This document shows positions 1 through 64,000 of a stretch of 64,000 nucleotides of DNA, one piece after another. The notes beneath the pieces were generated by a model, which saw only the letters and a program-made list of their open reading frames with translations, made no database searches and was not told the DNA's origin. Made by a program: the position numbers and the translations under genes. The DNA is from Actinomycetota bacterium (GTDB lineage Bacteria > Actinomycetota > Coriobacteriia > Anaerosomatales > Anaerosomataceae). The DNA is taken from contig WSXY01000002.1 in the NCBI GenBank assembly GCA_009773565.1, forward strand, positions 186,001 to 250,000. The letters are read 5' to 3'. The stretch's first letter is position 1. Every line of letters begins with the position of its first letter.

Positions 1-15
1 CTTAGCCGCGCGTGA
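1..15 (+). CDS. possible 3' end of an upstream gene
   Basis: The first fifteen bases can be read as the last codons of a gene (Leu-Ser-Arg-Ala-stop, TGA at 13-15) just ahead of ccmF. In other cytochrome c maturation operons ccmE often lies next to ccmF, so this could be its tail. Four codons cannot identify it. Confidence 0.2.
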   Translation, partial: LSRA

Positions 16-30
16 TCGAACGGAGTGGGA

Positions 31-2094
31 ATGGATCTTTCGACGCTCGGCAATCTCTTGTTGGCTCTGGCCAGCATCTCGGCGCTCGGGTCGATTGCGG
101 CTATCGCGTTCACGTCGTTCACAGGCAAGTCGGATACATCGCGGGTGACCGGACACGTGCTGACGTTCGTTTCCACGGCGTTCACATCGCTGGCGACGTT
201 CCTTCTGCTCACGGCGTTTCTCGGCGAGAACTTTAAACTTGAGTACGTCGCCTACAACCACCCGACCATCGTTGGTCCGTGGTCGTGGCTCTATAAGGTT
301 TCGGGCGTATGGGCGGGTCGCGAAGGCTCGCTCCTGTTCTGGGCGTGGCTGCTGTCCCTCTTTGCAGCCTGGATCGCGTATCGGTTCCTCGCGAAGCGCG
401 ACCGCCTTGCCACCACGGCGCTCGGCATCATGAACTTTGTTCAACTGTTCTTCCTCACAGCGCTGTTCATCCCGCTCAACAACCCCTTCAAGCTCCTGCC
501 GCCCGAGTACCTTGATCCGAACACGGGCCAGCTGCTCATCCAGGCGGCCATGAACCCGCTCCTGCAGACGTGGGCGATGATCGCGCATCCGCCGACGCTC
601 TTCCTGGGGTATGCGGGGCTGACGGTGCCGTTCGCATTCGCAATGGCAGCGCTCTTCACCGGGGATACCTCCAAGCACTGGGTTCAGATCTCCGATCGCA
701 TCACGGTGTTCTCGTGGCTCATGCTCGGTATCGGGATCGGTCTTGGCGCGGTCTGGGCGTATATCGAGCTCGCCTTCGGCGGTTACTGGGCATGGGATCC
801 GGTCGAGAACGCCTCGCTGCTCCCGTGGCTGACGGGCGTCGGACTCCTTCACTCTATGACGGTCTACCGGAAGCGCGACGGTTTTCGTGCGTGGACGATC
901 TTCATGGCGGCTGCGACATTCGTGTTCGTGTTGCTCGGCACGTTCATCACACGGTCCGGCATCGTGAGCTCGGTTCACGCCTTCCAGGAGGACCCGCTCT
1001 CGTTCTGGCTCTTCCTGTCGATGATGGTCGGATCACTGGGTGTCGCGCTGGTCGGAATCTGGTTCCGCCGGGACAAGCTCAGGGGCAATGACACGTTCGA
1101 TCGCCTCTTCTCCAAGGAGGGGTCGTACTATTTCAACAACGTGATCATGCTGGTCGCGGCTGTGATGGTCGCGTACCTCACGCTGTCGCAGGCACTTCCG
1201 AAGTGGTTGCCGGGTGGCGGCCAGGTCTTTGGCGCGGCGACATACGATATCCTCGCCCGGCCAGTCGGCATCTTCTACATCCTCGTGATGTCGGTGTGCC
1301 CGATACTCTCGTGGGGCGGGGCTGGCTGGAATGCGTTCTGGAGCAGGGCGAAGTGGCCGATCTTCGGCGCTGCTGGCGTCGGCGCGGTCCTCCTCACCAT
1401 CTGGGCGTTTGCAATGATGCCGTACTACAATCCGACAGCCACCTCGATGCCGCTCTTGAATCACACGGTTGCAATCGTCGGTCTGCTCGTCGCGTCACTC
1501 TCGATCTCATTGCCGATCTACCTCTTCATCGATGGAACGCTCAAGCGATCGGCGGCCAAGGGCGAGAGTTTTGGAAAGGCGCTCTTCAACATACTCACCA
1601 AGGCGCGCTCGCAGTCGGGCGGTTATCTGACGCACCTGGGCATGGGTATTATCCTTGTCGGGCTGATCGGCTCGACAATGTACGTACGGACGTACGAGAC
1701 GGCGATCCCGCAGACGCCCGGCGCCAAGATCGAGGCCGGCGCATATACGTTCAACTTCGGCGGTATCGAAGAGATCACTAAGGCCAACGGCGACGGACAG
1801 GTCACGGCGATTCTCAACGTGACGCTTAATGGCAAGCCGGCCGGTACCGTGAAGCCGCGCATCATCTATCCGAAGCAGCTTGAGCAGGAGGGGTCTTCGA
1901 CCCAGAAGGTCTCGCTCATTCAGCAGCCGCTTAAGGACATCTTCGTTTCGTTCTCCGGCGTCGACCAGGCCGAGAACGCTGTGTTCACGGTGAAGTTCTT
2001 CCCGATGCAGTGGTGGGTGTGGGCGGGCTTCATCATGACGATTCTCGGTAGCGCGCTGGCCTCATGGCCGAAGCGGTCGCCGAAGGCGGCTTAG
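31..2094 (+). CDS. ccmF: cytochrome c heme lyase subunit CcmF
   Basis: CcmF is the polytopic membrane component of System I that attaches heme to CXXCH motifs outside the membrane. The protein has 687 residues with many membrane segments. The tryptophan-rich heme-handling motif GGYWAWDPVENASLLPW lies at about residues 250-266, and the conserved histidine segment HPPTLFLGYAG at about 187-197. A soluble domain precedes the last membrane helix. ATG 31 is preferred over GTG 25 because GGAG sits at 22-25. It is seven bases upstream of ccmA and probably in one operon with it. The length is normal for the family (about 650). Confidence 0.95.
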   Translation: MDLSTLGNLLLALASISALGSIAAIAFTSFTGKSDTSRVTGHVLTFVSTAFTSLATFLLLTAFLGENFKLEYVAYNHPTIVGPWSWLYKVSGVWAGREGSLLFWAWLLSLFAAWIAYRFLAKRDRLATTALGIMNFVQLFFLTALFIPLNNPFKLLPPEYLDPNTGQLLIQAAMNPLLQTWAMIAHPPTLFLGYAGLTVPFAFAMAALFTGDTSKHWVQISDRITVFSWLMLGIGIGLGAVWAYIELAFGGYWAWDPVENASLLPWLTGVGLLHSMTVYRKRDGFRAWTIFMAAATFVFVLLGTFITRSGIVSSVHAFQEDPLSFWLFLSMMVGSLGVALVGIWFRRDKLRGNDTFDRLFSKEGSYYFNNVIMLVAAVMVAYLTLSQALPKWLPGGGQVFGAATYDILARPVGIFYILVMSVCPILSWGGAGWNAFWSRAKWPIFGAAGVGAVLLTIWAFAMMPYYNPTATSMPLLNHTVAIVGLLVASLSISLPIYLFIDGTLKRSAAKGESFGKALFNILTKARSQSGGYLTHLGMGIILVGLIGSTMYVRTYETAIPQTPGAKIEAGAYTFNFGGIEEITKANGDGQVTAILNVTLNGKPAGTVKPRIIYPKQLEQEGSSTQKVSLIQQPLKDIFVSFSGVDQAENAVFTVKFFPMQWWVWAGFIMTILGSALASWPKRSPKAA

Positions 2095-2101
2095 CGCGGG
2101 T

Positions 2102-2833
2102 ATGGCGGAGAGCGCACAGGCTAACACTGCCGTTCAGGTCCGGGATCTTACCCGGGCCTTCGGCGTGCGCAAGGCGCTCGATCGCGTCAGTTTTGATCTG
2201 CCGGGCGGCGCGTTCCTGTCGATCTTCGGCCCGAATGGCGCCGGCAAGACGACGCTTGTCAGGGTACTGACGACGCTCCTTAACCCGAGCAGCGGTACGG
2301 CGAGCGTGTGCGGTAGCGATGTCGTGACCGAGGCCGTCCAACTCCGGCACCGCATCGGCCTCATTAGCCACAATCCGCTGCTCTACCCCGACCTTACTGC
2401 CGAGGAGAACCTGTTGTTCTTCTCGGAGATGTACGGTCTGGACGACCCGAAGACGCGCGTTAGGGAGCTGCTCGAGAGTGTCGAGCTCGATCACCGTCGA
2501 CTCGACGTCGTCAGCACGTTCTCGCGCGGCATGTTGCAGCGTCTGTCGATCGCGCGCGCGTTGCTCCACCGCCCTGACGTGCTCTTTCTCGACGAGCCGT
2601 ACTCGGGCCTTGATCCGCATGCAATGGACATTCTCGATGGCCTTATCGCCCAGATACGTGGCGACCACACCTTCGTCATGATCAGCCATGACCTCGATAA
2701 GGGGCTTGAGCTGTGCTCGCATGCGCTCATCCTCGCGCGCGGTAAAGTCGTCTTGTTCGAAAAGCGCGAGGAGATCGATGTCCCCGAGTTCCGCGCGACC
2801 TATCGCGCCACTGTTGGTACGGGGGTGGCGTAG
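2102..2833 (+). CDS. ccmA: heme exporter ATP-binding protein CcmA
   Basis: This is a cytoplasmic ABC ATPase of 243 residues. The Walker A GPNGAGKTT starts near residue 43, the signature region reads FSRGMLQRLSIARAL and the Walker B is VLFLDEP. In System I, CcmA with CcmB, CcmC and CcmD loads or releases heme on the chaperone CcmE. The assignment rests on its place between ccmF and ccmB, because the ATPase alone resembles many ABC-2 type exporters. Its last base is the first base of the ccmB GTG codon, which suggests translational coupling. Confidence 0.9.
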   Translation: MAESAQANTAVQVRDLTRAFGVRKALDRVSFDLPGGAFLSIFGPNGAGKTTLVRVLTTLLNPSSGTASVCGSDVVTEAVQLRHRIGLISHNPLLYPDLTAEENLLFFSEMYGLDDPKTRVRELLESVELDHRRLDVVSTFSRGMLQRLSIARALLHRPDVLFLDEPYSGLDPHAMDILDGLIAQIRGDHTFVMISHDLDKGLELCSHALILARGKVVLFEKREEIDVPEFRATYRATVGTGVA

Positions 2834-3537
2834 TGAAGTCGAACAGCTGGCGGCAGTTCAAGGCGATCCTGCGCAAGGACATCGTGATGGAGCTTCGGAC
2901 CAAAGAGATGGTCAGCTCGATGGGCCTCTACGCGATTCTCACGATGGTCGTCTACCAGATAGCGCTGGCCGAAGCGGGCGAGAGTTTTGACGTTCGGCTC
3001 GTCATGCCAGGGCTTATATGGGTTGCGTTCATCTTCATGTCGATGCTCGGCCTCAACCGGTCCTTCGTGCACGAGAAGGATCAGGGCTGCATCGAGGCGT
3101 TGCTTCTCTCACCGGTCGACAGGCCCGTGATCTTCTTTGCGAAGGCGACCGGCAACCTGATCTTCTTGCTTATCGTCGAGTTCCTCTCGCTGCCGATCTT
3201 TTCGTTCCTCTTCATGCAGGGGAGGGCGGGCTACGGGAATCCGGTGTGGCTCCTCGCCGTCGTGCTCTTCGGGGCGTCAGTGGGTATCGCCGCTGTCGGA
3301 ACGCTTCTCGCGACGATGACGGTCAACACGAAGGGCAAGGACGTCATGCTCGCGGTGCTCTTCGTGCCGCTCATGTACCCGCTCTTGCGCGCGGCGGTGG
3401 GTGCCACGTTCGCAGCGGTGATCGGCGGTCCCGGGTCGGTCGAGACCTTCTGGGCATTCATGGCATGGGTGGTTGGCTACGATGCGATAATGGGCCTTGT
3501 TGCCTACGGTCTGTACGAGTTTGTCATTGGCGTCTGA
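2833..3537 (+). CDS. ccmB: heme exporter membrane subunit CcmB
   Basis: This 234-residue membrane protein has about six hydrophobic helices and starts with a conserved-looking stretch typical of CcmB (FKAILRKDIVMELRTKEM). It pairs with the ATPase CcmA in the CcmABCD complex. The GTG start shares one base with the ccmA stop. A rhodanese or other fusion is absent, and the length is close to the usual 220. Confidence 0.9.
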   Translation: MKSNSWRQFKAILRKDIVMELRTKEMVSSMGLYAILTMVVYQIALAEAGESFDVRLVMPGLIWVAFIFMSMLGLNRSFVHEKDQGCIEALLLSPVDRPVIFFAKATGNLIFLLIVEFLSLPIFSFLFMQGRAGYGNPVWLLAVVLFGASVGIAAVGTLLATMTVNTKGKDVMLAVLFVPLMYPLLRAAVGATFAAVIGGPGSVETFWAFMAWVVGYDAIMGLVAYGLYEFVIGV

Positions 3538-3559
3538 GGCATTGGAAGGGAGAGAACCT

Positions 3560-4252
3560 GTGAAGCGAAACCCGCTTGCCGAGATCATGCTCGTCTTGGG
3601 TGGCCTGTTGACCACGGCTGCGTACTTCATGACGTTCTTCTGGGCACCACCGACCGCGTATCCTGACGGCCGGGTGGACTTCGCGCAGAAGATCTTTTAC
3701 TTCCATGTACCGGTGGCCGAGGCATCGTTCCTCGTGCTGATATTCACCGCGTACTACGGGATCCGTTTCCTTATGACGCGCCAGCGTATCTACGATACGA
3801 AGGCGAAGATCGCGACCGAGGTCGCCCTTTTCTTCGTGTTGCTGACGATGGCTACCGGCATCCTCTGGACGAAGGTCGAGTGGGGCGTCTGGTGGCAGTG
3901 GGAACCCCGGCTGACGACGTATTTCATCCTCACGCTGGCGGTTATCGGCTACTTCGTACTTCGCAATTCGACCGAGGACGAGGAGCGCCGCGCTGTCTAC
4001 GCGTCGGCCTTCGGCATCCTCGTCTTCATCAACGCGCCCATCTCGTTCTTCATCACTCGCTGGCTTGAGTCGATCCATCCCATCGTTTTCGGTGGCGGCA
4101 AGGGATCGGGCCTCGAGACCACGATGCTTGTGACGTTCATCATCGCGCAGGTCGGCATGCTCATGCTCGGCTATGCGTTCTACCAGCTCAGGCTTCGCGA
4201 AGAAGAGTTCAAGGAGCGCGTTGAAGCGCTCAAGATCGAAATCGGAGGCTGA
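3560..4252 (+). CDS. ccmC: heme-handling membrane protein CcmC
   Basis: CcmC belongs to the same heme-handling superfamily as CcmF and presents heme to CcmE at the outer face of the membrane. The 230-residue form starts at GTG 3560 behind the site GGAAGGGAGAG. An ATG 63 bases upstream lies inside ccmB and has no such site. The tryptophan-rich motif WGVWWQWEPRLT is near residue 108. The two axial histidines can be placed in FHVPVAE (near residue 46) and ESIHPIVFG (near residue 173). The usual Asp of the motif is Glu here. Confidence 0.92.
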   Translation: MKRNPLAEIMLVLGGLLTTAAYFMTFFWAPPTAYPDGRVDFAQKIFYFHVPVAEASFLVLIFTAYYGIRFLMTRQRIYDTKAKIATEVALFFVLLTMATGILWTKVEWGVWWQWEPRLTTYFILTLAVIGYFVLRNSTEDEERRAVYASAFGILVFINAPISFFITRWLESIHPIVFGGGKGSGLETTMLVTFIIAQVGMLMLGYAFYQLRLREEEFKERVEALKIEIGG

Positions 4253-4256
4253 CCAC

Positions 4257-4430
4257 ATGAACGAAATCTACTCCACCGTCATTCCGCAGGCGCCGTACAT
4301 CATCGGTGCGTACGGGCTCATCTGGGTTGCGCTCCTCGGCTTCGTCGGTATGGTGTTCAACCGCCTGCGTCGCATGGAGAAAGAGCTTGCCGTGCTCGAG
4401 GAATCGCTCAAGCGTCGCGAGCAGGCATAA
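4257..4430 (+). CDS. ccmD: CcmD-like small membrane protein
   Basis: This is a 57-residue protein with one hydrophobic helix (about residues 12-34) followed by a charged, coiled-coil-like tail rich in Arg, Glu and Leu. That is the layout of CcmD, the small subunit that joins CcmC/CcmE to CcmAB. The ATG follows the ccmC stop by four bases, and its GGAGG site lies inside the ccmC 3' end. Sequence conservation in CcmD is low, so position and shape carry the call. Confidence 0.75.
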   Translation: MNEIYSTVIPQAPYIIGAYGLIWVALLGFVGMVFNRLRRMEKELAVLEESLKRREQA

Positions 4431-4440
4431 GGGAGCGAGC

Positions 4441-5265
4441 ATGGCTCAGGGCGCCGTCATACTCTTCTGGTTCACGATTGTGGCGTACGTAGCCGCGACG
4501 GTGCTCTACGCGTACTTCTTCTTGAGCAAGCGGGCGGCGTTCTCGTGGTATGCCACGTTCCTGACGGGCGCCGGTTTCTTGTGCCACACAGCGTCGATCG
4601 GCATGCGCTCCACTGCACAGCACGGGACGCGGCTTGACGGTCCCAACACGCTCATCTTGTTCGCGTGGGCGTTAGTGATGCTGTATTTCGTGATGGAGCA
4701 TCTCATCAAGGTGAAGGTCTACGGGACGCTTCTTGTGCCGGTATCGGTCGTTCTCATGACACTCTCTCAGCTCATTGCGGGGAGCGGGGCGGCGACATCT
4801 CCGCTCATCGAGAACTGGAAGATCGGCATCCACGTTGCGCTCATCGCCTTTGCGAACGCCGGTTTCCTTATTGCAGCGGTTGCGGCGATGACGTATCTCG
4901 TCCAGGAGGGTCAGCTCAAGCGGCACAAGACGAACGTCGTGTTCAAGCGCCTCCCTTCGCTCAGTAAGATCGACGCACTTGCCCGTCGCGCCGTAGCCTT
5001 CGGGTATCCGGCGTATACGGGCGGGCTTCTCCTCGGGGTGCTTCGCGCGATCGAGACTGACCCGCCGGGCTGGTGGGCTGACCCCCGGGTTGTGCTTGCC
5101 GGCATCGCATGGGCGATCTTTGGCGCGTTTCTCGCGCTCCAGTACACCCAGCGCGCCTCGTCGCGAACCACCGCGTGGATTGCGATTGCAGGGACGATCG
5201 TTGTCCTGTCCCTCGCCGTCGTAGCGCGGACCGTTCCGGCGGGCTTCCACATCTTCGGTGTCTAG
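4441..5265 (+). CDS. CcsA/HemX-family integral membrane protein
   Basis: This 274-residue protein with about eight hydrophobic helices belongs to the cytochrome c assembly (CcsA/ResC/HemX) superfamily. Start ATG 4441 follows the site AAGGGAGCGAGC. The tryptophan motif is degenerate (PPGWWADPRVVL), as in HemX proteins that sit beside hemA in Gram-positive bacteria, rather than the full motif of a heme lyase. Its place between the ccm genes and the heme genes fits a link between heme synthesis and export. Whether it handles heme or controls HemA levels cannot be decided from sequence. Confidence 0.75.
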   Translation: MAQGAVILFWFTIVAYVAATVLYAYFFLSKRAAFSWYATFLTGAGFLCHTASIGMRSTAQHGTRLDGPNTLILFAWALVMLYFVMEHLIKVKVYGTLLVPVSVVLMTLSQLIAGSGAATSPLIENWKIGIHVALIAFANAGFLIAAVAAMTYLVQEGQLKRHKTNVVFKRLPSLSKIDALARRAVAFGYPAYTGGLLLGVLRAIETDPPGWWADPRVVLAGIAWAIFGAFLALQYTQRASSRTTAWIAIAGTIVVLSLAVVARTVPAGFHIFGV

Positions 5266-5275
5266 GGGCGTGAGA

Positions 5276-5929
5276 GTGGCGGACTACACCAAGCCTTACT
5301 ATCCTGTGTTCCTCGACCTGACCGGGCGTCGTGCGGTCATCGTGGGCGGCGGAAGTGTGGCCGAACGCAAGGTCACCACGCTTGCTGAATACGGCCCGAG
5401 AATCCGGGTCATCGCCCCGGAGTGCACGCCCGCCCTCTTGGAACTCGCCGCGTCCGGATCTATCGAGCTTGAGCAGCGAGGCTACATCCGTGGCGACCTT
5501 GATGGCGCGTTCATCGTCGTGTGTGCGACAGACTCCGAAGAGGTCAACCGCGCGGTCCATGCGGAGGCGGAGGAGCGCGGCTGCATAGTGAACGTCGTGG
5601 ACGTACCTGAGCTCTGCAGCTTCATCGTGCCTTCAATCGTTCGCCGGGGAACGCTCTCGGTCGCGATCTCAACAGGCGGCGCCGCGCCGACCGTCGCAAA
5701 GCGACTTCGTCGGCATGTGCAGAAGCACCTCGGGCCCGAGTGGGAAGCATACGTGACGCTTCTCGGTGAGGTGCGAACCCTCGTCATGGAGCGCGTGCCC
5801 GGTGGCGAAGCCGAGCGCAAGCCGCTCTTTGAGGCGATTGCCGACTCGGATCTACTCGCGCGAATCGCTGACGGCGCCTGTCCGACTGCCGAGGAAGTCT
5901 ACGCGGAGTTCGTGGGTGAGCGCCCGTGA
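5276..5929 (+). CDS. precorrin-2 dehydrogenase / sirohydrochlorin ferrochelatase (CysG-N/Met8 type)
   Basis: This soluble enzyme has an N-terminal Rossmann domain (GGGSVAERK) followed by the family block running from NVVDVPELC to TGGAAPTVAKRLR. It oxidises precorrin-2 to sirohydrochlorin with NAD+ and, in Met8/CysG-type members, also inserts iron to give siroheme. Here siroheme is the precursor for the ahb genes downstream. GTG 5276 is chosen because AGGGG lies seven bases upstream. GTG 5258 and GTG 5270 are alternatives. The stop overlaps the next gene's GTG. No separate chelatase gene is visible in the window. Confidence 0.88.
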   Translation: MADYTKPYYPVFLDLTGRRAVIVGGGSVAERKVTTLAEYGPRIRVIAPECTPALLELAASGSIELEQRGYIRGDLDGAFIVVCATDSEEVNRAVHAEAEERGCIVNVVDVPELCSFIVPSIVRRGTLSVAISTGGAAPTVAKRLRRHVQKHLGPEWEAYVTLLGEVRTLVMERVPGGEAERKPLFEAIADSDLLARIADGACPTAEEVYAEFVGERP

Positions 5930-6765
5930 GAGTCGACGGTTGTACCGCTCTCGTAACAGGGGGATCCTCGGGCATCGGACTCGCTGCTGCCGAGTTGCTT
6001 GCTGCGCGTGGTGCGCGCGTTGCGCTGCTCGCCCGCGATCCGGAGCGCCTTGCGGTTGCTGTCAACGCCGTGCGATCTCACGCAACGGACGCTTCGCAGC
6101 AGGTCCTGGCCATCTCGTGCGATGTGTCCGACCGCGGTCAGGTCGTCGCGGCGGTTCGCGAGGCTGAAGCGACGCTCGGTCCGATCGACCTGCTGCTCAA
6201 TTGCGCCGGCTATTGCACGCCCGGGCGCTTCCTCGAGCTTTCTGAAGATGAGGTCGAACGTCAGATTCGCGTGAATCTGCTTGGCACGATCAATCCGACC
6301 CGTGCAGTTGTGCTCGGCATGGTCAAGCGCGGCCGCGGACACATTGCGAATGTAGCTTCGATGGGTGGTTATCTCGGCGTCTATGGTTACAGCGGGTACA
6401 GCCCGGCGAAGTTCGGTGTGATGGGTTTCTCGGAGGTGCTTCGCTCCGAGATGTGCCCGCATGGCGTCGGCGTGAGTGTGATGTGCCCGCCGAATGTCGA
6501 GACGCCCGGCTATGCACGCGAGATGACGCTTGAGCCCGAGGAGACCGCGAAGATCAACGGCAGCGTGAAAGCGGCGTCGCCGCAAGCGATGGCAAGAGTA
6601 CTCCTGCGCGCGATTGAGCGCGACCGCTACTACGTGCTGCCCGGGCTTGTGAACAAGCTCGCCTTCCGTCTGAAGGGGCTCGTGCCCGAGGTGTTCTTCT
6701 ACCTCTTCGACCGTGATGTTGCGGCCGTTCGACGCGACACAGCGGGGAGCAACCATGTCTCCTGA
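5926..6765 (+). CDS. short-chain dehydrogenase/reductase of unknown substrate
   Basis: This classical SDR has 279 residues. It shows the cofactor loop TGGSSGIG, a catalytic YSPAK and a hydrophobic C-terminal stretch (LVPEVFFYLF) like that of membrane-associated SDRs acting on lipids, such as the 3-ketodihydrosphingosine reductase type. The GTG start overlaps the stop of the precorrin-2 dehydrogenase gene (GTGA), so the two are probably translated together. No SDR step is known in the siroheme route to heme, so the role is open. Confidence 0.8.
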   Translation: MRVDGCTALVTGGSSGIGLAAAELLAARGARVALLARDPERLAVAVNAVRSHATDASQQVLAISCDVSDRGQVVAAVREAEATLGPIDLLLNCAGYCTPGRFLELSEDEVERQIRVNLLGTINPTRAVVLGMVKRGRGHIANVASMGGYLGVYGYSGYSPAKFGVMGFSEVLRSEMCPHGVGVSVMCPPNVETPGYAREMTLEPEETAKINGSVKAASPQAMARVLLRAIERDRYYVLPGLVNKLAFRLKGLVPEVFFYLFDRDVAAVRRDTAGSNHVS

Positions 6766-6780
6766 GAACCGTCTCGCGCG

Positions 6781-6810
6781 TTGTGTCGGCAACCTCGCCG
6801 ATGGTAAACT
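6781..6810 (+). promoter_or_regulatory. predicted hemA promoter with extended -10
   Basis: TTGTGT at 6781-6786 is followed after 18 bases by the extended -10 sequence TGGTAAACT (6802-6810). The predicted transcript would start at about 6816-6817, the outer edge of the inverted repeat that follows. This gives hemA a leader of roughly 147 bases and a promoter separate from the upstream ccm/SDR genes. Confidence 0.5.
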
Positions 6811-6814
6811 ACCC

Positions 6815-6913
6815 TTGTTCAGGCAAGCGCAGTTGGTGCGCTCTATAGCGTTTCACATCGCCCCCGCCGGGCCTGCTTGCCTGAACAACAATGCACCGCA
6901 CCGGCGGGGGCGA
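6815..6913 (+). promoter_or_regulatory. structured hemA leader with two interleaved perfect inverted repeats
   Basis: Arm A is TTGTTCAGGCAAGC (6815-6828) and its exact reverse complement is at 6875-6888. Arm B is TCGCCCCCGCCGG (6858-6870) with its exact reverse complement at 6901-6913. The order A, B, A', B' means the two helices form either a pseudoknot or two exclusive hairpins. A third hairpin, GCGCA/TGCGC (6827-6831 with 6837-6841), lies in the loop of A. No U-tract follows B', so it is not a simple terminator. The hemA start is 50 bases downstream. A regulatory RNA leader is the likely meaning. Confidence 0.65.
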
Positions 6914-6963
6914 CCCATGTCCCGATACGCGACGGACCCTCGTGACGCGATGAAGCGAGTTGT

Positions 6964-8334
6964 ATGCACCTCCTAGTCGTCGGTCTCAGCCATAAGACCG
7001 CGCCCATCGAGATACGGGAGCGGCTCACATTCCCGGCACACCGCCAGGCCGAAGCGCTGGCGTTGCTGCTCTCTCAGCCCGCTGTGGCGGAGGCCGTCAT
7101 CATCTCGACATGCAACCGAACCGAGATCTACGCTGTTGCATCCGGCGGCGACGAGGGTGTGGATTCCGTCATCGAGTTCATGGCGGACTATCACGAGCTC
7201 GATCGCCACGAACTCATCCGATCGCTCTATATCACGCGGGGTGTCGATGTTGTACATCACCTGTTCCGGGTGGTCGCTTCGCTCGACTCGATGGTTATCG
7301 GCGAGGCGCAGATCCTCGGTCAGGTGAAAGAGGCATACGACCACGCGATGGAGAATGGTGCGACCGGGCTTGCGCTCAACAAGCTCTTCCGCCAGTCGTT
7401 CGAGGTCGGGAAGCGCGTTCGCAATGAGACCGGGATCGGCGAGAACGCCGTTTCGATCAGTTACGCAGCGATCGAGCTTGCCAAGAAGGTCTTCGACACG
7501 CTGAGTGGCCGTACGATTCTCATCCTCGGTGCGGGCAAGATGAGCGAACTCACCGCGAAGCATCTCGTGAGCAATGGCGTGAAAAGCGTTCTTGTCGCGA
7601 ACCGCACGTTCGAGCGTGCGCAGGAGCTTGCCGAGCGATTCAACGGCGAGGCGATCCGGTACGACGACCTTTACGAGCGGATGCGTGGCGCTGACATCGT
7701 CATCACGTCAACGGCGGCGACACATTACGTCATCACGAAGGAACAGGTCGCCTCTGCGATGCGCGGCCGTGGTGGTCGACCGCTCTTCCTGATCGACATC
7801 GCCGTGCCCCGCGATATCGAGCCCACCGTCAACGATCTCTCCAACGTCTTCCTGTACGACATCGACGATTTGAGTGGCGTCGTCGAGTCAAACCTCGAGG
7901 AGCGAATGCGCGAGGCAGGACGCGCCGAGCACATCATCGCCGAGGAGATCGCGTTGTTCGTACGCTGGCGCGAGTCGCTTGAGGTCGTTCCGACGGTTGC
8001 GGCGATTCGGGCCAAGGCCGAGGTCATCCGTCTGGCCGAGCTTGAGAAGGCGTGCAAGCGGCTCGGGGGGCTCTCGCAGAAGGATCGCGAGACGATCGAG
8101 GCGCTGACGTGCGCCATCGTCAACAAGATGCTCCACGGTCCCACACAGCGCCTCAAGCAGGCCGCTGCGGCGAAGGACGGTTACGAGTACGTCGAGACCG
8201 CGCGGCACCTCTACGGGCTTGAGGAGAGCGAGGCGCGTGGGCACGGTAAGCTGCGCAACCTGCTCAACCGCCGGGCGCACGATACGGCCGACAAACAGGC
8301 AACTCACGAGATAGGAGATTCGCTTGGCTGCTGA
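6964..8334 (+). CDS. hemA: glutamyl-tRNA reductase HemA
   Basis: HemA reduces Glu-tRNA(Glu) to glutamate-1-semialdehyde with NADPH, the first committed and usually regulated step of tetrapyrrole synthesis. The 456 residues begin with MHLLVVGLSHKTAPIEIRE. The catalytic cysteine is C50 in ISTCNRTEIY, and the NADPH domain carries ILGAGKMSELTAKHL. The C-terminal dimerisation helices are present and the length is close to normal. ATG 6964 has a weak site (GAAGCGAG). The final 11 bases overlap hemC. Expression is probably controlled through the structured leader upstream. Confidence 0.97.
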   Translation: MHLLVVGLSHKTAPIEIRERLTFPAHRQAEALALLLSQPAVAEAVIISTCNRTEIYAVASGGDEGVDSVIEFMADYHELDRHELIRSLYITRGVDVVHHLFRVVASLDSMVIGEAQILGQVKEAYDHAMENGATGLALNKLFRQSFEVGKRVRNETGIGENAVSISYAAIELAKKVFDTLSGRTILILGAGKMSELTAKHLVSNGVKSVLVANRTFERAQELAERFNGEAIRYDDLYERMRGADIVITSTAATHYVITKEQVASAMRGRGGRPLFLIDIAVPRDIEPTVNDLSNVFLYDIDDLSGVVESNLEERMREAGRAEHIIAEEIALFVRWRESLEVVPTVAAIRAKAEVIRLAELEKACKRLGGLSQKDRETIEALTCAIVNKMLHGPTQRLKQAAAAKDGYEYVETARHLYGLEESEARGHGKLRNLLNRRAHDTADKQATHEIGDSLGC

Positions 8335-9292
8335 GCGAACACGGCTGGTCATCGGCACGCGAGGCAGCAAGCTCGCGCTGTGGCAGTCTGAATACATCAA
8401 GGCGAACGTCGAGGAGATCACCGGTCTGCCGGTGACGCTCGAGATCATCAAGACGACCGGCGATAAGATTCTCGACGTGCCGCTTGCCAAAGTCGGCGGC
8501 AAGGGACTCTTCACCAAAGAGCTCGAGGTCGAGCTCATGGCCGGTACCGTCGACCTCTGTGTCCACTCGATGAAGGACGTGCCCACCGAGCTTCCCGAGG
8601 GGCTCGTCATCGCCGCGATGCCGCCGCGGGTCGACCCTCGCGACGCGATCGTCTCCGGCGCTGGCTACAACCTCGACACGCTGCCGCAGGGTGCGCGTCT
8701 CGGCACCTCGTCGCTGCGGCGCCGCTCGCAGGTGCTCGCGCTCCGTCCCGACCTCGAGATCGTGGACGTCCGCGGGAACCTCGACACCCGGATGCGCAAG
8801 GCCGAGAACGGCGAAGTCGACGCGGTCATTCTCGCCTCGGCGGGCATAACGCGCATGGGCTGGGCGGACCGCATCACTCACTACATCGACCCCGTTCAGA
8901 TGACGCCGGCCGTTGGCCAGGGCGCTATCGGCATCGAGATCTGCGAGGACGACGCGTTCATGCAAGACGTGTGCGCGAAGCTCAACGACGCTCTCACTTT
9001 CACGTGTGTCAGTGCCGAGCGGGTCGTCATGCGCTCGCTCGAGGGTGGCTGCCAGGTTCCCATCGGCGCGTATGCGCAGTCGACGGGCGATGGCGGACTG
9101 GTGATGGACGCGTTCGTCGGCTCGCTCGATGGCGCGACGCACCTGCGTCACACGCTTGAGGGCACGATGGCCGAGCCGGAAGCGCTTGGTCTTGAGATGG
9201 TCGATCGCATGCTCGAACTAGGCGCGGACACCGTTCTCGCCGATATTCGCGCTGCCGCAGACGGCGGCGTGGGCTCGCTGCTCGACACCTGA
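8324..9292 (+). CDS. hemC: porphobilinogen deaminase HemC
   Basis: HemC joins four porphobilinogens into hydroxymethylbilane. The protein has 322 residues. It opens with VIGTRGSKLALWQSE and holds the dipyrromethane cofactor on C243 in EGGCQVPIGAYA. The TTG start at 8324 lies inside the end of hemA and is supported by AGGAG at 8313-8317. The overlap and rare start codon suggest coupling to hemA translation. Confidence 0.97.
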   Translation: MAAERTRLVIGTRGSKLALWQSEYIKANVEEITGLPVTLEIIKTTGDKILDVPLAKVGGKGLFTKELEVELMAGTVDLCVHSMKDVPTELPEGLVIAAMPPRVDPRDAIVSGAGYNLDTLPQGARLGTSSLRRRSQVLALRPDLEIVDVRGNLDTRMRKAENGEVDAVILASAGITRMGWADRITHYIDPVQMTPAVGQGAIGIEICEDDAFMQDVCAKLNDALTFTCVSAERVVMRSLEGGCQVPIGAYAQSTGDGGLVMDAFVGSLDGATHLRHTLEGTMAEPEALGLEMVDRMLELGADTVLADIRAAADGGVGSLLDT

Positions 9293-9343
9293 GAGAAAGC
9301 CGCGGCGCGGATGCCGCTCGACTGCTAGCAAAGGAGTGTCAGG

Positions 9344-10888
9344 ATGGGCCGTCCCATCGTCTATCTCATCGGTGCCGGTCCGGGTGACCCCGGGCTTATC
9401 ACGGTGAAGGGTCTCGCGTGTATCGCCGAGGCCGACGTCATCATCTACGACTACCTCGCGAACTCGAAGTTCCTCTCGCACGCTCGGGAGGACGCCGAGG
9501 TCATCTACGTGGGCAAGAAGGGCTTCACGCAGCACGTGACGCAGGAGGAGATCAACGCCGTCATCGTCGAGAAGGCGCTTGAAGACGGCGGCAAGACCGT
9601 CGCGCGTCTCAAGGGCGGCGACCCGTTCATCTTCGGTCGCGGCGGCGAGGAGGCCCTCGCGCTCGTGGATGCTGGCATTCGCTTTGAGGTCGTGCCGGGC
9701 ATCTCGTCCGGCTACGCGGCACCGGCGTACGCGGGAATCCCCGTGACGCATCGCGGCATCACGACTGACATGGCGTTCGTCACCGGCCATGAAGATCCCA
9801 CGAAGGACTCCTCGGACATCAACTGGGAGGGTCTGGCCACCTCGGTCGGCACCATCTGCTTCTTCATGGGCATCAAGAACCTGCCGACGATCACGAGCCG
9901 CCTCATCGAGTTCGGGCGTCCGGCCACCACGCCGGTCGCGCTCGTGCGTTGGGGCACCACCCCCCGGCAAGAGGTCCTCGTCGGCACGCTTGCCGACATT
10001 GCCGGGAAGGCCGCAGCCGTGAACTTCAAGGCGCCGGCGATCACGATCGTCGGCGAGGTCGTGAGCCTGCGAGAGCAGCTGGCATGGTTCGAGACGCGGC
10101 CGCTCTTTGGGAAGACGATCGTCGTCACGCGCTCGCGTGCGCAGGCGTCTGTGCTCACGGACGCGCTTGAGGACCTCGGCGCCGAAGTGCTCGAGTTCCC
10201 GACGATCAAGATCATCGACCCCGAGGAGTGGGCGCCGGTCGACGAAGCGATTCGCAACCTCGACATCTACGACTGGCTTGTCCTCACGTCCGTGAACGGC
10301 GTCGGACGGTTCTTCGACCGTCTCGAGTACGCGGACAAAGACGCGCGTGCGCTCGCCGGCCTGCGGGTCTCCGCGATCGGCCCCGCGACGGCTGCTGCGT
10401 GCATCGAGCGGGGCGTCCGTCCCGATTACGTGCCCGATGAGTACCGCGCCGAAGGCATTCTCGACGGCCTGTGCGAACGGGGCGTCGGCAAGGATTCGAA
10501 GGTGCTGCTCGCCCGCGCGCTTGAGGCTCGCGACGTGCTGCCGGACGAGCTTCGCGAGCGCGGTGCCCGCGTGGATGTCGTGACCGTCTACCGCACCGAG
10601 GTGGGCGAGGGCGACCCGCGGGTGCTCGAGCGTCTCCGTGATGCCGAGGTCGACGCCGTTACGTTCACGTCGTCATCGACCGTCACCAACTTCATCAAGC
10701 TTGCGGAAGGCATCGACCTTGCTGCTGTACTGAAGGACGCGCTCGTGGCGTCCATCGGCCCGATCACCTCGGACACGGCCCGTGCGGCCGGTCTGACGGT
10801 CGGTGTCGAGGCCGAGGAATACACGATTCCGGGGCTCGTGACAGCCGTCGCGAAGCACTTCGGGGTCGACATTGACGAGGAAGAGTAA
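9344..10888 (+). CDS. cobA-hemD: fused uroporphyrinogen-III methyltransferase and uroporphyrinogen-III synthase
   Basis: This bifunctional protein has 514 residues. The first half (about 1-245) is the SUMT/CobA methyltransferase, with YLIGAGPGDPGLITVKG and GGDPFIFGRGGEE. It makes precorrin-2 from uroporphyrinogen III with S-adenosylmethionine. The second half (about 255-505) is HemD, which cyclises hydroxymethylbilane to uroporphyrinogen III. Fusion puts both steps in one chain and commits uroporphyrinogen III to the siroheme branch. The order CobA then HemD is seen in several Gram-positive bacteria. ATG 9344 follows AAAGGAGTGTCAGG. Confidence 0.95.
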   Translation: MGRPIVYLIGAGPGDPGLITVKGLACIAEADVIIYDYLANSKFLSHAREDAEVIYVGKKGFTQHVTQEEINAVIVEKALEDGGKTVARLKGGDPFIFGRGGEEALALVDAGIRFEVVPGISSGYAAPAYAGIPVTHRGITTDMAFVTGHEDPTKDSSDINWEGLATSVGTICFFMGIKNLPTITSRLIEFGRPATTPVALVRWGTTPRQEVLVGTLADIAGKAAAVNFKAPAITIVGEVVSLREQLAWFETRPLFGKTIVVTRSRAQASVLTDALEDLGAEVLEFPTIKIIDPEEWAPVDEAIRNLDIYDWLVLTSVNGVGRFFDRLEYADKDARALAGLRVSAIGPATAAACIERGVRPDYVPDEYRAEGILDGLCERGVGKDSKVLLARALEARDVLPDELRERGARVDVVTVYRTEVGEGDPRVLERLRDAEVDAVTFTSSSTVTNFIKLAEGIDLAAVLKDALVASIGPITSDTARAAGLTVGVEAEEYTIPGLVTAVAKHFGVDIDEEE

Positions 10889-10926
10889 CGCCGGTACCGG
10901 CAACACAGCGAAAGGACCGCCACACC

Positions 10927-12204
10927 ATGATTGGTATCTCAAAACTGTACTGCGGGGCCGTGGAGCCCAGTGACGTTCTCCGGTATAACCGTGAGTCCGG
11001 TAAGCTGCCAAGCGAGCTGCTCCAGTTCGCGGCGGACAAGAAGCCGGTCGTCGTGTGGAACTGCACGCAGCGCTGCAACCTCAAGTGCGTGCACTGCTAC
11101 GCCGCGTCCGAGGACCGCAATTACCCCGGCGAGATGAGCACCGAGGAAGCGAAGGTCATGATCGACGACCTCGCCGCGTACGGTGCGCCGGTGCTGCTCT
11201 TCTCGGGTGGCGAGCCGACCATCCGCAAGGACCTCCTCGAGCTCATGCACTACGCGAAGTCGAAGGGCATGCGCGTCGTCATCTCCACGAACGGCACGCT
11301 CATCACGGCGGAGCGCGCCAAGGAGTTCGCCGAGGTCGGTCTGTCCTACGTCGGCGTGTCGCTTGACGGTGGCCGCGAGACCCACGACAGCTTCCGGGGT
11401 ATCCCGGGCAGCTTCGACAAGGCGATCGCCGGCATCCGCAACTCGATGGCCGCAGGTATCAAAGTCGGCCTGCGCATGACGATCAACAAGCGCAACTGGC
11501 AGGACATCCCCGAGCTCTTCAAGGTCATGGAAGAAGAGGGCATCCCGCGCGCGTGCTTCTATCATCTCGTGTACACCGGCCGCGGCTCTGAGCTCATGAA
11601 AGAGGACCTTGATCACGAGGAGACGCGCGAGGCAGTGCGTCTCATCATGACCAAGACCAAAGAGATGTTCGACAAGGGCCTCGAGCCCGAGGTGCTGACC
11701 GTCGACAACCACGCCGACGGCCCCTTCCTCTACATGGAGATGCTCAAGGAAGATCCGGAGCGCGCCGAGGATGTGTTGCAGCTGCTCCAGTGGAACCAGG
11801 GCAACTCGACGGGCAACGGCATCGGCTGCGTCAGCTGGAACGGCGAGGTCTACGCCGACCAGTTCTGGCGTCACTTCTCGCTTGGCAACGTGCGTGAGCG
11901 TCCGTTCTCGGAGATCTGGACCGATGTTTCGGGCGATACCGAGCAGTCCGAGATGATGAAGCGCCTCAAGGACAAGAAGCCATACGTCACCGGTCGTTGC
12001 GCCGAGTGCACGTGGCTGCAGATCTGCGGTGGCAACTTCCGCGTGCGTGCGGAGGCCGCTCACGGCGATCTGTGGGCGCCGGATCCGGCGTGCTACCTCA
12101 CCGATGAGGAGATCGGACTTGGCGCGGTTGCCGACATGGCCGATATGGCCGCAGGCGAAGTCGCGGTTGAAGCGGGCACCGTCGTTGGCGGAGAAGTCGA
12201 CTAG
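10927..12204 (+). CDS. ahbC: 12,18-didecarboxysiroheme deacetylase AhbC (radical SAM)
   Basis: AhbC removes the two acetate side chains of 12,18-didecarboxysiroheme to give iron-coproporphyrin III. The start MIGISKLYCG is characteristic of the family. The radical SAM cysteines are C50, C54 and C57 (CNLKCVHC), with another at C46. A C-terminal SPASM-like cysteine set includes CVSWNGEVY and RCAECTWLQICGG and should hold a second iron-sulfur cluster. The protein has 425 residues with an acidic tail. It follows cobA-hemD after 38 bases, and the tRNA gene comes next. Confidence 0.93.
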   Translation: MIGISKLYCGAVEPSDVLRYNRESGKLPSELLQFAADKKPVVVWNCTQRCNLKCVHCYAASEDRNYPGEMSTEEAKVMIDDLAAYGAPVLLFSGGEPTIRKDLLELMHYAKSKGMRVVISTNGTLITAERAKEFAEVGLSYVGVSLDGGRETHDSFRGIPGSFDKAIAGIRNSMAAGIKVGLRMTINKRNWQDIPELFKVMEEEGIPRACFYHLVYTGRGSELMKEDLDHEETREAVRLIMTKTKEMFDKGLEPEVLTVDNHADGPFLYMEMLKEDPERAEDVLQLLQWNQGNSTGNGIGCVSWNGEVYADQFWRHFSLGNVRERPFSEIWTDVSGDTEQSEMMKRLKDKKPYVTGRCAECTWLQICGGNFRVRAEAAHGDLWAPDPACYLTDEEIGLGAVADMADMAAGEVAVEAGTVVGGEVD

Positions 12205-12242
12205 CACGACCGGTACAGCAGCGCTCCGAGGCTGTTTCGGCG

Positions 12243-12278
12243 TTGACAAAGAGCTATTGGCTCGGCATTGTATACACT
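12243..12278 (+). promoter_or_regulatory. possible promoter for tRNA-Ala
   Basis: A perfect -35 hexamer TTGACA is at 12243-12248. The -10 is less clear. TTGTAT (12267-12272) has an 18-base spacer but is weak, while TACACT (12273-12278) matches better with too long a spacer. It lies 30-65 bases ahead of the tRNA and beyond the ahbC stop. Confidence 0.4.
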
Positions 12279-12309
12279 TGCGCTGGCCGCCTCAGGCGGA
12301 CATGCTCAC

Positions 12310-12385
12310 GGGGATGTAGCTCAGCTGGGAGAGCACTGCGTTCGCAACGCAGGGGTCGGCGGTTCGAGTCCGCTCATCTCCACCA
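12310..12385 (+). tRNA. tRNA-Ala (anticodon CGC)
   Basis: A full cloverleaf can be drawn. The acceptor stem pairs GGGGATG with CATCTCC (one G-T pair). The D arm is GCTC/GAGC. The anticodon arm pairs CTGCG with CGCAG around TTCGCAA, giving anticodon CGC, and the T arm is GGCGG-TTCGAGT-CCGCT. CCA is encoded at 12383-12385. It reads GCG alanine codons, which are common in this GC-rich DNA. It sits alone inside the heme gene cluster. Confidence 0.95.
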
Positions 12386-12396
12386 AAGGATGCAAT

Positions 12397-12429
12397 GTCG
12401 AGGCGGCCTGCTGTGCAGGGCGCCTCGAC
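12397..12429 (+). terminator. hairpin terminator after tRNA-Ala
   Basis: GTCGAGGCG (12397-12405) pairs exactly with CGCCTCGAC (12421-12429), and an inner CCTG/CAGG stem sits around a five-base loop. The following TGCTTC has only a short T run, so termination may be partial. It lies 12 bases past the tRNA 3' end. Confidence 0.55.
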
Positions 12430-12497
12430 TGCTTCAAAACTGATGCGTCACCTAAATGCGTCACCCGGACATCGTTTCTCAACCGAAGGAGAACTCC

Positions 12498-12716
12498 ATG
12501 GGCGCTACTCCCACAGCCGTCGTGTCACCGTTCCTGACGTGGTTCAGCAGCTGGGGCAACGTCATCTTCGTTGCCGCGCAGGTTGCCTTCTGGGCAGCGG
12601 TGGCTTTCGCAGCCGTATCTGCGGCGCTCTCGTACAAGCGCCTCGTGGACAAGAAAGTCGGCGTCGCCGCAAAGACTGTGGGCGAGGCTGTCAAGATCGA
12701 CGAGTTCGTCGAGTAG
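12498..12716 (+). CDS. 72-residue single-helix membrane protein, unknown
   Basis: ATG 12498 follows a clear site (GAAGGAGAA). The product is 72 residues with one strong hydrophobic helix at about residues 15-45 (VIFVAAQVAFWAAVAFAAV), then a basic stretch (YKRLVDKK) and an acidic end. It sits alone between tRNA-Ala and hemB. I do not recognise the family. The location suggests a membrane partner for heme synthesis or delivery, but this is only inference. Confidence 0.65.
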   Translation: MGATPTAVVSPFLTWFSSWGNVIFVAAQVAFWAAVAFAAVSAALSYKRLVDKKVGVAAKTVGEAVKIDEFVE

Positions 12717-12764
12717 CACCCCCTGCGGGTCAAGCGACTCGCGATCGACTCCTTGGAGGCCCCG

Positions 12765-13745
12765 ATGCAGTTCCCTAACTACCGGCCGCGCCGATTGCGC
12801 CGGACTGAGACGTTGCGCGCCATGGTGCGCGAGACGTCCCTGGACGCGAGCGACCTCATCTACCCGCTCTTCGTCGAGTTCGGCGTAGGTGTCCGTCGCG
12901 AGGTCCCCTCGATGCCGGGCGTCTTCAACATCTCGCTCGACCAGTTGCCCGCCGAGATCGATGAGCTCAAAGAGCTTGGCATTCCGGCGGTCATCTTGTT
13001 CGGGCTGCCCGACGTCAAGGATGAGGTCGGCAGCGGTGCGTTTGCCGAGGACGGTATCGTCCAGGAGGCGGTACGGGCCATCAAGGCGCACGATCCGGAG
13101 TTCTACGTCATCACCGACGTGTGCATGTGCGAGTACACCTCGCATGGCCACTGCGGGGCGCTCGATGAGCACGGATGCGTCATCAACGACGTGACCCTTG
13201 AGATGCTGGCGAGCACGGCCCTCAGCCATGTCGAAGCCGGGGCCGATATGGTCGCGCCCAGCGACATGATGGATGGCCGCGTTGCCGCGATTCGCGCTGC
13301 GCTCGATGCCGAGAACTTCTCGGACGTGCCGATCATGGCGTACTCAGCCAAGTATGCCTCGGCGTACTACGGCCCGTTCCGCGACGCGGCGGACAGCGCG
13401 CCGACATCCGGCGATCGCCGCGGGTACCAGATGGATCCGGCCAACTCCGAGGAGGCACTTCGCGAAGTCGCGCTCGATATCGAGGAGGGCGCCGACATCG
13501 TCATGGTCAAGCCGGCGCTGGCGTATATGGACATCATCCGACGCGTAAAAGAAGACTTCGGGTACCCGACCGCCGCGTACAACGTGAGCGGAGAGTACGC
13601 GATGGTGAAGGCCGCCGCCGCGAACGGCTGGATCGACGAGAAGCGAGTCGTGCTTGAGACGCTCCTCGGGTTCAAGCGCGCCGGTGCGGACCTCGTCATC
13701 ACCTATCACGCAAAGGACGCCGCACGTTGGCTCAAGGAAGGCTAG
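12765..13745 (+). CDS. hemB: porphobilinogen synthase HemB
   Basis: HemB condenses two 5-aminolevulinates into porphobilinogen. The 326-residue protein has the zinc-type cysteine set (C120, C122 and C130 in [12 protein letters not shown]) and two active-site lysines, K196 in [13 protein letters not shown] and K249 in VMVKPA. ATG 12765 is preceded by TTGGAGG. A TTG twelve bases upstream is part of that site. It ends six bases before ahbD. Confidence 0.97.
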
Positions 13746-13751
13746 GGGCAC

Positions 13752-14993
13752 GTGACTGACATCGAACAAGAGATGGCGGACGCCGAGAAGGGGTGCGGCC
13801 AGACGGCCGTCGGAATCCCGATGGGCGGTCACCCTGCGGGCGTGCAGCGGCATGGTGGGGCGCGGTCGATGGGGTTCCGGCCTGGCGGTGGCGAGGCTGC
13901 TGCGGCCTATGAGGCGCGCACCGGCATCAAGGCGCCGCGCATCATCGCCTGGGAGATCACGCGGTCGTGCAACCTGAGTTGCGCGCACTGTCGCGCAGCT
14001 GCCGAGTTCGGCGCATACGAGGGCGAGCTCTCACTCGACCAGATCAAGAGCACCATCGATGACATCGTCACCATCACGAACCCGATCATCATCCTGACCG
14101 GTGGCGAGCCGCTCATGCGGCCCGACATCTGGGAGATCGTCGATTACGCGCACGAGAAGGGCGCAATGCCGGTCATCGGCACAAACGCTACGCTCATCAC
14201 CGATGAGATCGCGTCCAAGATGGCAGAGCACCGTATCCCGCGCATCTCGGTCAGCGTCGACTTCCCGACGGCCGCCGAGCACGACGAGTTCCGCGGTCAG
14301 GTCGGCTGCTTCGACAAGACGATCGAGGGCATCAAGATCGCGAAGCGCCACGGTGTCGGCGTGCAGATCAACATGACGGTCACGACGATGAACGCCGACC
14401 GCATGGAGGAGATGCACACGCTGGCGGAGTCGCTCGGCGTCGATGCGTTTCACATCTTCATGCTCGTGCCGACCGGGCGCGGCGAGGACCTGCTCGATAA
14501 GGAGCTCCCGCCCGAGGAGTACGAGAAGGTGCTCGAGTGGGCGTACGAGCGGCAGAAGACGTCGTCGCTGCACTTCAAGCCGACCGACGCGCCGCACTAC
14601 TACCGCATCATCCGCCAGAAGGCGAAGGCCGAGGGCAAGAAGGTGACGCGTGAGGAGTACGGGCTCGACGCGATGACGCGTGGCTGTCTCGGCGGCATCA
14701 CATTCTGCTTCATCAGCCACGTCGGCGACATCCAGCCGTGCGGCTACTTCGACATGCAGCTCGGCAACGCCAAGAACCAGCCGTTCTCGCAGATCTGGAC
14801 GGAGTCGAAGGTCTTCAACGAGCTGCGCGACTATTCGCTCCTCAAGGGCAAGTGCGGCGCCTGCGAGTACAAGGCCGTCTGCGGCGGCTGCCGCGCCCGC
14901 GCGCTCTCCGTGACCGGCGACTACCTGGCCGAGGAACCGTACTGCGTGTACGTGCCCGCCTCCATGCGCGGCGAATGCGAGGAGCCAGCGTGA
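13752..14993 (+). CDS. ahbD: heme b synthase AhbD (radical SAM)
   Basis: AhbD oxidatively decarboxylates the propionates at C2 and C4 of iron-coproporphyrin III to vinyl groups, giving heme b without oxygen. The radical SAM motif is C73, C77, C80 (CNLSCAHC), and the SPASM-type cysteines are in the C-terminal third (CGACEYKAVCGGCRA). The N-terminus has a Gly/His-rich stretch (GGHPAGVQRHGG) as in other AhbD proteins. The length is 413 residues, with a GTG start. Its TGA overlaps the GTG of the next gene, so AhbD and the decarboxylase are probably co-translated. Confidence 0.92.
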   Translation: MTDIEQEMADAEKGCGQTAVGIPMGGHPAGVQRHGGARSMGFRPGGGEAAAAYEARTGIKAPRIIAWEITRSCNLSCAHCRAAAEFGAYEGELSLDQIKSTIDDIVTITNPIIILTGGEPLMRPDIWEIVDYAHEKGAMPVIGTNATLITDEIASKMAEHRIPRISVSVDFPTAAEHDEFRGQVGCFDKTIEGIKIAKRHGVGVQINMTVTTMNADRMEEMHTLAESLGVDAFHIFMLVPTGRGEDLLDKELPPEEYEKVLEWAYERQKTSSLHFKPTDAPHYYRIIRQKAKAEGKKVTREEYGLDAMTRGCLGGITFCFISHVGDIQPCGYFDMQLGNAKNQPFSQIWTESKVFNELRDYSLLKGKCGACEYKAVCGGCRARALSVTGDYLAEEPYCVYVPASMRGECEEPA

Positions 14994-16006
14994 CGACGAC
15001 CGAACTGACCGATCTTGATCGCCGGATGCTCGACCGCATCCAGGCGTCGTTCCCGGTGGCGTCGCGGCCGTTCGTGACGCTGGCGAAGGACCTCGGAGTG
15101 AGTGAGGCCGAGGCACTCGCGTGCGTACGCGGCCTCAAGGCATCCGGCGTCATCAGGCGCATCGGCGCGATCTTCGACTCGCACCGCCTCGGCTACCGCT
15201 CGACGTTGTGCGCGATCGCCGTTCCCGAGGAGCGCATCGAGGAAGTCGCCGCTCTCATCTCGGAGTATCCGAACGTGACGCACAACTACGAGCGCGAGGA
15301 CCGCTACAACGTGTGGTTCACGCTTATCGCGCACACGGCCGCGCGGATTCAGGCGATTCTCGATGAGATTGCCGAGACGACCGGCATCGATGACATTCTC
15401 GATTTGCCGGCGACGCGGCTGTTCAAGATCAAGGTCGACTTCGATTTCACTGGTGAGCGCGACGCGCGCAGCGAAGCGCCGGTCGCCACCAGGCCCGCCG
15501 AGACCGAGGCGGTCGTGCTGTCGCGCGAGGAGAAAGCGCTTGCGCGGCTGTTGCAAGGTGACCTGCACATCACCGAGCGGCCGTTCCTCGACCTCGCGAA
15601 GACGCTTCTCGAGTGCGGCTACGACGTGGATGAGAACTGGGTTCTCGAGCGCACGCGCGAGTGGGTCGACACGCGCGTCATCCGACGCTTCGGCGCTGCC
15701 ATCCGGCACCACCGCACCGGTTTCTCGGCCAACGCGATGGGCGTCTGGCATGCTCCCGAAGAGCGCGTCGAGGAAGTCGGCGCGATCATGGCGTCGTTCA
15801 AGGAAGTCAGCCACTGTTACCAGCGCCCGAGCGCGCCGACGTGGCCCGCGAACCTCTACACGATGATCCACGGTCGCACCCGTGAAGAGTGCGTTGAGGT
15901 GGCCCGTCGCATCCGCGAGGCGACCGGCCTCGAAGAGCCGCGCCTGCTCTACTCGGTGCGCGAATTCAAGAAGACATCGATGAAGTACTTCGCCGAAGGG
16001 GAGTAG
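14990..16006 (+). CDS. ahbAB: siroheme decarboxylase, AhbA and AhbB fused in one chain
   Basis: The 338-residue protein contains two tandem Lrp/AsnC-like units, at about residues 1-155 and 181-338, joined by a charged linker rich in Ala, Glu and Pro. Each unit has the family signature of an N-terminal helix-turn-helix with VIRRIGAIF or VIRRFGAAI, then an alpha-beta domain. AhbA and AhbB normally form a heterodimer that decarboxylates siroheme to 12,18-didecarboxysiroheme. Here the dimer is covalent. GTG 14990 overlaps the ahbD stop. The open frame continues upstream but only as the shadow of ahbD. Confidence 0.9.
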
Positions 16007-16007
16007 C

Positions 16008-17291
16008 ATGCAGCATTCGGAATCCAGCCGGCTGTTCGCGGAAGCGAAGCAGGTCATCCCGGGCGGCGTGAACTCGCCGGTCCGCGCGTTCAAGAGCGTC
16101 GGCCTCGACCCGGTGTTCTACGACCACGCCAAGGGCGCGCGCGTATGGGATGCCGACGGCAACGAGTACATCGACTTCGTGGCGTCATGGGGTCCGATGA
16201 TTCTCGGTCACGCTCCTGACGCAGTGCTTGACGCGGTTCGCGGGCAGCTCGAGCGCGGGACGAGTTTCGGTGCGCCGACCGCTATCGAGGTCGAGATGGC
16301 TGAGGCGGTTTGCGCGTGCATGCCGTCGATCGAAGAAGTCCGCATGGTCTCCTCGGGCACCGAGGCGACGATGAGCGCTATCCGTCTCGCGCGTGGCTAT
16401 ACGGGGCGCGACAAGTTCATCAAGTTCGACGGCAACTACCACGGCCACTCGGACGCGCTCCTCGTGGCGGCCGGGAGCGGGCTCGTGACGCTCGGCATCC
16501 CCAGTACCCCCGGCGTCACCAAGGGCACGGCCGCCGACACCGTCGTGCTGCCGTACAACGACCTCGTGGCGGTGGCCGCGACGCTGGCCGAGATCGGCGA
16601 GCAGGTCGCCGCGATCATCGTGGAGCCCGTCGCCGGCAACATGGGCGTTGTACCGCCGGCCGAGGGGTATCTCGCCGGCCTGCGCACGCTCTGCGACGAG
16701 TACGGCGTCGTCCTCATCTTCGACGAGGTCATCACCGGCTTCCGTGTGGCGCTTGGCGGTGCGCAGGAGCGCTATGGCGTGCGGCCCGACCTCACGACGC
16801 TTGGTAAGATCATCGGCGGCGGATTCCCTGTCGGAGCGTTCGGCGGCAAGCGCGAGATCATGGAGTACCTTGCGCCGGTAGGTCCCGTGTACCAGGCTGG
16901 CACGCTTTCAGGCAACCCGATCGCGATGGTCGCGGGTCTCGCGCTCGTCGGTGCGCTCAAGCAGCCGGGCGTCTACGACGAGCTCGAGCGCAAGGGTGCG
17001 CGGCTCGAGGCGGGTCTTCGCGCGGCGGTCGAGGCCGCGGGCGTGCCGGCATTCCTCACCCGTGTGGGATCGATGGCGTGCATGTTCTTCACCGATGCGA
17101 CCGTGAGCGACTGGAAGACCGCGTCAACCGCTGATACTGCACGCTACGCGGCGTACTTTGGCGGCATGCTGGAGCGCGGGTTCACGCTCGCGCCGAGCCA
17201 GTTCGAGGCGACGTTCGTGGGGCTCGCCCACACCGACGAGGACATCGACGCGATGACGGACGCGGCCGCCGAGGTGCTCGGGCGGATGTAG
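16008..17291 (+). CDS. hemL: glutamate-1-semialdehyde 2,1-aminomutase HemL
   Basis: HemL is a PLP enzyme that turns glutamate-1-semialdehyde into 5-aminolevulinate, directly after HemA in the path. It has 427 residues. The PLP lysine is K267 in [18 protein letters not shown], and the family start [11 protein letters not shown] is present. The ATG lies one base after the upstream stop, so it is the last gene of the ahb operon. A hairpin follows the stop. Confidence 0.97.
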
Positions 17292-17296
17292 GGCGC

Positions 17297-17316
17297 GCCG
17301 ACGACTGAAGGTCGGC
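17297..17316 (+). terminator. hairpin after hemL
   Basis: GCCGAC (17297-17302) and GTCGGC (17311-17316) form a six-pair stem around an eight-base loop, six bases after the hemL stop. There is no T run, so it may be a weak or factor-assisted terminator. Confidence 0.4.
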
Positions 17317-17320
17317 TGTC

Positions 17321-17346
17321 GAGTAGACCCCCCAGTTTCTACGCGC
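17321..17346. repeat. 26-base hairpin element, copy 1
   Basis: The core GTAGACCCCCCAGTTTCTAC (17323-17342) folds as a five-pair stem (GTAGA with TCTAC) around a ten-base C-rich loop and is followed by GCGC. A second copy at 26188-26213 matches 22 of 26 positions. Of the four differences, two form a compensated A-T to G-C pair in the stem and one turns a G-C pair into G-T. This copy lies between hemL and the minus-strand deacylase gene, at the left edge of the nucleoside cassette. Confidence 0.6.
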
Positions 17347-17356
17347 TCGCCGGCGG

Positions 17357-18442
17357 CTAGCGCCAGTCCGACAGGACCTGCTCGTACATCGACGCGGCGT
17401 CGCGGATGCGGTCGACAGGACAGCTCTCGTCGACCGTGTGCGCCGACTCGGCGTCTCCCGGCCCGAGAAAGACCGTCTCTCCACAGCCGAGCGCCTCGGC
17501 GAGGATCGATGCATCGGTGAAGTAGGTGAGTGGCGGGCGGGTCTGGCCGCCTGCGATCGCGGTCACGAGCGACGCGAAGGGCGCATCGGGCGGGGAGTAC
17601 ACGGGCGCACGGTCGAGGATGACCTCCACGCGCACGTGCGGCCCCGCGATCGCGCGCACGTACGCGAGCGACGCCTCGGATGTCGCGCCGGGAACGAGCC
17701 TGATGTCAATCGTCGCCTCGGCGCTGTCAGGGACAAGATTCGTCTGACCATCACAGGTGAAGGTGCCGACGTTGACGGTGGTGGCACCCATGACCGGGTG
17801 CGTTCCGGGGATGCCGCTGTCGGCGAGTGAGACCGCAAGGCGCGCTAGCGAGGTGATCGCGCTCCTGCCGAGGTCGGGTCGCGAGCCGTGTGCGGCGACG
17901 CCCGTTGCCGTGGCGTGCAGCCACAGGGCGCCCTTGTGGCCCGTGGCCACGCGATTACCGGTCGGCTCGGCCACCAGCAGCGGACCGCCACGGGGCAGCG
18001 AGCGGTGATCCACGAGGTGCTGCACGCCCTCACACCCGGTCTCCTCGGCTGCTGAGAGCACGAGCAGCACCCCGCGCGGGAGCGTGCCCTGCCGAAGATG
18101 GCGCTCGAGGGCGACGACGAGCGCCGCCACACCGGACTTCATGTCGCTCGCTCCGCGGCCGAAGAGCGTGCCGTCGGCCACCTGCGGATCGAGTGGATCG
18201 CGCGACCAGGTGCCCGCGTCGGCGGGCACCGTGTCGAGGTGACCGCTCAGCACAAGCGGACCGTCGCCGGTATCGCCGGCGTGCGCGACAAGCGAGGTCC
18301 GCCCTGGCGCGAACAGATCGTACTCCACGCGCGCGCCGGCAGCCGCGAGCAGGTCACCCAGCAAACGCGCGGCGACCTCCTCACCCGCGCCCGCGGTATC
18401 GAGCGCGATGAGGGCCCTCGTCAGGTCGACGGCATCGGTCAC
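17357..18442 (-). CDS. M20-family metallopeptidase / deacylase
   Basis: The 361-residue protein belongs to the ArgE/DapE/CPG2 group of zinc hydrolases. Metal-binding landmarks are GHLDTVP, GRGASDMKSG, SAAEETGCEG, VAEPTGN and SAHTVDE near the end, with the dimerisation domain between. Such enzymes cleave N-acyl-amino acids or short peptides. The GTG start at 18442 overlaps the lacI stop (GTGA). The same frame stays open upstream inside lacI but carries no family sequence there. It is transcribed with lacI, away from the importer operon. The substrate is unknown. Confidence 0.85.
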   Translation of the reverse strand: MTDAVDLTRALIALDTAGAGEEVAARLLGDLLAAAGARVEYDLFAPGRTSLVAHAGDTGDGPLVLSGHLDTVPADAGTWSRDPLDPQVADGTLFGRGASDMKSGVAALVVALERHLRQGTLPRGVLLVLSAAEETGCEGVQHLVDHRSLPRGGPLLVAEPTGNRVATGHKGALWLHATATGVAAHGSRPDLGRSAITSLARLAVSLADSGIPGTHPVMGATTVNVGTFTCDGQTNLVPDSAEATIDIRLVPGATSEASLAYVRAIAGPHVRVEVILDRAPVYSPPDAPFASLVTAIAGGQTRPPLTYFTDASILAEALGCGETVFLGPGDAESAHTVDESCPVDRIRDAASMYEQVLSDWR

Positions 18443-19443
18443 GAGTGGCCGCCGGTCGATTCGCGCACCACAAGCGATGGCGCGATAGCGATGCGCTGTA
18501 CGGGAGTGTCCCCGTCGACCATGCGCGCATCGAGCAGCCTGATGCACTCGGCCGCAAGCTGCTCGTGTGGCTGGCGTACGGTGGTGAGCGGAGGATCGGC
18601 GAGCGCGGCGAACCGGATGTCGTCGAAGCCCGTCACGAGGATGTCCTCGGGAACCCGAACTTGCTGTCGCCGGAACTCGCCGAGGACGCCGACGGCGATC
18701 TCGTCGTTGCCGCACACGACCGCGTGGGGGAGCGGTTTGCGGGCGAGTATCTGGAGCGCGGCGGTGCGTCCCCACTCGGCGCGGAAGTCCCCGAGCAGCT
18801 GCTGGGAGCCGATGGGCAATCCGAGCCGCCGCATCGTCCGCTCGAAGCCCGCGTGCCGCTGCCTGGCCGAGGAACTCTCCAAAAGCGCGCTCACGAACAC
18901 GACGTTCGTGGCGCCGAGCGACGCGACGTGTTCCACTGCCAGCCCGATGCCCAGGTCGTCGTCCACGCCGACCCAGTCGGCCGGATATTCTTCCACGTAT
19001 CGGTCGACCTGGACCACGGGGGTGCGCTGCGCCGCCTCCTCGAGCGATGCGCGGCTTGCAGTCGCCGAGACCGGCACGATGATGAGCCCGTCGACCTGAC
19101 GTCCGAGCAAGGCGAGCACACGATGACGTTCGATCGCGATATCTTGCTGCGCGTCGCACAGGAAAAGGTCGCGCCCTTTGCCCTGGAGGTGCCGCTCCAC
19201 AGCCTCGACGATCGCCGGGAAGAACGGGTTTCCGATCTCGGGGACGATCATGCCGACGGTGTTGGTCGTGCCGCGTCTGAGTGCGCGAGCGACCGCGTTG
19301 TGGCGGTAGCCGAGGGAGCGAGCTGCCTCGTTCACGCGGGCGGCGAGCTCCGCGGACACCTTCCGGCTTGCGGTCAGCACGCGTGAGGCGGTGGCGACCG
19401 AGACTCCTGCGCGATCTGCGACGTCTCGTATCGTTGCTGTCAT
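18439..19443 (-). CDS. LacI-family transcriptional regulator
   Basis: This 334-residue protein has an N-terminal LacI helix-turn-helix (IRDVADRAGVSVATASRVL), a hinge helix with the usual ALRRGTTNTVGMIVP, and a periplasmic-binding-protein-like ligand domain (VGMIVPEIGNPFFPAIVEA). It faces the importer operon across 194 bases holding a perfect palindromic operator. It is therefore the likely local repressor, released by a sugar or nucleoside. The gene overlaps the deacylase gene on the same strand. Confidence 0.93.
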   Translation of the reverse strand: MTATIRDVADRAGVSVATASRVLTASRKVSAELAARVNEAARSLGYRHNAVARALRRGTTNTVGMIVPEIGNPFFPAIVEAVERHLQGKGRDLFLCDAQQDIAIERHRVLALLGRQVDGLIIVPVSATASRASLEEAAQRTPVVQVDRYVEEYPADWVGVDDDLGIGLAVEHVASLGATNVVFVSALLESSSARQRHAGFERTMRRLGLPIGSQQLLGDFRAEWGRTAALQILARKPLPHAVVCGNDEIAVGVLGEFRRQQVRVPEDILVTGFDDIRFAALADPPLTTVRQPHEQLAAECIRLLDARMVDGDTPVQRIAIAPSLVVRESTGGHS

Positions 19444-19480
19444 CGTGGCCCTTCTTCGCTTGATTCCACGGCGTTGTACC

Positions 19481-19486
19481 AGTCTA
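19481..19486 (-). promoter_or_regulatory. possible -10 of the lacI gene
   Basis: Read on the minus strand, TAGACT lies 38-43 bases ahead of the lacI ATG, giving a leader of about 30 bases with a GAAGAAGGG ribosome site. No good -35 is visible. Confidence 0.3.
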
Positions 19487-19557
19487 CGACGCGGGAGTGA
19501 CTTTCACGAGAACGATTACATGGATTAGGACGACATCGACCTTTCGCGGGCTGCTTC

Positions 19558-19585
19558 TTGACGAAATGTTCTTCGTAACTAAGAT
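19558..19585 (+). promoter_or_regulatory. predicted promoter of the importer operon
   Basis: TTGACG at 19558-19563 and TAAGAT at 19580-19585 are separated by 16 bases. Transcription would start near 19592, immediately before the LacI-type palindrome, so a bound repressor would block early elongation or open-complex formation. Confidence 0.5.
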
Positions 19586-19595
19586 TACACACAAG

Positions 19596-19611
19596 GGGTA
19601 AACGTTTACCC
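19596..19611. promoter_or_regulatory. LacI-type operator, perfect 16-bp palindrome
   Basis: GGGTAAACGTTTACCC is fully self-complementary around a central CG, the form bound by many LacI-family repressors (TAAACGTTTA core). It sits 27 bases ahead of the binding-protein start and just downstream of the predicted promoter. The divergent lacI gene makes it the obvious ligand. Confidence 0.85.
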
Positions 19612-19637
19612 AAACAGCTTGTTGGAGGGAGTCTGCT

Positions 19638-20621
19638 ATGGCTATACGCAAGGGACTAAGGCTCGTAGCGCTGGTCACGCTCGTCGCCGTTCTTGCACTG
19701 ACGGCAGCTGGCTGCGCGAAGAAGACCGACACGAGCGACAGCGGCGGCACACCGCCGGCGAAGAAGCTTAAGGTCGGCCTGGTTCAGATCAACCAGCAGG
19801 CGATCTTCTTCAACCAGATGAACGAAGGCGCGCAGGCGGCTGCCGATGAGGCTGGCGTCGATCTGACCATCTTCAACGCGAACGATGACGCCGCAAAGCA
19901 GAACGAGGGCGTTGCGAACTTCGTGACGCAGGGCTTTGACGCGATCATCGTCGTGGCGATCGACGTCGAGGGCATCCTCCCGGCAATCCGCGAAGCGCAA
20001 ACGGCAGGCGTCAAGATCGTCGCCGTTGACGCGGTCGTCGAGGATCCGTCCGTGAGCTGCCAGGTCGGCGTCGACAACGCTGCCGCCGGTGCAAAGATCG
20101 GTACGTTCGTCGCCGATTACATCAAGACCAATAACGTCAAGCCGGCCAACGTCGGCATCATCGGCGCACTGAACTCGTTCATCCAGAACCTCCGCAAGGA
20201 CAGCTTCGTCAAGGTCGTCGAGGCTGCAGGCGCCAAGATCACGCAGACCGTTGACGGTCAGAACCGCCAGGAAGCAGCGATGGCAGCTGCCGAGAACCTG
20301 TTCACGGCCCAGAAGGACACCAACATCATCTACGCCACCGGTGAGCCCGCCATGGTCGGTGCGGTAGCCGCTGTCCGTTCGCAGAACAAGATGGCGACGG
20401 CAAAGCTCTTCGGCTGGGACCTCACCGCCGAAGTCATCAAGGGCATCGATGACGGCTTCGTCCTCGGCGTCGTGCAGCAGGATCCCAAGACCGAAGGTTT
20501 CGAAGCGGTCAAGGCATGCAAGACGCTCGCCGAAGGTGGTACCGTCCCGAAGTTCATCGACGTGCCTATCGTTATCGTCACCAAGGACAACGTCGAGCCG
20601 TACCGCGCGATCTTCAAGTAG
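19638..20621 (+). CDS. sugar/nucleoside ABC importer substrate-binding lipoprotein
   Basis: The 327-residue precursor has an N-terminal signal with lipobox LTAAGC, so it is anchored as a lipoprotein. The mature part is a type I periplasmic-binding fold of the ribose-binding RbsB kind (KVGLVQINQQAIFFNQM; repeated EGVANFVTQGFDAIIV layout). It follows a strong site, TGGAGGGAG. Neighbouring nucleoside hydrolase and ribokinase genes suggest a nucleoside or ribose ligand, but the pocket cannot be read with certainty. Confidence 0.88.
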   Translation: MAIRKGLRLVALVTLVAVLALTAAGCAKKTDTSDSGGTPPAKKLKVGLVQINQQAIFFNQMNEGAQAAADEAGVDLTIFNANDDAAKQNEGVANFVTQGFDAIIVVAIDVEGILPAIREAQTAGVKIVAVDAVVEDPSVSCQVGVDNAAAGAKIGTFVADYIKTNNVKPANVGIIGALNSFIQNLRKDSFVKVVEAAGAKITQTVDGQNRQEAAMAAAENLFTAQKDTNIIYATGEPAMVGAVAAVRSQNKMATAKLFGWDLTAEVIKGIDDGFVLGVVQQDPKTEGFEAVKACKTLAEGGTVPKFIDVPIVIVTKDNVEPYRAIFK

Positions 20622-20660
20622 GCACTTTAGGTGGGATCCGCTGGCGTCGTGGAGGGTGAT

Positions 20661-21416
20661 ATGACCGCAGACGAAAGGCAGCCGGACCGCGTCGTCCTCA
20701 AGGACATACGCAAACGGTTCGGTATGGTTGAAGCGCTGCGGGGTGTCACCCTCCGTGTCGCCCCCGGTGAGGTCGTCGGGCTCGTCGGCGACAATGCAGC
20801 CGGGAAATCGACACTCATGAAGATCCTGTCGGGCGCGTATATCCCCGACGCCGGAGAGATCTGGATCGACGGTACGTGCACAGACTACTCGACCCCGCGC
20901 CAGGCGCAAATCATGGGAATCGAGATGGTCTATCAGGATCTCGCCCTCTGCGACGATATTGACGTGGCGGGCAACATATTCCTCGGACGAGAACCGCGGC
21001 TCGCTGGGGGCATCGCGCTCGACAAGAAGCGCATGCACGCTGACAGCCGACGCCTGCTTGACTCACTCAAGATCCGCATCCCATACACAGATCTGCCGGT
21101 GAGGAATCTCTCCGGCGGTCAACGTCAGGCGGTTGCGATCGCGCGCGCAGTCAACTTCGAGCCGCGGCTTCTTATCCTCGACGAACCGACAGCCGCACTT
21201 GCGGTGTCGGAAGTAGAGACCGTTCTGTCGCTCATCCGGACTGTTGCGGCCCGGGGAGTCGGCGTCATCTTGATCACTCACCGGTTGCAGGATCTCTTCG
21301 AGGTCTGCGACCGGTTCTGCGTCATGTACGAAGGAACGCTGCGCGCCGATCTGAGCGCGAAGGAAGCAACGCTTGAAACGCTCGTCAACGAGATTGTCGG
21401 AGGGGGACACCGATGA
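20661..21416 (+). CDS. sugar ABC importer ATPase, single-domain
   Basis: The protein has 251 residues and one nucleotide-binding domain. Walker A reads GDNAAGKST (Ala in place of the usual Gly before Ala-Gly), the signature is LSGGQRQAVAIARAV and Walker B is LLILDEP. Ribose-type RbsA proteins carry two such domains, so this one resembles the shorter FrcA kind and must dimerise. ATG 20661 follows GGAGGG. An in-frame GTG 30 bases upstream has no such site. Its end overlaps the permease start by four bases. Confidence 0.9.
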   Translation: MTADERQPDRVVLKDIRKRFGMVEALRGVTLRVAPGEVVGLVGDNAAGKSTLMKILSGAYIPDAGEIWIDGTCTDYSTPRQAQIMGIEMVYQDLALCDDIDVAGNIFLGREPRLAGGIALDKKRMHADSRRLLDSLKIRIPYTDLPVRNLSGGQRQAVAIARAVNFEPRLLILDEPTAALAVSEVETVLSLIRTVAARGVGVILITHRLQDLFEVCDRFCVMYEGTLRADLSAKEATLETLVNEIVGGGHR

Positions 21417-22435
21417 GGGATATCCTGTCTCCCGCGGACGCTCCGGTCGCCGATGCGGCCGGGTCGCGCTCTTCATACATACGCGCGTGGGTGCTGAGCA
21501 ACGTACTCACGATCGCTGTCGGAGTCGTGCTTTTCATTCTGCTCGTCTTCTTCAGCGCGACTGCCGATCGGTTCATGACACTGCCGAACGTGCTTAATAT
21601 GCTGCGGCAGATCGCGCCGACGCTTGTGGTCGCCGTGACGATGACCTTTGTCATCACGACGGCGGGCATCGACCTCTCGGTCGGCTCGAACGTGGCGCTG
21701 TCCGGATCACTCCTCGCGATCATGATCCATGCCGGGTGGGATCCGACGCTTGCGCTCGTGCTCGCATTGCTCCTGGGACTCGTTGTCGGCGCCGTGAACG
21801 GCTGGTTCTCGTCGTACCAGGGGTTGCCGCCGTTCATCGTCACCCTGGCAACGCTCTCGGTCGTGCGTGGCACGGCGCTGCTCATCACCCAGGGCTACTC
21901 CACGCCTATCTCAAGTGACGCGTGGGTGACCGTCCTCGGGCAGGGACGCGTGGGCGGTGTTCCGGTACCGGCGATCATCGCCGTCATCGTCGTCATCATC
22001 GGCGCCTTCGTGTTCACACAGACGCCGTTCGGCCGCTATGTCGTCGGCCTCGGCTCCAACGGTGAGTCGCTGCGGCGCACCGGCGTCAACACGCGGCTCG
22101 TCGGCATGGTTGTCTTCGTGATGTCCGGGCTCGCGGCGTCAACGGCCGGCGTCATGATCGCTGCACGGCTCGCGTCGGGTTCATCGAATGCCGGTGTCGG
22201 GTTCGAGCTGGAGGTCATCACCGCCGTTGTGCTCGGTGGAACGAGCCTCCTCGGTGGACGGGGAAGCGTTGTCGGCACCGCGCTTGGCGCTCTCGTGCTG
22301 GGCGTCATCGCCAACGGCCTTGTGCTGCTGCATGTCTCGCCGTTCTACGTACAGATCGTCCAGGGAATGATCCTGTTGGTCGCGATCTTCCTGAACACGC
22401 GCATCTTCTCGAGGTTCGGCACCGTGAGGCGATGA
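21413..22435 (+). CDS. sugar ABC importer permease, RbsC type
   Basis: This 340-residue membrane protein has eight to ten helices and the ribose-permease signature region (VTMTFVITTAGIDLSVGS, and AARLASGSSNAGVGFELEVI near residue 255). Two copies should form the channel with the single-domain ATPase. It overlaps the ATPase gene by ATGA and the next gene by four bases. Confidence 0.92.
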   Translation: MRDILSPADAPVADAAGSRSSYIRAWVLSNVLTIAVGVVLFILLVFFSATADRFMTLPNVLNMLRQIAPTLVVAVTMTFVITTAGIDLSVGSNVALSGSLLAIMIHAGWDPTLALVLALLLGLVVGAVNGWFSSYQGLPPFIVTLATLSVVRGTALLITQGYSTPISSDAWVTVLGQGRVGGVPVPAIIAVIVVIIGAFVFTQTPFGRYVVGLGSNGESLRRTGVNTRLVGMVVFVMSGLAASTAGVMIAARLASGSSNAGVGFELEVITAVVLGGTSLLGGRGSVVGTALGALVLGVIANGLVLLHVSPFYVQIVQGMILLVAIFLNTRIFSRFGTVRR

Positions 22436-23475
22436 TGGTCACTGTTCGCACCGTCACGGGCGACATCGACTCGTCAGCGTTGGGCGTGACGCTCTTTCAC
22501 GAGCATCTGCTCAACGACGGCAGTGCGGCGTGGCGGCGGCCGGAGCCCGACGACGATGAGGGGTGGGCGATCGCCCGCACGCCGGTCCGCATGGAGTATC
22601 TCGGCCGTCTGCGTAACGACCCGTACGTGTCCCTGGACAACACCCGCCTCGACGACGTGAACCTGGCAGCCGAGGAGGCGGCCCGGTTTCGCGTTGCGGG
22701 CGGAGACACCATCATCGACGTCACGCCTCCCGGTATCGGCCGCGACCCGCAAGGTCTTCGGCAGATTGCCGCACGAACGGGCCTCAACATCGTGATGGGG
22801 TGCGGCTACTACCTCGAACGTGCGCATCCCGACGGCCTCTCGGCCATGCCGATCGACGATATCGCGGACCAGATCGCCTCGGACATCCTCCAGGGAACGG
22901 ACGGCGTGCGCGCGGGCGTCATCGGCGAGATCGGTGTCGGCGTTCATTTCACATCCGCCGAAGAGCGCGCTTTGCGGGCAGCTTCACGCGCTCAGAGGCT
23001 GTGCGGCGTACCGCTGTCGGTCCACCTCCCGGGCTGGCAGCGGTATGGCCACCGTGTGCTCGACATCATCGAGGAAGAGGGTGGCAACCTCAGCGCGACG
23101 GTGCTCTCGCACATGAACCCGAGCTTCACCGATGGGGATTACCAGCGTTCGCTCGCATCCCGGGGAGCGTGGATCGAGTACGACATGCTCGGCATGGAGT
23201 TCTTCTATCCGGGTGAGGGCCAGAGCCCGAGCGACGACGAGAACGCCCGCGCGATCGCAGCACTGGTCACCGAAGGGTTCGGGACCCGGCTCCTGCTTTC
23301 GCACGACCTGTTCATCAAGACGCTCCTGCACCGCTACGGCGGGTTCGGCTACGACCACGTGCTCACCGGTTTCGCTGACAGGCTGGAGCTCCATGGCATC
23401 ACCCGCAAGACTCTCCTCGGCATATTGAAAGGCAACCCCCGGACTGTGTTCGAGTCCGCTGCGAAAGGAGCATGA
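22432..23475 (+). CDS. phosphotriesterase-family metal hydrolase
   Basis: This 347-residue amidohydrolase-fold enzyme has the phosphotriesterase-like metal ligands: HEH near residue 22, Glu in GEIGVG where classical members have a carbamylated lysine, then His in SVHLPG, LSHMN and the Asp in SHDLF. Members of this group with a Glu bridge often act as lactonases or sugar-phosphate lactone hydrolases rather than on phosphotriesters. It sits in the importer operon between permease and catabolic genes. The substrate is not known. ATG 22432 and 22435 are equivalent. Confidence 0.8.
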   Translation: MMVTVRTVTGDIDSSALGVTLFHEHLLNDGSAAWRRPEPDDDEGWAIARTPVRMEYLGRLRNDPYVSLDNTRLDDVNLAAEEAARFRVAGGDTIIDVTPPGIGRDPQGLRQIAARTGLNIVMGCGYYLERAHPDGLSAMPIDDIADQIASDILQGTDGVRAGVIGEIGVGVHFTSAEERALRAASRAQRLCGVPLSVHLPGWQRYGHRVLDIIEEEGGNLSATVLSHMNPSFTDGDYQRSLASRGAWIEYDMLGMEFFYPGEGQSPSDDENARAIAALVTEGFGTRLLLSHDLFIKTLLHRYGGFGYDHVLTGFADRLELHGITRKTLLGILKGNPRTVFESAAKGA

Positions 23476-23476
23476 G

Positions 23477-24226
23477 ATGACGAGAGTACTCATCGCTGGC
23501 GAGTCGTGGGTGAGCGAAGCCACGCACTACAAGGGTTTCGACTCGTTCACGTCCGTTACGTTCCATACCGGCGTCGATCCGCTGCGCGACGCGCTGACGG
23601 CATCGGGAATCGACGTGACGTACATGCCGGCCCACGAGGTGCCGTCGGGCTTCCCGATGACGCTCGAGGCGTTCGGCGCGTTCGACGTCGTCATACTCTC
23701 CGACATCGGCGCGAACAGCATCTTGCTGCACCCGGACACATGGCTCGAAGGGAAGCGCACGCCCAACCGCCTCAAGGTGCTCGCCGAGTGGGTCAACGCG
23801 GGTGGCGGGCTTATGATGGCCGGCGGCTACATGAGTTTCCAGGGCTTCGAGGGCAAGGCGATGTACCGCGGGACGCCCGTCGATGCGATACTGCCGTCGG
23901 TCATCGACCCGTGGGACGACCGAGTCGAGGCGCCGGAGGGCGCTGAGGCCGCGGTTACGGATGCCTCACATCCGATCCTCGAGGGTGTGGCCGGCGACTG
24001 GCCCGGGCTTCTCGGCTACAACCGCTTTGGCGTGAAGGACGACGCGCTCGTGCTCGCGACTGTTGGCGAGGACGCGCTGCTCGCGGTCCGCGAGGTCGGC
24101 AAGGGTCGGACGCTCGCGTGGGCGTCGGATATCGGTCCGCATTGGTGCCCCGACGAGTTCGTTGCGTGGCCCGGCTACCGGCGCCTGTTCTCACAGGCCG
24201 TCGAGTGGCTCGCAGGCGGGAGGTGA
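23477..24226 (+). CDS. COG5426-like glutamine amidotransferase-fold protein
   Basis: This 249-residue protein begins with VLIAGESWV and has a flavodoxin/class I amidotransferase-like core (LAEWVNAGGGLMMAGGYMSF). It resembles the uncharacterised COG5426 group that often accompanies sugar ABC importers. A cysteine nucleophile in the classical position is not evident, because GGGLMMAGGY replaces the usual GxCxG. Catalysis is therefore doubtful and the role unknown. The ATG comes one base after the upstream stop. Confidence 0.65.
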   Translation: MTRVLIAGESWVSEATHYKGFDSFTSVTFHTGVDPLRDALTASGIDVTYMPAHEVPSGFPMTLEAFGAFDVVILSDIGANSILLHPDTWLEGKRTPNRLKVLAEWVNAGGGLMMAGGYMSFQGFEGKAMYRGTPVDAILPSVIDPWDDRVEAPEGAEAAVTDASHPILEGVAGDWPGLLGYNRFGVKDDALVLATVGEDALLAVREVGKGRTLAWASDIGPHWCPDEFVAWPGYRRLFSQAVEWLAGGR

Positions 24227-24231
24227 GCGTC

Positions 24232-25164
24232 GTGCCCACACCCGTTATCCTCGACTGCGACCCTGGTCACGACGACGCGCTTGCGATCTTGCTCGCGGCC
24301 GCGAATCCCGCGATCGACCTGCTTGCTATCACCACCGTCGGGGGCAACCAGACGGTCGAGAAGTGCACCATAAACGCGCGCCGGATCTGCTCGGTCGCCG
24401 GCATCACCGGCGTGCCGATCGCGACCGGCGCGGCCGAGCCGCTTCTCGGCAGCCTCCATATCGGCGAATACGTGCACGGTGTCTCGGGGCTCGACGGCCC
24501 CGCGTGGGGAGAGCCCACGGTTCAGGCGTCTGCGGAGCCGGCGGTCGATCTCATCGTGCGGCTTCTGAGGGATCATCCCGAGCCGATCACGCTCGTGCCG
24601 GTCGGTCCGCTCACGAACATCGCGCTCGTACTCAAGACGCACCCCGAACTCATCCCGAAGATCCGCGAGATCGTGCTCATGGGCGGCTCGATCGACCGGG
24701 GCAACGACACGCCGTACGCCGAGTTCAACATCAAAGTCGATCCCGAGGCCGCCGATATCGTGTTCCGCTCGGCGGTGAAGGTCACCATGTGTGGTCTGAA
24801 CGTGACTCACCAGGCGCTTGCGACGCCCGAGGTGCTCGACCGTTTCCGTGCCCTCGACACGAAGCTCGGCGACCTGTGCGTGGAGTTGCTGACGTTCTTC
24901 TCGGCGAGCTACCTGCGGACGTGGGGATTCACGTCGCCGCCGCTGCACGACCCCGTTGCAGTCGCGCGCGTGATCGACCCGAGCCTCGTCGAGTGCATCG
25001 ACGCTCCGGTCGTGATCGAGACGATGGGGCGCTACACGGCCGGCGCCACGTGCGTCGACCTGCATCACCTCTCGGGCGAGCCGGACAACACGCTCGTCGC
25101 GGTCAAGCTGGATACCGAGCGGTTCTGGGATCTCATGATCGAGGCGGTCGCCAGCTATGCCTGA
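24232..25164 (+). CDS. inosine-uridine type nucleoside hydrolase
   Basis: The enzyme cleaves the N-glycosidic bond of ribonucleosides to ribose and base. The calcium-binding signature DCDPGHDDALAIL is at residues 7-19, and VPVGPLTNIAL, VLMGGSI and the late LHDPVAVA with its catalytic region are present. It has about 310 residues. GTG 24232 has GGGAGG eight bases upstream, and GTG 24223, overlapping the previous stop, is the alternative. With the ribokinase that follows, it points to ribonucleosides as the imported substrate. Confidence 0.9.
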   Translation: MPTPVILDCDPGHDDALAILLAAANPAIDLLAITTVGGNQTVEKCTINARRICSVAGITGVPIATGAAEPLLGSLHIGEYVHGVSGLDGPAWGEPTVQASAEPAVDLIVRLLRDHPEPITLVPVGPLTNIALVLKTHPELIPKIREIVLMGGSIDRGNDTPYAEFNIKVDPEAADIVFRSAVKVTMCGLNVTHQALATPEVLDRFRALDTKLGDLCVELLTFFSASYLRTWGFTSPPLHDPVAVARVIDPSLVECIDAPVVIETMGRYTAGATCVDLHHLSGEPDNTLVAVKLDTERFWDLMIEAVASYA

Positions 25165-26041
25165 CGTCGTCGTCATCGGCAGCATCAATGTCGATCGCGC
25201 GGTCGGCGTGCCTGTTGCGCCGCTGAGGGGTTCGACGCTGCTCGGTGCCGACGTGCTCCGCGGTCCTGGCGGCAAGGGCGCCAACCAGGCGGTCGCTCTC
25301 GCGCGGCTCGGCCGCTCGGTCGCCATGATCGGCGCGGTTGGCGACGACGAGGACGGGGAGTGGATGCTCGGCAAGCTCGCACACGAGGGCATCGACATCA
25401 CTGGCATCGTTCGCGTGCCGCAGCCGACCGGGCAGGCGTTCATCTTCGTGGAGCCGAACGGAGAGAGCACTATCATCGTCGCTCCCGGAGCGAACAGCGC
25501 GCTCACGCCCGCGCACCTCGAGGGCGTACGCGAGCGTATCGCGGGCGCGCGGTGCGTGCTCGTGCAACAGGAGATCCCCGTCGACGTCGTCGCGCGTGCC
25601 GCGGAACTCGCCCGGGGGTTGTTCGTGCTCAATCCGGCGCCGGCGCGCGAGGTCTCGCCCGAGGTGCTCGCGAATGCGGACGTGCTCGTACCGAACCGGT
25701 TCGAACTCGCCGGTCTTCTCGGAGAGCCCGTGCCCGAGGACGCCGCTGGTGTGGAGCGCATGGCGCGCGCGATCGTAGGACCCTCGGCGGTTGTGGTGAC
25801 GCTGGGTGTCGACGGAGCGCTTGTGGTCGAGGGCGGTACCACGCACCACGTGGCCGCTACCGCAGTCGTGCCGGTGGACGCCACCGCGGCTGGCGACACC
25901 TTCTGCGGCGCGTTGGTCGACGCACTGCTCGACGGGATGAGCACCGTGGACGCCGCCGCGTGGGCGAGCAAGGTGGCGGCGATCGCCGTCGGGCGCCGGG
26001 GCGCACAGGAGTCGATACCTTATCGCGCCGAGGTGGGTTAG
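25157..26041 (+). CDS. rbsK: ribokinase (PfkB family)
   Basis: This 294-residue sugar kinase has the two PfkB signatures, GPGGKGANQAVALARLG near the N-terminus and DATAAGDTFCGAL near residue 237 with the catalytic Asp. It phosphorylates ribose released by the nucleoside hydrolase to ribose-5-phosphate. It overlaps the hydrolase gene by eight bases and is the last gene of the cassette. Confidence 0.9.
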   Translation: MPDVVVIGSINVDRAVGVPVAPLRGSTLLGADVLRGPGGKGANQAVALARLGRSVAMIGAVGDDEDGEWMLGKLAHEGIDITGIVRVPQPTGQAFIFVEPNGESTIIVAPGANSALTPAHLEGVRERIAGARCVLVQQEIPVDVVARAAELARGLFVLNPAPAREVSPEVLANADVLVPNRFELAGLLGEPVPEDAAGVERMARAIVGPSAVVVTLGVDGALVVEGGTTHHVAATAVVPVDATAAGDTFCGALVDALLDGMSTVDAAAWASKVAAIAVGRRGAQESIPYRAEVG

Positions 26042-26323
26042 GCTCGGCAATCCTGGAGAAGCGGCGCTACGGATTCGGCTACGAGATGGTACTCTCGGAT
26101 GGTGAGGGATACGAACCACAGACGAGGCACCTGATGCCGTTTTCGACGCGTCAGCCGGTCCGTGCGATGTTTGATTCCCTGAACTGAGAGTAGGCCCCCC
26201 AATTCTTACGCGCGCCCAACTCATATGTCGTGGCTCAGAGACGCCTGCGTGGTGGTAACCTTATAGTTTGTTGTCCCGAATCGTCGCACGGCGAGTCCGT
26301 GTGGAAGGCGAGGACGAGAGTAT
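26042..26323. other. intergenic stretch, right edge of the nucleoside cassette
   Basis: No convincing gene lies here. A short open stretch ending at 26187 could encode about 33 residues from an internal ATG, but it has no ribosome site and no recognisable family. The hairpin repeat copy 2 is at 26188-26213. TATAGT at 26262-26267, about 60 bases before galU, could be a -10 without a clear -35. Confidence 0.5.
26188..26213. repeat. 26-base hairpin element, copy 2
   Basis: The core GTAGGCCCCCCAATTCTTAC (26190-26209) folds like copy 1 at 17321-17346: GTAGG pairs with CTTAC (one G-T pair) around a C-rich loop, followed by GCGC. It lies in the same orientation as copy 1. The two copies enclose the whole nucleoside cassette of about 8.8 kb. 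Confidence 0.6.
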
Positions 26324-27175
26324 ATGAAAGCGATCATCCCTGCAGCAGGCCTCGGCACACGTTTCCTGCCGGCAACTAAGGCGCAGCCGAAAGAGATGCT
26401 GCCGGTCGTGGGCAAGCCGATCATTCAATACGTGGTCGAGGAGGCCGTTGCGGCCGGTGTGGATGACGTACTGCTCATCACCGGTAGAGGCAAGCGCGCG
26501 ATCGAGGATCACTTCGACCGCTCGCTGGAGCTTGAGGATCTGCTTGAGCGTTCGGGCGCTGTCGACAAGCTCCGCCAGGTTCGGGCCATCACAGATCTCG
26601 CCGAGGTGTTCTACGTGCGCCAGAAGCGCCCCCGGGGTCTCGGCCACGCGGTTCTGTGCGGCGCCGCTCACACAGGCGACGAGCCGTTCTTCGTCCTTCT
26701 TGGCGATGTCATCGTCCCGAGCAACTCGTGTCTCGGTAAGCTCAGGGACGTTCACGAGCGGTACGGGACATCGGTTCTCGCAGTAACGCCCGTTGAGCAG
26801 CATCTGGTGAGTCGTTACGGGGTCATTGCGGGCCACGAGGTCGAGCCGGGCGTGTGGAAGGTCACCGACCTGGTCGAGAAGCCCCCGGTGAACGACGCGC
26901 CGAGCAATCTGGCCATCTTCGGGCGCTACCTGCTCACGCCGCTCATCATGAAGATCCTGCCGACGATCGAGCCTGGTCGCGGCGACGAGATTCAGCTCAC
27001 GGACGCGCTCAAGGAGCTCCTCAAGAAAGAGGATATCTACGCGATCACGATGGAGTGTGACGGCTACGACACAGGCAACGTGCTGTCGTGGCTTGAGGCG
27101 AACGTCACGCTCGCGCTGGAGACCGAGGAGTATGGACTCGCGTTGCGGGACAGCCTCAAGAAGCTGCTGGGGTAG
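26324..27175 (+). CDS. galU: UTP-glucose-1-phosphate uridylyltransferase GalU
   Basis: GalU makes UDP-glucose for glycan synthesis. The 283 residues start with the nucleotidyltransferase motif AAGLGTRFLPATKAQPKEM, followed by PVVGKPIIQYVVEEA and the family block QKRPRGLGHAVLCG. It opens the glycan region and is 54 bases upstream of the CDP-sugar genes. Confidence 0.95.
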   Translation: MKAIIPAAGLGTRFLPATKAQPKEMLPVVGKPIIQYVVEEAVAAGVDDVLLITGRGKRAIEDHFDRSLELEDLLERSGAVDKLRQVRAITDLAEVFYVRQKRPRGLGHAVLCGAAHTGDEPFFVLLGDVIVPSNSCLGKLRDVHERYGTSVLAVTPVEQHLVSRYGVIAGHEVEPGVWKVTDLVEKPPVNDAPSNLAIFGRYLLTPLIMKILPTIEPGRGDEIQLTDALKELLKKEDIYAITMECDGYDTGNVLSWLEANVTLALETEEYGLALRDSLKKLLG

Positions 27176-27229
27176 GCTCGGGGCCGCGCGCTTGCGACTC
27201 AGTGTGACGACGATAGAGGTGGAGGCCGC

Positions 27230-28000
27230 ATGAAAGTCGTGATCCTTGCAGGTGGGCTCGGAACGCGCATATCCGAGGAGTCGGTGACGCGGCCAAAGCC
27301 CATGGCAGAAATCGGCGATAAGCCCATCCTCTGGCACATCATGAAGATGTACAGCCACTACGGATTCAACGAGTTCGTGATCTGCGCGGGATACAAGGGC
27401 TACCAGATCAAGGAGTACTTCCACAACTACTGGCTCCACAACGCTGACGCGACCTTCGACATGCGCTCCCACGAGTGTGAGGTGCACGAGGACACGAACG
27501 AGCCGTGGCGCGTGACAGTTGTTGACACCGGCGCTGGCACGATGACGGGCGGCCGCGTGAAGCGGATTGCGCCGTACGTCGGGGGCGAGACGTTCATGCT
27601 CACGTACGGTGACGGAGTCGCCGATGTCGACATCCCTGCGCTGCTGGAGTACCACCGCACTTCTGGCAGGATTGCCACGCTGACCGCAGTACAGCCCTCC
27701 GGTCGTTTCGGTGCCCTTGAGCTTGGGGAGGGCGATCGAGTCGACTGCTTCCGAGAGAAGCCTCTGGGCGACGGTGACTGGATCAACGGTGGGTTCTTCG
27801 TAATGGAGCCCGGGGTCTTCGATCGCATTGCTGGAGACGAAACGCTCCTTGAGCGTGAACCGCTCGAATCGCTGGCCGGAGACGGCCAACTTGGCGCATT
27901 CAAGCATCGCGGGTTCTGGCAGCCGATGGACACGCTCCGAGACAAGAACCATCTCGAGAACCTCTGGCACTCGGAATCGGCGCCGTGGAAGGTCTGGTGA
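27230..28000 (+). CDS. rfbF: glucose-1-phosphate cytidylyltransferase RfbF
   Basis: RfbF activates glucose-1-phosphate with CTP to CDP-glucose, the entry to CDP-3,6-dideoxyhexoses. The 256-residue protein shows GGLGTRISEESVTRPKPMAE, where ESVTRPKPM is diagnostic of the cytidylyl enzyme, and YKGYQIKEYFHNYW. Its stop overlaps the next gene's GTG. Confidence 0.95.
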   Translation: MKVVILAGGLGTRISEESVTRPKPMAEIGDKPILWHIMKMYSHYGFNEFVICAGYKGYQIKEYFHNYWLHNADATFDMRSHECEVHEDTNEPWRVTVVDTGAGTMTGGRVKRIAPYVGGETFMLTYGDGVADVDIPALLEYHRTSGRIATLTAVQPSGRFGALELGEGDRVDCFREKPLGDGDWINGGFFVMEPGVFDRIAGDETLLEREPLESLAGDGQLGAFKHRGFWQPMDTLRDKNHLENLWHSESAPWKVW

Positions 28001-29091
28001 ACGTGCGAACCTCGTTCGGGGGAGCCTTCGCGGACAAGAGAGTGCTACTCACCGGACACACTGGCTTCAAGGGCGCCTGGCTCAGCCGCTGGCTGCTCGA
28101 TCTCGGGGCCCAGGTCACCGGCTATGCGCTCGAGCCGGATACGACGCCGTCGCTCTACTCGGACCTCGACCTCCGCGCTTTGATGGACAGCCGCATCGGT
28201 GACATTCGCGATGCCGACCGTCTGTCCGCGGTGTTGACCGAGGTTCGGCCTGAAGTCGTCTTCCATCTGGCCGCGCAGCCGCTCGTCCGACGCAGTTACG
28301 CGGAGCCGAAGTACACCTTTGAGACCAACGTGCTGGGCACGGTCAATCTTCTTGAGGCCGTGCGGGCGTCCGCCGACTGCCGGGTTGTGGTCAACGTGAC
28401 CACGGACAAGGTGTACGCGAACCCTGAGACCGGCGACGCATTCGATGAAGCATGCCCTCTCGGCGGGTTCGATCCGTACAGCGCGAGCAAGGCGGCCTCG
28501 GAGCTTGTGACCGCCGCGTACCGCGACTCGTTCTTCTCGGCGCCTGATATGGCCGCACTCGCCACCGCCCGGGCGGGGAACGTGATTGGCGGCGGCGACT
28601 GGGCGGTCGACCGGCTCGTGCCCGACTGCACCAGGGCGCTGCTTGCGGGCGACCCGGTGGTCGTCCGAAACCCCGGATCCACGCGGCCGTGGCAGCACGT
28701 TCTCGACCCGCTCTCTGGGTACTTGCGGCTCGGTTCAGTGCTGCTCGGTGACCGATCACTCGCGGGCGCTTTCAACTTCGGGCCCGACCCTGCCGCAGTC
28801 CGGAGTGTCGGAGAATTGGCAGACGAGTTTGTATCTGTCTGGGGTTCTGGATCCTGGAGCGCGCCTGATACGGGCGTGCACCCACACGAAGCCGCGCAAC
28901 TGAGGCTCGCTATTGCAAAGGCCGGCCGAGAGTTGCAGTGGAGTCCACTGTGGGACTTCGACACGGCAGTCGAACGCACCGCAGCCTGGTATCGCGCCTA
29001 CTGCGCGGGAGAGTCTGCGTCTGACCTTGTTGAGGCCGACCTCGGAGCCTACGAAGTCGCCGCGCGCGTGGCTGGCGCGGCGTGGGCATGA
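27997..29091 (+). CDS. rfbG: CDP-glucose 4,6-dehydratase RfbG
   Basis: RfbG is an NAD-dependent extended SDR that makes CDP-4-keto-6-deoxyglucose. It shows LTGHTGFKGAWLSRWL near the start, the HLAAQPLVRRSY block and the catalytic YSASK. It has about 364 residues from GTG 27997, which overlaps the rfbF stop. GTG 28003 is an alternative. Confidence 0.93.
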   Translation: MNVRTSFGGAFADKRVLLTGHTGFKGAWLSRWLLDLGAQVTGYALEPDTTPSLYSDLDLRALMDSRIGDIRDADRLSAVLTEVRPEVVFHLAAQPLVRRSYAEPKYTFETNVLGTVNLLEAVRASADCRVVVNVTTDKVYANPETGDAFDEACPLGGFDPYSASKAASELVTAAYRDSFFSAPDMAALATARAGNVIGGGDWAVDRLVPDCTRALLAGDPVVVRNPGSTRPWQHVLDPLSGYLRLGSVLLGDRSLAGAFNFGPDPAAVRSVGELADEFVSVWGSGSWSAPDTGVHPHEAAQLRLAIAKAGRELQWSPLWDFDTAVERTAAWYRAYCAGESASDLVEADLGAYEVAARVAGAAWA

Positions 29092-29104
29092 TAGGAGCGC
29101 GTGC

Positions 29105-30442
29105 GTGACCGACATGAACCGTGCCGAGCAGCTCAGGCAGCAGATACTCGCGCTCACACGCGAGTATCACGTAGCGCAGGCTTCACTTCGACCGCCGTTT
29201 GAGCCCGGCGTCTCGAAGGTGTCTTACGCAGGTAGGGTGTTCGACGAATCTGAGCTGGTGAACCTCGTAGACTCGTCGCTCGACTTCTGGCTCACGCACG
29301 GGCGCTACTCACGCGAGTTTGAGTCCGGGCTTGCCGGGTATCTTGGCACGACCCACGCGCTTCTCGTGAACTCGGGTTCCAGCGCGAACCTGCTCGCATT
29401 CGCGGCCCTTACGAGCGAGCGGCTTGGCGCGCGCCGCATCCGACCAGGCGACGAAGTCATTACGGTGGCCGCCGGTTTCCCGACCACGGTTGCACCAATC
29501 ATCCAATTCGGTGCGGTTCCCGTGTTCGTGGACGTCGAGCTCGGAACATATAGCGTTGATGTCAGCCAGCTGGAAGCGGCGTATTCGCCGAAGGTCAAGG
29601 CCGTGATGCTCGCCCACACGCTGGGCAACCCGTTCGAGGTCGATGAGGTGCGTGCATTCTGCGACCGCCATGACCTGTGGCTCATCGAGGACAACTGCGA
29701 TGCGCTCGGCAGCGAGTACAACGGGCGCAAGACAGGCACATTCGGTGACATCGGCACATCCAGCTTCTACCCGCCGCACCACATGACGATGGGCGAGGGC
29801 GGTGCCGTCTACACCGACAACGACGAGCTCGCGGCCATCATGCTGTCGATGCGCGACTGGGGTAGGGACTGCGTGTGTCCTTCAGGGAGAGACAACATGT
29901 GCGGTCGGCGGTTCAAGCAGCAGTTTGGGACGCTTCCTGCGGGATACGACCACAAGTACGTGTATTCGGAGTTCGGCTTCAACCTCAAGGCGACGGACAT
30001 GCAGGCTGCGATCGGAGTCGCACAGCTCGGTAAGCTGGGCGAGTTCACCGCGCGTCGGCGTGCGAACTTCGCGTACCTGCGCGACGCGCTGCGACCGCTT
30101 GAGGACGTGCTCGTCATGCCTAAGGCCACCGAGGGGGCCGATCCGTCGTGGTTCGGCTACCTGATGACCGTTCGTGAGGGCGCGCCGGTCGGCAGGGACG
30201 AACTCGTTCAGGCACTCGAGTCAGCCGGCGTGCAGACCCGCATGCTCTTTGCGGGCAACATGACGCGACAGCCGGCGTTCGACGGGATGCGCGAGCGCGG
30301 TGAGGGGTATCGTGTAGTGGGCAACCTCACGAATACGGACCGTATCATGAACGATGCGTTTTGGATCGGCGTGTATCCCGGAATGACCGAGGAGATGCTG
30401 GGTTACATGGTGAGTGTGCTGATGCACGCGGTTGGGCGATAG
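29105..30442 (+). CDS. rfbH: CDP-4-keto-6-deoxyglucose 3-dehydrase RfbH (E1)
   Basis: This PMP/[2Fe-2S] enzyme removes the C3 hydroxyl, giving the 3,6-dideoxy sugar. The 445-residue protein has the aminotransferase fold but carries His instead of the PLP lysine (SSFYPPHHMTMGEGG), the hallmark of E1. Clustered cysteines for the iron-sulfur centre are at DCVCPSGRDNMCGRRF. GTG 29105 follows AGGAG. The frame is open further upstream inside rfbG but without meaning. The partner reductase (E3, AscD/RfbI type) is not in this window. Confidence 0.94.
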   Translation: MTDMNRAEQLRQQILALTREYHVAQASLRPPFEPGVSKVSYAGRVFDESELVNLVDSSLDFWLTHGRYSREFESGLAGYLGTTHALLVNSGSSANLLAFAALTSERLGARRIRPGDEVITVAAGFPTTVAPIIQFGAVPVFVDVELGTYSVDVSQLEAAYSPKVKAVMLAHTLGNPFEVDEVRAFCDRHDLWLIEDNCDALGSEYNGRKTGTFGDIGTSSFYPPHHMTMGEGGAVYTDNDELAAIMLSMRDWGRDCVCPSGRDNMCGRRFKQQFGTLPAGYDHKYVYSEFGFNLKATDMQAAIGVAQLGKLGEFTARRRANFAYLRDALRPLEDVLVMPKATEGADPSWFGYLMTVREGAPVGRDELVQALESAGVQTRMLFAGNMTRQPAFDGMRERGEGYRVVGNLTNTDRIMNDAFWIGVYPGMTEEMLGYMVSVLMHAVGR

Positions 30443-30443
30443 A

Positions 30444-32162
30444 GTGAACGCAACCGACTACATCGCAGCATTCCTCGCCGAGAATGGCGTGACCACCGTG
30501 TATGAGATGACCGGTGGCATGATCACGTTCATCCTGGATTCGATAGGCGCCCGAGACGACATCACTGTCGTGAGCATGCATCATGAGCAGGCGGCTGCCT
30601 TCGCGGCCGAGGCCGGTGCCAGGATGACCGGCGTTCCGGGGGTTGCGCTTGCCACCAGCGGTCCTGGCGCCACCAACCTCCTCACTGGGATCGCAAGTTG
30701 CTTCTTCGATTCGGTCCCCGCGGTGTTCATCACCGGTCAGGTCAACACATACGAGCAGCGTGGCGTCTCAGGTGTTCGTCAAGCGGGCTTCCAGGAGACC
30801 GACATCGTTGCGCTGGCTGAACCGATTACGAAGAGCGCGATACGCATCGGCGCGGCACACGAACTACCGGAGGCGCTCGCGCGGGCGTTTGCGCAGGCGC
30901 TTGCGGGACGTCCGGGTCCCGTACTCGTCGATATCCCGATGGATGTTCAGCGTCAGGACGTTTCTGTACTGCCTGAACGTGTGACGATCAAAGCACCGAC
31001 GACCCCGGATGGCGTGCCGCAGGCTCTCAGGATGCTCATGGATGCAGAGCGTCCCGTGATCCTCGCTGGTGGTGGCATACGGACCTCGAGAGCGACTGAC
31101 CTGCTCGTCGCCTTCGCAGAAGCGACGCGTATACCCGTCGTGAGCACGCTGATGGGACTCGATGTGCTTCCGTTCGGACACCCGTCCAGGGTCGGGATGA
31201 TGGGCACCTACGGCAACAGATGGGCGAACCTCGTCATGCGGGATGCCGACTGCGTTCTCGCTCTTGGCGCGCGGTTCGACGTTCGTCAGACGGGGGCAGA
31301 TGTCGAGGCTTTTCGCGCGGGGAAGACGTTTGTCCGGGTCGAGGTAGACGACGACCAGATGAATTGGCGCCTGCGTCCCGATGTCGCCATTTCCGGAGAC
31401 ATCGGAGCGTTTCTCGGCGAGGCGATGGCACGAATCGGTGATGTCGAATGGCCGGAGCGTGCAGCCTGGGGTCAGACGGTGGAAGGATACCGTCGCGACT
31501 GGCCAGATGCGATGGAACTCGGATTCGTTGTTGGCATCAGCCCGGTCGAAGTCATGCAGGCTGTCTCGTCTGTGATGACCGACTCATCCGCCGTGGTGGT
31601 CGATGTCGGGCAGAACCAAATGTGGGCCGCTCAGTCGATTCGTCTGGCTCCGGGGCAGCGATTCATCACCTCCGGAGGTATGGGAGCGATGGGCTTCGCC
31701 GTTCCTGCTGCGATTGGTGTTGCGCATGTCGCTCCCGGTCGTTCGGTCTTTGTGGTGGTTGGTGATGGGGGAATGCAGGTCAATATCCAAGAGCTTGAGA
31801 CGATCGTGCGGCTTGGGTTGCCTATCAAGATCGTGGTTCTCAACAACTCCTGTCTCGGCATGGTGCGGCAACTACAGGATGAGCTCTTCGATTCCCGGTA
31901 TCACTCGACGATGTGGGGCTACGGTGCCCCCGATTTCGTCGCAGTCGCCGAGGCGTACGGTGTGCCGGCGCGCCGGATAACCGAACCCGGCGAGGTCGCC
32001 GGATCAGCTGCATGGCTGGCGGCCGATGTGTCCGGCCCCGCGTTGCTGGAGGTCGTCATCGATTCAGCCACCTGCGTTCGGCCGAAGGTTACCTTTGGAA
32101 ACCCGGTCTACGTGATGGATCCAACGCCGACGACCGAACACGAGCGCGAGGGCTCGTCGTGA
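30444..32162 (+). CDS. TPP-dependent acetolactate-synthase-like enzyme, YerE type
   Basis: The 572-residue protein has the three-domain fold of acetohydroxyacid synthases. The catalytic Glu is in HHEQAAAFAAEA, the central domain follows, and the TPP motif runs from GDGGMQVN to IVVLNN. It sits directly behind rfbF-G-H and ahead of a sugar reductase. In yersiniose synthesis the homologous YerE adds a two-carbon acetyl unit from pyruvate to the 4-keto carbon of CDP-4-keto-3,6-dideoxyglucose. An amino-acid role is unlikely because no ilv genes are near. GTG 30444 is preferred to TTG 30432. Confidence 0.78.
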   Translation: MNATDYIAAFLAENGVTTVYEMTGGMITFILDSIGARDDITVVSMHHEQAAAFAAEAGARMTGVPGVALATSGPGATNLLTGIASCFFDSVPAVFITGQVNTYEQRGVSGVRQAGFQETDIVALAEPITKSAIRIGAAHELPEALARAFAQALAGRPGPVLVDIPMDVQRQDVSVLPERVTIKAPTTPDGVPQALRMLMDAERPVILAGGGIRTSRATDLLVAFAEATRIPVVSTLMGLDVLPFGHPSRVGMMGTYGNRWANLVMRDADCVLALGARFDVRQTGADVEAFRAGKTFVRVEVDDDQMNWRLRPDVAISGDIGAFLGEAMARIGDVEWPERAAWGQTVEGYRRDWPDAMELGFVVGISPVEVMQAVSSVMTDSSAVVVDVGQNQMWAAQSIRLAPGQRFITSGGMGAMGFAVPAAIGVAHVAPGRSVFVVVGDGGMQVNIQELETIVRLGLPIKIVVLNNSCLGMVRQLQDELFDSRYHSTMWGYGAPDFVAVAEAYGVPARRITEPGEVAGSAAWLAADVSGPALLEVVIDSATCVRPKVTFGNPVYVMDPTPTTEHEREGSS

Positions 32163-33115
32163 GTCCGGAGCGTCGAAGGATCGCGGTTCTCGGCGCCACG
32201 GGTCATGTCGGCAAGTGTCTGACAGCCGCGTTGCTCGAAGGCGGCAAGCACGAGGTCACTGCGGTGGCCCGAAACGAGGAGCGTCTTGCTGATTTCCTCG
32301 ATGCGCTCCCTCACGGGGAGGCAGCCTCCCGGTCCTCGTTCGACGATTTCCCGAAGGAGCGCTTCGACGCTGTCGTGAACTGCGTCGGTGTGGGCGCGCC
32401 GGCCGACAGAGCGACTCTCGGCGCGTCTGTTGTCATGCTGACCGAACAGATCGACGCCATAGTCGCGGCGTACCTCAAAGAGCATCCGGAGGCACTGCAC
32501 ATCGGAATCTCGAGCGGTGCTGCGTACTGCAGCGACTTCACGTTGCCCGCTTCAGCTGCCACTCCGTGCGAGTCCGACTGTCGGGAGGTCATTCCGGGCG
32601 ACGAGTATGGAGCGGCGAAGAGAGACTCCGAGGCTCGGCACCGTGAGGCAGCGGCCGACTGGATCGTCGACCTTCGTCTGTTCGGTCTGTTCTCGCGCTT
32701 CGCAGATCTCGATGCGCGGTACCTGATGAGCGACGTGTGCCGTGCGATCCTGCAGGGCGACGTGCTGAAGGTAAGTGCCGATGAGGTTGTCCGGGACTAC
32801 GTCGACCCCGGCGACTTCGCTGCGTTGCTGGAGCACGTGATAGAAGCCGACCGTCGCAATGACGTCTTTGACGTCTACAGCGCGGCGCCGACCGGGAAGT
32901 TCGAGATGCTTGAGACGTTCTCGGACCGGTATGGGCTCCGTTTCGAGGTCAGTCCCGAAGTCGTCATCCCCGGCGCAACCGGTATCAAGCCCAACTACTA
33001 CTCGGTCAACCATAAGGCGGGGCTGCTCGGCTACGAGCCGCGGCGAACGTCATTGCAGGCACTCATCAGTGAAGCTGATGCGCTACTTGCAGCGGCGGGT
33101 CATCTACTTCCCTGA
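32159..33115 (+). CDS. NAD(P)-dependent sugar epimerase/reductase, YerF-like position
   Basis: This extended-SDR protein of 318 residues has the nucleotide loop VLGATGHVGKCL and a YGAAK catalytic pair near residue 151. It overlaps the TPP enzyme stop (GTGA). In the yersiniose pathway YerF reduces the keto group of the new side chain, which fits this position. It could instead be a plain 4-ketoreductase. Its 3' end overlaps the convergent glycosyltransferase gene by 12 bases. Confidence 0.7.
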   Translation: MSPERRRIAVLGATGHVGKCLTAALLEGGKHEVTAVARNEERLADFLDALPHGEAASRSSFDDFPKERFDAVVNCVGVGAPADRATLGASVVMLTEQIDAIVAAYLKEHPEALHIGISSGAAYCSDFTLPASAATPCESDCREVIPGDEYGAAKRDSEARHREAAADWIVDLRLFGLFSRFADLDARYLMSDVCRAILQGDVLKVSADEVVRDYVDPGDFAALLEHVIEADRRNDVFDVYSAAPTGKFEMLETFSDRYGLRFEVSPEVVIPGATGIKPNYYSVNHKAGLLGYEPRRTSLQALISEADALLAAAGHLLP

Positions 33116-34084
33116 CGCCGCTCGCTTCATCCGCCCGAGCATCGGCCTGATGGCGTCGAAGGCTCGTCCGATGCCCGCAATGTGCGCGAGTGCGGCCACC
33201 CCTTGCCCGTCGATAGCCGTCCACTTGAACAGATGCTGAGCTCGCGCTTCTCGCGTGAGCTGTGAGAGTGGTATGCGGTTGTCGGGGCGCACTGTCGAGC
33301 GAGCATGGAGCACGTAGTTTGTCGCATGACGAGTGATGAGCGTGCGGTCGGCGGCGCTCAGCGGCTCTGGCAGTAGTCGCCGGTAGTACGTCATGAGCGC
33401 GAGCGCATGCGCTTCCCGGAATATCGGATTGTGACTGTCTTGCTCTTCGTGATGACGATAGAGAACGAGTGGGCGTCGGATGAAGCCGACCGGTGCGCGC
33501 CCGGCGATGTCACAGAGCAACACACGATCCGAGACGATCTCGAACTCCTGCACGCGCATGTGAATCGATGCGCCGAGAGCGCTCCGGAACATCACAGACC
33601 CGAAGTTGAGCGATGCGTTCTCGAGTAGGGGCCGCACGAGTTCGTCCGGTGCACCATAGACCTCGAGATCCTTCGAGCTGTCGCTCCACTCGCCGAACGA
33701 AGACGGCGTTCCCTGCGAGAAGGGCTGGCATTCGGTGGCCACCCATGCCATCTCGGGGTGGGCGTTGAGCGCAGCAACCTGGAGTTCCAGCATCCAAGGG
33801 TGCATCAGGTCGTCATCGTGGAAGACGACATGGAATTCCGAACGTGCACCGATCTCGCGTGCCTTCTCGATATTGCGAGCCGCTCCGATGTTCTCGGGAT
33901 TCCGGATGTACTCGATATCGAGCGCGGCATACTCCGCCAGCACCGGCGCGTACTCCTCGGTGCTCGCGTTGTCGAGGACGACAAGATCAAAGTCCCGAAA
34001 CATCTGAGCCGCGAGGCTAGCAAGGCATTCCGCCAGGTAGGTGGGACGATTGTAGGTTGGGATGACGACGGTGAGCCTGGCCAC
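33104..34084 (-). CDS. family 2 glycosyltransferase
   Basis: The 326-residue GT-A enzyme opens with LTVVIPTYNRPTYLAECL, has LVVLDNAST and the metal motif DDD in VVFHDDDLMHPWM. It uses a nucleotide sugar at the cytoplasmic membrane face. GTG 34084 follows the upstream fucosyltransferase-like gene by one base. The open frame extending further is a shadow of that gene. The acceptor and sugar are unknown. Confidence 0.85.
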   Translation of the reverse strand: MARLTVVIPTYNRPTYLAECLASLAAQMFRDFDLVVLDNASTEEYAPVLAEYAALDIEYIRNPENIGAARNIEKAREIGARSEFHVVFHDDDLMHPWMLELQVAALNAHPEMAWVATECQPFSQGTPSSFGEWSDSSKDLEVYGAPDELVRPLLENASLNFGSVMFRSALGASIHMRVQEFEIVSDRVLLCDIAGRAPVGFIRRPLVLYRHHEEQDSHNPIFREAHALALMTYYRRLLPEPLSAADRTLITRHATNYVLHARSTVRPDNRIPLSQLTREARAQHLFKWTAIDGQGVAALAHIAGIGRAFDAIRPMLGRMKRAASGK

Positions 34085-34085
34085 T

Positions 34086-35219
34086 TTATCGCTGCCCTTC
34101 GAACGCGCCGAGCAGAAGCCGGGCGAGTAACTCCACGTATGCGGCCTCGGTGAATGCCTTCGCACTGTCGGAGCCGAGGAACTCTCGTGCGGACGATAGA
34201 TGCCGCTCCGCTTCTGCGTTGGACATTCCCCTGAGATGACTCTCCAAGGAAGGGTAGTCGCCGAATTCGCGGAAGTCGATATACGCCTCGGGCGGCACAT
34301 AGTCGGCGATGTCAGGTGCCCCCAGGTACACGGGGATCGTTCCGCCAACGAGGCAGTCGAAGATCTTCTCGGTGATGTAGCCGGGAAACGCGGTGTTCTC
34401 GAAGCACAGGGAGAAGCGGTAGTCGCCCAGCACGTCCACCTTATCGTGTGGTGGGATCTCGCCCCGGTACGAGCGGTCGATTGCGGACTGGGCCGCCGCG
34501 TCCACACCGGACGTGGGCAACTCCCAGCCGCGACCGTAGAGGTCGAAGCCGTCGGTGCCGCCGAAGTGCCGGATCGCCGCGAGCCGCTCGAGGTAGAGTT
34601 CGCTTTGCATCCAGGGGTTCTGTCGTTGCGCGACGCGTGCCTGGGCCGCGCGGTACCAGCGTCCTGCAGACACCTTCGGGTGCGCGAGGTCGAACGCAGG
34701 GCGCGGCCACCCGAACGCGCGCTTGTTGCCGCTCACGATTGCCAGGAGCGAGCGCTCATCCCACGCTTTGCCGGGGTGCGGAGTCAGGTCGGGATATGGC
34801 CATCGGAACTCGTGAAAGGTGCCGGTCCCGGTCGCGAGGTCTCGCGCTCCGGGGAAGAGAACGAGGTGGTCGTACCACGAGGACGTCTCTGGGAGCCCGG
34901 TGTAGAAGCCCCACGCGATGATGGGAGATTCGCCGCTGACGCAAACCACACCTTTGAGCCCCCGGTCGAACAGGAGGGCGCGCGTGTAGCGGGTCACCTC
35001 GTTGCCGAGCACGACGGTCTCATCGGCGGTGATGTCGCCGGCAAGGTACATGTCCGAGGTGGCCATGGAGACGCCGGATTCCTCGAGTCGCTTCGCGAGC
35101 ACCGCTATCGCCCCCGCTCCCGGGTACTGGCGCATCAGCTCGATGTCGAATGCGCGGTTCTCAAGGAACGGCGGGTAGTCGATGTCGTAGACTACGAGTC
35201 TGTGATAGTGCTTTCGCAC
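34086..35219 (-). CDS. GT10 (alpha-1,3/1,4-fucosyltransferase family) glycosyltransferase
   Basis: The 377-residue protein carries the GT10 signature in its C-terminal third, around residues 270-290: YRFSLCFENTAFPGYITEKI followed by FDCLVGGTIPVYLGAPDI. GT10 enzymes transfer fucose from GDP-fucose. GDP-mannose genes are in this cluster, but the GDP-fucose converting genes (gmd, fcl) are not in the window, so another deoxysugar donor is possible. It starts at GTG 35219. Confidence 0.85.
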   Translation of the reverse strand: MRKHYHRLVVYDIDYPPFLENRAFDIELMRQYPGAGAIAVLAKRLEESGVSMATSDMYLAGDITADETVVLGNEVTRYTRALLFDRGLKGVVCVSGESPIIAWGFYTGLPETSSWYDHLVLFPGARDLATGTGTFHEFRWPYPDLTPHPGKAWDERSLLAIVSGNKRAFGWPRPAFDLAHPKVSAGRWYRAAQARVAQRQNPWMQSELYLERLAAIRHFGGTDGFDLYGRGWELPTSGVDAAAQSAIDRSYRGEIPPHDKVDVLGDYRFSLCFENTAFPGYITEKIFDCLVGGTIPVYLGAPDIADYVPPEAYIDFREFGDYPSLESHLRGMSNAEAERHLSSAREFLGSDSAKAFTEAAYVELLARLLLGAFEGQR

Positions 35220-35262
35220 GCGCCCGGCTCCAGCTCTCTTGAGGTGCTGTGGTCAATGCCAA

Positions 35263-35271
35263 TGGTATAGT
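35263..35271 (+). promoter_or_regulatory. extended -10 promoter ahead of wzx
   Basis: TGGTATAGT is an extended -10 sequence in the 150-base gap between divergent genes. The start would be near 35278, giving a leader of about 90 bases that contains a short CTCCT/AGGAG hairpin (35321-35331). Confidence 0.4.
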
Positions 35272-35369
35272 TGCCGCGCCAACAATCGTGTGGCTCGGTG
35301 CCTCTATTCGAGCCGTCGTCTCCTCAGGAGGAGCTTTCGCTTGGACGTCTGTTCGCACGGGAGTAACTA

Positions 35370-36704
35370 GTGGGAATCGCGCGTAAGTCGACTATCGGCA
35401 TCGTGGGTCAAGTGTATATGTTGATCGTCGGTCTCGTGTCTACAATTCTCATTGCGCGACTTCTCGGTGCCGAGGGTAAGGGCGTTCTCGCAATCGTGGC
35501 AGCGATTCCGTCGCTCGGACTTGGAGTGGCTTCGTTCGGGCTCGGCCCTGCGCTGGGATTCATGGCTGGCAAGGACACCTATCCTGCCAGGGATCTTGCC
35601 TCAGCGGCGGTCGTCTGGTCGCTGCTCCTGGGCCTGGCAGTGGGGATGCTCGTGTGGGTGTTTCGTGGTGTCCTCCTTGCTTCGGTGATGAAGGGCATGA
35701 CCTCACAGGACTTAGCCGTTGTGCTCGTATCGCTGCCTGCCTACTACGTTGGAGCTTTCATTGGCGCCCTCTTCGCCGGACACGGCCGCGCCGTGGCGAT
35801 GGCTGGCCTGCAGTCTCTAGCGGCTACAATCAATCTGGCCGCCGTGATAGCTGCGAGCGTACTGCTGCCCGGGAGGTCCTCTGCGGTCGTGATCGCTTTG
35901 AGTATTGCGAGCGGCCTGAACGCAGTGTGTGCCTTGATCGTGTACCGAGCAGGGTTCACACTCTCACCTCGGCGAATCGTCCAGATCACTAGGGCCGCGA
36001 CTCCCTACGCAGCCAGGTCCTATGTCGGGCAGGCCACCTCGATGTTCTTCCTCAGGGCCGATGTATTCTTCTTGAACTTCTTCGCCGGGCCGGCTGCCGT
36101 CGGTGTGTATAGTGTGGCGACGAACCTCGCTGAGAAGTTGTGGTTGCTTAGCAATCCGGTGTCGACTGCGGTGTACAGACAAATCACCGGGGCGCAGCGT
36201 CAAGATTCTGTGAGAATCACGACGCTGACTTCACGGGCGCTCCTGGTACTCAATGGCGTAGCGGGAATCGTGCTTGTTGCGGTGGCGATTCCGTTTGTGC
36301 CGCTCGTCTACGGCGCGCAGTTCAGCGCAGCAATCTGGTATCTGGCACTCCTTGTACCCGGTGTTGTCATCTACGCAGTGTGCCAACCGTACAATCAGTT
36401 CTTTGCAGGGCAGCTCGGGAGGCCTGGCGTGCCTTCAAGTCTGGCCGCAGTGATGATGGCGCTCAGCGCCGTGCTCTACGTCACGCTGATCCCATGGATG
36501 GGAGCGAGCGGCGCGGCTCTCGGATCCACCTTGTCCTACAGCACAGCTCTCGTTGGTTACGCCTGGCTAATGCCCCGAGCTGCGGGCGTTACAATACGCG
36601 ACATGCTTCTTCCGACCCGTTCGGACGTCGCGCTCTACCGGTCTGTCGGCGTCTCGGTCATCAATCGGATCAAGCGGGCCAGTGGCAACGAACAGGAACA
36701 GTGA
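35370..36704 (+). CDS. wzx: Wzx-type polysaccharide flippase
   Basis: This 444-residue integral membrane protein has 12-14 predicted helices. The start GIVGQVYMLIVGLVSTILIA and the pattern of the MOP/polysaccharide-transport superfamily identify it. It flips undecaprenyl-linked repeat units to the outer face. GTG 35370 follows GGGAG. Third codon positions look less GC-rich here than in the heme genes, as is common for glycan clusters gained by transfer. Confidence 0.85.
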   Translation: MGIARKSTIGIVGQVYMLIVGLVSTILIARLLGAEGKGVLAIVAAIPSLGLGVASFGLGPALGFMAGKDTYPARDLASAAVVWSLLLGLAVGMLVWVFRGVLLASVMKGMTSQDLAVVLVSLPAYYVGAFIGALFAGHGRAVAMAGLQSLAATINLAAVIAASVLLPGRSSAVVIALSIASGLNAVCALIVYRAGFTLSPRRIVQITRAATPYAARSYVGQATSMFFLRADVFFLNFFAGPAAVGVYSVATNLAEKLWLLSNPVSTAVYRQITGAQRQDSVRITTLTSRALLVLNGVAGIVLVAVAIPFVPLVYGAQFSAAIWYLALLVPGVVIYAVCQPYNQFFAGQLGRPGVPSSLAAVMMALSAVLYVTLIPWMGASGAALGSTLSYSTALVGYAWLMPRAAGVTIRDMLLPTRSDVALYRSVGVSVINRIKRASGNEQEQ

Positions 36705-36714
36705 GGACTTTCAA

Positions 36715-37440
36715 GTGCGTCTTCTCCGGTTAATGAACAGGATTACTCCGCCGGTACTGTGGGATCTTGCGAAGCGTCTTGCACCTTGCGGAGGCGGGGA
36801 CGTGCCCGAGCCGTTCGTGCACGAGTCTGTTGGTTCGTACAGTCAGTATGGCGAAGACCTCGTTATCGACGTATTGCTCGGGTGTCAGGCTAAAGGGGTT
36901 TACGTCGACGTTGGGGCCAATGATCCCGTGACCTTGAGCAACACACTGCGCTTCTCGAAACGCGGGTGGCGCGGAATCAACATCGAGCCAGACACTGCAC
37001 TATGGAGTGAGCTCGAAAGCCAGCGGCGTGATGACATCAACCTGAACATCGGCGTTGCGCCCGAAGCGGGATTCCTCACTTTCTACAAGATGGATCCACC
37101 GACTTTGTCCACATTCGACAAGGGGGCCGCGGAGGATAACCTCGCCCATCCTGGCGCGCGCATTGTGTCGGAGACTCAGGTTGTAGTCGCGCCCCTGCGG
37201 CAGGTGCTCGATGAACACCTACGCGGACGTCCGGTCGATTTCCTCTCGGTCGATGCTGAAGGCCTGGATCTTGCGGTCCTGCAGAGCAACGACTGGCATG
37301 TTCATCGTCCGCGGCTTGTGATGGTGGAGATCGGGTGGAGGGGACGAGAGATCGTCAAGTACCTTGAGGAGCAGAGGTATACCTTCGTTTGGTCCAATGC
37401 GGTAAACGGGATCTTCGTGGATACGGACTTGGTGCAATAG
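36715..37440 (+). CDS. FkbM-family methyltransferase
   Basis: The 241-residue SAM-dependent methyltransferase has GVYVDVGANDPVTLSNT as its SAM motif and VDFLSVDAEGLDLAVL, both typical of FkbM proteins that O-methylate sugars. GTG 36715 has GAGGA seven bases upstream. An earlier GTG at 36682 lies inside wzx. Confidence 0.85.
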   Translation: MRLLRLMNRITPPVLWDLAKRLAPCGGGDVPEPFVHESVGSYSQYGEDLVIDVLLGCQAKGVYVDVGANDPVTLSNTLRFSKRGWRGINIEPDTALWSELESQRRDDINLNIGVAPEAGFLTFYKMDPPTLSTFDKGAAEDNLAHPGARIVSETQVVVAPLRQVLDEHLRGRPVDFLSVDAEGLDLAVLQSNDWHVHRPRLVMVEIGWRGREIVKYLEEQRYTFVWSNAVNGIFVDTDLVQ

Positions 37441-37502
37441 CTCGAGCCTGGATGTATAGGGGTCACAGACTCCGGGGATGCTGCCAGGGCGACAAGGAGT
37501 GC

Positions 37503-38435
37503 ATGCGTTTGATGTCAGCGATCGTTTGCCCACCACTGTTCGTCTACATTCCTACGTACAATCGCCCTGAGTCGCTACGGCGTCAGATTGTTGCGCTGAC
37601 CGCGCAGCGGGCCGACTGGCCCGGCGATATGCGCGTGCTGGTCAGCGACAACGCATCGCCATCATTGTCCGACGACGATCTGATGTCGATCTCCTCGGAA
37701 TTCGGTGTGGACGTCCGCAGGAACCCCGCCAATATCGGCGCTAACGCGAACATCGCTCTCGGCTTCGTGTTTGCGCGAACCGACGAGCTTCTGTGGATCC
37801 TCAGCGACAATGACACGCTCGGGACAACGGCTTTGCACAGCATCGCAGCCAGGGGCATGCATGAGGGCTCTGATGCAGTTATCTTCAGCACGAAGACCGA
37901 CGCGCCGTCCGGTTTCGTTCATCAGTGGACATCAGCCTGGGACGGAGTGCATGAAGTCGGCCTGATTTCGAACGTCATATACAGGTCCTCGGTGTTTCTG
38001 CCCTACACATCCCAGGCGTTCTTCTACCACAACACGAGTTTCCCGCATCTCTGCGTCTTGCTTTCGGCGCTGAAGGACCGCGGCTCTCTCAGTTACGCGG
38101 TTCTCCCGAGTGTCGAGGTGTTTGCGCCTCAGGGCCCGCACGGCGAGCAGGCGGGCGACTACTCGCTTTCGCACAACGGAATGCCTCAACTCCTCCCGTT
38201 GCTTCCGGGGTCCCAGGCCAGGAAGTTCGCCAGGCTGTGGCTTCGCGAGCAGGGAGGCGAGTTCTTTAGGCAACGCGATGCATACCCGGGGATTCATATC
38301 AGTAGTAAGGCGTCTCTAAGGGCGTACGGTGGCTTCAAGGCGCGTGTCCTGCTGTGCGCACTTGCCATCAGGCACGCGATACTGGGTCCGATCATCCCGC
38401 CAATCAAGCGGGCTCTTCGTTCGCGCAGGCCGTGA
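37503..38435 (+). CDS. family 2 glycosyltransferase
   Basis: The roughly 310-residue protein opens with PLFVYIPTYNRPESLRRQI, has VLVSDNASP and the metal-binding LSDND. A basic, hydrophobic C-terminus suggests membrane contact. ATG 37503 is three bases from AAGGAG, and ATG 37512 is the alternative. It faces the minus-strand FkbM gene tail to tail across ten bases. Confidence 0.82.
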   Translation: MRLMSAIVCPPLFVYIPTYNRPESLRRQIVALTAQRADWPGDMRVLVSDNASPSLSDDDLMSISSEFGVDVRRNPANIGANANIALGFVFARTDELLWILSDNDTLGTTALHSIAARGMHEGSDAVIFSTKTDAPSGFVHQWTSAWDGVHEVGLISNVIYRSSVFLPYTSQAFFYHNTSFPHLCVLLSALKDRGSLSYAVLPSVEVFAPQGPHGEQAGDYSLSHNGMPQLLPLLPGSQARKFARLWLREQGGEFFRQRDAYPGIHISSKASLRAYGGFKARVLLCALAIRHAILGPIIPPIKRALRSRRP

Positions 38436-38445
38436 CTCCGGATTC

Positions 38446-39183
38446 CTAGAACTTCCTGAACACGCAGTCGACCTGGCTGAGTCGCCATGGGGTTTCCGGC
38501 TCAGCCTGCTCCACATCAAAGAGGTAGCTCGGCGCGAAACCAAGGTCGTGCATCGTCTGGAAGAGGCGGAGGTGACTGCCCTCGGCACGCTCATGCCGCA
38601 CGAACGAGACCTCCATGATCACGATATCGACCTTGTCTCGGAACGTCTCGGCTCCGCCGAGCAGAACTTCGTTCTCAACGCCCTCGACGTCGATCTTCAC
38701 GAGGTCGATGTGCTCGATCTTCGACTCACGAACGAAGTCGTCCATGCGCACCAGCGAGATGGATTCAGTCGCGTCGATGCCGATACCCGGGTTTGCCGCA
38801 TGGTAGGCCTCGCCGATTCCCATGAGTGAGTTCGCACCGTGCTGGGAGGCCAGGTTCAATTCAGCCTGAGACTCCTCGTCGAAGAAGCCGAATTGGTGCG
38901 CACGGAACCGGTCGGAGAATCCGGCGGAGTCGATACGCCCGTTCATCTCGGCGAACATCTTTGTGGCGGGCTCGAAGCCGTACACGGTCGCCTTCGGGAA
39001 CCACCTCAGGAACGCGAGTGAGAGATTGCCGACGTTCGCACCGACATCGAAGATCGTCTCGATGTTCTCGTCGAGGGAGAGCATGGCACTATACAGCCCA
39101 CTATCGTTTCGATGTCGAATCTCCCGCACCTTCCGCCTTAGCTCGTGCGGCAGGGCGTCTTTCGTTCTTTGTGCAAAGCTCAT
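38446..39183 (-). CDS. FkbM-family methyltransferase
   Basis: This second FkbM enzyme in the cluster has 245 residues, with TIFDVGANVGNLSLAFL, VYGFEP and HIDLVKIDVEGVENEVL. It is the last gene of the minus-strand series that begins with the UDP-FucNAc genes and probably methylates a sugar of the repeat unit. Confidence 0.87.
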   Translation of the reverse strand: MSFAQRTKDALPHELRRKVREIRHRNDSGLYSAMLSLDENIETIFDVGANVGNLSLAFLRWFPKATVYGFEPATKMFAEMNGRIDSAGFSDRFRAHQFGFFDEESQAELNLASQHGANSLMGIGEAYHAANPGIGIDATESISLVRMDDFVRESKIEHIDLVKIDVEGVENEVLLGGAETFRDKVDIVIMEVSFVRHERAEGSHLRLFQTMHDLGFAPSYLFDVEQAEPETPWRLSQVDCVFRKF

Positions 39184-39210
39184 CGTGACTCGCTTTCGGG
39201 GGATTCGGTG

Positions 39211-40338
39211 CTAGTCTGCGCGATACATCTGTTCGTACAGCATGCGGTGTTGCTCCAGCATCCGCTCCTCAGTGAAGCTCGCCTCGTATCGCTTCCTGCC
39301 ATCCGTGCCCATACGATCCCTGAGCGCATCGTCCTCGACGAGTCTGATGATGCGCTCGGCCAGCAGATCGGGTCGCCGGGGTGGCACAAGGTAGCCGTTA
39401 TCGCCATCGGCCACCGCGTCGCTGATGCCTCCCACGTCCGTGGCAACGACCGGCTTGCCGAGCGCCATGGCCTCCAGGATCGTCAGGTTGGTCGTGTCCG
39501 TGACCGACGATACGACGTACACGTCCATCGCGCTGATTTCGCCGGTCGCGTCGTTGGACCAGCCCGCAAACTCGAAGCGGCTTCCCAGCTCGAGTGACGC
39601 AACCTGGGCGGTGAGACTGGAGCGGAGTCGTCCGTCGCCCACGAGGCGGAAGCGGACACTCGGAGATTGGCTACTCACGATTGCTGCGGCGGCGACGAAG
39701 AACTCATAGCCCTTCAGCGGCTCCAGCCGTCCAACCGAGCCGACGACGACGGTGCCGTCGTCCCTTCGCGCGACTTGCGCTCGGTTCGCCGCTGGATTGG
39801 GAATCCCGTTTGCTATGACGACGAGCTTCGAAGCGTCGAGCCCGAGGCTGACCAGTTCGTCTCGCGCGGCGCCGACAACGCACACGAAACGGTCGACGTT
39901 GTCGGCCACCCGAGGGTAGAGCGCGGCTCGCAGGTCGAACTCAAGTCGACCGCCGATGCCGGGCCTGAGCTCCAGTGGGGCGCTCGGCATGTTGTGCACT
40001 GTGGTGAGAATCACCCCAACCCCGGCACGCCGAGCGGCAGGGCACGCCGTAAGCGTCGCGTTGAAGCCATGCACGTGCACGATGTCGGGCTTCACCTGCG
40101 CGAACAGACGCCTCAGTCTCAGTCGAGACGCCGGGCGACGACGCCCGATGCGCAGGGGATGGACATCGAAACCCTCGCCGCGAGCGTTCGTCTCGAGTCC
40201 GGAGCCAGGGACACACACGATGCCAACACGGTAGCCCCAGTCGCGACAGCCGCGCGCTACTCGCAACAAGTGCAGCTCTCCGCCACCAATATTCGGGTGC
40301 GGATAGTCATCAACGAAGAGGATGTGCGGCTGCGCCAC
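39211..40338 (-). CDS. family 4 glycosyltransferase
   Basis: The 375-residue GT-B enzyme shows PNIGGGELHLLRVARG at the start, VGSVGRLEPLKGYEFFVAAA in the donor domain and EAMALGKPVVATDVGG as the sugar-nucleotide site. GTG 40338 is chosen because AGGAGG precedes it by nine bases and it lies four bases beyond the upstream stop. Confidence 0.88.
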   Translation of the reverse strand: MAQPHILFVDDYPHPNIGGGELHLLRVARGCRDWGYRVGIVCVPGSGLETNARGEGFDVHPLRIGRRRPASRLRLRRLFAQVKPDIVHVHGFNATLTACPAARRAGVGVILTTVHNMPSAPLELRPGIGGRLEFDLRAALYPRVADNVDRFVCVVGAARDELVSLGLDASKLVVIANGIPNPAANRAQVARRDDGTVVVGSVGRLEPLKGYEFFVAAAAIVSSQSPSVRFRLVGDGRLRSSLTAQVASLELGSRFEFAGWSNDATGEISAMDVYVVSSVTDTTNLTILEAMALGKPVVATDVGGISDAVADGDNGYLVPPRRPDLLAERIIRLVEDDALRDRMGTDGRKRYEASFTEERMLEQHRMLYEQMYRAD

Positions 40339-40342
40339 TGCG

Positions 40343-41209
40343 TCATGCCTCCTGGCTCGGATGGTGGCGCGACCGCAGGCGGTCGATGAGGCGGGTGGCT
40401 CCGTCGTTCCCCAGGAGCGCACCCAGGGTCAGCCTGATCGCGATGTTGGCGAGATGGCGCCTGATTACGCGCTTAGCAGTAGAAATCTCCCGAGGCGACA
40501 GCAGCCCGGTTTCCATGACCTCGCGGACCGCGCGCACGTCCGCGCGGCGCATGCGCAGCGCATCGGCGGATTTCTGCACCGAGTTGCGGCGGTGAATCGC
40601 CAGGGGACGATTCAGGAAGCGGTGCGAGAATCCGTTCGCCATAGCCAGCAGCCAGAAGACGTAGTCCTCGGCGTAGATGTCCTCGTCGAAACCGCCCAGC
40701 TTGTCGAAGACCTCGCGACGAAATACTGCGCCGATGCCGAAGAAGCATGCCGAGAGCAGGTCGTTCAGCGTGCATTCCTGCCGGTTGGCCCACCGCTCGT
40801 GTAGCGTCGAATGCTCGCGAGTGCCGTCTTCGTACTCGTACCATCCACCGGACGTGAAAACGGACGCCTCGGGGTTCTCGGCGATGAAGGGATCGAATGC
40901 CGAGAGGTGCTCGGGCACAAGTAGGTCGTCGGCGGACAACATGACGATCAGGTCTGCGCGAGCGTTGCGGATAGCGGTGTTGTAGGCGCCGCCGGACCCG
41001 CGGTTCTCCTGGCTGATGACCCGGATGCGCGAATCGACCGCGGCCAGGCTTTCGGCGAGGGCTCGCGTGCCGTCTGTGGAGCCGTCGTCGACGATCACGA
41101 CTTCGAAGTCGGTGAACGTCTGGGCTAGAACGGACCCAACGGTCTCAGCCAGCGTCGCCTCGGCGTTGTACGCGGGTATGGTGACAGAGAAACGGGGGGC
41201 ATCAGGCAT
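40343..41209 (-). CDS. family 2 glycosyltransferase
   Basis: The 288-residue GT-A enzyme shows FSVTIPAYNAEATLAETV, VVIVDDGSTDGT and a DXD-like SADD. ATG 41209 has CAGGAG upstream and overlaps the preceding gene by eight bases. The open frame continues upstream without support. Confidence 0.88.
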   Translation of the reverse strand: MPDAPRFSVTIPAYNAEATLAETVGSVLAQTFTDFEVVIVDDGSTDGTRALAESLAAVDSRIRVISQENRGSGGAYNTAIRNARADLIVMLSADDLLVPEHLSAFDPFIAENPEASVFTSGGWYEYEDGTREHSTLHERWANRQECTLNDLLSACFFGIGAVFRREVFDKLGGFDEDIYAEDYVFWLLAMANGFSHRFLNRPLAIHRRNSVQKSADALRMRRADVRAVREVMETGLLSPREISTAKRVIRRHLANIAIRLTLGALLGNDGATRLIDRLRSRHHPSQEA

Positions 41210-42329
41210 CAAGAACGCTCCTGTAGACATCAAGGGCCTGACAGGCCACGCCCGCAGGCGCGAACCGCTCGCGCGCATACTCGTGCAGTGAGGTCGGCTC
41301 GAACTCCGTGTAGTGGTCGAGCATCCAGCCTAGTCCTTCGGCGAGCGCGTCCGTGGAATCGGCGTCTACCAGCCGACCGACTTCAGGGGTGATGAACTCC
41401 TCGGGACCGCCGCACCGCGTTGAGAGCACCGGTCGTCCGGACATGAGCGACTCGGCGGCCACGACCGAGAAGGTCTCATGGGAGCTGCTGATGACGGTGA
41501 ACGCGGACTCTGCGATGAGCGCGAGGACTCCGGCGGCATCTCGGATACCAAGGAACTGCACGACGTCGCCCAGGTCCAGCTCTGCCGAAAGACGCTCGAG
41601 CTGTGTCCGGCACTCGCCGTCGCCCGCAAGGCGCAGCACGAAGTCGCTCCGAGCGGACTTCAGCTTCGCGATTGCCTGCAAGAGCGCATCCAGGTTCTTC
41701 GCGGGGCCCATGATCGAAACATGTGAGATGAGGTGTGGCGCGGCCATTGGCAGCGGCGTCGCGGGGGAGTCGGGCACCACGTTGGGGATCACGATCGGAT
41801 CGCTCGCCAGACCGAGCGACCGGAGCCGGTCGGCTAGGAAGCGGCTGACCGCGATGATGCGCGATGCCGAGCGCGCGAGCGGGCGCAACACGAGCTGCAG
41901 CATGCCGGGCGTGCGGATCAGCCGACGCGAGCTCTGCTCGAGGTACTCCTCGGAGTGTTCGGTGATGACGTAGGGGATTCCGAACCGCCTGCTGATATCG
42001 CGCGCTATCAGCGCCGCGGGCCAGAGTGCCTGTACGTGGACGATATCGGGCATCCCCCAACGCACGCGAACGACGTTCATCGCGGCGAGACCAGTGCGGC
42101 GGTAACCGAAGTAGCGCGCGAAGAGGTTGCTCGCAACGATTCCCGAGCGGATCACCGTGACGCCGTCCTCATCAGTAACGGTCGGCCCGAACGCGGCCCG
42201 GCCCGGCTCGACGTGCAGCACTGCGACGTTCGCCACGGATGACAGCGCGCGTACTTGTTGCTCGATGAAGACGCCGGCGGTTGGAGCGTCCGGGCCTGGA
42301 TACCAACTTGGGATAACGAGCACTCGCAT
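41202..42329 (-). CDS. family 4 glycosyltransferase
   Basis: The 375-residue GT-B enzyme begins with MRVLVIPSWYPGPDAPTAG, has PDIVHVQALWPAALIA and the donor-site run ETFSVVAAESLMSGRPVLST. It lies between the FucNAc reductase gene and the GT2 gene, so it may add FucNAc or the next sugar. Confidence 0.88.
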   Translation of the reverse strand: MRVLVIPSWYPGPDAPTAGVFIEQQVRALSSVANVAVLHVEPGRAAFGPTVTDEDGVTVIRSGIVASNLFARYFGYRRTGLAAMNVVRVRWGMPDIVHVQALWPAALIARDISRRFGIPYVITEHSEEYLEQSSRRLIRTPGMLQLVLRPLARSASRIIAVSRFLADRLRSLGLASDPIVIPNVVPDSPATPLPMAAPHLISHVSIMGPAKNLDALLQAIAKLKSARSDFVLRLAGDGECRTQLERLSAELDLGDVVQFLGIRDAAGVLALIAESAFTVISSSHETFSVVAAESLMSGRPVLSTRCGGPEEFITPEVGRLVDADSTDALAEGLGWMLDHYTEFEPTSLHEYARERFAPAGVACQALDVYRSVLDA

Positions 42330-42341
42330 TCCGATGTGCCC

Positions 42342-43214
42342 CTAGCCGCGCTCGGAGAATTCCGCGGCAAGCGCCTCGAGCATGTCGTCCCAGCTCGGCG
42401 GCGCCCATCCCGTGCGCTCGCGGAAGCGCGTGCTGTCGAGCGACCTGTCGATGGCGGGCTGTTCGGCCGGGATGACGTGCACGTTCCAGCCCAGATACCC
42501 CGCCAGCTTCGTCAGCAGTGTGAACTTGTCGATCGGGTCCGCCGAGACGTGCCATAGCCCGGACATGTCCACGTCCGGCAGCACGACGTCGCGGATCGTC
42601 TCGGTGAGGGCTCGCGTTGTGAGCCCGCTGAAGACGGCCTTCGTGAACCCCTTGAGCTGTTCGTTCCGGTGCGCTGCAAACCAGCCGACGAGTCCGGTGG
42701 GTTCGCCGAACTGCCAGCCGATGATCGACGTGCGAAGTGTCACTACATGCTCACAATCGACAACCTCGCCGAGAAGCTTCGAGCGACCATACAGGTCGAA
42801 CGCGTCGGGCACATCGTCCTCGCGGTAGTCGCCACGCGAGCCGCTGAAGACGCAGTCGGTGCTCACATGCACCATGCGCGCATTGGCGCTCGCGCACGCG
42901 TCCGCGAGCACATGCGGCCAGAGGCTGTTCACTTCGATCGACGGAACAGCGGCCTTGGCGTCGGTGAGCTGCTTCACGATGCCCACGGCGTTCAGTACGA
43001 CGTCGGGCTGAACCATATCGAGGAGCTCGTACGCGTCACCCGGATTCGTTGCATCGAGCCCACCTAGTAGGCGGTCTGCGGGAATGCCGAGGTCGGGCAG
43101 CGTCTCCGGATGGCGGCAGGCACCCCAGACCTCGAAGTCGGGCGCGAGCACCCGGATGGCCTCATGCCCGAGCATGCCGCTCGCGCCAACGACCAGGATG
43201 CGGCTCGTGCTCAC
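42342..43214 (-). CDS. RmlD-like sugar-nucleotide reductase (WbjC/FnlB role)
   Basis: The 290-residue reductase has the nucleotide loop VVGASGMLGHEAI, STDCVFSG and the catalytic YGRSK. It belongs to the dTDP-4-dehydrorhamnose reductase superfamily. With the dehydratase and epimerase upstream it completes a WbjB-WbjD-WbjC set, where WbjC reduces the 4-keto group on the way to UDP-N-acetyl-L-fucosamine. GTG 43214 overlaps the epimerase stop (GTGA). The C-terminal extension of WbjC proteins is absent, so the precise product is less sure. Confidence 0.75.
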   Translation of the reverse strand: MSTSRILVVGASGMLGHEAIRVLAPDFEVWGACRHPETLPDLGIPADRLLGGLDATNPGDAYELLDMVQPDVVLNAVGIVKQLTDAKAAVPSIEVNSLWPHVLADACASANARMVHVSTDCVFSGSRGDYREDDVPDAFDLYGRSKLLGEVVDCEHVVTLRTSIIGWQFGEPTGLVGWFAAHRNEQLKGFTKAVFSGLTTRALTETIRDVVLPDVDMSGLWHVSADPIDKFTLLTKLAGYLGWNVHVIPAEQPAIDRSLDSTRFRERTGWAPPSWDDMLEALAAEFSERG

Positions 43215-44287
43215 GCGATTCCCAGGACGATGCGCGCTACGACGTCGGAGACGTTGCTCGCGAGGTACTCGGCGGGCGGCGTCCACGAGCCGGCGGAGCG
43301 CACGGCAACGTCGATCGCGGGCAGGATCCGCTTGGCATCTACGCCAGCAAGTATGTTGCTGCCACACTCGATCGTCTCCGGCCGCTCGGTCACATCGCGC
43401 ATGGTAACGGTCGGCACACCGAAGATGCAGCATTCCTCCTGCACGGTCCCGCTGTCCGAGAGCACGCAGAACGCCTCCTTCTCGAGGCGCACGAAGTCGA
43501 AGAGGCCCATCGGCGGGACGAACGTCACGGCACCCTCAGCAACGCCGAACTGCTTCATCTTGTCGGCGGTGCGCGGGTGGAGCGAGGCGAGGGCGGGCAT
43601 TCCGTACTTGGCGACGGCGGCGTTGAGGGCCTCCACAAGCGACGCGAGTCGCGCGGGGTCGTCCGTCATCTCCGCACGGTGCGCGGTGACGAGGAAGTAC
43701 TTGCCCGGCTCAACGCCGAACGCCGTGAACGGATCGCCCGCGTCGATCTGGGGCGCGTAGTAGTCGAGCACCTCTTTGATCGGGTTGCCGGTCACGAAGA
43801 TGCGCTCCCGTTCGATGCCTTCTCGCACGAGGTTGTCTGCGCTTCGGTACGTGTACGGCATTAGCACGCTGCTGGAATGGTCGATGACGCGCCGATTGAC
43901 CTCTTCCGGCACGCGATCGTCGTAGCAGCGGTTGCCCGCCTCCATGTGGCACACGCGGATACCCATGCGCTTGGCGGCGAACGCCGCGATACCGGTATTC
44001 GTGTCGCCGAGTATGAGTACGGTGTCCGGTTTCTCGGCGGCAAAGAGCGTCTCGGCCCTGGTCAGTATCTGACCGATCTGATCGGCGAAGCTGGCGCCGC
44101 GAACCTCCATGAACGCGTCCGGCTCCCGTACGCCGAGCTCGCGGAAGAATATCCCGCTGAGGCGGTCGTCGTAGTTCTGCCCGGTATGCACGAGCATGTG
44201 CTCGCAAGACTCGTCGAGAGCGCTGATGACCCGCGACAGTCGGATGATCTCCGGTCGCGTGCCGAGCAGGGTGATGACCTTGGGCAT
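43211..44287 (-). CDS. UDP-N-acetylglucosamine 2-epimerase-family enzyme (WbjD/FnlC role)
   Basis: The 358-residue WecB-fold enzyme shows TLLGTRPEIIRLSRVI, GDTNTGIAAFAAKRMGI and HMEAGNRCYDDRVPEEVNRR, the last being typical of the FucNAc-pathway 2-epimerases. In that path it inverts C2 of the reduced intermediate. ATG 44287 is adjacent to the stop of the dehydratase gene. Confidence 0.85.
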   Translation of the reverse strand: MPKVITLLGTRPEIIRLSRVISALDESCEHMLVHTGQNYDDRLSGIFFRELGVREPDAFMEVRGASFADQIGQILTRAETLFAAEKPDTVLILGDTNTGIAAFAAKRMGIRVCHMEAGNRCYDDRVPEEVNRRVIDHSSSVLMPYTYRSADNLVREGIERERIFVTGNPIKEVLDYYAPQIDAGDPFTAFGVEPGKYFLVTAHRAEMTDDPARLASLVEALNAAVAKYGMPALASLHPRTADKMKQFGVAEGAVTFVPPMGLFDFVRLEKEAFCVLSDSGTVQEECCIFGVPTVTMRDVTERPETIECGSNILAGVDAKRILPAIDVAVRSAGSWTPPAEYLASNVSDVVARIVLGIA

Positions 44288-45343
44288 CTAGGCCTCCAGG
44301 TAGTTCTCGCCGATGACTCCGGGAATCTTGGTGGCGAGGAAGACGGCCAGCTCCTCGGGACTCATGAGCGCTCCGGCCGAGCTGTAGTCGCCGACGAGCG
44401 CGGGCTCGGCGACGGGGCCAGCGAGTTCCGGCAGCATCGGTCGAAGCGCGAAGTAGCCTTCGTGCCCCACGATCGTGCGCGTCGCCTCTTCCTCGGACAG
44501 CAGTATCTCGTGGATCTTCTCGCCGGGGCGGATGCCCGTGATCACCGTTTCGATATCGCGGTCTCCGATGAGGTACGACGCGAGGTCAGTCATCTTCGCG
44601 CTCGGGCACTGCGGGATATAGGTCTCACCCGGAGCGGCCGCTCGGACTGCGGCAAGAATGGTATCGACCGCGTCTTCGAGGGTGAGTAGGAACCGCGTCA
44701 TATCCGAGGTGGTGATGGTGACGGGACCCCCCGCCGCTATCTGGTCCAGGAACAGCGGAACCACGGACCCGCGTGAGGCCAGCACGTTTCCGTACCGTGC
44801 GGCGATGAAGCGGGTGTCAGGAGCCCGCAGGTTACCCTCGATGTAGACGCGCTCCTGGATCGCCTTTGTCATACCCATGACGTTGACCGGCTTGCAGGCC
44901 TTGTCAGTCGAGATGCCGACGACCGTCTCTACGGGCAAGTCGTGCTCAGCTATCGCGCGCACCAGATTCTCGGCGCCGCCGATGTTCGTCCGGCATGCTT
45001 CCCACGGGTAGTACTCGCAGCTGGGTACCTGTTTGAGAGCCGCTGCTGCGAACACGATGTCGGCGTTGCGTGCGGCGCGCACGACGCTCGCGTAGTCGCG
45101 AACGTCGCCGATGATGAATCTGAGCGCCTGACGCGAGTTCTCGAAAATGACCTCGTCAGTGGCGTTGCGGCGCTGCATGAAGTCGAGGCGCATGTAGTGC
45201 TGCTTCGCTTCGTCGCGCGAGAACACGGTGACGCTCTCAGGAACGCCCTCTGACCCGGAAAGCAGCCTTCGGGTAAGTACCTGACCGAGTGACCCTGTTC
45301 CACCGGTGACCAGGATTCGCTTGCCTTCAAAGAGTCCGGACAT
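44288..45343 (-). CDS. UDP-GlcNAc 4,6-dehydratase / epimerase (WbjB/FnlA role)
   Basis: The 351-residue extended SDR has RILVTGGTGSLGQVLTRRLL, AAALKQVPSCEYYPWEA and ISTDKACKPVNVMGMTKA. The Met-Thr-Lys in place of Tyr-xxx-Lys is typical of the CapD/WbjB group. It starts the UDP-N-acetyl-L-fucosamine branch. ATG 45343 is preceded by TGGAGG. It is the first gene of a seven-gene minus-strand operon. Confidence 0.88.
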   Translation of the reverse strand: MSGLFEGKRILVTGGTGSLGQVLTRRLLSGSEGVPESVTVFSRDEAKQHYMRLDFMQRRNATDEVIFENSRQALRFIIGDVRDYASVVRAARNADIVFAAAALKQVPSCEYYPWEACRTNIGGAENLVRAIAEHDLPVETVVGISTDKACKPVNVMGMTKAIQERVYIEGNLRAPDTRFIAARYGNVLASRGSVVPLFLDQIAAGGPVTITTSDMTRFLLTLEDAVDTILAAVRAAAPGETYIPQCPSAKMTDLASYLIGDRDIETVITGIRPGEKIHEILLSEEEATRTIVGHEGYFALRPMLPELAGPVAEPALVGDYSSAGALMSPEELAVFLATKIPGVIGENYLEA

Positions 45344-45376
45344 TGAGCCTCCAGGTGACCAGAAACCGCCCTCGCT

Positions 45377-45382
45377 AGTATA
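45377..45382 (-). promoter_or_regulatory. possible -10 of the FucNAc operon
   Basis: On the minus strand TATACT lies about 35 bases ahead of the dehydratase ATG, with the start predicted near 45370. The -35 region is poor. Confidence 0.35.
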
Positions 45383-45482
45383 TCCGTACTCGCACGAATC
45401 ACACACAGGACGAGCAGGGCATGCCGCCACGCAGGCACGTGCTACTGTTGAGTTCGCCCTTCTTTTTATCGATAGGAACTCC

Positions 45483-46531
45483 GTGACACCGCTTCGCAAC
45501 AGTACGTTCCTTTTCATTTCGAGCCGCTCGGCCGACACGCTCGGGCGTGTCGAACGACGCTGGCTGCGGGTCATTGAGGCGCTCATTGCGAAAGGCGCCA
45601 CCGTTCTCTTCATCGGTCCGCCGAAGTCGCCGATGGAAGGCCCCGTCCACGCCCTCGGCGCAACCATCGCTCCGTACAAACTCGACAAATTCAACCTCAT
45701 CCGCACACGATCGCGTCTGCGCAAATACCTCCAGAGGTATCGCCCTGTCGTCGCACACTCTACGGGCTACGAGGCAGACGTCCTTCTGCGGTGGGCGGCA
45801 AAGGACCTGCCCGTGAAGGTCGCCAGTTCGGCGATCTGCAGCGCGTGGCCACCCAAGGGCATGAACGTCGCGAGGACCTCGTCGTGCAGCTCTCGTCGGT
45901 CGGTCTGCCGCGCGAGCGCATCGTACTTGATCCGCCCGGCATCCTTCTGTCGCGCGTTGCTCATCAGGCCGCACAGCCGTTTGAACCGCCGGCCGGGAAG
46001 CCAAGTATCGGCTATGCCGGCGCGCTCGAACACAGCCGCGGTCTCCTCGTGCTGGTGGCTGCGATTCCCGCACTCCGGGCTGTCTACCCGGACATTCGCG
46101 TGATTATCGCAGGCGAGGGCCCCGCTCGTGCGAGGCTGCATTCCGCCGCGACCGACGGGCGGATCGAGCTGCTCGGCCGCGTTGAGAGCGCTCCTGCGGT
46201 GCTCGCGGCGCTCGACGTGTGTGTCTTCCCCGTTGCCGAGGAGGGAACCCCCACGTCGCTTCTCGAGGCCGCCGCGCTCGGCAAGCCGATCGTTGCCTCG
46301 GCGGTGCGCGGAATTGGTGACTTGTTCGACGATGGCGCCGAGATCGCGCTCGTGTCGCCGGGGCAGGCGGATGTGTTGGCGCAGCGGATTCTCGAGGTGC
46401 TGGCCGATCCGAAGCGCGCTACAGCGATGGGTAACCGTGCGCGGCTGCGTGTGGTGGACCAGTACTCCTCGTCGGCGGCGGTCGAACGGCACCTTGCGAT
46501 GTACCGGAAGCTGATAGCCGCAGCGCGTTAG
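45483..46531 (+). pseudogene. family 4 glycosyltransferase with a frameshift
   Basis: The N-terminal part (from GTG 45483, frame 3) runs through STGYEADVLLRWAAKDLPVK to about ICSAWPPKG. The C-terminal part (frame 2) holds PRERIVLDPPGI, PSIGYAGALEHSRG and LLEAAALGKPIVASAVRG, the donor site of GT4 enzymes. The switch lies between about 45840 and 45890. The joined length is about 349 residues, a little short, so a small deletion may accompany the shift. It may be a decayed gene, an assembly error or, less likely, a programmed shift. It overlaps manC tail to tail. Confidence 0.75.
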
Positions 46532-48015
46532 CGAGCCCAGTCGTCCTCGTAGCGGACGATGTCGTCTTCACCGAGGTAGTCGCCAACTGCGATCTCGACG
46601 ATGCGCAGCGAGTCCGTGCCTGCATTTTCCAGGCGGTGTACCGCACCGAGTGGGAGGTACGTCGACTCGTTTGCGCCGACCTCGAATGTGGCGTCGTCGA
46701 CGGTGACACGCGCGGTGCCCTCGACGACGATCCAGTGCTCGCTCCGGTGGGCGTGGCTCTGCAGCGAGAGTCTGTGCCCGGGCAGCACGTCGATCGTCTT
46801 TACCTGGAAACCTTCGCCCTTCACGAGCATCGTCCATGAACCCCACGGGCGGAGCGACGAACGCGACTCGACGATTTCCCGGGCGCCTACTACACGGAGC
46901 GCCTCAACGACCAGTCGCACGTCCTGCGCGCGATTCTTAGCTGCAACGAGGGTGGCATCCGCCGTGTCTACCACGATGATGTCCTTGAGCCCCAGCGTGG
47001 CGACAAGCCTATCTGCCGAGTAGACGATCGAGTCGTGCGAGTCTATATCGACGACGTTGCCCGCCAGCGTGTTCCCGCGATCGTCCGGCGCGGAGACCGA
47101 TTCGAGCGCGAGCAGCGAGCCGACGTCGGACCAGTCGAGATCCGCCGGTACGACAGCCACCTGATTGGATACCTCGAGAGCGGCCTTATCAAACGGTACC
47201 GACGGCAGTGCCGCGAACGCAGCGCGCGCATTCTCGCCGGCCCACGTCGAAGGGTCGGTCACGCCGATCACACGCGCGGTGGCGGCGATGGTCGCGGAGT
47301 CGATCGAGTCAGGGGTTGCGGCACGCTCGCCGGCGCGCTCGAGCTCGCGGAGCACTGCGTCTGCGCGGGTGACAAGCATTCCGGAGTTCCAGAGGTGCTC
47401 GCCGGTGGTAAGAAAACCCTCGGCAGTCACCCGATCCGGCTTCTCGACGAATGCGATGACTTCATGGCCGATGACACCGGCCTCGGTATGTCCGGGTATT
47501 TCAGCGCCCATGCGGATGTAGCCGTAGCCGGTCTCAGGGGACGTCGGCGTTAGGCCGAGCGTCACGAGACGGCCCTCTCGTGCCAGGCCGACCGCCACGC
47601 GCAGCGTGCGCTCCCACCGCTCGCCGTCTTCAAGCAAGTGGTCCGAAGGCAGTACAACCATGACGGCCTCGGGGTCGAGCTTCAGGAGGTAGGCAGCCGC
47701 GAGAGCAATCGCTGCAGCGGTGTTTCGGGGTGTGGGCTCTGCCAGGTAGTCGATCGGCATATCCGCGATCCCTGGCTGGGACTTGAGGTGGTTGCGGAGC
47801 TCGTCGAGCAGGTGCGCGTTGGTGAGAACGTGAATGCCGCCATCGCACGCCATCCCGGCTACGCGAAGAACCGCTCTCGTGATGAGGCTGACACCGCCGA
47901 AGATCTTCACGAATTGCTTTGGAGCCAGCTCCCGCGAGAGTGGCCAAAAGCGGGTGCCGCTGCCGCCCGCGAGGACGACTGCGTGCAGGTGGGGGATTCG
48001 TTGTGTCGTTGGCAT
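46528..48015 (-). CDS. manC: mannose-1-phosphate guanylyltransferase / mannose-6-phosphate isomerase ManC
   Basis: The 495-residue bifunctional enzyme has the guanylyltransferase motif GGSGTRFWPLSRELAPKQF at the N-terminus, EKPDRVTA in the middle and the cupin isomerase motif QSHAHRSEHWIVVEGTA near the C-terminus. It makes GDP-mannose. ATG 48015 has no ribosome site and lies immediately after a TATACT sequence, which suggests a leaderless message. Confidence 0.94.
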   Translation of the reverse strand: MPTTQRIPHLHAVVLAGGSGTRFWPLSRELAPKQFVKIFGGVSLITRAVLRVAGMACDGGIHVLTNAHLLDELRNHLKSQPGIADMPIDYLAEPTPRNTAAAIALAAAYLLKLDPEAVMVVLPSDHLLEDGERWERTLRVAVGLAREGRLVTLGLTPTSPETGYGYIRMGAEIPGHTEAGVIGHEVIAFVEKPDRVTAEGFLTTGEHLWNSGMLVTRADAVLRELERAGERAATPDSIDSATIAATARVIGVTDPSTWAGENARAAFAALPSVPFDKAALEVSNQVAVVPADLDWSDVGSLLALESVSAPDDRGNTLAGNVVDIDSHDSIVYSADRLVATLGLKDIIVVDTADATLVAAKNRAQDVRLVVEALRVVGAREIVESRSSLRPWGSWTMLVKGEGFQVKTIDVLPGHRLSLQSHAHRSEHWIVVEGTARVTVDDATFEVGANESTYLPLGAVHRLENAGTDSLRIVEIAVGDYLGEDDIVRYEDDWAR

Positions 48016-48021
48016 GCGGAC

Positions 48022-48027
48022 AGTATA
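48022..48027 (-). promoter_or_regulatory. -10 element placing the manC start at the ATG
   Basis: On the minus strand TATACT ends six bases before the manC ATG, so transcription would begin at or next to the A of ATG. No -35 and no Shine-Dalgarno sequence are visible. Confidence 0.45.
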
Positions 48028-48156
48028 GCGTTTGTGCGGTCCGGCGGCCGTCAGACGCCTCGCAGTACCGCCCGCACCCATCTTGCGGCACAATAAGCGG
48101 TGACCACCCGCTTCGAGCGAGGCTTGTGCCCCGCGTATCCCGAGGGAGAGCGTCGT

Positions 48157-49560
48157 ATGGCCTCCACCACGGACATCCGCTTCGGTACTGACGGCTGGCG
48201 CGCCGTCATCGCCGACGACTTCACGTATGACAACCTGCGGCGGGTCGCCGACGCTGCCGGTCGTGTCTTCGCCGAGGAGAACCCTGGCGGCCTCGTGATA
48301 GTCGGCTTCGACACCCGCTTTGAGGCGGGCAGCTTCGCCGTCGCCGCCGCCGAGGTTCTCGCATCACACGGGCTGCGGGTCAAGGTGTCCGACCGCTACT
48401 TGCCCACTCCAGCGCTTTGCTGGGCGGTTGCGCATGATGACGCAGCAATCGGCGGCGTCATGCTCACGGCGAGTCATAACCCGGCCGCGTATCTCGGCTT
48501 CAAGCTTCGCATGCAAGACGGCGGCGCGAGTCCGGTGTCCTTCACCGATCGCGTTGAGGCTGCGCTCCAGCCCGCGCCGCCGACCGAGCGCGGTGCGTTT
48601 GAGACGGTCGACCTCGTCGGCCCGTACCTCGCGGCGCTGCGCGGCTTCGTCAACGCCGACGCGATCGCCGCCTCTGGCCTGCACGTCGCCGTCGACCCGC
48701 TCTACGGCGCCGGTCAGGGCTACCTTGCCGAGACGCTCCGCTCTTTCGGCGTCACCGTCACGGAAATCCACGGGGAGCGTAATCCCGGCTTCGGCGGCCT
48801 GCACCCCGAGCCGATCCCGCCGCACATCGACGAGGTACGCGAACTCGTGCGCACACAGGGGCTCGACGCGGCGTTCATCACCGATGGCGACGCGGACCGC
48901 ATCGGTGCAGCCGACCGCACCGGCGCGTTCGTCAACCCGCATCGCATCATCGCGCTCGTCGTCCGCCACCTCGTCGAGGACCGCGGCATGAGCGGCCGTG
49001 TCGTTAAGACGCTCTCCACAAGCGTGCTTGTCGACCGCCTCGCCGCGCATCTCGGCCTCGAAGTCGTCACCACGCCGGTCGGTTTCAAGTGGATTTACGA
49101 GGAGATGGTCAAAGGCGGCGTCCTTCTTGGTGGGGAGGAGTCGGGAGGTATCGGGATTCCCGACCACGTGCGCGAACGCGACGGCCTGCTGATGGCCCTT
49201 CTGCTCGCCGAGATGATGGGTCAGCGCGGCCAGGGGCTCGCCGAGCTCGTCGACGACCTCATCGCCGTCACCGGTCCGATGGAGTATCTCCGCGTCGACC
49301 TCAAGCTCGACCCGAGCGTTAAGGATGCATTCGTCGCCCGCATGCCTGATCTAGCGCCTGCCACGCTCGCCGGCCTTGAGGTTCGCGAGATCATCCGCGC
49401 CGACGGCATCAAGTTCCTCCTGCCCGACGATGCGTGGCTCCTCATGCGCACCTCTGGTACCGAACCGCTTGTGCGAATCTACGCCGAGGCATCTTCGGCG
49501 GGCGTGGTCGACGATTTGCTTGCTGATGGCAAGGCGCTCGTCTTGAACGAGCGCTCGTGA
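48157..49560 (+). CDS. phosphoglucomutase/phosphomannomutase family enzyme
   Basis: The 467-residue alpha-D-phosphohexomutase has the catalytic serine in TASHNP (about residue 107), the magnesium loop DGDADR, the sugar loop GEESGG and the phosphate loop RTSGTEP. It interconverts hexose 1- and 6-phosphates, either mannose for ManC or glucose for GalU and RfbF. ATG 48157 follows GAGGGAGAG. It is divergent from manC across 141 bases. Confidence 0.9.
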   Translation: MASTTDIRFGTDGWRAVIADDFTYDNLRRVADAAGRVFAEENPGGLVIVGFDTRFEAGSFAVAAAEVLASHGLRVKVSDRYLPTPALCWAVAHDDAAIGGVMLTASHNPAAYLGFKLRMQDGGASPVSFTDRVEAALQPAPPTERGAFETVDLVGPYLAALRGFVNADAIAASGLHVAVDPLYGAGQGYLAETLRSFGVTVTEIHGERNPGFGGLHPEPIPPHIDEVRELVRTQGLDAAFITDGDADRIGAADRTGAFVNPHRIIALVVRHLVEDRGMSGRVVKTLSTSVLVDRLAAHLGLEVVTTPVGFKWIYEEMVKGGVLLGGEESGGIGIPDHVRERDGLLMALLLAEMMGQRGQGLAELVDDLIAVTGPMEYLRVDLKLDPSVKDAFVARMPDLAPATLAGLEVREIIRADGIKFLLPDDAWLLMRTSGTEPLVRIYAEASSAGVVDDLLADGKALVLNERS

Positions 49561-49588
49561 GCAGCCCTCGCGGGAAGGTCCGCAGCGC

Positions 49589-50722
49589 ATGCGCGTGACG
49601 ATGGTCAACAAGTACTACCCGCCGCACCTCGGTGGGATCGAGTACCACATGCGTGACCTCGCCACGGCACTCGTGTCGGGCGGCACGCAGGTTCGCGCGA
49701 TTGTCGCCAATGGTCGCCGGGACCCGCTCTCCGAGACGATCGACGGCGTCGAGGTTCAGCGGCTCTCCCGGCTCTTCGAGTATGCCTCCACGCCGGTGGT
49801 GCCGGGGATGACGAACGCGTTGCGCGCGGAGGGTTCTCGCACCGATGGCCGTCCGGACGTCATGCACCTGCACTTCCCGTACCCGTGGGGCGAATACTCG
49901 TGGTTGCGTGCCCGACCGGAGATTCCGACCGTGCTCACCTACCACAGCGACATCGTCCGCCAGAAGGCGCTTCTGCGCCTGTACCGGCCTACGCTGGAGC
50001 GCCTCCTCGACAGAGTCGACCTCATTATCGCCTCGTCGCCTGACATGGTGGAGCACAGCGAGTTTCTGCAGCGCCATGCCGAGAAGTGCCGCGTCGTGCC
50101 GTTTGGTATCGACGTCGAACGCTTCGCGTCCACGCCGTCAACGCTGGCTCGGGCCGATGAGCTCCGCTCGGCGCACACCCGGCCGATCGTTCTCTTCGTG
50201 GGACGCCTCATCTACTACAAGGGTGTCGACGTGCTGCTCCGTGCGATGCAGGACGTGGATGCCGATCTCGTGATCATCGGACGCGGCCCGCTTGAGGCGG
50301 AGTTGCGTGCGCTCGCCGGCTCACTTGGCATTGCCGACCGTGTCACCTTCTCGCCGCCGGTTGTGGCAGGCGACCTCGTCGCCTGGTATCACGCCGCCGA
50401 CGTGTTCTGTCTGCCGAGCGTGGCGCGCTCCGAAGCGTTCGGCCTCGTGCAGGTCGAGGCGCACGCTTCTGGCACGCCGGTCGTCTCGACGCGGCTCACA
50501 ACCGGTGTCCCGTTCGTCAATGAGGACGGCGTCACCGGGCTCACGGTACCGCCCGGGGACGTGGGTGCACTTGCGGACGCACTCGGCACGCTCGCGAGCG
50601 ACCGCGCGTTTCGCGAGCGTCTCGGTCGGCAGGCGTTCGATCGCGCCCGAGCGCAGTTCACCATCGGGCGAATGGTCGATGACACACTCGCTGTCTATGC
50701 CGAGGCAAGGGGAGCAGCCTGA
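49589..50722 (+). CDS. family 4 glycosyltransferase (mannosyltransferase-like)
   Basis: The 377-residue GT-B enzyme shows KYYPPHLGGIEYHMRDLA, HLHFPYPWGE, FVGRLIYYKGVDVLLRAM and EAHASGTPVVSTRL. Proteins with this N-terminus often use GDP-mannose, and the manC and mutase genes adjoin it. The TGA shares a base with the next ATG. Confidence 0.88.
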   Translation: MRVTMVNKYYPPHLGGIEYHMRDLATALVSGGTQVRAIVANGRRDPLSETIDGVEVQRLSRLFEYASTPVVPGMTNALRAEGSRTDGRPDVMHLHFPYPWGEYSWLRARPEIPTVLTYHSDIVRQKALLRLYRPTLERLLDRVDLIIASSPDMVEHSEFLQRHAEKCRVVPFGIDVERFASTPSTLARADELRSAHTRPIVLFVGRLIYYKGVDVLLRAMQDVDADLVIIGRGPLEAELRALAGSLGIADRVTFSPPVVAGDLVAWYHAADVFCLPSVARSEAFGLVQVEAHASGTPVVSTRLTTGVPFVNEDGVTGLTVPPGDVGALADALGTLASDRAFRERLGRQAFDRARAQFTIGRMVDDTLAVYAEARGAA

Positions 50723-52092
50723 TGTCGCGAGGCCGATTCATCACGCTTTCGATCCTACTGGACGCGCTCGGTGTGAACGCATGCATCGTAGCGGCGTTCT
50801 TCCTGCGGTTTCAGGGACAGCTGCCTGCATTCAACTACGGTGCGTATGTATCGCTCTGGCCGGTTATCACGGTCGTATACATCGTTGCCGGGTACATCTA
50901 CGGCCTCTATGAGCCGGAGCGCACCGAGGGATCGTGGGCGGTTGTGCAGGCGGTCTTCCGGGCGGCGACGCTCGGCATTCTGTTGACGGCTGCGGCAGCG
51001 TTCTTCCTCGGTCCCGAGTTCTTCTCCTTCAGCCGACTCGTTATCGTCATCGCGTGGGCGCTTCAGTTAGTGGTTCTTGTCGGCTGGCGGTTGACGCTCC
51101 TGCGCATTACGCCCATCAAGTGGCCCGAACAGCGGGTCCTTATCGTCGGCGTGGGTGACCTTGCCAATGAGCTTGCTGTGGAGTTTGAGCGCCGCTCCGA
51201 CTGGGGCCACCGCGTTGTAGGCTTTCTCAGCAGGGACGAGGCCGACGAAGCCTCAGCCGGATCTGTCTCGCGCTATCCTATCCTCGGAACGGTGCACGAA
51301 GCCGCGCGTGTCGTTGCCGAGAACGCCATCGATCGCGTGATCATCGCATCACCGGTCGCGCTCCGTGAAGTTGTCGAGGATCTCGCGCTGAGCAACGAGT
51401 CGGACGTTCGAGTAGAGGTCATACCCGAACTGTATGAGATCTTCATCGGCACGGTGGACAGCACTGTGAGTGACATCCCGCTCATGCAAGTCACACGCGG
51501 TGCAGCGCCTGGTTGGTTCATGAGCCTCAAGCGCGTACTTGACGTTGCCTTATCCGCGATTCTGCTCCTGGTGCTTTCGCCGGTGCTTCTGCTGGTTGCC
51601 CTCGGAATCCTTGTCACCATGGGATGGCCGGTCGTCTTCACACAGGCCCGGGTCGGCAAGGATCTCGGCGAGTTCTCGGTCATCAAATTCCGCACCATGG
51701 TGAGAGATGCCGAGCGCGCGAGCGGCCCTGTTCTGGCCGAGGAGGGCGATCCCCGGATTACGCCGTTCGGTCGATTCCTGCGCTACTACCGCCTTGACGA
51801 GTTGCCACAGCTGGTTAACATTCTCATGGGCCAAATGAGCTTCGTCGGTCCCCGGCCGGAGCGACTCTTCTTTGTGGAGCGGTATCTCAAGGAGATACCC
51901 GGCTACCGTGAGCGCTTCAAGGCCAAGCCGGGCGCGACCGGATTAGCTCAGGTGAGCGGATCATACGCGACGACTCCCGAGCGGAAACTGAAGTACGACC
52001 TGATTTATATGTATCATCAGAACCTGCTTATGGACGTACAGATTCTCGCGGAGACAGTCAGAGTCGTTCTGACCGGTCGCGGGTCTCGATAG
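50722..52092 (+). CDS. undecaprenyl-phosphate sugar phosphotransferase, WbaP/WcaJ type
   Basis: The 456-residue protein has four N-terminal helices, a CoA-binding-like Rossmann domain (ILIVGVGDLANELAVEFERR region near residue 140), a fifth hydrophobic segment and the bacterial sugar transferase domain with VIKFRTM, RRYYRLDELPQL-like residues and KPGATGLAQVSG. It starts repeat-unit assembly by moving a sugar-1-phosphate to undecaprenyl phosphate. The ATG overlaps the previous stop. Confidence 0.92.
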   Translation: MSRGRFITLSILLDALGVNACIVAAFFLRFQGQLPAFNYGAYVSLWPVITVVYIVAGYIYGLYEPERTEGSWAVVQAVFRAATLGILLTAAAAFFLGPEFFSFSRLVIVIAWALQLVVLVGWRLTLLRITPIKWPEQRVLIVGVGDLANELAVEFERRSDWGHRVVGFLSRDEADEASAGSVSRYPILGTVHEAARVVAENAIDRVIIASPVALREVVEDLALSNESDVRVEVIPELYEIFIGTVDSTVSDIPLMQVTRGAAPGWFMSLKRVLDVALSAILLLVLSPVLLLVALGILVTMGWPVVFTQARVGKDLGEFSVIKFRTMVRDAERASGPVLAEEGDPRITPFGRFLRYYRLDELPQLVNILMGQMSFVGPRPERLFFVERYLKEIPGYRERFKAKPGATGLAQVSGSYATTPERKLKYDLIYMYHQNLLMDVQILAETVRVVLTGRGSR

Positions 52093-52100
52093 GAGGACGC

Positions 52101-54221
52101 GTGGCGAAGAAGAAGCGAACCGGACCCGGATCCGCCCCTCAAGCGGTGGCTGTCGCCCGCGCTCCCATGACGGGGAGCGAGCGGATCGTCTGGATCTGCC
52201 TCCATCTGCTCGTGTTCATGGTGCCTCTCGCCATGTCGAATGTGAGTGTTCTCGGCGCCAATGCTCTTCCTCTGACGTATGACCAGTTCGACATCGTCAA
52301 GGTCTTCTTGCAGCGCGCTATCATGCTCGTTGCGGTTGGCGCCTGGGCAGGGGGCATCCTCCTCAAGGGTGGTCGAATCCGGTTCACGAAGATCGAGTGG
52401 CTCGTTCTTGCGTTCTTCGGCTGGCTCGTACTGACCTCTGTGCTGTCAATCCATCCCGCGACGGCGGTCTTTGGCAAGTATCGACGCTTCGAGGGCCTGA
52501 TCTCGTTTGTGAACTACATGGCCGTGTTCTTCATGGCACTGCAGGTGGTAGATCGACCATCGCGCATCCGCTCGCTCGCGCGCACGCTTGCCATCAGCGG
52601 TGCGCTTGTCTCGTTCTATGGTCTGCTGCAGTTCTTTGGCGTTGACCCCGCGAAGTGGGGAGCACTGCCGTTCGAGCTGAATCGCGCTTTCTCGACGTTT
52701 GGCAATCCAGACCTGCTCGGTGGCTACCTGATCTTCCCGCTCGCCGTCTCGTTTAGCCTTGCGCTCTCGGAAGAGGACCTCGCCGGGAGAATCGCCTACT
52801 GGTTCGTATTCCTTATCACGGCGTTCTGTTGGCTTATCGCCTATGTCCGTGGCGCGTGGATCGGCGGCGCCGTCGCACTGGGCATTCTCGTCTTCGCACT
52901 CATCTGGGCGAAGGCAAAGGTCACGGCGGTCGACTGGAGCTTCTCGGGGGTCATCGCCGCGATCTTCGGCATCGTGACCGTCCGGAGCCTCACCTCGCCG
53001 AGCGACGTCACGAACGTCGTTGCTCGCATTACCTCGATCTTCGCTTTCAAGGAGGGTAGTGCGCTTACGCGCTTCCAGATCTGGGAAGCGGCCATCGCCG
53101 CGATCCGGGAACGCCCGATCTTCGGGTGGGGCGCAGATACCTTCCGCCTCCTGTTCCCCATGTTCAAACCCGAAGCGTACACCGCGACCGCCGGCTACCT
53201 GTCGGTCGCCGATAACGTGCACAACTATCCGCTTCAGCTCGCAACCGCGCTCGGCATTCCGGGCCTCGTGATGCTTTATGGCCTGTTCATCTGGGGTCTC
53301 GTCGTTTCGGCGAAGCAGGTGTTCGTGCGAGGTAAGGGCGTGGAGCGGATTGTGCTGGCCGGATTCTGGGCAGCCGCAGTCGGCTACCTGGTGCACCTGA
53401 TCTTCGGACTCTCGGTGACGGGCTCGACCGTCTTCTTGTGGCTTGCTATCGGCGTGTTGCTCTCGCCGGGCGCCTCCGTACGCGAAGTGAAGGCGCCGCG
53501 GTGGGGGCTGTATGCTGCGGCAGTGATTGTGACAATCTGCGCGATTCTATTCGTCGGAAACATCCGCTATGTCATCGCCGACAACTACTACCTTAAGGGT
53601 CGCGTCGTAGACCAGGGCCAGGCGCGGATTGACGACATCACGAAGGCCATCGAGTACAACCCGTACAATGATATGTATCGCGCTGAACTCGGGCTCGCAT
53701 GGCAGGACCTGTTCATCCAGGCGATCACCCAGGGTGCCGCGGGCGATGCTGCGGCGAGGCAACAGGCGTTAATGTATTTTACAAACGCCGAGCAGAGCAT
53801 GCTCAAGACGATCGAGTTCGTTCCGACCGAGTACGACAACTATGTATTCCTCGCGAATCTCTACAATCAGGCGGCCTACTACTTCGATCAGAGTTACATC
53901 GATAAGGCTATCGCTATTGCGAAGAGAGGGGTCGAGGTCGAGCCGTTCGGCCCCGCGATTCGCGTGCAGCTTGCGTTCGCGTATACGAATCTCGAGAAGT
54001 ACGACCTCGCGATTGTCGAAGCGAAGCGCGCGGTCGAGCTTGATCCAAACTATATGGAGGCGTACTCCGCGCTCGGGGACGCATATCGATTGTCCGGGAA
54101 ACTTCAGGAAGCCAAGTCGGCCTACGAGGCTGCACTGGCCCGGAACTCCGGACGGTCCGACATCAAACAGGCGCTCACCGCGGTCGAAGCGAGTCTCGCC
54201 GCGACCAGCGGACCGCAGTGA
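52101..54221 (+). CDS. O-antigen ligase/polymerase-family protein with C-terminal TPR domain
   Basis: The 706-residue protein has about twelve helices in the first 485 residues. The Wzy_C/WaaL-type outer loop includes RFQIWEAAIAAIRERPIFG and the His of VADNVHNYPLQLATALG. A large TPR tail follows (about 500-700), probably on the outer face. Such proteins polymerise or transfer undecaprenyl-linked glycans. In a cell without LPS the acceptor may be a protein or wall polymer. It starts at GTG 52101. Confidence 0.85.
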   Translation: MAKKKRTGPGSAPQAVAVARAPMTGSERIVWICLHLLVFMVPLAMSNVSVLGANALPLTYDQFDIVKVFLQRAIMLVAVGAWAGGILLKGGRIRFTKIEWLVLAFFGWLVLTSVLSIHPATAVFGKYRRFEGLISFVNYMAVFFMALQVVDRPSRIRSLARTLAISGALVSFYGLLQFFGVDPAKWGALPFELNRAFSTFGNPDLLGGYLIFPLAVSFSLALSEEDLAGRIAYWFVFLITAFCWLIAYVRGAWIGGAVALGILVFALIWAKAKVTAVDWSFSGVIAAIFGIVTVRSLTSPSDVTNVVARITSIFAFKEGSALTRFQIWEAAIAAIRERPIFGWGADTFRLLFPMFKPEAYTATAGYLSVADNVHNYPLQLATALGIPGLVMLYGLFIWGLVVSAKQVFVRGKGVERIVLAGFWAAAVGYLVHLIFGLSVTGSTVFLWLAIGVLLSPGASVREVKAPRWGLYAAAVIVTICAILFVGNIRYVIADNYYLKGRVVDQGQARIDDITKAIEYNPYNDMYRAELGLAWQDLFIQAITQGAAGDAAARQQALMYFTNAEQSMLKTIEFVPTEYDNYVFLANLYNQAAYYFDQSYIDKAIAIAKRGVEVEPFGPAIRVQLAFAYTNLEKYDLAIVEAKRAVELDPNYMEAYSALGDAYRLSGKLQEAKSAYEAALARNSGRSDIKQALTAVEASLAATSGPQ

Positions 54222-54239
54222 TCGGTGCGGGGAGATGAT

Positions 54240-54884
54240 ATGGAGCGCCTGACCCAGATTCCCCAGAGCACCATCCAGCGATTGCCAGTCTACCTACGCT
54301 GTCTTCTGCAGGTACAGGCAGTACGAATGCCGGTCATCAATTCGATTGGCATTGCGGAGATGTGTGGCACGAATGCTGCACAGGTCCGAAAGGATCTGTC
54401 GTGTCTCGGTGAACTCGGTATTCGCGGCACCGGCTATGATGTCGAAGCCCTTATCGGCCATATCTCACGGGTTCTCGGCATCACCGAGCGCCGCCGGGCG
54501 GCGATTGTCGGGTTTGGCAAGCTTGGCGGAGCGCTCCTCGGCTACAGCGGGTTCGGCGAGCGAGGCTTCGAGATCGTGGCGGTCTTTGACGTGGATCCTG
54601 CCAAGATCGGCACGGTCGCCGGCGACCTCATAGTGCGATCGTTCGACGACCTGGAGACCGTCTTAGCTGAAGAGGAAGTCGAGATAGTGATCATGGCGAC
54701 TCCACCTGCCACTGCTCAGGCCGTGGCATCGCGCGTGGTTGCCGCGGGAATCAGGGCCATTCTGAACCTGGCTCCGATCAACCTCGATGTGCCCGAGGGT
54801 GTTATCGTGCGACAGGTGTGCCTGTCGACCGACCTCCAGATACTGTCCTTCTATTTAGCGCAAGGTGGCTCAGACGAGAGATGA
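54240..54884 (+). CDS. rex: redox-sensing transcriptional repressor Rex
   Basis: Rex senses the NADH/NAD+ ratio and controls respiratory and fermentative genes. The 214-residue protein has the N-terminal winged helix (IPQSTIQRLPVYLRCL; AAQVRKDLSCLGELGIRGTG), the NADH loop GFGKLGGALLGY, the acidic VFDVDPAKIG and the domain-swapped C-terminal helix LSTDLQILSFYLAQ. ATG 54240 follows GGGGAG. The stop overlaps the next ATG, so it heads the cytochrome-linked operon. Confidence 0.95.
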   Translation: MERLTQIPQSTIQRLPVYLRCLLQVQAVRMPVINSIGIAEMCGTNAAQVRKDLSCLGELGIRGTGYDVEALIGHISRVLGITERRRAAIVGFGKLGGALLGYSGFGERGFEIVAVFDVDPAKIGTVAGDLIVRSFDDLETVLAEEEVEIVIMATPPATAQAVASRVVAAGIRAILNLAPINLDVPEGVIVRQVCLSTDLQILSFYLAQGGSDER

Positions 54885-55615
54885 CGAAGCGCAAAGATGA
54901 TGCTATGACAGACCGCGACCTCGATTCCCCCGAGGAGATAGCGCCTGTTGGGGATGACACAGAGGGCGCCGACTCCGGTGTCGTACGCGAAGAAGACCTG
55001 GTTCCGGGTTGGCTCGCGCTCCTGGTGCTCGTGCTACTGCTTGCTGTCGTGGGTCTCGGGGGTTTTGTCCTGCGCGGGGTCTTCACGCAAGACGAAGTCG
55101 CTTCACCGACGCGCTATGCGATCGCCGAGTGGCAGGCGAAGGTCGATCAGAACCCCGACGACGTTGAGAATCTTCTCGGCCTTGGCTACGCGTATCAGCA
55201 AAACGGCGAGTTCGACAAAGCTCTCAAGGAATATGACGCGGTCATCGAGCGCGACGCACAGAATATGGCAGCGATGTACAACAAAGGTGTTGTTCTCTTG
55301 CAGTTGGGCGAGACGAAACAGGCCGAGGACACCCTCTGGGCTGTGCTGAAGATCGCTCCGGATCACGCGCTCGCCGCCAAGGCGCTGGGACAACTCTACA
55401 TCGAGCAGAAGCACTATAAGTCAACGCTTGTCGCGGTCGATCCGGTCGTCAAGGCCCGTCCGGAGCTTGCCGACCTGCAGTTTCTGTCCGGGTACGCCAA
55501 CGAGCAACTGGACAACAAGGCGATCGCCATCGAGCGCTACAAGGCGGCTCTCAAGTACGCTCCGGATCTTATCGAAGCGCGAGACGGCCTAGCCCGTCTT
55601 GGTGGAGGGAAGTAG
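54881..55615 (+). CDS. membrane-anchored TPR protein
   Basis: The 244-residue protein has an acidic N-terminal tail, one helix at about residues 45-68 (LALLVLVLLLAVVGLGGFVL) and at least four TPR repeats outside the membrane (NLLGLGYAYQQNGEFDKALK and similar). It resembles the TPR part of CcmH/NrfG, which holds apocytochrome during heme attachment. Because it precedes large cytochromes, an assembly scaffold role is plausible. Its start overlaps the rex stop. Confidence 0.75.
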   Translation: MTKRKDDAMTDRDLDSPEEIAPVGDDTEGADSGVVREEDLVPGWLALLVLVLLLAVVGLGGFVLRGVFTQDEVASPTRYAIAEWQAKVDQNPDDVENLLGLGYAYQQNGEFDKALKEYDAVIERDAQNMAAMYNKGVVLLQLGETKQAEDTLWAVLKIAPDHALAAKALGQLYIEQKHYKSTLVAVDPVVKARPELADLQFLSGYANEQLDNKAIAIERYKAALKYAPDLIEARDGLARLGGGK

Positions 55616-55619
55616 CACC

Positions 55620-56702
55620 ATGGCAAACATATTCGCTCCGCTCAAGCGTGGAATCCGGCTTACCCCCCGGCAGTGGTTTGGCGTGTTGGCGGTCGTTCTG
55701 GGGATTTTGCTGGTCGGGCTGATCGTCTTCATGCTCTACTTCCTGGGTCGACCCGAATCGTTGACCGACAGACCCGCGAAGCAGGGCATTAAGCCTGTCT
55801 GGGCCGTGTACGGTCCCGGTCAGGGCGAGAAGCCGCTCTTTGAGCGCCCGATGGGCGTTGCGTCGGGAAGTCGCGGCCGGGTCTACGTGACCGACACTGG
55901 CAACAACCGTGTATGTGTCTTCGATTCTTCGGGTCGCTACCTCTTCGAGTTCGGTGGGTTCGGGGTTGCCAAGGCGCTCCCGGGTGGCAAGAACTCGTAC
56001 GTTGCCGGTCGGCTCAACTACCCCGTGGGAATCGACACGGACGAGGACGGCAACGTCTACGTTGCCAGCTTTCGGAATGACTCGGTTGAGGTCTTTGACG
56101 CCGCCGGCAAGCCGCTTCGACGGTTCCCGGATCCCACGAAGCCCGTTGGCAAGGGCTCGTCAGGGCAGGACGGCCTCGGTATCGCGGTGACCGACGTGGC
56201 GGTTCATGCGGGACTCGTCTATGCCCTGGACCAGTACCAGGTGTTCGTCTTCAAGACCGACGGGACGTTCGTCCGGCAGTTTGGCCGCCCGGGTGTCGAG
56301 GCCGGTGGTCTCGACCATCCCAACGGAATCGATATCGGGGACGATGGCACCATTTATGTTTCCGATTCCAACCATGCGCGCGTGAATGCGTACACGCCTG
56401 ACGGCAAGCCGAAATGGACCTTCGGAACACCGCCAAAAGGCATGGACGACAAGACTGCTCGCGATATCGAGTTGCCGCGTGGTATGACCGTCATGAGCGA
56501 TGGCTCACTTCTCGTGACCGATGCTTTCGGGTTCTCGCTTGTCCGGCTCTCGGCTGACGGGAAGCTCGTGGCCAAGTATGGCGAACGCGGCGTAGAGCCG
56601 GGACAGATCAATTTCCCGAATGATGTCGCTGCGCTTCGGGGATTCACGATCATTTGCGACAAGGAGAACAACAGAGTGCAACTGGTGCGGCTGGAGAACT
56701 GA
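55620..56702 (+). CDS. membrane-anchored NHL-repeat beta-propeller
   Basis: The 360-residue protein has one N-terminal helix (about 24-47) and a propeller of about six NHL blades (GVASGSRGRVYVTDTGNNRV; GIDIGDDGTIYVSDSNHARV). Such proteins have been noted beside extracellular multiheme cytochromes in metal-reducing bacteria. ATG 55620 is used because GGAGGG lies upstream. The molecular job is unknown. Confidence 0.8.
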   Translation: MANIFAPLKRGIRLTPRQWFGVLAVVLGILLVGLIVFMLYFLGRPESLTDRPAKQGIKPVWAVYGPGQGEKPLFERPMGVASGSRGRVYVTDTGNNRVCVFDSSGRYLFEFGGFGVAKALPGGKNSYVAGRLNYPVGIDTDEDGNVYVASFRNDSVEVFDAAGKPLRRFPDPTKPVGKGSSGQDGLGIAVTDVAVHAGLVYALDQYQVFVFKTDGTFVRQFGRPGVEAGGLDHPNGIDIGDDGTIYVSDSNHARVNAYTPDGKPKWTFGTPPKGMDDKTARDIELPRGMTVMSDGSLLVTDAFGFSLVRLSADGKLVAKYGERGVEPGQINFPNDVAALRGFTIICDKENNRVQLVRLEN

Positions 56703-56767
56703 CGCATCGTTGTTCTTGCGATTCGCGGCTTCTTCTCGCGGGTGGTTATGAAGTCGGCTTAAGAGTG

Positions 56768-56796
56768 TTCAATGTGTGCTGCGCGCATGCTAGACT
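56768..56796 (+). promoter_or_regulatory. predicted promoter of the multiheme cytochrome genes
   Basis: TTCAAT at 56768-56773 is 17 bases ahead of TAGACT (56791-56796), which has an extended -10 TGC before it. Transcription should begin near 56803, at the first base of the inverted repeat described next. Confidence 0.5.
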
Positions 56797-56803
56797 CCGA
56801 TAG

Positions 56804-56846
56804 AGGTGACTCTGTTCCCTGAACAATCGGGCCGAGCGAGTCACCT
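56804..56846 (+). promoter_or_regulatory. leader hairpin with nested palindrome
   Basis: AGGTGACTC (56804-56812) pairs exactly with GAGTCACCT (56838-56846) around a 25-base loop. Inside the loop is the palindrome TGTTCCCTGAACA (56813-56825). The hairpin opens at the predicted transcript start and closes eight bases before the ribosome site AAGGAGG. It may control message stability or bind a regulator. Confidence 0.5.
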
Positions 56847-56864
56847 GCCCGCGAAGGAGGGTTC

Positions 56865-58331
56865 TTGAGCGAGTCCGAGATGCTTGAGTCTCCGGTGACG
56901 GCGGCTGATGATGGTGGTGACATCGACGGTTCTTCGAATCGTCGCGGTCGCCTCGTTTTCGCCGCCATCTTGCTGTTGCTCTTGCTTCTCTGCACCATCA
57001 CGACGGTCGTGCAGACGCTGGTGAGCCGTACTCCCGACCAGATCCGGAGCATCACCCGGAACATCGAGTGTCTGCAGTGCCATACCGAGATGATTCCCGC
57101 GATGTCGAAGGCGTCGGTACATAACCCCTTCTTGCTCAAGAGTTGCACTGCGTGCCATACACCGCACGGCAAGATAGTCGAGAAGTCAGTGGTGACCGGC
57201 GCAACTCGTACATGGGAGCGCACAAAGACGCTTGTTGAGTGGATTCCACTCAAGCTTGTGCTCGATGTCTTCTACTCGGATGAGACCACTGGGACCGAGA
57301 CCGTCGGTGGAGGCGTGAAGTCGGTCACCGAAGAGCGCGCGAAGGGCGAGAAGTCCAGTCTCGTGCTCCCTGGCAACGAACTCTGCTGGATGTGCCACGG
57401 CAATCTCGGCCCGAGTCTCGGAATGGCGTACCCGCACGAACCCTTCAAGGACGGCTATTGCACGAACTGCCACAACCCGCATGCTTCTGACTTCCGAGTC
57501 TTACTTACTCAAGACGAGCGCGACCTGTGCGTCACATGTCACCCGATCGGGCCGGAGCTCGCTCGCAAGCAGGTACACCCGCCGGTTGAAGGTCGGTTCT
57601 GCCTCAACTGCCACAATCCGCACGCGTCTGAGTACAAGGGTATCCTGGTGACGAATCAGCGAGACCTCTGCTTCACATGCCATCCGAGTGTCGCACCGCT
57701 CAGCCTTAAGCCTGTGCAGCACAACCCGTTCCTCTACGATAACTGCACGGGATGCCACGAGCCGCATGGCTCGGATTACCTCCCGTTGCTCATCAGCGAA
57801 CAGCCCCGAGTGTGCTACACCTGTCACCCGGACATCAGCAAGGACTTCCTCAAGCCGAGCCACCACCCTGTTGGCACGGTCCAACTCAACTGCGGCGATT
57901 GTCACAATCCGCACGCTGCCGATTATCCGGGTCTCATCTCCGCCGAGGACAACGCGATGTGCTACCAGTGTCATCGCGTGAAGATCGCCACATCCTATGA
58001 GAAGTCCGCGCACAAGGGTACCCTCTGCATCCGGTGTCACACCCCCCACGGTTCCAACTACACTCCGCTGCTGATCGACAGCAATCCCGACGTGTGTCTC
58101 AAGTGCCACAACCCCAAGTCCTACGACGCCGAGCAGGGCAACAACCACCCTGTGCGTCCGTATGATTTCGACGTTGCAGCTCAGGAGCCGCTGACGTGCA
58201 CATCCACATGCCATAACCCACACGGTACGGACCTCAACTTCATGTTGATGAACTTCCCGTCGCCGCTCGATGGCCAGTGTCTGCAATGCCACGGGAAGGT
58301 CGGTTATCCGCGTGTCGGTATCGATTACTAG
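56865..58331 (+). CDS. membrane-anchored multiheme cytochrome c, 15 heme sites
   Basis: The 488-residue protein has an N-terminal anchor helix (about 28-50) and, beyond it, 14 CXXCH motifs plus one CX3CH (CTSTCH, near residue 445). Six motifs fall in the repeated form CHNPHA, CHTPHG or CHEPHG, giving a doublecytochrome-like tandem arrangement with regular distal histidines. It should be exported, with heme attached by the Ccm system. TTG 56865 is four bases from AAGGAGG. No catalytic CX2CK or similar site is seen, so electron conduction or storage is likely. Confidence 0.9.
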   Translation: MSESEMLESPVTAADDGGDIDGSSNRRGRLVFAAILLLLLLLCTITTVVQTLVSRTPDQIRSITRNIECLQCHTEMIPAMSKASVHNPFLLKSCTACHTPHGKIVEKSVVTGATRTWERTKTLVEWIPLKLVLDVFYSDETTGTETVGGGVKSVTEERAKGEKSSLVLPGNELCWMCHGNLGPSLGMAYPHEPFKDGYCTNCHNPHASDFRVLLTQDERDLCVTCHPIGPELARKQVHPPVEGRFCLNCHNPHASEYKGILVTNQRDLCFTCHPSVAPLSLKPVQHNPFLYDNCTGCHEPHGSDYLPLLISEQPRVCYTCHPDISKDFLKPSHHPVGTVQLNCGDCHNPHAADYPGLISAEDNAMCYQCHRVKIATSYEKSAHKGTLCIRCHTPHGSNYTPLLIDSNPDVCLKCHNPKSYDAEQGNNHPVRPYDFDVAAQEPLTCTSTCHNPHGTDLNFMLMNFPSPLDGQCLQCHGKVGYPRVGIDY

Positions 58332-58376
58332 GGGCAACATATTTCCCCACATAATGGATGAGGAGTTTCGATACTG

Positions 58377-59591
58377 ATGGCCAAGATATCCCTATCCGGG
58401 TTCAAAGATCCGGTTCGTCGCCCGAGGTATATCATCTGGACGGGTGTCGTCGTTCTCGTGCTGGCGGTCTTCGTCTTCGTGGCGTTCAGCGCTACCTCAA
58501 CGTATTGGTTCTGCGCCGAGGTCTGTCACAAGGTGCAGGATGACTCGATCGACGCCTACAACCGCTCCGCACATAACATGGTCTCGTGCATGTCATGTCA
58601 CGAGCCGGTGAATGCGGATCCGATCACGCTCACGCTTAAGAAGGCAAAAGCGCTCGGTGAGCTTGTGTTGACCGTCACCGGCAACTACGAGCTGCCACTT
58701 AATGCTGAGAGCCACCTGGCGATGAATGCCGAAGAGATGGGCTCCGGACAGTGCACGCAGTGCCATACGAGCAACCGCGTGATCACCCCTGGCGCGGGAA
58801 TCATCATCGACCACGCCGTGCACGAGGAGAACGAGGTCAGCTGTACCGTCTGCCATAACCGGGCCGGTCATAACGAGAGTGGCGATTGGAATCCCAAGCT
58901 GTCCAACCCCAACGGCGGCGAGAAGAGCGTAAAGCACGCAAACTTCATGTCGATGACGGCGTGTTTTCGTTGCCACACACTCACCAACAAGGCGCCCAAG
59001 GGCGGCATTAAGGCGCCCGGTACCTGCTCGGCGTGTCACCCCGCTAACTTCAAGCTCAAGCCTGCTAATCACGAGGCCAAGGATTTCTACCCCAAAGGGC
59101 ATGCCAGGCTCGCCGCGGCCAAGGTTGATCGCGCCACGGGAAAGCCGGTGCAGACAACGGATGCTGCTTCCGAGGCAACGGGCGCGGCTGAAGGTGCCGC
59201 TGAGGGTACCGCCACCGAGACTGCCGTCGAGGGTGAGGGCCTGAACCTCCTCGCCGTGTCGGCTATCGACTACTGCAGCACCTGCCATGTGGTCGATACG
59301 TTCTGTTCGGGGTGCCACGGGCTTGAGATGCCGCACCCTGCGTCATTCGCGAAGAACCATGGCGCCGACGGCAAGGCCAAGCCAAAGGTGTGTGCGAACT
59401 GTCACGCAAAGAGCAAAGGCAGCACGGGGACTGAATTCTGCAATGCATGCCATCACAAGCAGGGCGACCCGAACAAGCCGTGGATCCCGCAGCACTTTGT
59501 CGCGGTGCGTGAGACAGGGGCTCAGGCGTGCTTCGAGTGTCACGCTCCGACGTCGTGCGCGAAGTGCCACGTTCGCGCCGCGCTTCCTTAA
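58377..59591 (+). CDS. NapC/NirT-like multiheme cytochrome c, 12 heme sites
   Basis: The 404-residue protein starts with a single anchor helix (about 20-42) and a NapC-like first pair, CAEVCH (a CX3CH form) then CMSCH, the usual menaquinol-side layout. In all there are 11 CXXCH and one CX3CH. A low-complexity Ala/Glu/Thr linker at about residues 262-290 separates two heme-bearing parts. It probably takes electrons from menaquinol and passes them to the 15-heme partner or outward. Confidence 0.88.
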   Translation: MAKISLSGFKDPVRRPRYIIWTGVVVLVLAVFVFVAFSATSTYWFCAEVCHKVQDDSIDAYNRSAHNMVSCMSCHEPVNADPITLTLKKAKALGELVLTVTGNYELPLNAESHLAMNAEEMGSGQCTQCHTSNRVITPGAGIIIDHAVHEENEVSCTVCHNRAGHNESGDWNPKLSNPNGGEKSVKHANFMSMTACFRCHTLTNKAPKGGIKAPGTCSACHPANFKLKPANHEAKDFYPKGHARLAAAKVDRATGKPVQTTDAASEATGAAEGAAEGTATETAVEGEGLNLLAVSAIDYCSTCHVVDTFCSGCHGLEMPHPASFAKNHGADGKAKPKVCANCHAKSKGSTGTEFCNACHHKQGDPNKPWIPQHFVAVRETGAQACFECHAPTSCAKCHVRAALP

Positions 59592-59612
59592 GGTCGTTCT
59601 CGCAGCTCAGGG

Positions 59613-60194
59613 ATGACGCATAGTGTGGACGCGGGCCAGTACCGGATGACGGTCGTCGGTTGGAGTGCAAAGTTGAAGCTGAGAATCAATGTCGCTGCCA
59701 TCGCTGTGTGCTGTATGGCGGTACTCGCTGTTGGCGGATGCAAACCAGCGGAGAATGCTGTGACTGCAACATCGGCTCGGCCTGCAGTCAGGCCGGCTGC
59801 ACCGTCGCTCAAGACACCGACGTCGGCAGTTGAGTCCTATCTCGATTGGATCTCGTTCTCGTATCGCCAGATGGATTCGGATCTCGCTTCAGCGACTATG
59901 ACACCGGATGAGCTCGTTCATGTGGACGCCTATGTGCAGTTCAATCTTCAGAAGGAGCGCGGAATCGAGCAGGAGCTCCTGAACCTGAAGGTTCGCTCGG
60001 TATCCGAGGAGTCGACCCGCGCCATCGTCGCTGCGTCCGAGGAGTGGCGGTACCGGTATTTCGCTCGGACCACACTGCTCTACGACGGCCCGGAGCGACT
60101 CGTCAGTTATGAGACCACGTACACGCTTGTTCGCTCGGACGGCGCGTGGCTTGTCGATGCGGTGGAGGCGACGGCGGCCGGCGAAGTGCCGTGA
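59613..60194 (+). CDS. small predicted lipoprotein, NTF2-like body
   Basis: The protein has up to 193 residues. A hydrophobic segment ends in the lipobox LAVGGC, and the mature part ends with strands like YTLVRSDGAWLVDAVEA, suggesting an NTF2-like fold. The start is unsure: ATG 59646 would give a more usual signal length. No ribosome site is clear for either. It lies between a cytochrome and the second NHL gene and may be a surface partner. Confidence 0.6.
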   Translation: MTHSVDAGQYRMTVVGWSAKLKLRINVAAIAVCCMAVLAVGGCKPAENAVTATSARPAVRPAAPSLKTPTSAVESYLDWISFSYRQMDSDLASATMTPDELVHVDAYVQFNLQKERGIEQELLNLKVRSVSEESTRAIVAASEEWRYRYFARTTLLYDGPERLVSYETTYTLVRSDGAWLVDAVEATAAGEVP

Positions 60195-61168
60195 TCCGCG
60201 GCGTACGTCCCCGGCGACTGGCTGCCGTTCTCGGGCTGATTGTAGTGCTCGCGGTGGTTGCGGGCATCGTCTTACTGCTTAGCCCCTCCGGTGGACCTGT
60301 CGCGGATCGCTCATTCCAGCGAGAATCGACGGCAACCGTTCTGTACGTCGGCCAGTTTCCCGCCGAAGGTGAGTCGGCGCTACTTGGACCAATCGGGATC
60401 GGAATTGGCGACGACATGCTCTATGTCGCAGAATCCGACGCGGGGAGGGTTTCGCTCTTTGCCCTTGATGGCTCAGCTCGCGGCGCGATAGTTCTCCCGG
60501 TGGCTTCTGGCGCTCCTTCGGCGTATCCCTCCGACCTGGCTGTGCTTGATGAGAATCGCCTGGTTGTCGTGGACAATGCTGGCATGAGGGTACTCATCGT
60601 GGCCTCGGGCCCGAACGCTGAGGGTCCTCTCTTGGGAGTTGTTGGCGAGCGAAGCGCCGCTTCGCGACCGCTGCAGCCGACAGCCGTGGCCGTTGGCGCC
60701 AACGAGATCTACGTCGCGGATGCGGGTGACCGGACGATCAAGGTCTACGCACAGGACGGCAGATTTGAGCGAGTCATTGCGAAAGACCTTAACCAGGCGC
60801 TTACCTTTGTGGGCGGCATGGTCGTTCTCGGAAATGAGTTGTTCGTGACGGACTCAAACGCCGGCCGCGTACTCGTTCTTGATGTTCGCGCCGGCACATT
60901 GAAGCGAACATTTCCGGACACCCGTGTTCTTCCCCGTGGTATATGCGCGGGTAGGGACAATGGTGTGTTGGTCGCCGATACATTTGAAAGATCGGTGCTT
61001 CTACTCTCGGCTAAGGGGGCCGCTCTCGATGAGATTACGGCTGCCTCTGGAGGCTCACTCGGGAGTCCACGGGATGTCGCATGGAGCGAGGCAAGGGCGC
61101 AGGCATACGTGACGGATGCCGGCGCAGGACGGGTTATGGTCTACAGAATGCGACCTTCACCCGAGTGA
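60191..61168 (+). CDS. membrane-anchored NHL/beta-propeller protein
   Basis: The 325-residue protein has an N-terminal helix (about 8-30) and propeller blades such as GIGIGDDMLYVAESDAGRV and VAVGANEIYVADAGDRTI. It is a distant relative of the NHL protein upstream of the cytochromes, so the locus is bracketed by two. GTG 60191 overlaps the lipoprotein stop. Confidence 0.75.
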   Translation: MIRGVRPRRLAAVLGLIVVLAVVAGIVLLLSPSGGPVADRSFQRESTATVLYVGQFPAEGESALLGPIGIGIGDDMLYVAESDAGRVSLFALDGSARGAIVLPVASGAPSAYPSDLAVLDENRLVVVDNAGMRVLIVASGPNAEGPLLGVVGERSAASRPLQPTAVAVGANEIYVADAGDRTIKVYAQDGRFERVIAKDLNQALTFVGGMVVLGNELFVTDSNAGRVLVLDVRAGTLKRTFPDTRVLPRGICAGRDNGVLVADTFERSVLLLSAKGAALDEITAASGGSLGSPRDVAWSEARAQAYVTDAGAGRVMVYRMRPSPE

Positions 61169-61222
61169 TTCATGCGGTACTATCTGAACAGTTGCTCGAC
61201 TGAGTCTTCCTGGAGGTTGGTC

Positions 61223-61879
61223 ATGTCTGATGGCCGGAGCGCTCCCGATGCCACGCTGTATCGTCTTTCGCTCTACCACTGCTATCTCGGGGAACTCCTG
61301 CGCGTGGGTGCTCCGGGGCGCATCACGTCTCGTCAGTTGGCCGACGAGTTAGGCGCCAAGGAAGAGACGGTGCGTCGCGACATTTCGTTCGTTGGTGATA
61401 TCGGTCGTCCGGGCGCCGGTTATGAACCTGAGGTACTCTTCGGGGCCGTCACAGAGTTCCTTGGCCTGAGCGATGAGTACCCGATTGCCATGATCGGTAC
61501 GGCTCGCATGCTTGAAGCCCTCCAGGTTGTCTTCCCGTGTGAGCGCTATGGCATGAAGCCAACGCGTCTCTTCTCCGAGCTTCCCGAGGATGCCGGACAG
61601 GTCATCGGTGGGCTTGCAGTCCAGAACCTCCCCGACATCGCTCAGATCGACCCCGGGGCCGGCATCAGCGTGGCGCTTGTAGCCTGCTCGCCGGGATGGG
61701 TTCAGGTATCACTCGACCTTCTTGCCGCTGCTGGTGTCGCAGGTGCATTGCTGCTGACGCCCATTATTCGTGTGCGGAAGCCTGCGGGGATGGAGATCAC
61801 GCAGCTCCGAATGCCGTGCGATCTGAAGTCGCTCGCCTGCAAGTGCCGGGCCCCGATTGGTGCTGTCGGATCGAGGTAG
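61223..61879 (+). CDS. divergent Rex-family regulator lacking the NADH motif
   Basis: The 218-residue protein keeps the Rex DNA-binding half: RRDISFVGDIGRPGAGYEPE aligns with RKDLSCLGELGIRGTGYDVE of the neighbouring Rex. The Rossmann glycines GFGKLG are replaced by GTARML, so NADH binding is doubtful. The C-terminal helix reads MPCDLKSLACKC, three cysteines (CX6CXC) where Rex has STDLQILSFYL. Further cysteines are in LYHCYL, FPCERY and VACSPG. ATG 61223 follows TGGAGG. It may sense thiols, an iron-sulfur cluster or heme. Confidence 0.8.
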   Translation: MSDGRSAPDATLYRLSLYHCYLGELLRVGAPGRITSRQLADELGAKEETVRRDISFVGDIGRPGAGYEPEVLFGAVTEFLGLSDEYPIAMIGTARMLEALQVVFPCERYGMKPTRLFSELPEDAGQVIGGLAVQNLPDIAQIDPGAGISVALVACSPGWVQVSLDLLAAAGVAGALLLTPIIRVRKPAGMEITQLRMPCDLKSLACKCRAPIGAVGSR

Positions 61880-61916
61880 TCCGGCCCTTTGGCCGCGAGG
61901 TCTTCGGCAGGTCGTA

Positions 61917-61925
61917 TGCTATACT
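61917..61925 (+). promoter_or_regulatory. extended -10 promoter of the radical SAM gene
   Basis: TGCTATACT is a near-ideal extended -10. The start would be near 61932, leaving a leader of about 60 bases to TTG 61992. The -35 is weak, as expected for this promoter class. Confidence 0.5.
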
Positions 61926-61942
61926 TTCGACCTCGAAACGCC

Positions 61943-61957
61943 CGGCACGCCGTGCCG
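61943..61957 (+). promoter_or_regulatory. leader hairpin of the radical SAM gene
   Basis: CGGCAC and GTGCCG form a six-pair stem with a three-base loop, about 11 bases after the predicted transcript start. The function is unknown. Confidence 0.35.
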
Positions 61958-61991
61958 TTTCCCGACGGCGAAGACGACGAGGAGTGCCGCT

Positions 61992-63767
61992 TTGTCACGA
62001 CCGGATCTCGTGCTTCTGCATGCTCCAAGCGTGTACGATTTTCGCGAGACGTCCATCATGTTCGGACCCGTCTCGGACCTCGTTCCCTCAAGTCCGATCT
62101 TCGAGATGTATCCCCTTGGCTTCACGACGATGGCCGAGTACATGGAGCGTCATGGTCTGCACGTGCGTATCGTCAATCTCGCGATGCACATGCTCTCCAA
62201 TGCGAAGTACGATGTCGAGAAGGCCATCCGTCAGATGGAGCCGGTGGCATTTGGGATCGACCTCCACTGGTTGCCGCACGCGCATGGATCCATCGAGATC
62301 GCGCGAATCTGCAAGAAGTACCACCCGAACACTCCGGTGATCTTCGGCGGACTTTCGTCTACGTACTTTCACGAGGAACTCGCGACCTATGACTGCGTGG
62401 ATTACGTCCTGCGCGGAGACTCCACCGAGGAGCCGTTCACGCAGTTGATGTTCGCACTCAAGCGCGGCGGCAGTGTCTCGGATATCCCGAACCTCACGTA
62501 CAAGTCCCCTGACGGGTCGATCACCGTGAACCCGCTGTCGTTCGTGCCCGACACCTTCAACCACGTGAAGCTGGACTACGCCTACAGCATGCGCTCGGTC
62601 ATCCGCGACCGCGATATGACGAGCTCGCTGCCGTTCAAGGGCTGGCTGAGCTATCCGGTGACCGCGTCACTGACCTGTCGTGGCTGTACGAAGCTCTGCC
62701 CCACGTGCGGCGGCTCCGCGTACTCATTCGCCCAGCACTTTGGACGCAAGGCCCCGGCGTTCCGCGATCCCGAGCTATTGGTCTCCGATATCGCACACGT
62801 TAAGAAGCATATCCCCGGACCCGTCTTCATCCTGAACGACTTCCAGCAGGCGGGGCAGGAGTATATCGAGGCATTTCTCACGGGACTACGGAGAATCAAC
62901 TTCAACAACCCGATCGGCTTCGAGTTCTTCACGCCGCCGACGGAGGAGTTCTGCGCGCTTCTTGACGAGAACCTCAATGATTGGTCGGTTGAGGTCTCCT
63001 GTGAGAGCCATGACGATGCCGTACGCGCCGCCTTTGGTAAGCACTACACATTCGAAGAAGTCGCCGAGTCGATCGAGACTGCGCTCAAGCACAACTGCTC
63101 TAGGTTTGACCTCTACTTCATGACCGGGATTCCCACGCAGACCGCGCAGTCGGTTCTCGACACGGTGCCGGCGGTTCGCGATCTTTACGCGCGCGTGAAC
63201 AACGACAAGCGTCTGCTCGCGTTCATCTCGCCGATGGCACCGTTCCTCGACCCGGGTTCGATGGTCTTCGATAACCCCGAGGCGTACGGCTACAAGCTGC
63301 GCGCGAAGACGCTCGAGGAGCACAGGCAGCTACTCCTGCAGCCGTCCTGGAAGCACATCTTGAATTACGAGCCCGACGGCATGACACGCGACGAGATGGT
63401 GGACACCATCTATGAAGCCGCCATCGGCTTCAACCAGATCAAGGCTGCCATAGGCATCGCCGACCCGGCGGTCGAGCAGATCACCGAGTTGCGTATCCGC
63501 GAGGCGCACGCTGCGATGGCGAGAATCGATGAGATCATCGCGGGGACAACCGGTCCGGAGCGCGAACAGCAGCTTGCTGACTTCCAGCATGAGGTCGACC
63601 GCCTCAACGAGAGTACGGTGTGCGAGAAGTCCGAGCTCAATTGGCCGGCACAGGTCACATGGACGCACGTCTTCAGTAACATCGCGCTGTGGTTCCGGGT
63701 GAACTTTGAGACGATCTTCCCGAAGACCCGCAAGTTCGAGCCGCAGCCCGTGGAGTGGGAGAACTGA
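61992..63767 (+). CDS. B12-binding-domain radical SAM protein, Ta0216-like
   Basis: The 591-residue protein has an N-terminal cobalamin-binding-like domain (VAFGIDLHWLPHAHG; PVIFGGLSSTYFHEEL) and a radical SAM domain whose cluster motif is CTKLCPTC followed by GGS, with one more cysteine just upstream. From memory it matches the uncharacterised family named after Thermoplasma Ta0216. The C-terminal 120 residues are helical with a late hydrophobic stretch. TTG 61992 has AGGAG seven bases upstream. It is probably co-translated with menG (TGATG). A lipid or quinone substrate is a guess from context. Confidence 0.75.
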   Translation: MSRPDLVLLHAPSVYDFRETSIMFGPVSDLVPSSPIFEMYPLGFTTMAEYMERHGLHVRIVNLAMHMLSNAKYDVEKAIRQMEPVAFGIDLHWLPHAHGSIEIARICKKYHPNTPVIFGGLSSTYFHEELATYDCVDYVLRGDSTEEPFTQLMFALKRGGSVSDIPNLTYKSPDGSITVNPLSFVPDTFNHVKLDYAYSMRSVIRDRDMTSSLPFKGWLSYPVTASLTCRGCTKLCPTCGGSAYSFAQHFGRKAPAFRDPELLVSDIAHVKKHIPGPVFILNDFQQAGQEYIEAFLTGLRRINFNNPIGFEFFTPPTEEFCALLDENLNDWSVEVSCESHDDAVRAAFGKHYTFEEVAESIETALKHNCSRFDLYFMTGIPTQTAQSVLDTVPAVRDLYARVNNDKRLLAFISPMAPFLDPGSMVFDNPEAYGYKLRAKTLEEHRQLLLQPSWKHILNYEPDGMTRDEMVDTIYEAAIGFNQIKAAIGIADPAVEQITELRIREAHAAMARIDEIIAGTTGPEREQQLADFQHEVDRLNESTVCEKSELNWPAQVTWTHVFSNIALWFRVNFETIFPKTRKFEPQPVEWEN

Positions 63768-64000
63768 TGTCGTCACAAGAGAACGGCGCAACCCGCCCCG
63801 GCGCGCCGACGACCGACCGGGTCAAACACATCTTCTCCACGATTGCGCCCTCGTATGACATGTTTAATGCACTCTCGAGCTTCGGTATCGACCGCCTGTG
63901 GCGCCGTGCTACCGTGCGGCTCGCGGGGCCGGACAGCGCTAGCGCGGTGCTCGATCTTGCCGCCGGTACCGGCGATCTCACGATGGCGTTCGCGCGGCTC
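63767..64000 (+). CDS. menG: demethylmenaquinone methyltransferase MenG/UbiE, 5' part
   Basis: The gene runs off the end of the window after 78 codons. The visible part includes RVKHIFSTIAPSYDMFNALS, the UbiE/MenG signature, and the SAM motif VLDLAAGTGDLT. It performs the last step of menaquinone synthesis. The ATG overlaps the stop of the radical SAM gene. Confidence 0.9.
   Translation, partial: MSSQENGATRPGAPTTDRVKHIFSTIAPSYDMFNALSSFGIDRLWRRATVRLAGPDSASAVLDLAAGTGDLTMAFARL

Follow-up and report, generated by a model that had tools for sequence, protein, structure and literature searches.

Small RNAs that act at the very start of an mRNA have been described before. In Bacillus subtilis, RoxS/RsaE is reported to bind the extreme 5' end of a target mRNA, with protection from RNase J1 and better ribosome binding (PMC5419742). 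Leader RNAs may also play a double part, as in Listeria, where Rli51 is described as a leader that attenuates its own gene and acts in trans (PMC11394854), and an RNA fold made of three mutually crossing helices has been classified as the ABCABC pseudoknot ('pseudotrefoil', class 1C; PMC3390330). Small RNAs linked to cytochromes or heme synthesis are on record as RyhB in Shewanella (PMC5826389) and IsrR in Staphylococcus (PMC12607789). For the first cultured Anaerosomatales, two genomes are reported to carry 18 and 17 genes for multiheme cytochromes (PMC9686372), so that heme budgeting should matter to these bacteria. Our literature searches on heme, cytochrome maturation and small RNA found nothing of the kind presented below, and these and further searches, including those on small RNAs in the class, gave no description of the hemA-leader element. 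Judged by comparison of sequences, its hairpin has the look of a base-pairing RNA not described before, one that would connect the making of heme with its use.

Architecture of the hemA leader

The window, a 64,000-nt stretch of an Anaerosomatales contig, holds at 6964-8334 a gene that, from knowledge of such sequences, we take to be hemA, encoding glutamyl-tRNA reductase. The parts of its leader and the neighboring genes are as follows.

25..2094, + strand: CcmF-like gene in the ccm operon; ccmE, with which this operon begins, sits just before the window
6781..6786, + strand: -35-like TTGTGT, 18 nt upstream of the -10; a similar TTGT stands in the family alignment
6802..6810, + strand: extended -10-like TGGTAAACT, conserved as TGNTANNAT in the family alignment
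6817..6824, + strand: A box GTTCAGGC, conserved core of arm A and probable transcript start
6835..6840, + strand: C arm GGTGCG of a third crossing helix, from order-wide helix counts
6858..6870, + strand: B arm, 5' side of the putative seed-displaying hairpin, from repeat match and covariation
6872..6887, + strand: predicted seed loop CCTGCTTGCCTGAACA, which is A' with a 5' extension (core TTRCCTGAACA) and complements the ccmE leader box
6892..6897, + strand: C' arm TGCACC, from order-wide helix counts
6901..6913, + strand: B' arm, 3' side of the hairpin, from repeat match and covariation
6964..8334, + strand: hemA, glutamyl-tRNA reductase, an open reading frame of 456 aa

The interleaved inverted repeats of the preliminary description are exact: A (6815-6828) and A' (6875-6888) are complementary at 14 of 14 positions, B (6858-6870) and B' (6901-6913) at 13 of 13, and the link between A' and B' measures 12 nt, as had been stated. 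Across the order, the conserved part of A comprises eight pairs only (6817-6824 with 6879-6886), and the A box reads GTTCRGGY or ATTCGGGC in 64 of 65 hemA leaders. A third crossing helix, C (6835-6840) with C' (6892-6897), had escaped the preliminary description. The transcript start, previously assigned to the first bases of arm A, likely lies at about 6815-6818, since the extended -10-like TGGTAAACT stands 6 nt before GTTCAGG (6817) in an arrangement that recurs in relatives; its placement rests on this arrangement, a simple promoter scan of the window having listed no site. Transcription from 6817 and the hemA ATG at 6964 would give a leader of about 147 nt. No T-run follows B' in the window, so that a free small RNA would here need processing or another mode of termination.

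Between B' and hemA, a short reading frame (6917-6976) starts 3 nt past B' and ends just within hemA. Similar frames occur in several clades with the start codon 6-7 nt past the G-run; as they are absent from other clades and vary in length, we rejected an upstream reading frame as a core part of the element. The same interval holds a possible second small hairpin (GTCCG..CGGAC) in eight leaders (L017, L019, L020 and L022-L026), at which one genome pair reads GTGCGC..GCGCAC or GTGCAC; these are genera without the short reading frame. Elsewhere in the window, 12310-12382 is a tRNA gene.

Conservation and covariation of the helices

A family search with HemA detects the protein in 26 of 27 genomes, at 68-85% identity to that of the window. 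Although HemA is conserved to this extent only, 33 consecutive nucleotides (CGCCCCCGCCGGGCCTGCTTGCCTGAACAACAA) spanning B, the B-A' link, A' and AACAA are identical in all 26 family hemA leaders, and we therefore do not ascribe the perfect repeats to chance. A DNA search of the order locates the element in 65 of 69 Anaerosomatales genomes, with one match each and in 37 of 40 genera, the hemA leaders of 65 of the 69 having the arrangement A-C-B-A'-C'-B'. A covariance model of the family leaders recovers 73 of 396 class genomes, namely the 65 of the order and eight from the families f17, f20 and f21, and a second model, of the hairpin alone, likewise recovers 73 of 396. In a draw of 396 genomes from the phylum the hairpin model finds nine, five of them outside the class; the E-values are rough, both models being short-calibrated. 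A pattern search of contigs yielded 88 stretches, which were scored for a stem: those with a long stem and matching flanks were accepted as genuine and the remainder read as chance. The pattern scan of viral contigs gave no match. The loop core TTRCCTGAACA is present in all 24 aligned hairpins.

Pairing was counted over 64 leaders of the order, 62 of them distinct, with L016, which lacks arm A, excluded. Jointly, the three helices pair in 98.6% of cells, with five pairs changed on both sides, and slid controls pair in 37-48%; as the genomes are related, such cell counts overstate independence. Among the 62 distinct leaders, B/B' is paired in 100% of cells with three pairs changed on both sides, and C/C' in 94.1% with two, at which A-U replaces G-C in six and two cells. 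A/A' is paired in 99.8% of cells and has wobble changes only, so that its covariation comes from outside the order, from the outgroup leader L449 (G675, outside the class), where the compensatory pair GTCCAGGC/GCCTGGAC is found. Related hemA leaders thus carry compensatory changes in B/B' and C/C' within the order and in A/A' in the outgroup; of the two helices first proposed, B/B' is borne out within the order itself, A/A' being near-invariant there. Further afield, the f17 leader L131 retains the three helices, its B stem being different and its C/C' reading AAGCGGTG/CACCGCTT, and in genome G077 the loop is carried by an unrelated stem, GTCTGTGCTGG/CCAGCACAGAC, in a hairpin that was picked out by eye and missed by the models. 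Relatives in f12 have a short fourth pairing beside A/A' that is changed on both sides, as found by a best-helix search, which is biased towards pairs.

B/B' in the order leaders includes ten G-U cells and no A-C cell, which identifies the plus strand as the RNA strand. The SAH riboswitch model RF01057 matches the minus strand of 6818-6908, the wrong strand by this evidence, with 22.1 bits against a gathering score of 37 (E 0.038); it was not seen in eight related loci at E up to 1, and we rejected it.

Three crossing helices, with covariation of B/B' and C/C' in the order and of A/A' in L449, would make up a putative ABCABC pseudoknot if all of them form at once. Because A and C follow each other in the same order as A' and C', A/A' and C/C' cannot be joined into a single uninterrupted antiparallel helix, whether in cis or in trans. 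The either/or switch between two folds that had been thought plausible is, in its simple form, not required, since the A and B helices have been kept together by evolution.

Complements of the loop in other leaders

A search of nine genomes for arm A with up to two mismatches revealed the same sequence at further sites, one of which lies 0.85 kb upstream of the window, before ccmE (G000:C12:185151). Exact copies of the 12-mer GTTCAGGCAAGC number 162 in 69 genomes, those in cis included, versus 23 for the reversed control. Arm A (GTTCAGGCAA) is found in 60 of 64 ccmE leaders (order 49/50, f17 2/2, f20 6/9, f21 3/3), each time 6-8 nt past a TANNNT -10. Changes in this 10-nt core are confined to C8 to T (10 cells), A10 to G (17 cells) and A10 to C (one cell), and 27 of these 28 changed cells keep pairing with the loop through G-U; over the full 12-mer, 41 changed cells keep pairing and 21 of 62 break it, all at positions 10-12. 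In G072 and G091, which represent one lineage only, a loop with TTACC is matched by a ccmE box with GGTA, giving a U-A pair in trans. The ccmE leaders of genus g45 (L377-L379) have a different conserved stretch, TTGTTGACCGAAGRCGTG, past the -10 instead of the box; a loop complementary to it was looked for before hemA in g45 and none was seen.

A third gene, for a membrane-anchored Rv0361-like protein, is present in 59 of 69 genomes. The Rv0361 family is matched by five of nine third-gene proteins, and a Pfam scan of one such protein gave no match. Its leader has an intact 8-nt box in 41 of 50 cases (28/30 in L395-L424 and 13/20 in L425-L444), none being found before the other nine genes. The box directly precedes the Shine-Dalgarno sequence, about 20 nt downstream of the -10, and this position beside ribosome sites suggests translational control. 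Possible extra targets are an adenosylhomocysteinase-like gene in G017, with an A box shortly past a TATACT -10 (L342, position 1508), and the gene of a related membrane protein (SDQDFFFDED) in G032 and G051, with an A box past TATACT (L353, 1517; L363, 1531). Another recurring A box stands past TACGCT in genera g10 and g11 (L238, 968; L341, 1509; L346, 1551).

The conserved spelling of GTTCAGGCAA and its fixed spacing of 6-8 nt from the -10 in ccmE and hemA would also fit a transcription factor site at or near +1 of several promoters, with A' as a second, inverted operator, and a sequence-specific protein could also constrain A/A', given its near-invariance within the order. We regard such a DNA operator as very improbable: compensatory RNA helices surround A', the A/A' pair covaries in L449, the changes in the 10-nt core are almost only of the G-U type, the stem around the loop is completely replaced in G077, and the third-gene box adjoins the Shine-Dalgarno sequence, about 20 nt past the -10.

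Hairpin and ccmE box are also present or absent together. Of the genomes in which both could be read, 57 have the two, four (G029, G073, G075 and G081) have neither and none has one alone, by counts compiled by hand that leave out G039, G079 and G083, in which the box is present and the hairpin region unreadable. Fisher's test gives P ~2e-6 for this association, but the four genomes stand for no more than about two independent losses: G029 and three genomes of g45 are without hairpin and without ccmE box, and in G029 the third-gene box is gone too. At the level of sequence, what would be looked for in a trans-acting base-pairing RNA is found here: a conserved seed (the loop, 24/24) complementary to other mRNAs (the ccmE box, 60/64), target sites that lie close to the mRNA start (ccmE) or beside the Shine-Dalgarno sequence (third gene), and seed and site changing together (G072/G091 and the joint loss in four genomes). 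Comparison across genomes shows the conserved hairpin, the conserved boxes, the covariation of the helices and the joint loss of hairpin and box.

The hairpin also occurs apart from arm A, or from hemA altogether. In the five f20 hemA leaders and in L016 the loop is present and the A box absent within 400 nt upstream of hemA, and all five f20 genomes without the cis box carry the ccmE box. HemA was not found in the three f21 genomes (G085, G089 and G077), whose assemblies are 90, 77 and 86% complete, so that its absence is not certain for each; here the hairpin is kept downstream of ccmC-like genes, with a ccmE box in every genome. In the f21 locus L127, an intrinsic-terminator-like site follows the hairpin and a promoter-like match precedes it.

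These genomes bear on the earlier reading of the leader as a possible heme- or tetrapyrrole-responsive RNA. Its first part, a structured RNA that starts near arm A before hemA, stands; its second, a ligand-sensing switch, does not stand as stated, because the loop is kept without cis arm A or hemA and its complement lies at the 5' end of other mRNAs. A riboswitch, in which the A-C-B-A'-C'-B' pseudoknot would serve as aptamer for a tetrapyrrole such as heme or siroheme and control hemA translation in cis, would fit the invariant core, the compact multi-helix fold and the position before the control gene of the pathway, and B', a G-rich strand, could mask a ribosome site in the f20 leader L129, where it stands 9 nt from the start of hemA. 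We nonetheless consider it quite unlikely. An element conserved with its controlled gene would not be expected where hemA is not found, as with the hairpins of G077, G085 and G089, nor would the loop stay invariant in f20 with no A box in cis; and, consistent with the absence of any known riboswitch signature in the preliminary description, no Rfam family matches the hemA leader at gathering score. Base-pairing in trans would explain a loop kept without cis arm A or hemA, and would not need ligand sensing. Masking of the hemA ribosome site by B as a general rule was rejected, the distance from B' to the hemA start ranging from 9 to more than 190 nt.

Outside the class the two parts are found together or apart. 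In three f74 genomes (G542, G657 and G730) the hairpin, located after a moaC-like gene, is directly followed by a T-run. G657, the only one of the three in which hemA was read, has this hairpin between moaC- and mog-like genes, and its hemA has a -10-like sequence of its own with the box GTTCAGGCAAGC 93 nt before the start; mog-like, cytochrome-assembly-like and siroheme-synthase-like genes separate the two. The outgroup loci L450, L451 and L452 show a hairpin with T-run after a moaC-like gene, followed in L450 and L451 by a mog-like gene, and this hairpin looks like a separate small RNA gene. In f87, G609 has box, C arm and a 14-bp B/B' stem with TTTTTTT upstream of hemA, and before its ccmE stands GTTCGGGCAGG past TAAAAT. 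L450 and L453 have loops longer than simple terminator scans allow and were missed by them.

The f87 leader L453 has the anatomy of an attenuator, with A in cis and, upstream of hemA, a B/B' stem of 14 bp that leads into TTTTTTT, and A/A' might compete with B/B' during leader transcription in cis only, the boxes elsewhere being remnants of duplicated leaders. We think this unlikely, since the ccmE and third-gene leaders have boxes without A', loop and hemA box are set apart in G657 with other genes between them, and f20 and f21 have no A box near the hairpin in cis.

Proposed mechanism and comparison with known systems

Based on the above data, we consider it quite probable that the element acts not as a heme riboswitch but by base-pairing, as an RNA that is usually part of the hemA leader and coordinates the synthesis of heme with the maturation of cytochrome c. 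The hairpin B/B' would present the invariant loop CCUGCUUGCCUGAACA for pairing with a box, GUUCAGGCAA, that lies at the 5' end of the target mRNAs or close to it, namely in those of the ccm operon (ccmE first), of the Rv0361-like membrane protein gene and of hemA itself. In the order, fusion of the hairpin into the hemA leader would place box (A) and loop (A') on one transcript, which could fold as the three-helix A-C-B-A'-C'-B' pseudoknot, and in other lineages the hairpin would be a separate unit. Where the box adjoins the ribosome site, as in the third gene and in the ccmE of f21, we expect pairing to reduce translation; where it lies at the extreme 5' end, as in ccmE and hemA, we expect a change in mRNA decay or an opening of the hemA pseudoknot. 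We infer that pairing takes place in cells both in cis and in trans, and that its outcome may be a heme supply matched to cytochrome c maturation.

A duplex of up to 14-15 bp between loop and ccmE box is possible. Over 48 genomes the mean computed duplex energy is -29.2 kcal/mol in trans, -22.4 in cis (with the 5' part of the same leader) and -13.4 for shuffled sequences, and the trans duplex is the stronger in 45 of 48 genomes, all these values ignoring pseudoknot and accessibility costs. The ccm mRNA, whose 5' box has a stronger computed pairing with the seed loop than the box within the leader, might open the hemA pseudoknot. We tentatively suggest, as a possible though rather doubtful extension, that the hemA leader is regulatory RNA and mRNA in one, that direct mRNA-mRNA pairing sets heme production by the demand of cytochrome c maturation, with neither a protein nor a ligand sensor, and that in some lineages the hairpin became, or began as, a free small RNA.

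If the proposed base-pairing holds, the class would possess an RNA regulon that joins the supply of heme to the maturation of cytochrome c. Box and seed, which share a single RNA in some lineages and are split between two in others, would offer a natural series for the study of how riboregulators shift from cis to trans action or back. RNAs that pair in trans are already known; what would be new is that the seed hairpin is part of a target mRNA which has its box in cis. A close parallel is RoxS with yflS, where a trans RNA likewise has its box at the extreme 5' end of the target mRNA; RoxS, with its C-rich regions, is a small RNA in its own right, whereas here a hairpin loop is usually fused to the hemA leader and has its own cis box (PMC5419742). 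RyhB and IsrR, as presented in their reports, differ from the hemA-leader RNA in seed, targets and host phylum, and iron control is no part of our evidence (PMC5826389, PMC12607789). Rli51 is likened to it by description, not by sequence, and unlike Rli51 as there described, the present element is class-wide, is associated with genes for heme and cytochromes and alternates between a fused and a separate form (PMC11394854). It is worth noting that the ABCABC pseudoknot has its helices in the same order as the hemA leader and is a topology class, not a functional family (PMC3390330); here that topology would arise from a box and a hairpin that also occur apart.

Follow-up and report, generated by a model that had tools for sequence, protein, structure and literature searches.

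The analysed window is a stretch of 64,000 nucleotides, and all of its genes described here lie on the forward strand. A canonical Rex gene of the NAD type (54240–54884), in which Cys194 occupies the position of Asp188, stands at the head of a cytochrome cluster. It is followed by genes for a TPR protein (54818–55615), an NHL-repeat protein (55599–56702), c-type cytochromes with 14 hemes (56865–58331) and 11 hemes (58377–59591), a small protein with an NTF2-like domain just under the Pfam cut-off (59613–60194) and another NHL-repeat protein (60146–61168). The next gene (61223–61879) encodes the regulator studied here, a Rex-fold protein of 218 amino acids without the NADH site, which was assigned by Pfam, an AlphaFold2 model, a structure match and 43 orthologues. 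Its usual next gene codes for a B12-binding radical SAM protein of TIGR04190 (61857–63767), the true start of which is probably further in. The first-pass annotation had placed the canonical Rex 6.3 kb upstream, and the distance from its end to the regulator start was 6339 bases.

The regulator gene starts with an ATG after GGAGG. A longer frame of 235 residues from 61172 also exists; the orthologue alignments begin at the 61223 start. Pfam recognised Put_DNA-bind_N at residues 8–55 (4.3e-10). The AlphaFold2 model, built for the monomer, had a mean pLDDT of 87.9, and its C-terminal helix spans residues 197–209. The top structural match was Thermus aquaticus Rex with DNA and NAD+ (3ikt_B; Z 20.1, 2.7 Å, 206 residues aligned with the last helix included), so that the proposed retention of the Rex fold, with winged helix, Rossmann fold and C-terminal helix, was borne out. 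Rex accounted for 39 of the 40 chains with E < 0.001, but such listings are nearly all Rex, and nothing follows from the lack of other folds among them. The nearest structures after Rex were succinyl-CoA synthetase domains, as expected for any Rex. The regulator missed all curated NCBIfam Rex cut-offs (its top score of 100.6 bits fell short of the 126 required by the nearest model), whereas the canonical upstream Rex, taken as a control, passed its model with 257.7 bits against 226. Annotation pipelines may nevertheless label members of the family as Rex, so NADH regulation of their neighbours may be wrongly assumed. The observation of a Rex-like protein with an altered NADH site and cysteines at 61223–61879 is confirmed.

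The NAD site and the cysteines

The dinucleotide loop GxGxLG is replaced by GTARML at residues 92–97 (61496–61513), as had been read from the sequence. The second and third glycines are missing in all 43 orthologues, and the first, G92, is invariant. At the ribose site Asp115 has become Ser118 in 43 of 43. Further NAD contacts are altered, with Asp or Glu for Lys120 and Phe for Tyr98/100. Arg16', Tyr98' and Asp188 form the open/closed switch of Rex, and T. maritima has Met in place of Arg16 (PMC6125430). In the regulator these three positions are Cys20, Phe104 (Val103 in an ungapped alignment) and Arg196. The most likely explanation includes that the protein would no longer read NADH.

Cysteines were found at several of the positions concerned. 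The codon of Cys20 (61280–61282) aligns with Arg16 of T. aquaticus Rex, and that of Cys155 (61685–61687) with Val153 of T. maritima Rex. The C-terminal helix, which is domain-swapped in Rex, contains MPCDLKSLACKC at residues 197–208 (61811–61846) with C199, C206 and C208; the predicted gain of cysteines in this helix was thus correct. The C-terminal positions were mapped via the canonical upstream Rex, which has no gaps against the regulator at the C-terminus. Asp188 (Asp191 in T. maritima) aligns with Arg196, and Ala194 and Phe201 of T. maritima align with Cys199 and Cys206.

Among the 43 non-redundant orthologues, termed group I, C20 is conserved in 42 of 42, C155 in 40 of 43 and C199 in 43 of 43. 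Position 206 is Cys in 40 of 43 and His in two (38 Cys without the alignment insertion), and position 208 is Cys in 39 of 43 (38 without it), where two of the C206 counts and one C208 count depend on alignments that hold the insertion. The full contiguous CX6CXC occurs in 36 of 43. The sixth cysteine, C106, was rejected as a cluster member, as it is not conserved among the orthologues. Five of six random positions would be conserved to at least 90% with P ~ 0.02, and by itself the cysteine conservation is only suggestive. A stronger point is the specificity of the motif. When 61 genomes were scanned at the DNA level for P-C-[DE]-x-K-x-L-A-C-x-C, each of the 36 matches fell on a regulator gene, and the reversed pattern gave none in the same genomes. 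Outside the DNA-contact set, C20, S118, R196, C199 and K202 are invariant across the 43 orthologues, and the pair His19-Cys20 is nearly so.

In T. maritima Rex, Phe201 clusters with helix 1 and Val153 lies at the N-ribose of NAD (PMC8836258). From these homologous positions, Cys20' of one subunit should face Cys199 and Cys206 of the other, near Cys155.

In the canonical upstream Rex of the window and its counterparts (L136–L149), Arg16, the glycine loop and Tyr98 are kept and the Asp188 position is Cys, with one Ser. These residues at Asp188 occur in the window's own family; the canonical Rex of other families of the order has Asp. A third Rex (L002/L068, on contig C13 of G000) has an intact NAD loop and Gly at the Arg16 position; a further multiheme cytochrome gene (a 733-residue frame) is found some 6 kb away from it.

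Relatives, DNA contacts and gene neighbours

The group I orthologues share about 45–80% identity and are spread across the order OPB41/Anaerosomatales of the Coriobacteriia, which was placed by named loci and PMC9686372. Among the 398 genomes searched in this class, no order but this one contained the family; two class-search matches at E < 1e-30 (G130 with 110 bits and a second one in G002 with 109 bits) were at the level of ordinary Rex. The sensitive taxonomic search covered the phylum Actinomycetota, and beyond it a contig scan reached close relatives only. In the phylum, relatives with 171–212 bits were found in two other families, against 127 or less for ordinary Rex. These more distant relatives, group II, belong to another class of Actinomycetota, and a search of 36 genomes of that class gave members in one family and a single member in another.

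Group II is also without the NAD loop and under the NCBIfam Rex cut-offs. Its model folds as Rex, and many structure rows had a high rmsd, which we read as a domain shift. C20 and C199 are invariant there too; most members have Thr in place of C155, with His156 frequently next to it, and His is common at position 206. A tree of 63 sequences showed a branch of length 2.3 with an SH-aLRT of 100 between NAD-type Rex and the two groups I and II, the placement of two long-branched group II rows being unsure. By this tree, groups I and II are one clade, an old family separate from NAD-type Rex. A recent duplication of the upstream Rex was rejected, since the regulator falls in the separate clade; the term Rex paralogue used before does not hold in the sense of a recent copy of its neighbour. 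The emphasis on CX6CXC as the key cluster is to be refined. The motif is largely kept in group I, but the deepest signal is the invariant pair, and judged by conservation across both groups CX6CXC is an elaboration of group I on the pair C20 and C199.

The DNA contacts of T. maritima Rex are kept in 8 of 12 cases (R14, S36, K46, R51, S55, G61, G64 and Y67) and changed in four (Glu34 to Arg37, Gln46 to Thr49, Lys49 to Arg52 and Arg60 to Pro63). From this comparison the regulator is expected to remain a DNA-binding protein, and its target site has probably changed. GYEPE, earlier called the recognition stretch, is kept at residues 66–70, but GYE closes the wing and is not the recognition helix. 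The Rex operators TTGTGAA-N4-TTCACAA and TTGTTAA-N4-TTAACAA had no match in the 64-kb window with up to 3 mismatches. The suggestion that both Rex-type switches share or contest operators was not upheld, as the window scan was without Rex sites and the DNA-contact residues differ. An intergenic scan for shared palindromes gave nothing general, and the Streptomyces-like AGTGAACGCGTTCACT was matched exactly in one genome only (L043/L075).

The palindrome ATCGAAC-N4-GTTCGAT, the single one to recur in group II, occurs in perfect form at L122 (8775), L123 (11315) and L128 (9071). It was rejected as an operator of the regulator because it stands before a DNA polymerase IV gene and resembles a LexA box.

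The common gene layout begins with a Wzy-like gene, Rex, TPR, NHL, a 7-heme cytochrome and genes of about 285–350 and 430–500 residues. The 14-heme and 11-heme cytochromes, NHL, in many genomes a 17–33-heme protein, and the regulator follow. In several genomes the regulator stands directly after the cytochromes, with the 11-heme gene immediately before it. Behind it come the radical SAM gene TIGR04190, a MenG-like methyltransferase and an amidohydrolase, which follow in most genomes and are possibly a quinone-modifying set, and then RseC-like, STAS and TatA/C genes. Some of the names given here come from our own reading of the sequences. Where Rex and the regulator were on one contig (19 genomes), they were 4.6–19 kb apart. 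In L061 (8489–10649) the regulator is present in three tandem copies, flanked by the 11-heme cytochrome gene and the radical SAM gene.

A check proposed earlier was whether homologues lacking GxGxLG and holding CX6CXC cluster beside multiheme cytochromes. A multiheme gene was found within 4 kb of 28 of the 34 group I genes and of 8 of the 14 group II genes, against a rough baseline of about 17% of window positions in a window that itself contains the cytochrome cluster; these counts support an association with multiheme cytochromes. In several genomes (L077, L078) the cytochrome cluster is present without the regulator gene, which counts against the switch proposed below. The obligate Fe(III) reducer Parvivirga has a cluster with MtrA/OmcH homologues, cytochrome c biogenesis genes and a Rex-type gene, for which the paper names no specific Rex type, and this cluster is missing from the non-reducing M08DHB (PMC9686372).

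Outlying members of the family were found beside other genes. L066 and L064 adjoin a DsbD_2-cupredoxin gene, which L066 overlaps, L065 adjoins a P-type ATPase of the copper type with three HMA domains, and L172, with the C-terminal SCCGGGHC, adjoins both kinds. L062, in which C206 is His, precedes TupA/TupB-like tungstate transport genes (matches under the equivalog cut-offs) and MobA/FdhD genes, and the arrangement at L173 is similar. In two genera of group II, L127 (8372–10915) and L129 (1731–3623) are divergent from LarB/LarE genes for the nickel-pincer cofactor, the identity being confirmed by model for L127. The outlying cases are few and some lie at contig ends; they share a metal or cofactor theme.

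Proposed switch and its alternatives

The lost NADH site and the gained conserved cysteines agree with the earlier idea of a rewired sensor on the Rex scaffold, and the family probably senses a metal, an Fe-S cluster or the thiol redox state in place of NADH. Our leading explanation, which seems to us about an even bet, is that the protein regulates multiheme cytochrome genes by means of a switch built on cysteines and probably linked to a metal or cluster. The copper, tungstate-uptake and nickel-pincer neighbours of the outlying members favour a metal or metal-thiolate signal, and together with the Cys to His exchanges they favour a metal or Fe-S cluster over heme.

We propose a dimeric regulator in which the swapped C-terminal helix would still carry the signal from the sensor cleft on to the winged helix. 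The Arg16/Tyr98/Asp188 switch would be replaced by Cys20' in helix 1 facing Cys199 of the other subunit, with Cys206 and Cys208 in group I, and Cys155 would lie where Rex accommodates the nicotinamide ribose. A metal or Fe-S cluster with thiolate ligands, bound or lost at this seam between the subunits, may tilt the helix and alter DNA binding. The output would be control of extracellular electron transfer through the adjoining multiheme cytochrome genes. The dimer, the cysteine proximity, the ligand, the direction of regulation and the regulon are what we infer here. In group II C20 and C199 alone are constant, which makes too few cysteines for a four-Cys cluster by themselves. In one regular helix CX6CXC cannot form a single cluster unless the helix end unwinds or other residues join. 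The full proposal is tentative and falls somewhat short of an even chance. It sees a separate Rex-fold family in Actinomycetota that has given up the NADH site and would bind a metal or Fe-S cluster through Cys(/His) residues at the Arg16-Asp188' seam, by which metal or redox cofactor status would be tied to multiheme cytochrome expression.

The main rival, and our second choice for the seam, is dithiol-disulfide exchange. A reversible disulfide or persulfide between Cys20' and Cys199 would lock the winged helices without a metal, and the other Cys and His residues would be secondary. C20 and C199 are the sole cysteines invariant in both groups and they lie at the Rex Arg16-Asp188' seam, which speaks for this explanation. 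We nevertheless consider it less likely, because the exchange of Cys for His at 206, seen twice in group I, and the His residues at 156 and 206 in group II resemble metal ligation, and the outlying members adjoin metal-handling genes. In addition, those members of the order that are in culture are anaerobes, for which sensing by disulfides would be less expected.

Less probable still is that the Rossmann cleft binds another nucleotide, a CoA derivative or a metabolite and that the cysteines are structural. The conserved fold with the invariant G92, the invariant S118 where NAD binders have Asp, a weak sub-threshold match to CoA_binding and the succinyl-CoA synthetase neighbours in the structure search point in this direction, but these neighbours come up with any Rex, the glycine-rich loop is gone and the invariant C20, at the switch position outside the cleft, would be unexplained. 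A heme sensor that links cytochrome expression to heme supply would suit the cytochrome neighbourhood and the His19-Cys20 pair; it is improbable, as the CP heme-regulatory motif is absent and the outlying members have genes for Cu, W and Ni rather than for heme as neighbours. Most improbable is a signal-free, constitutively DNA-binding Rex derivative or a decaying gene, which the lost ligand site and the missing of the gene in several relatives would fit, since five residues outside the DNA-contact set are invariant and every copy found is free of internal stop codons.

A Rex-fold family whose switch residues turned into cysteines would illustrate how a dinucleotide sensor can change into one for thiols or metals with its mechanical coupling unchanged. 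For the subsurface order Anaerosomatales (OPB41), it would also offer a way into the regulation of the genes for extracellular electron transfer.

Comparison with known regulators

In the literature compared, every characterised Rex is an NAD(H) sensor. A Rex-fold sensor with a cysteine switch was not found in the open literature, which is not proof of absence, and the family is apparently undescribed. The Fe-S and metal-thiolate regulators IscR/NsrR, FNR, SoxR and CsoR are DNA-binding dimers with clustered conserved cysteines and an occasional His. With five conserved cysteines in group I, one of them twice replaced by His, and two constant ones in group II, the regulator may resemble them, and its genes likewise stand close to those for metal-dependent respiration or the handling of metals. 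Their folds are unrelated, its spacing of CX6CXC plus distant cysteines differs from theirs, and its metal or cluster is a proposed one. RexT of Nostoc is also a redox-responsive bacterial transcription regulator; it belongs to the ArsR-SmtB family, is unrelated to Rex and is similar in name alone (PMC8960804). The closest system is Rex itself (T. aquaticus 1XCB/3IKT, T. maritima 5ZZ5/7WB3), with which the regulator shares the winged helix, the Rossmann fold and the C-terminal helix at about 27% identity over 206 residues, most of the DNA contacts and respiratory genes nearby. It differs from Rex in that the NAD loop, the ribose-site Asp and Lys, Arg16, Tyr98 and Asp188 are all replaced and that C20, C155, C199, C206 and C208 are gained.
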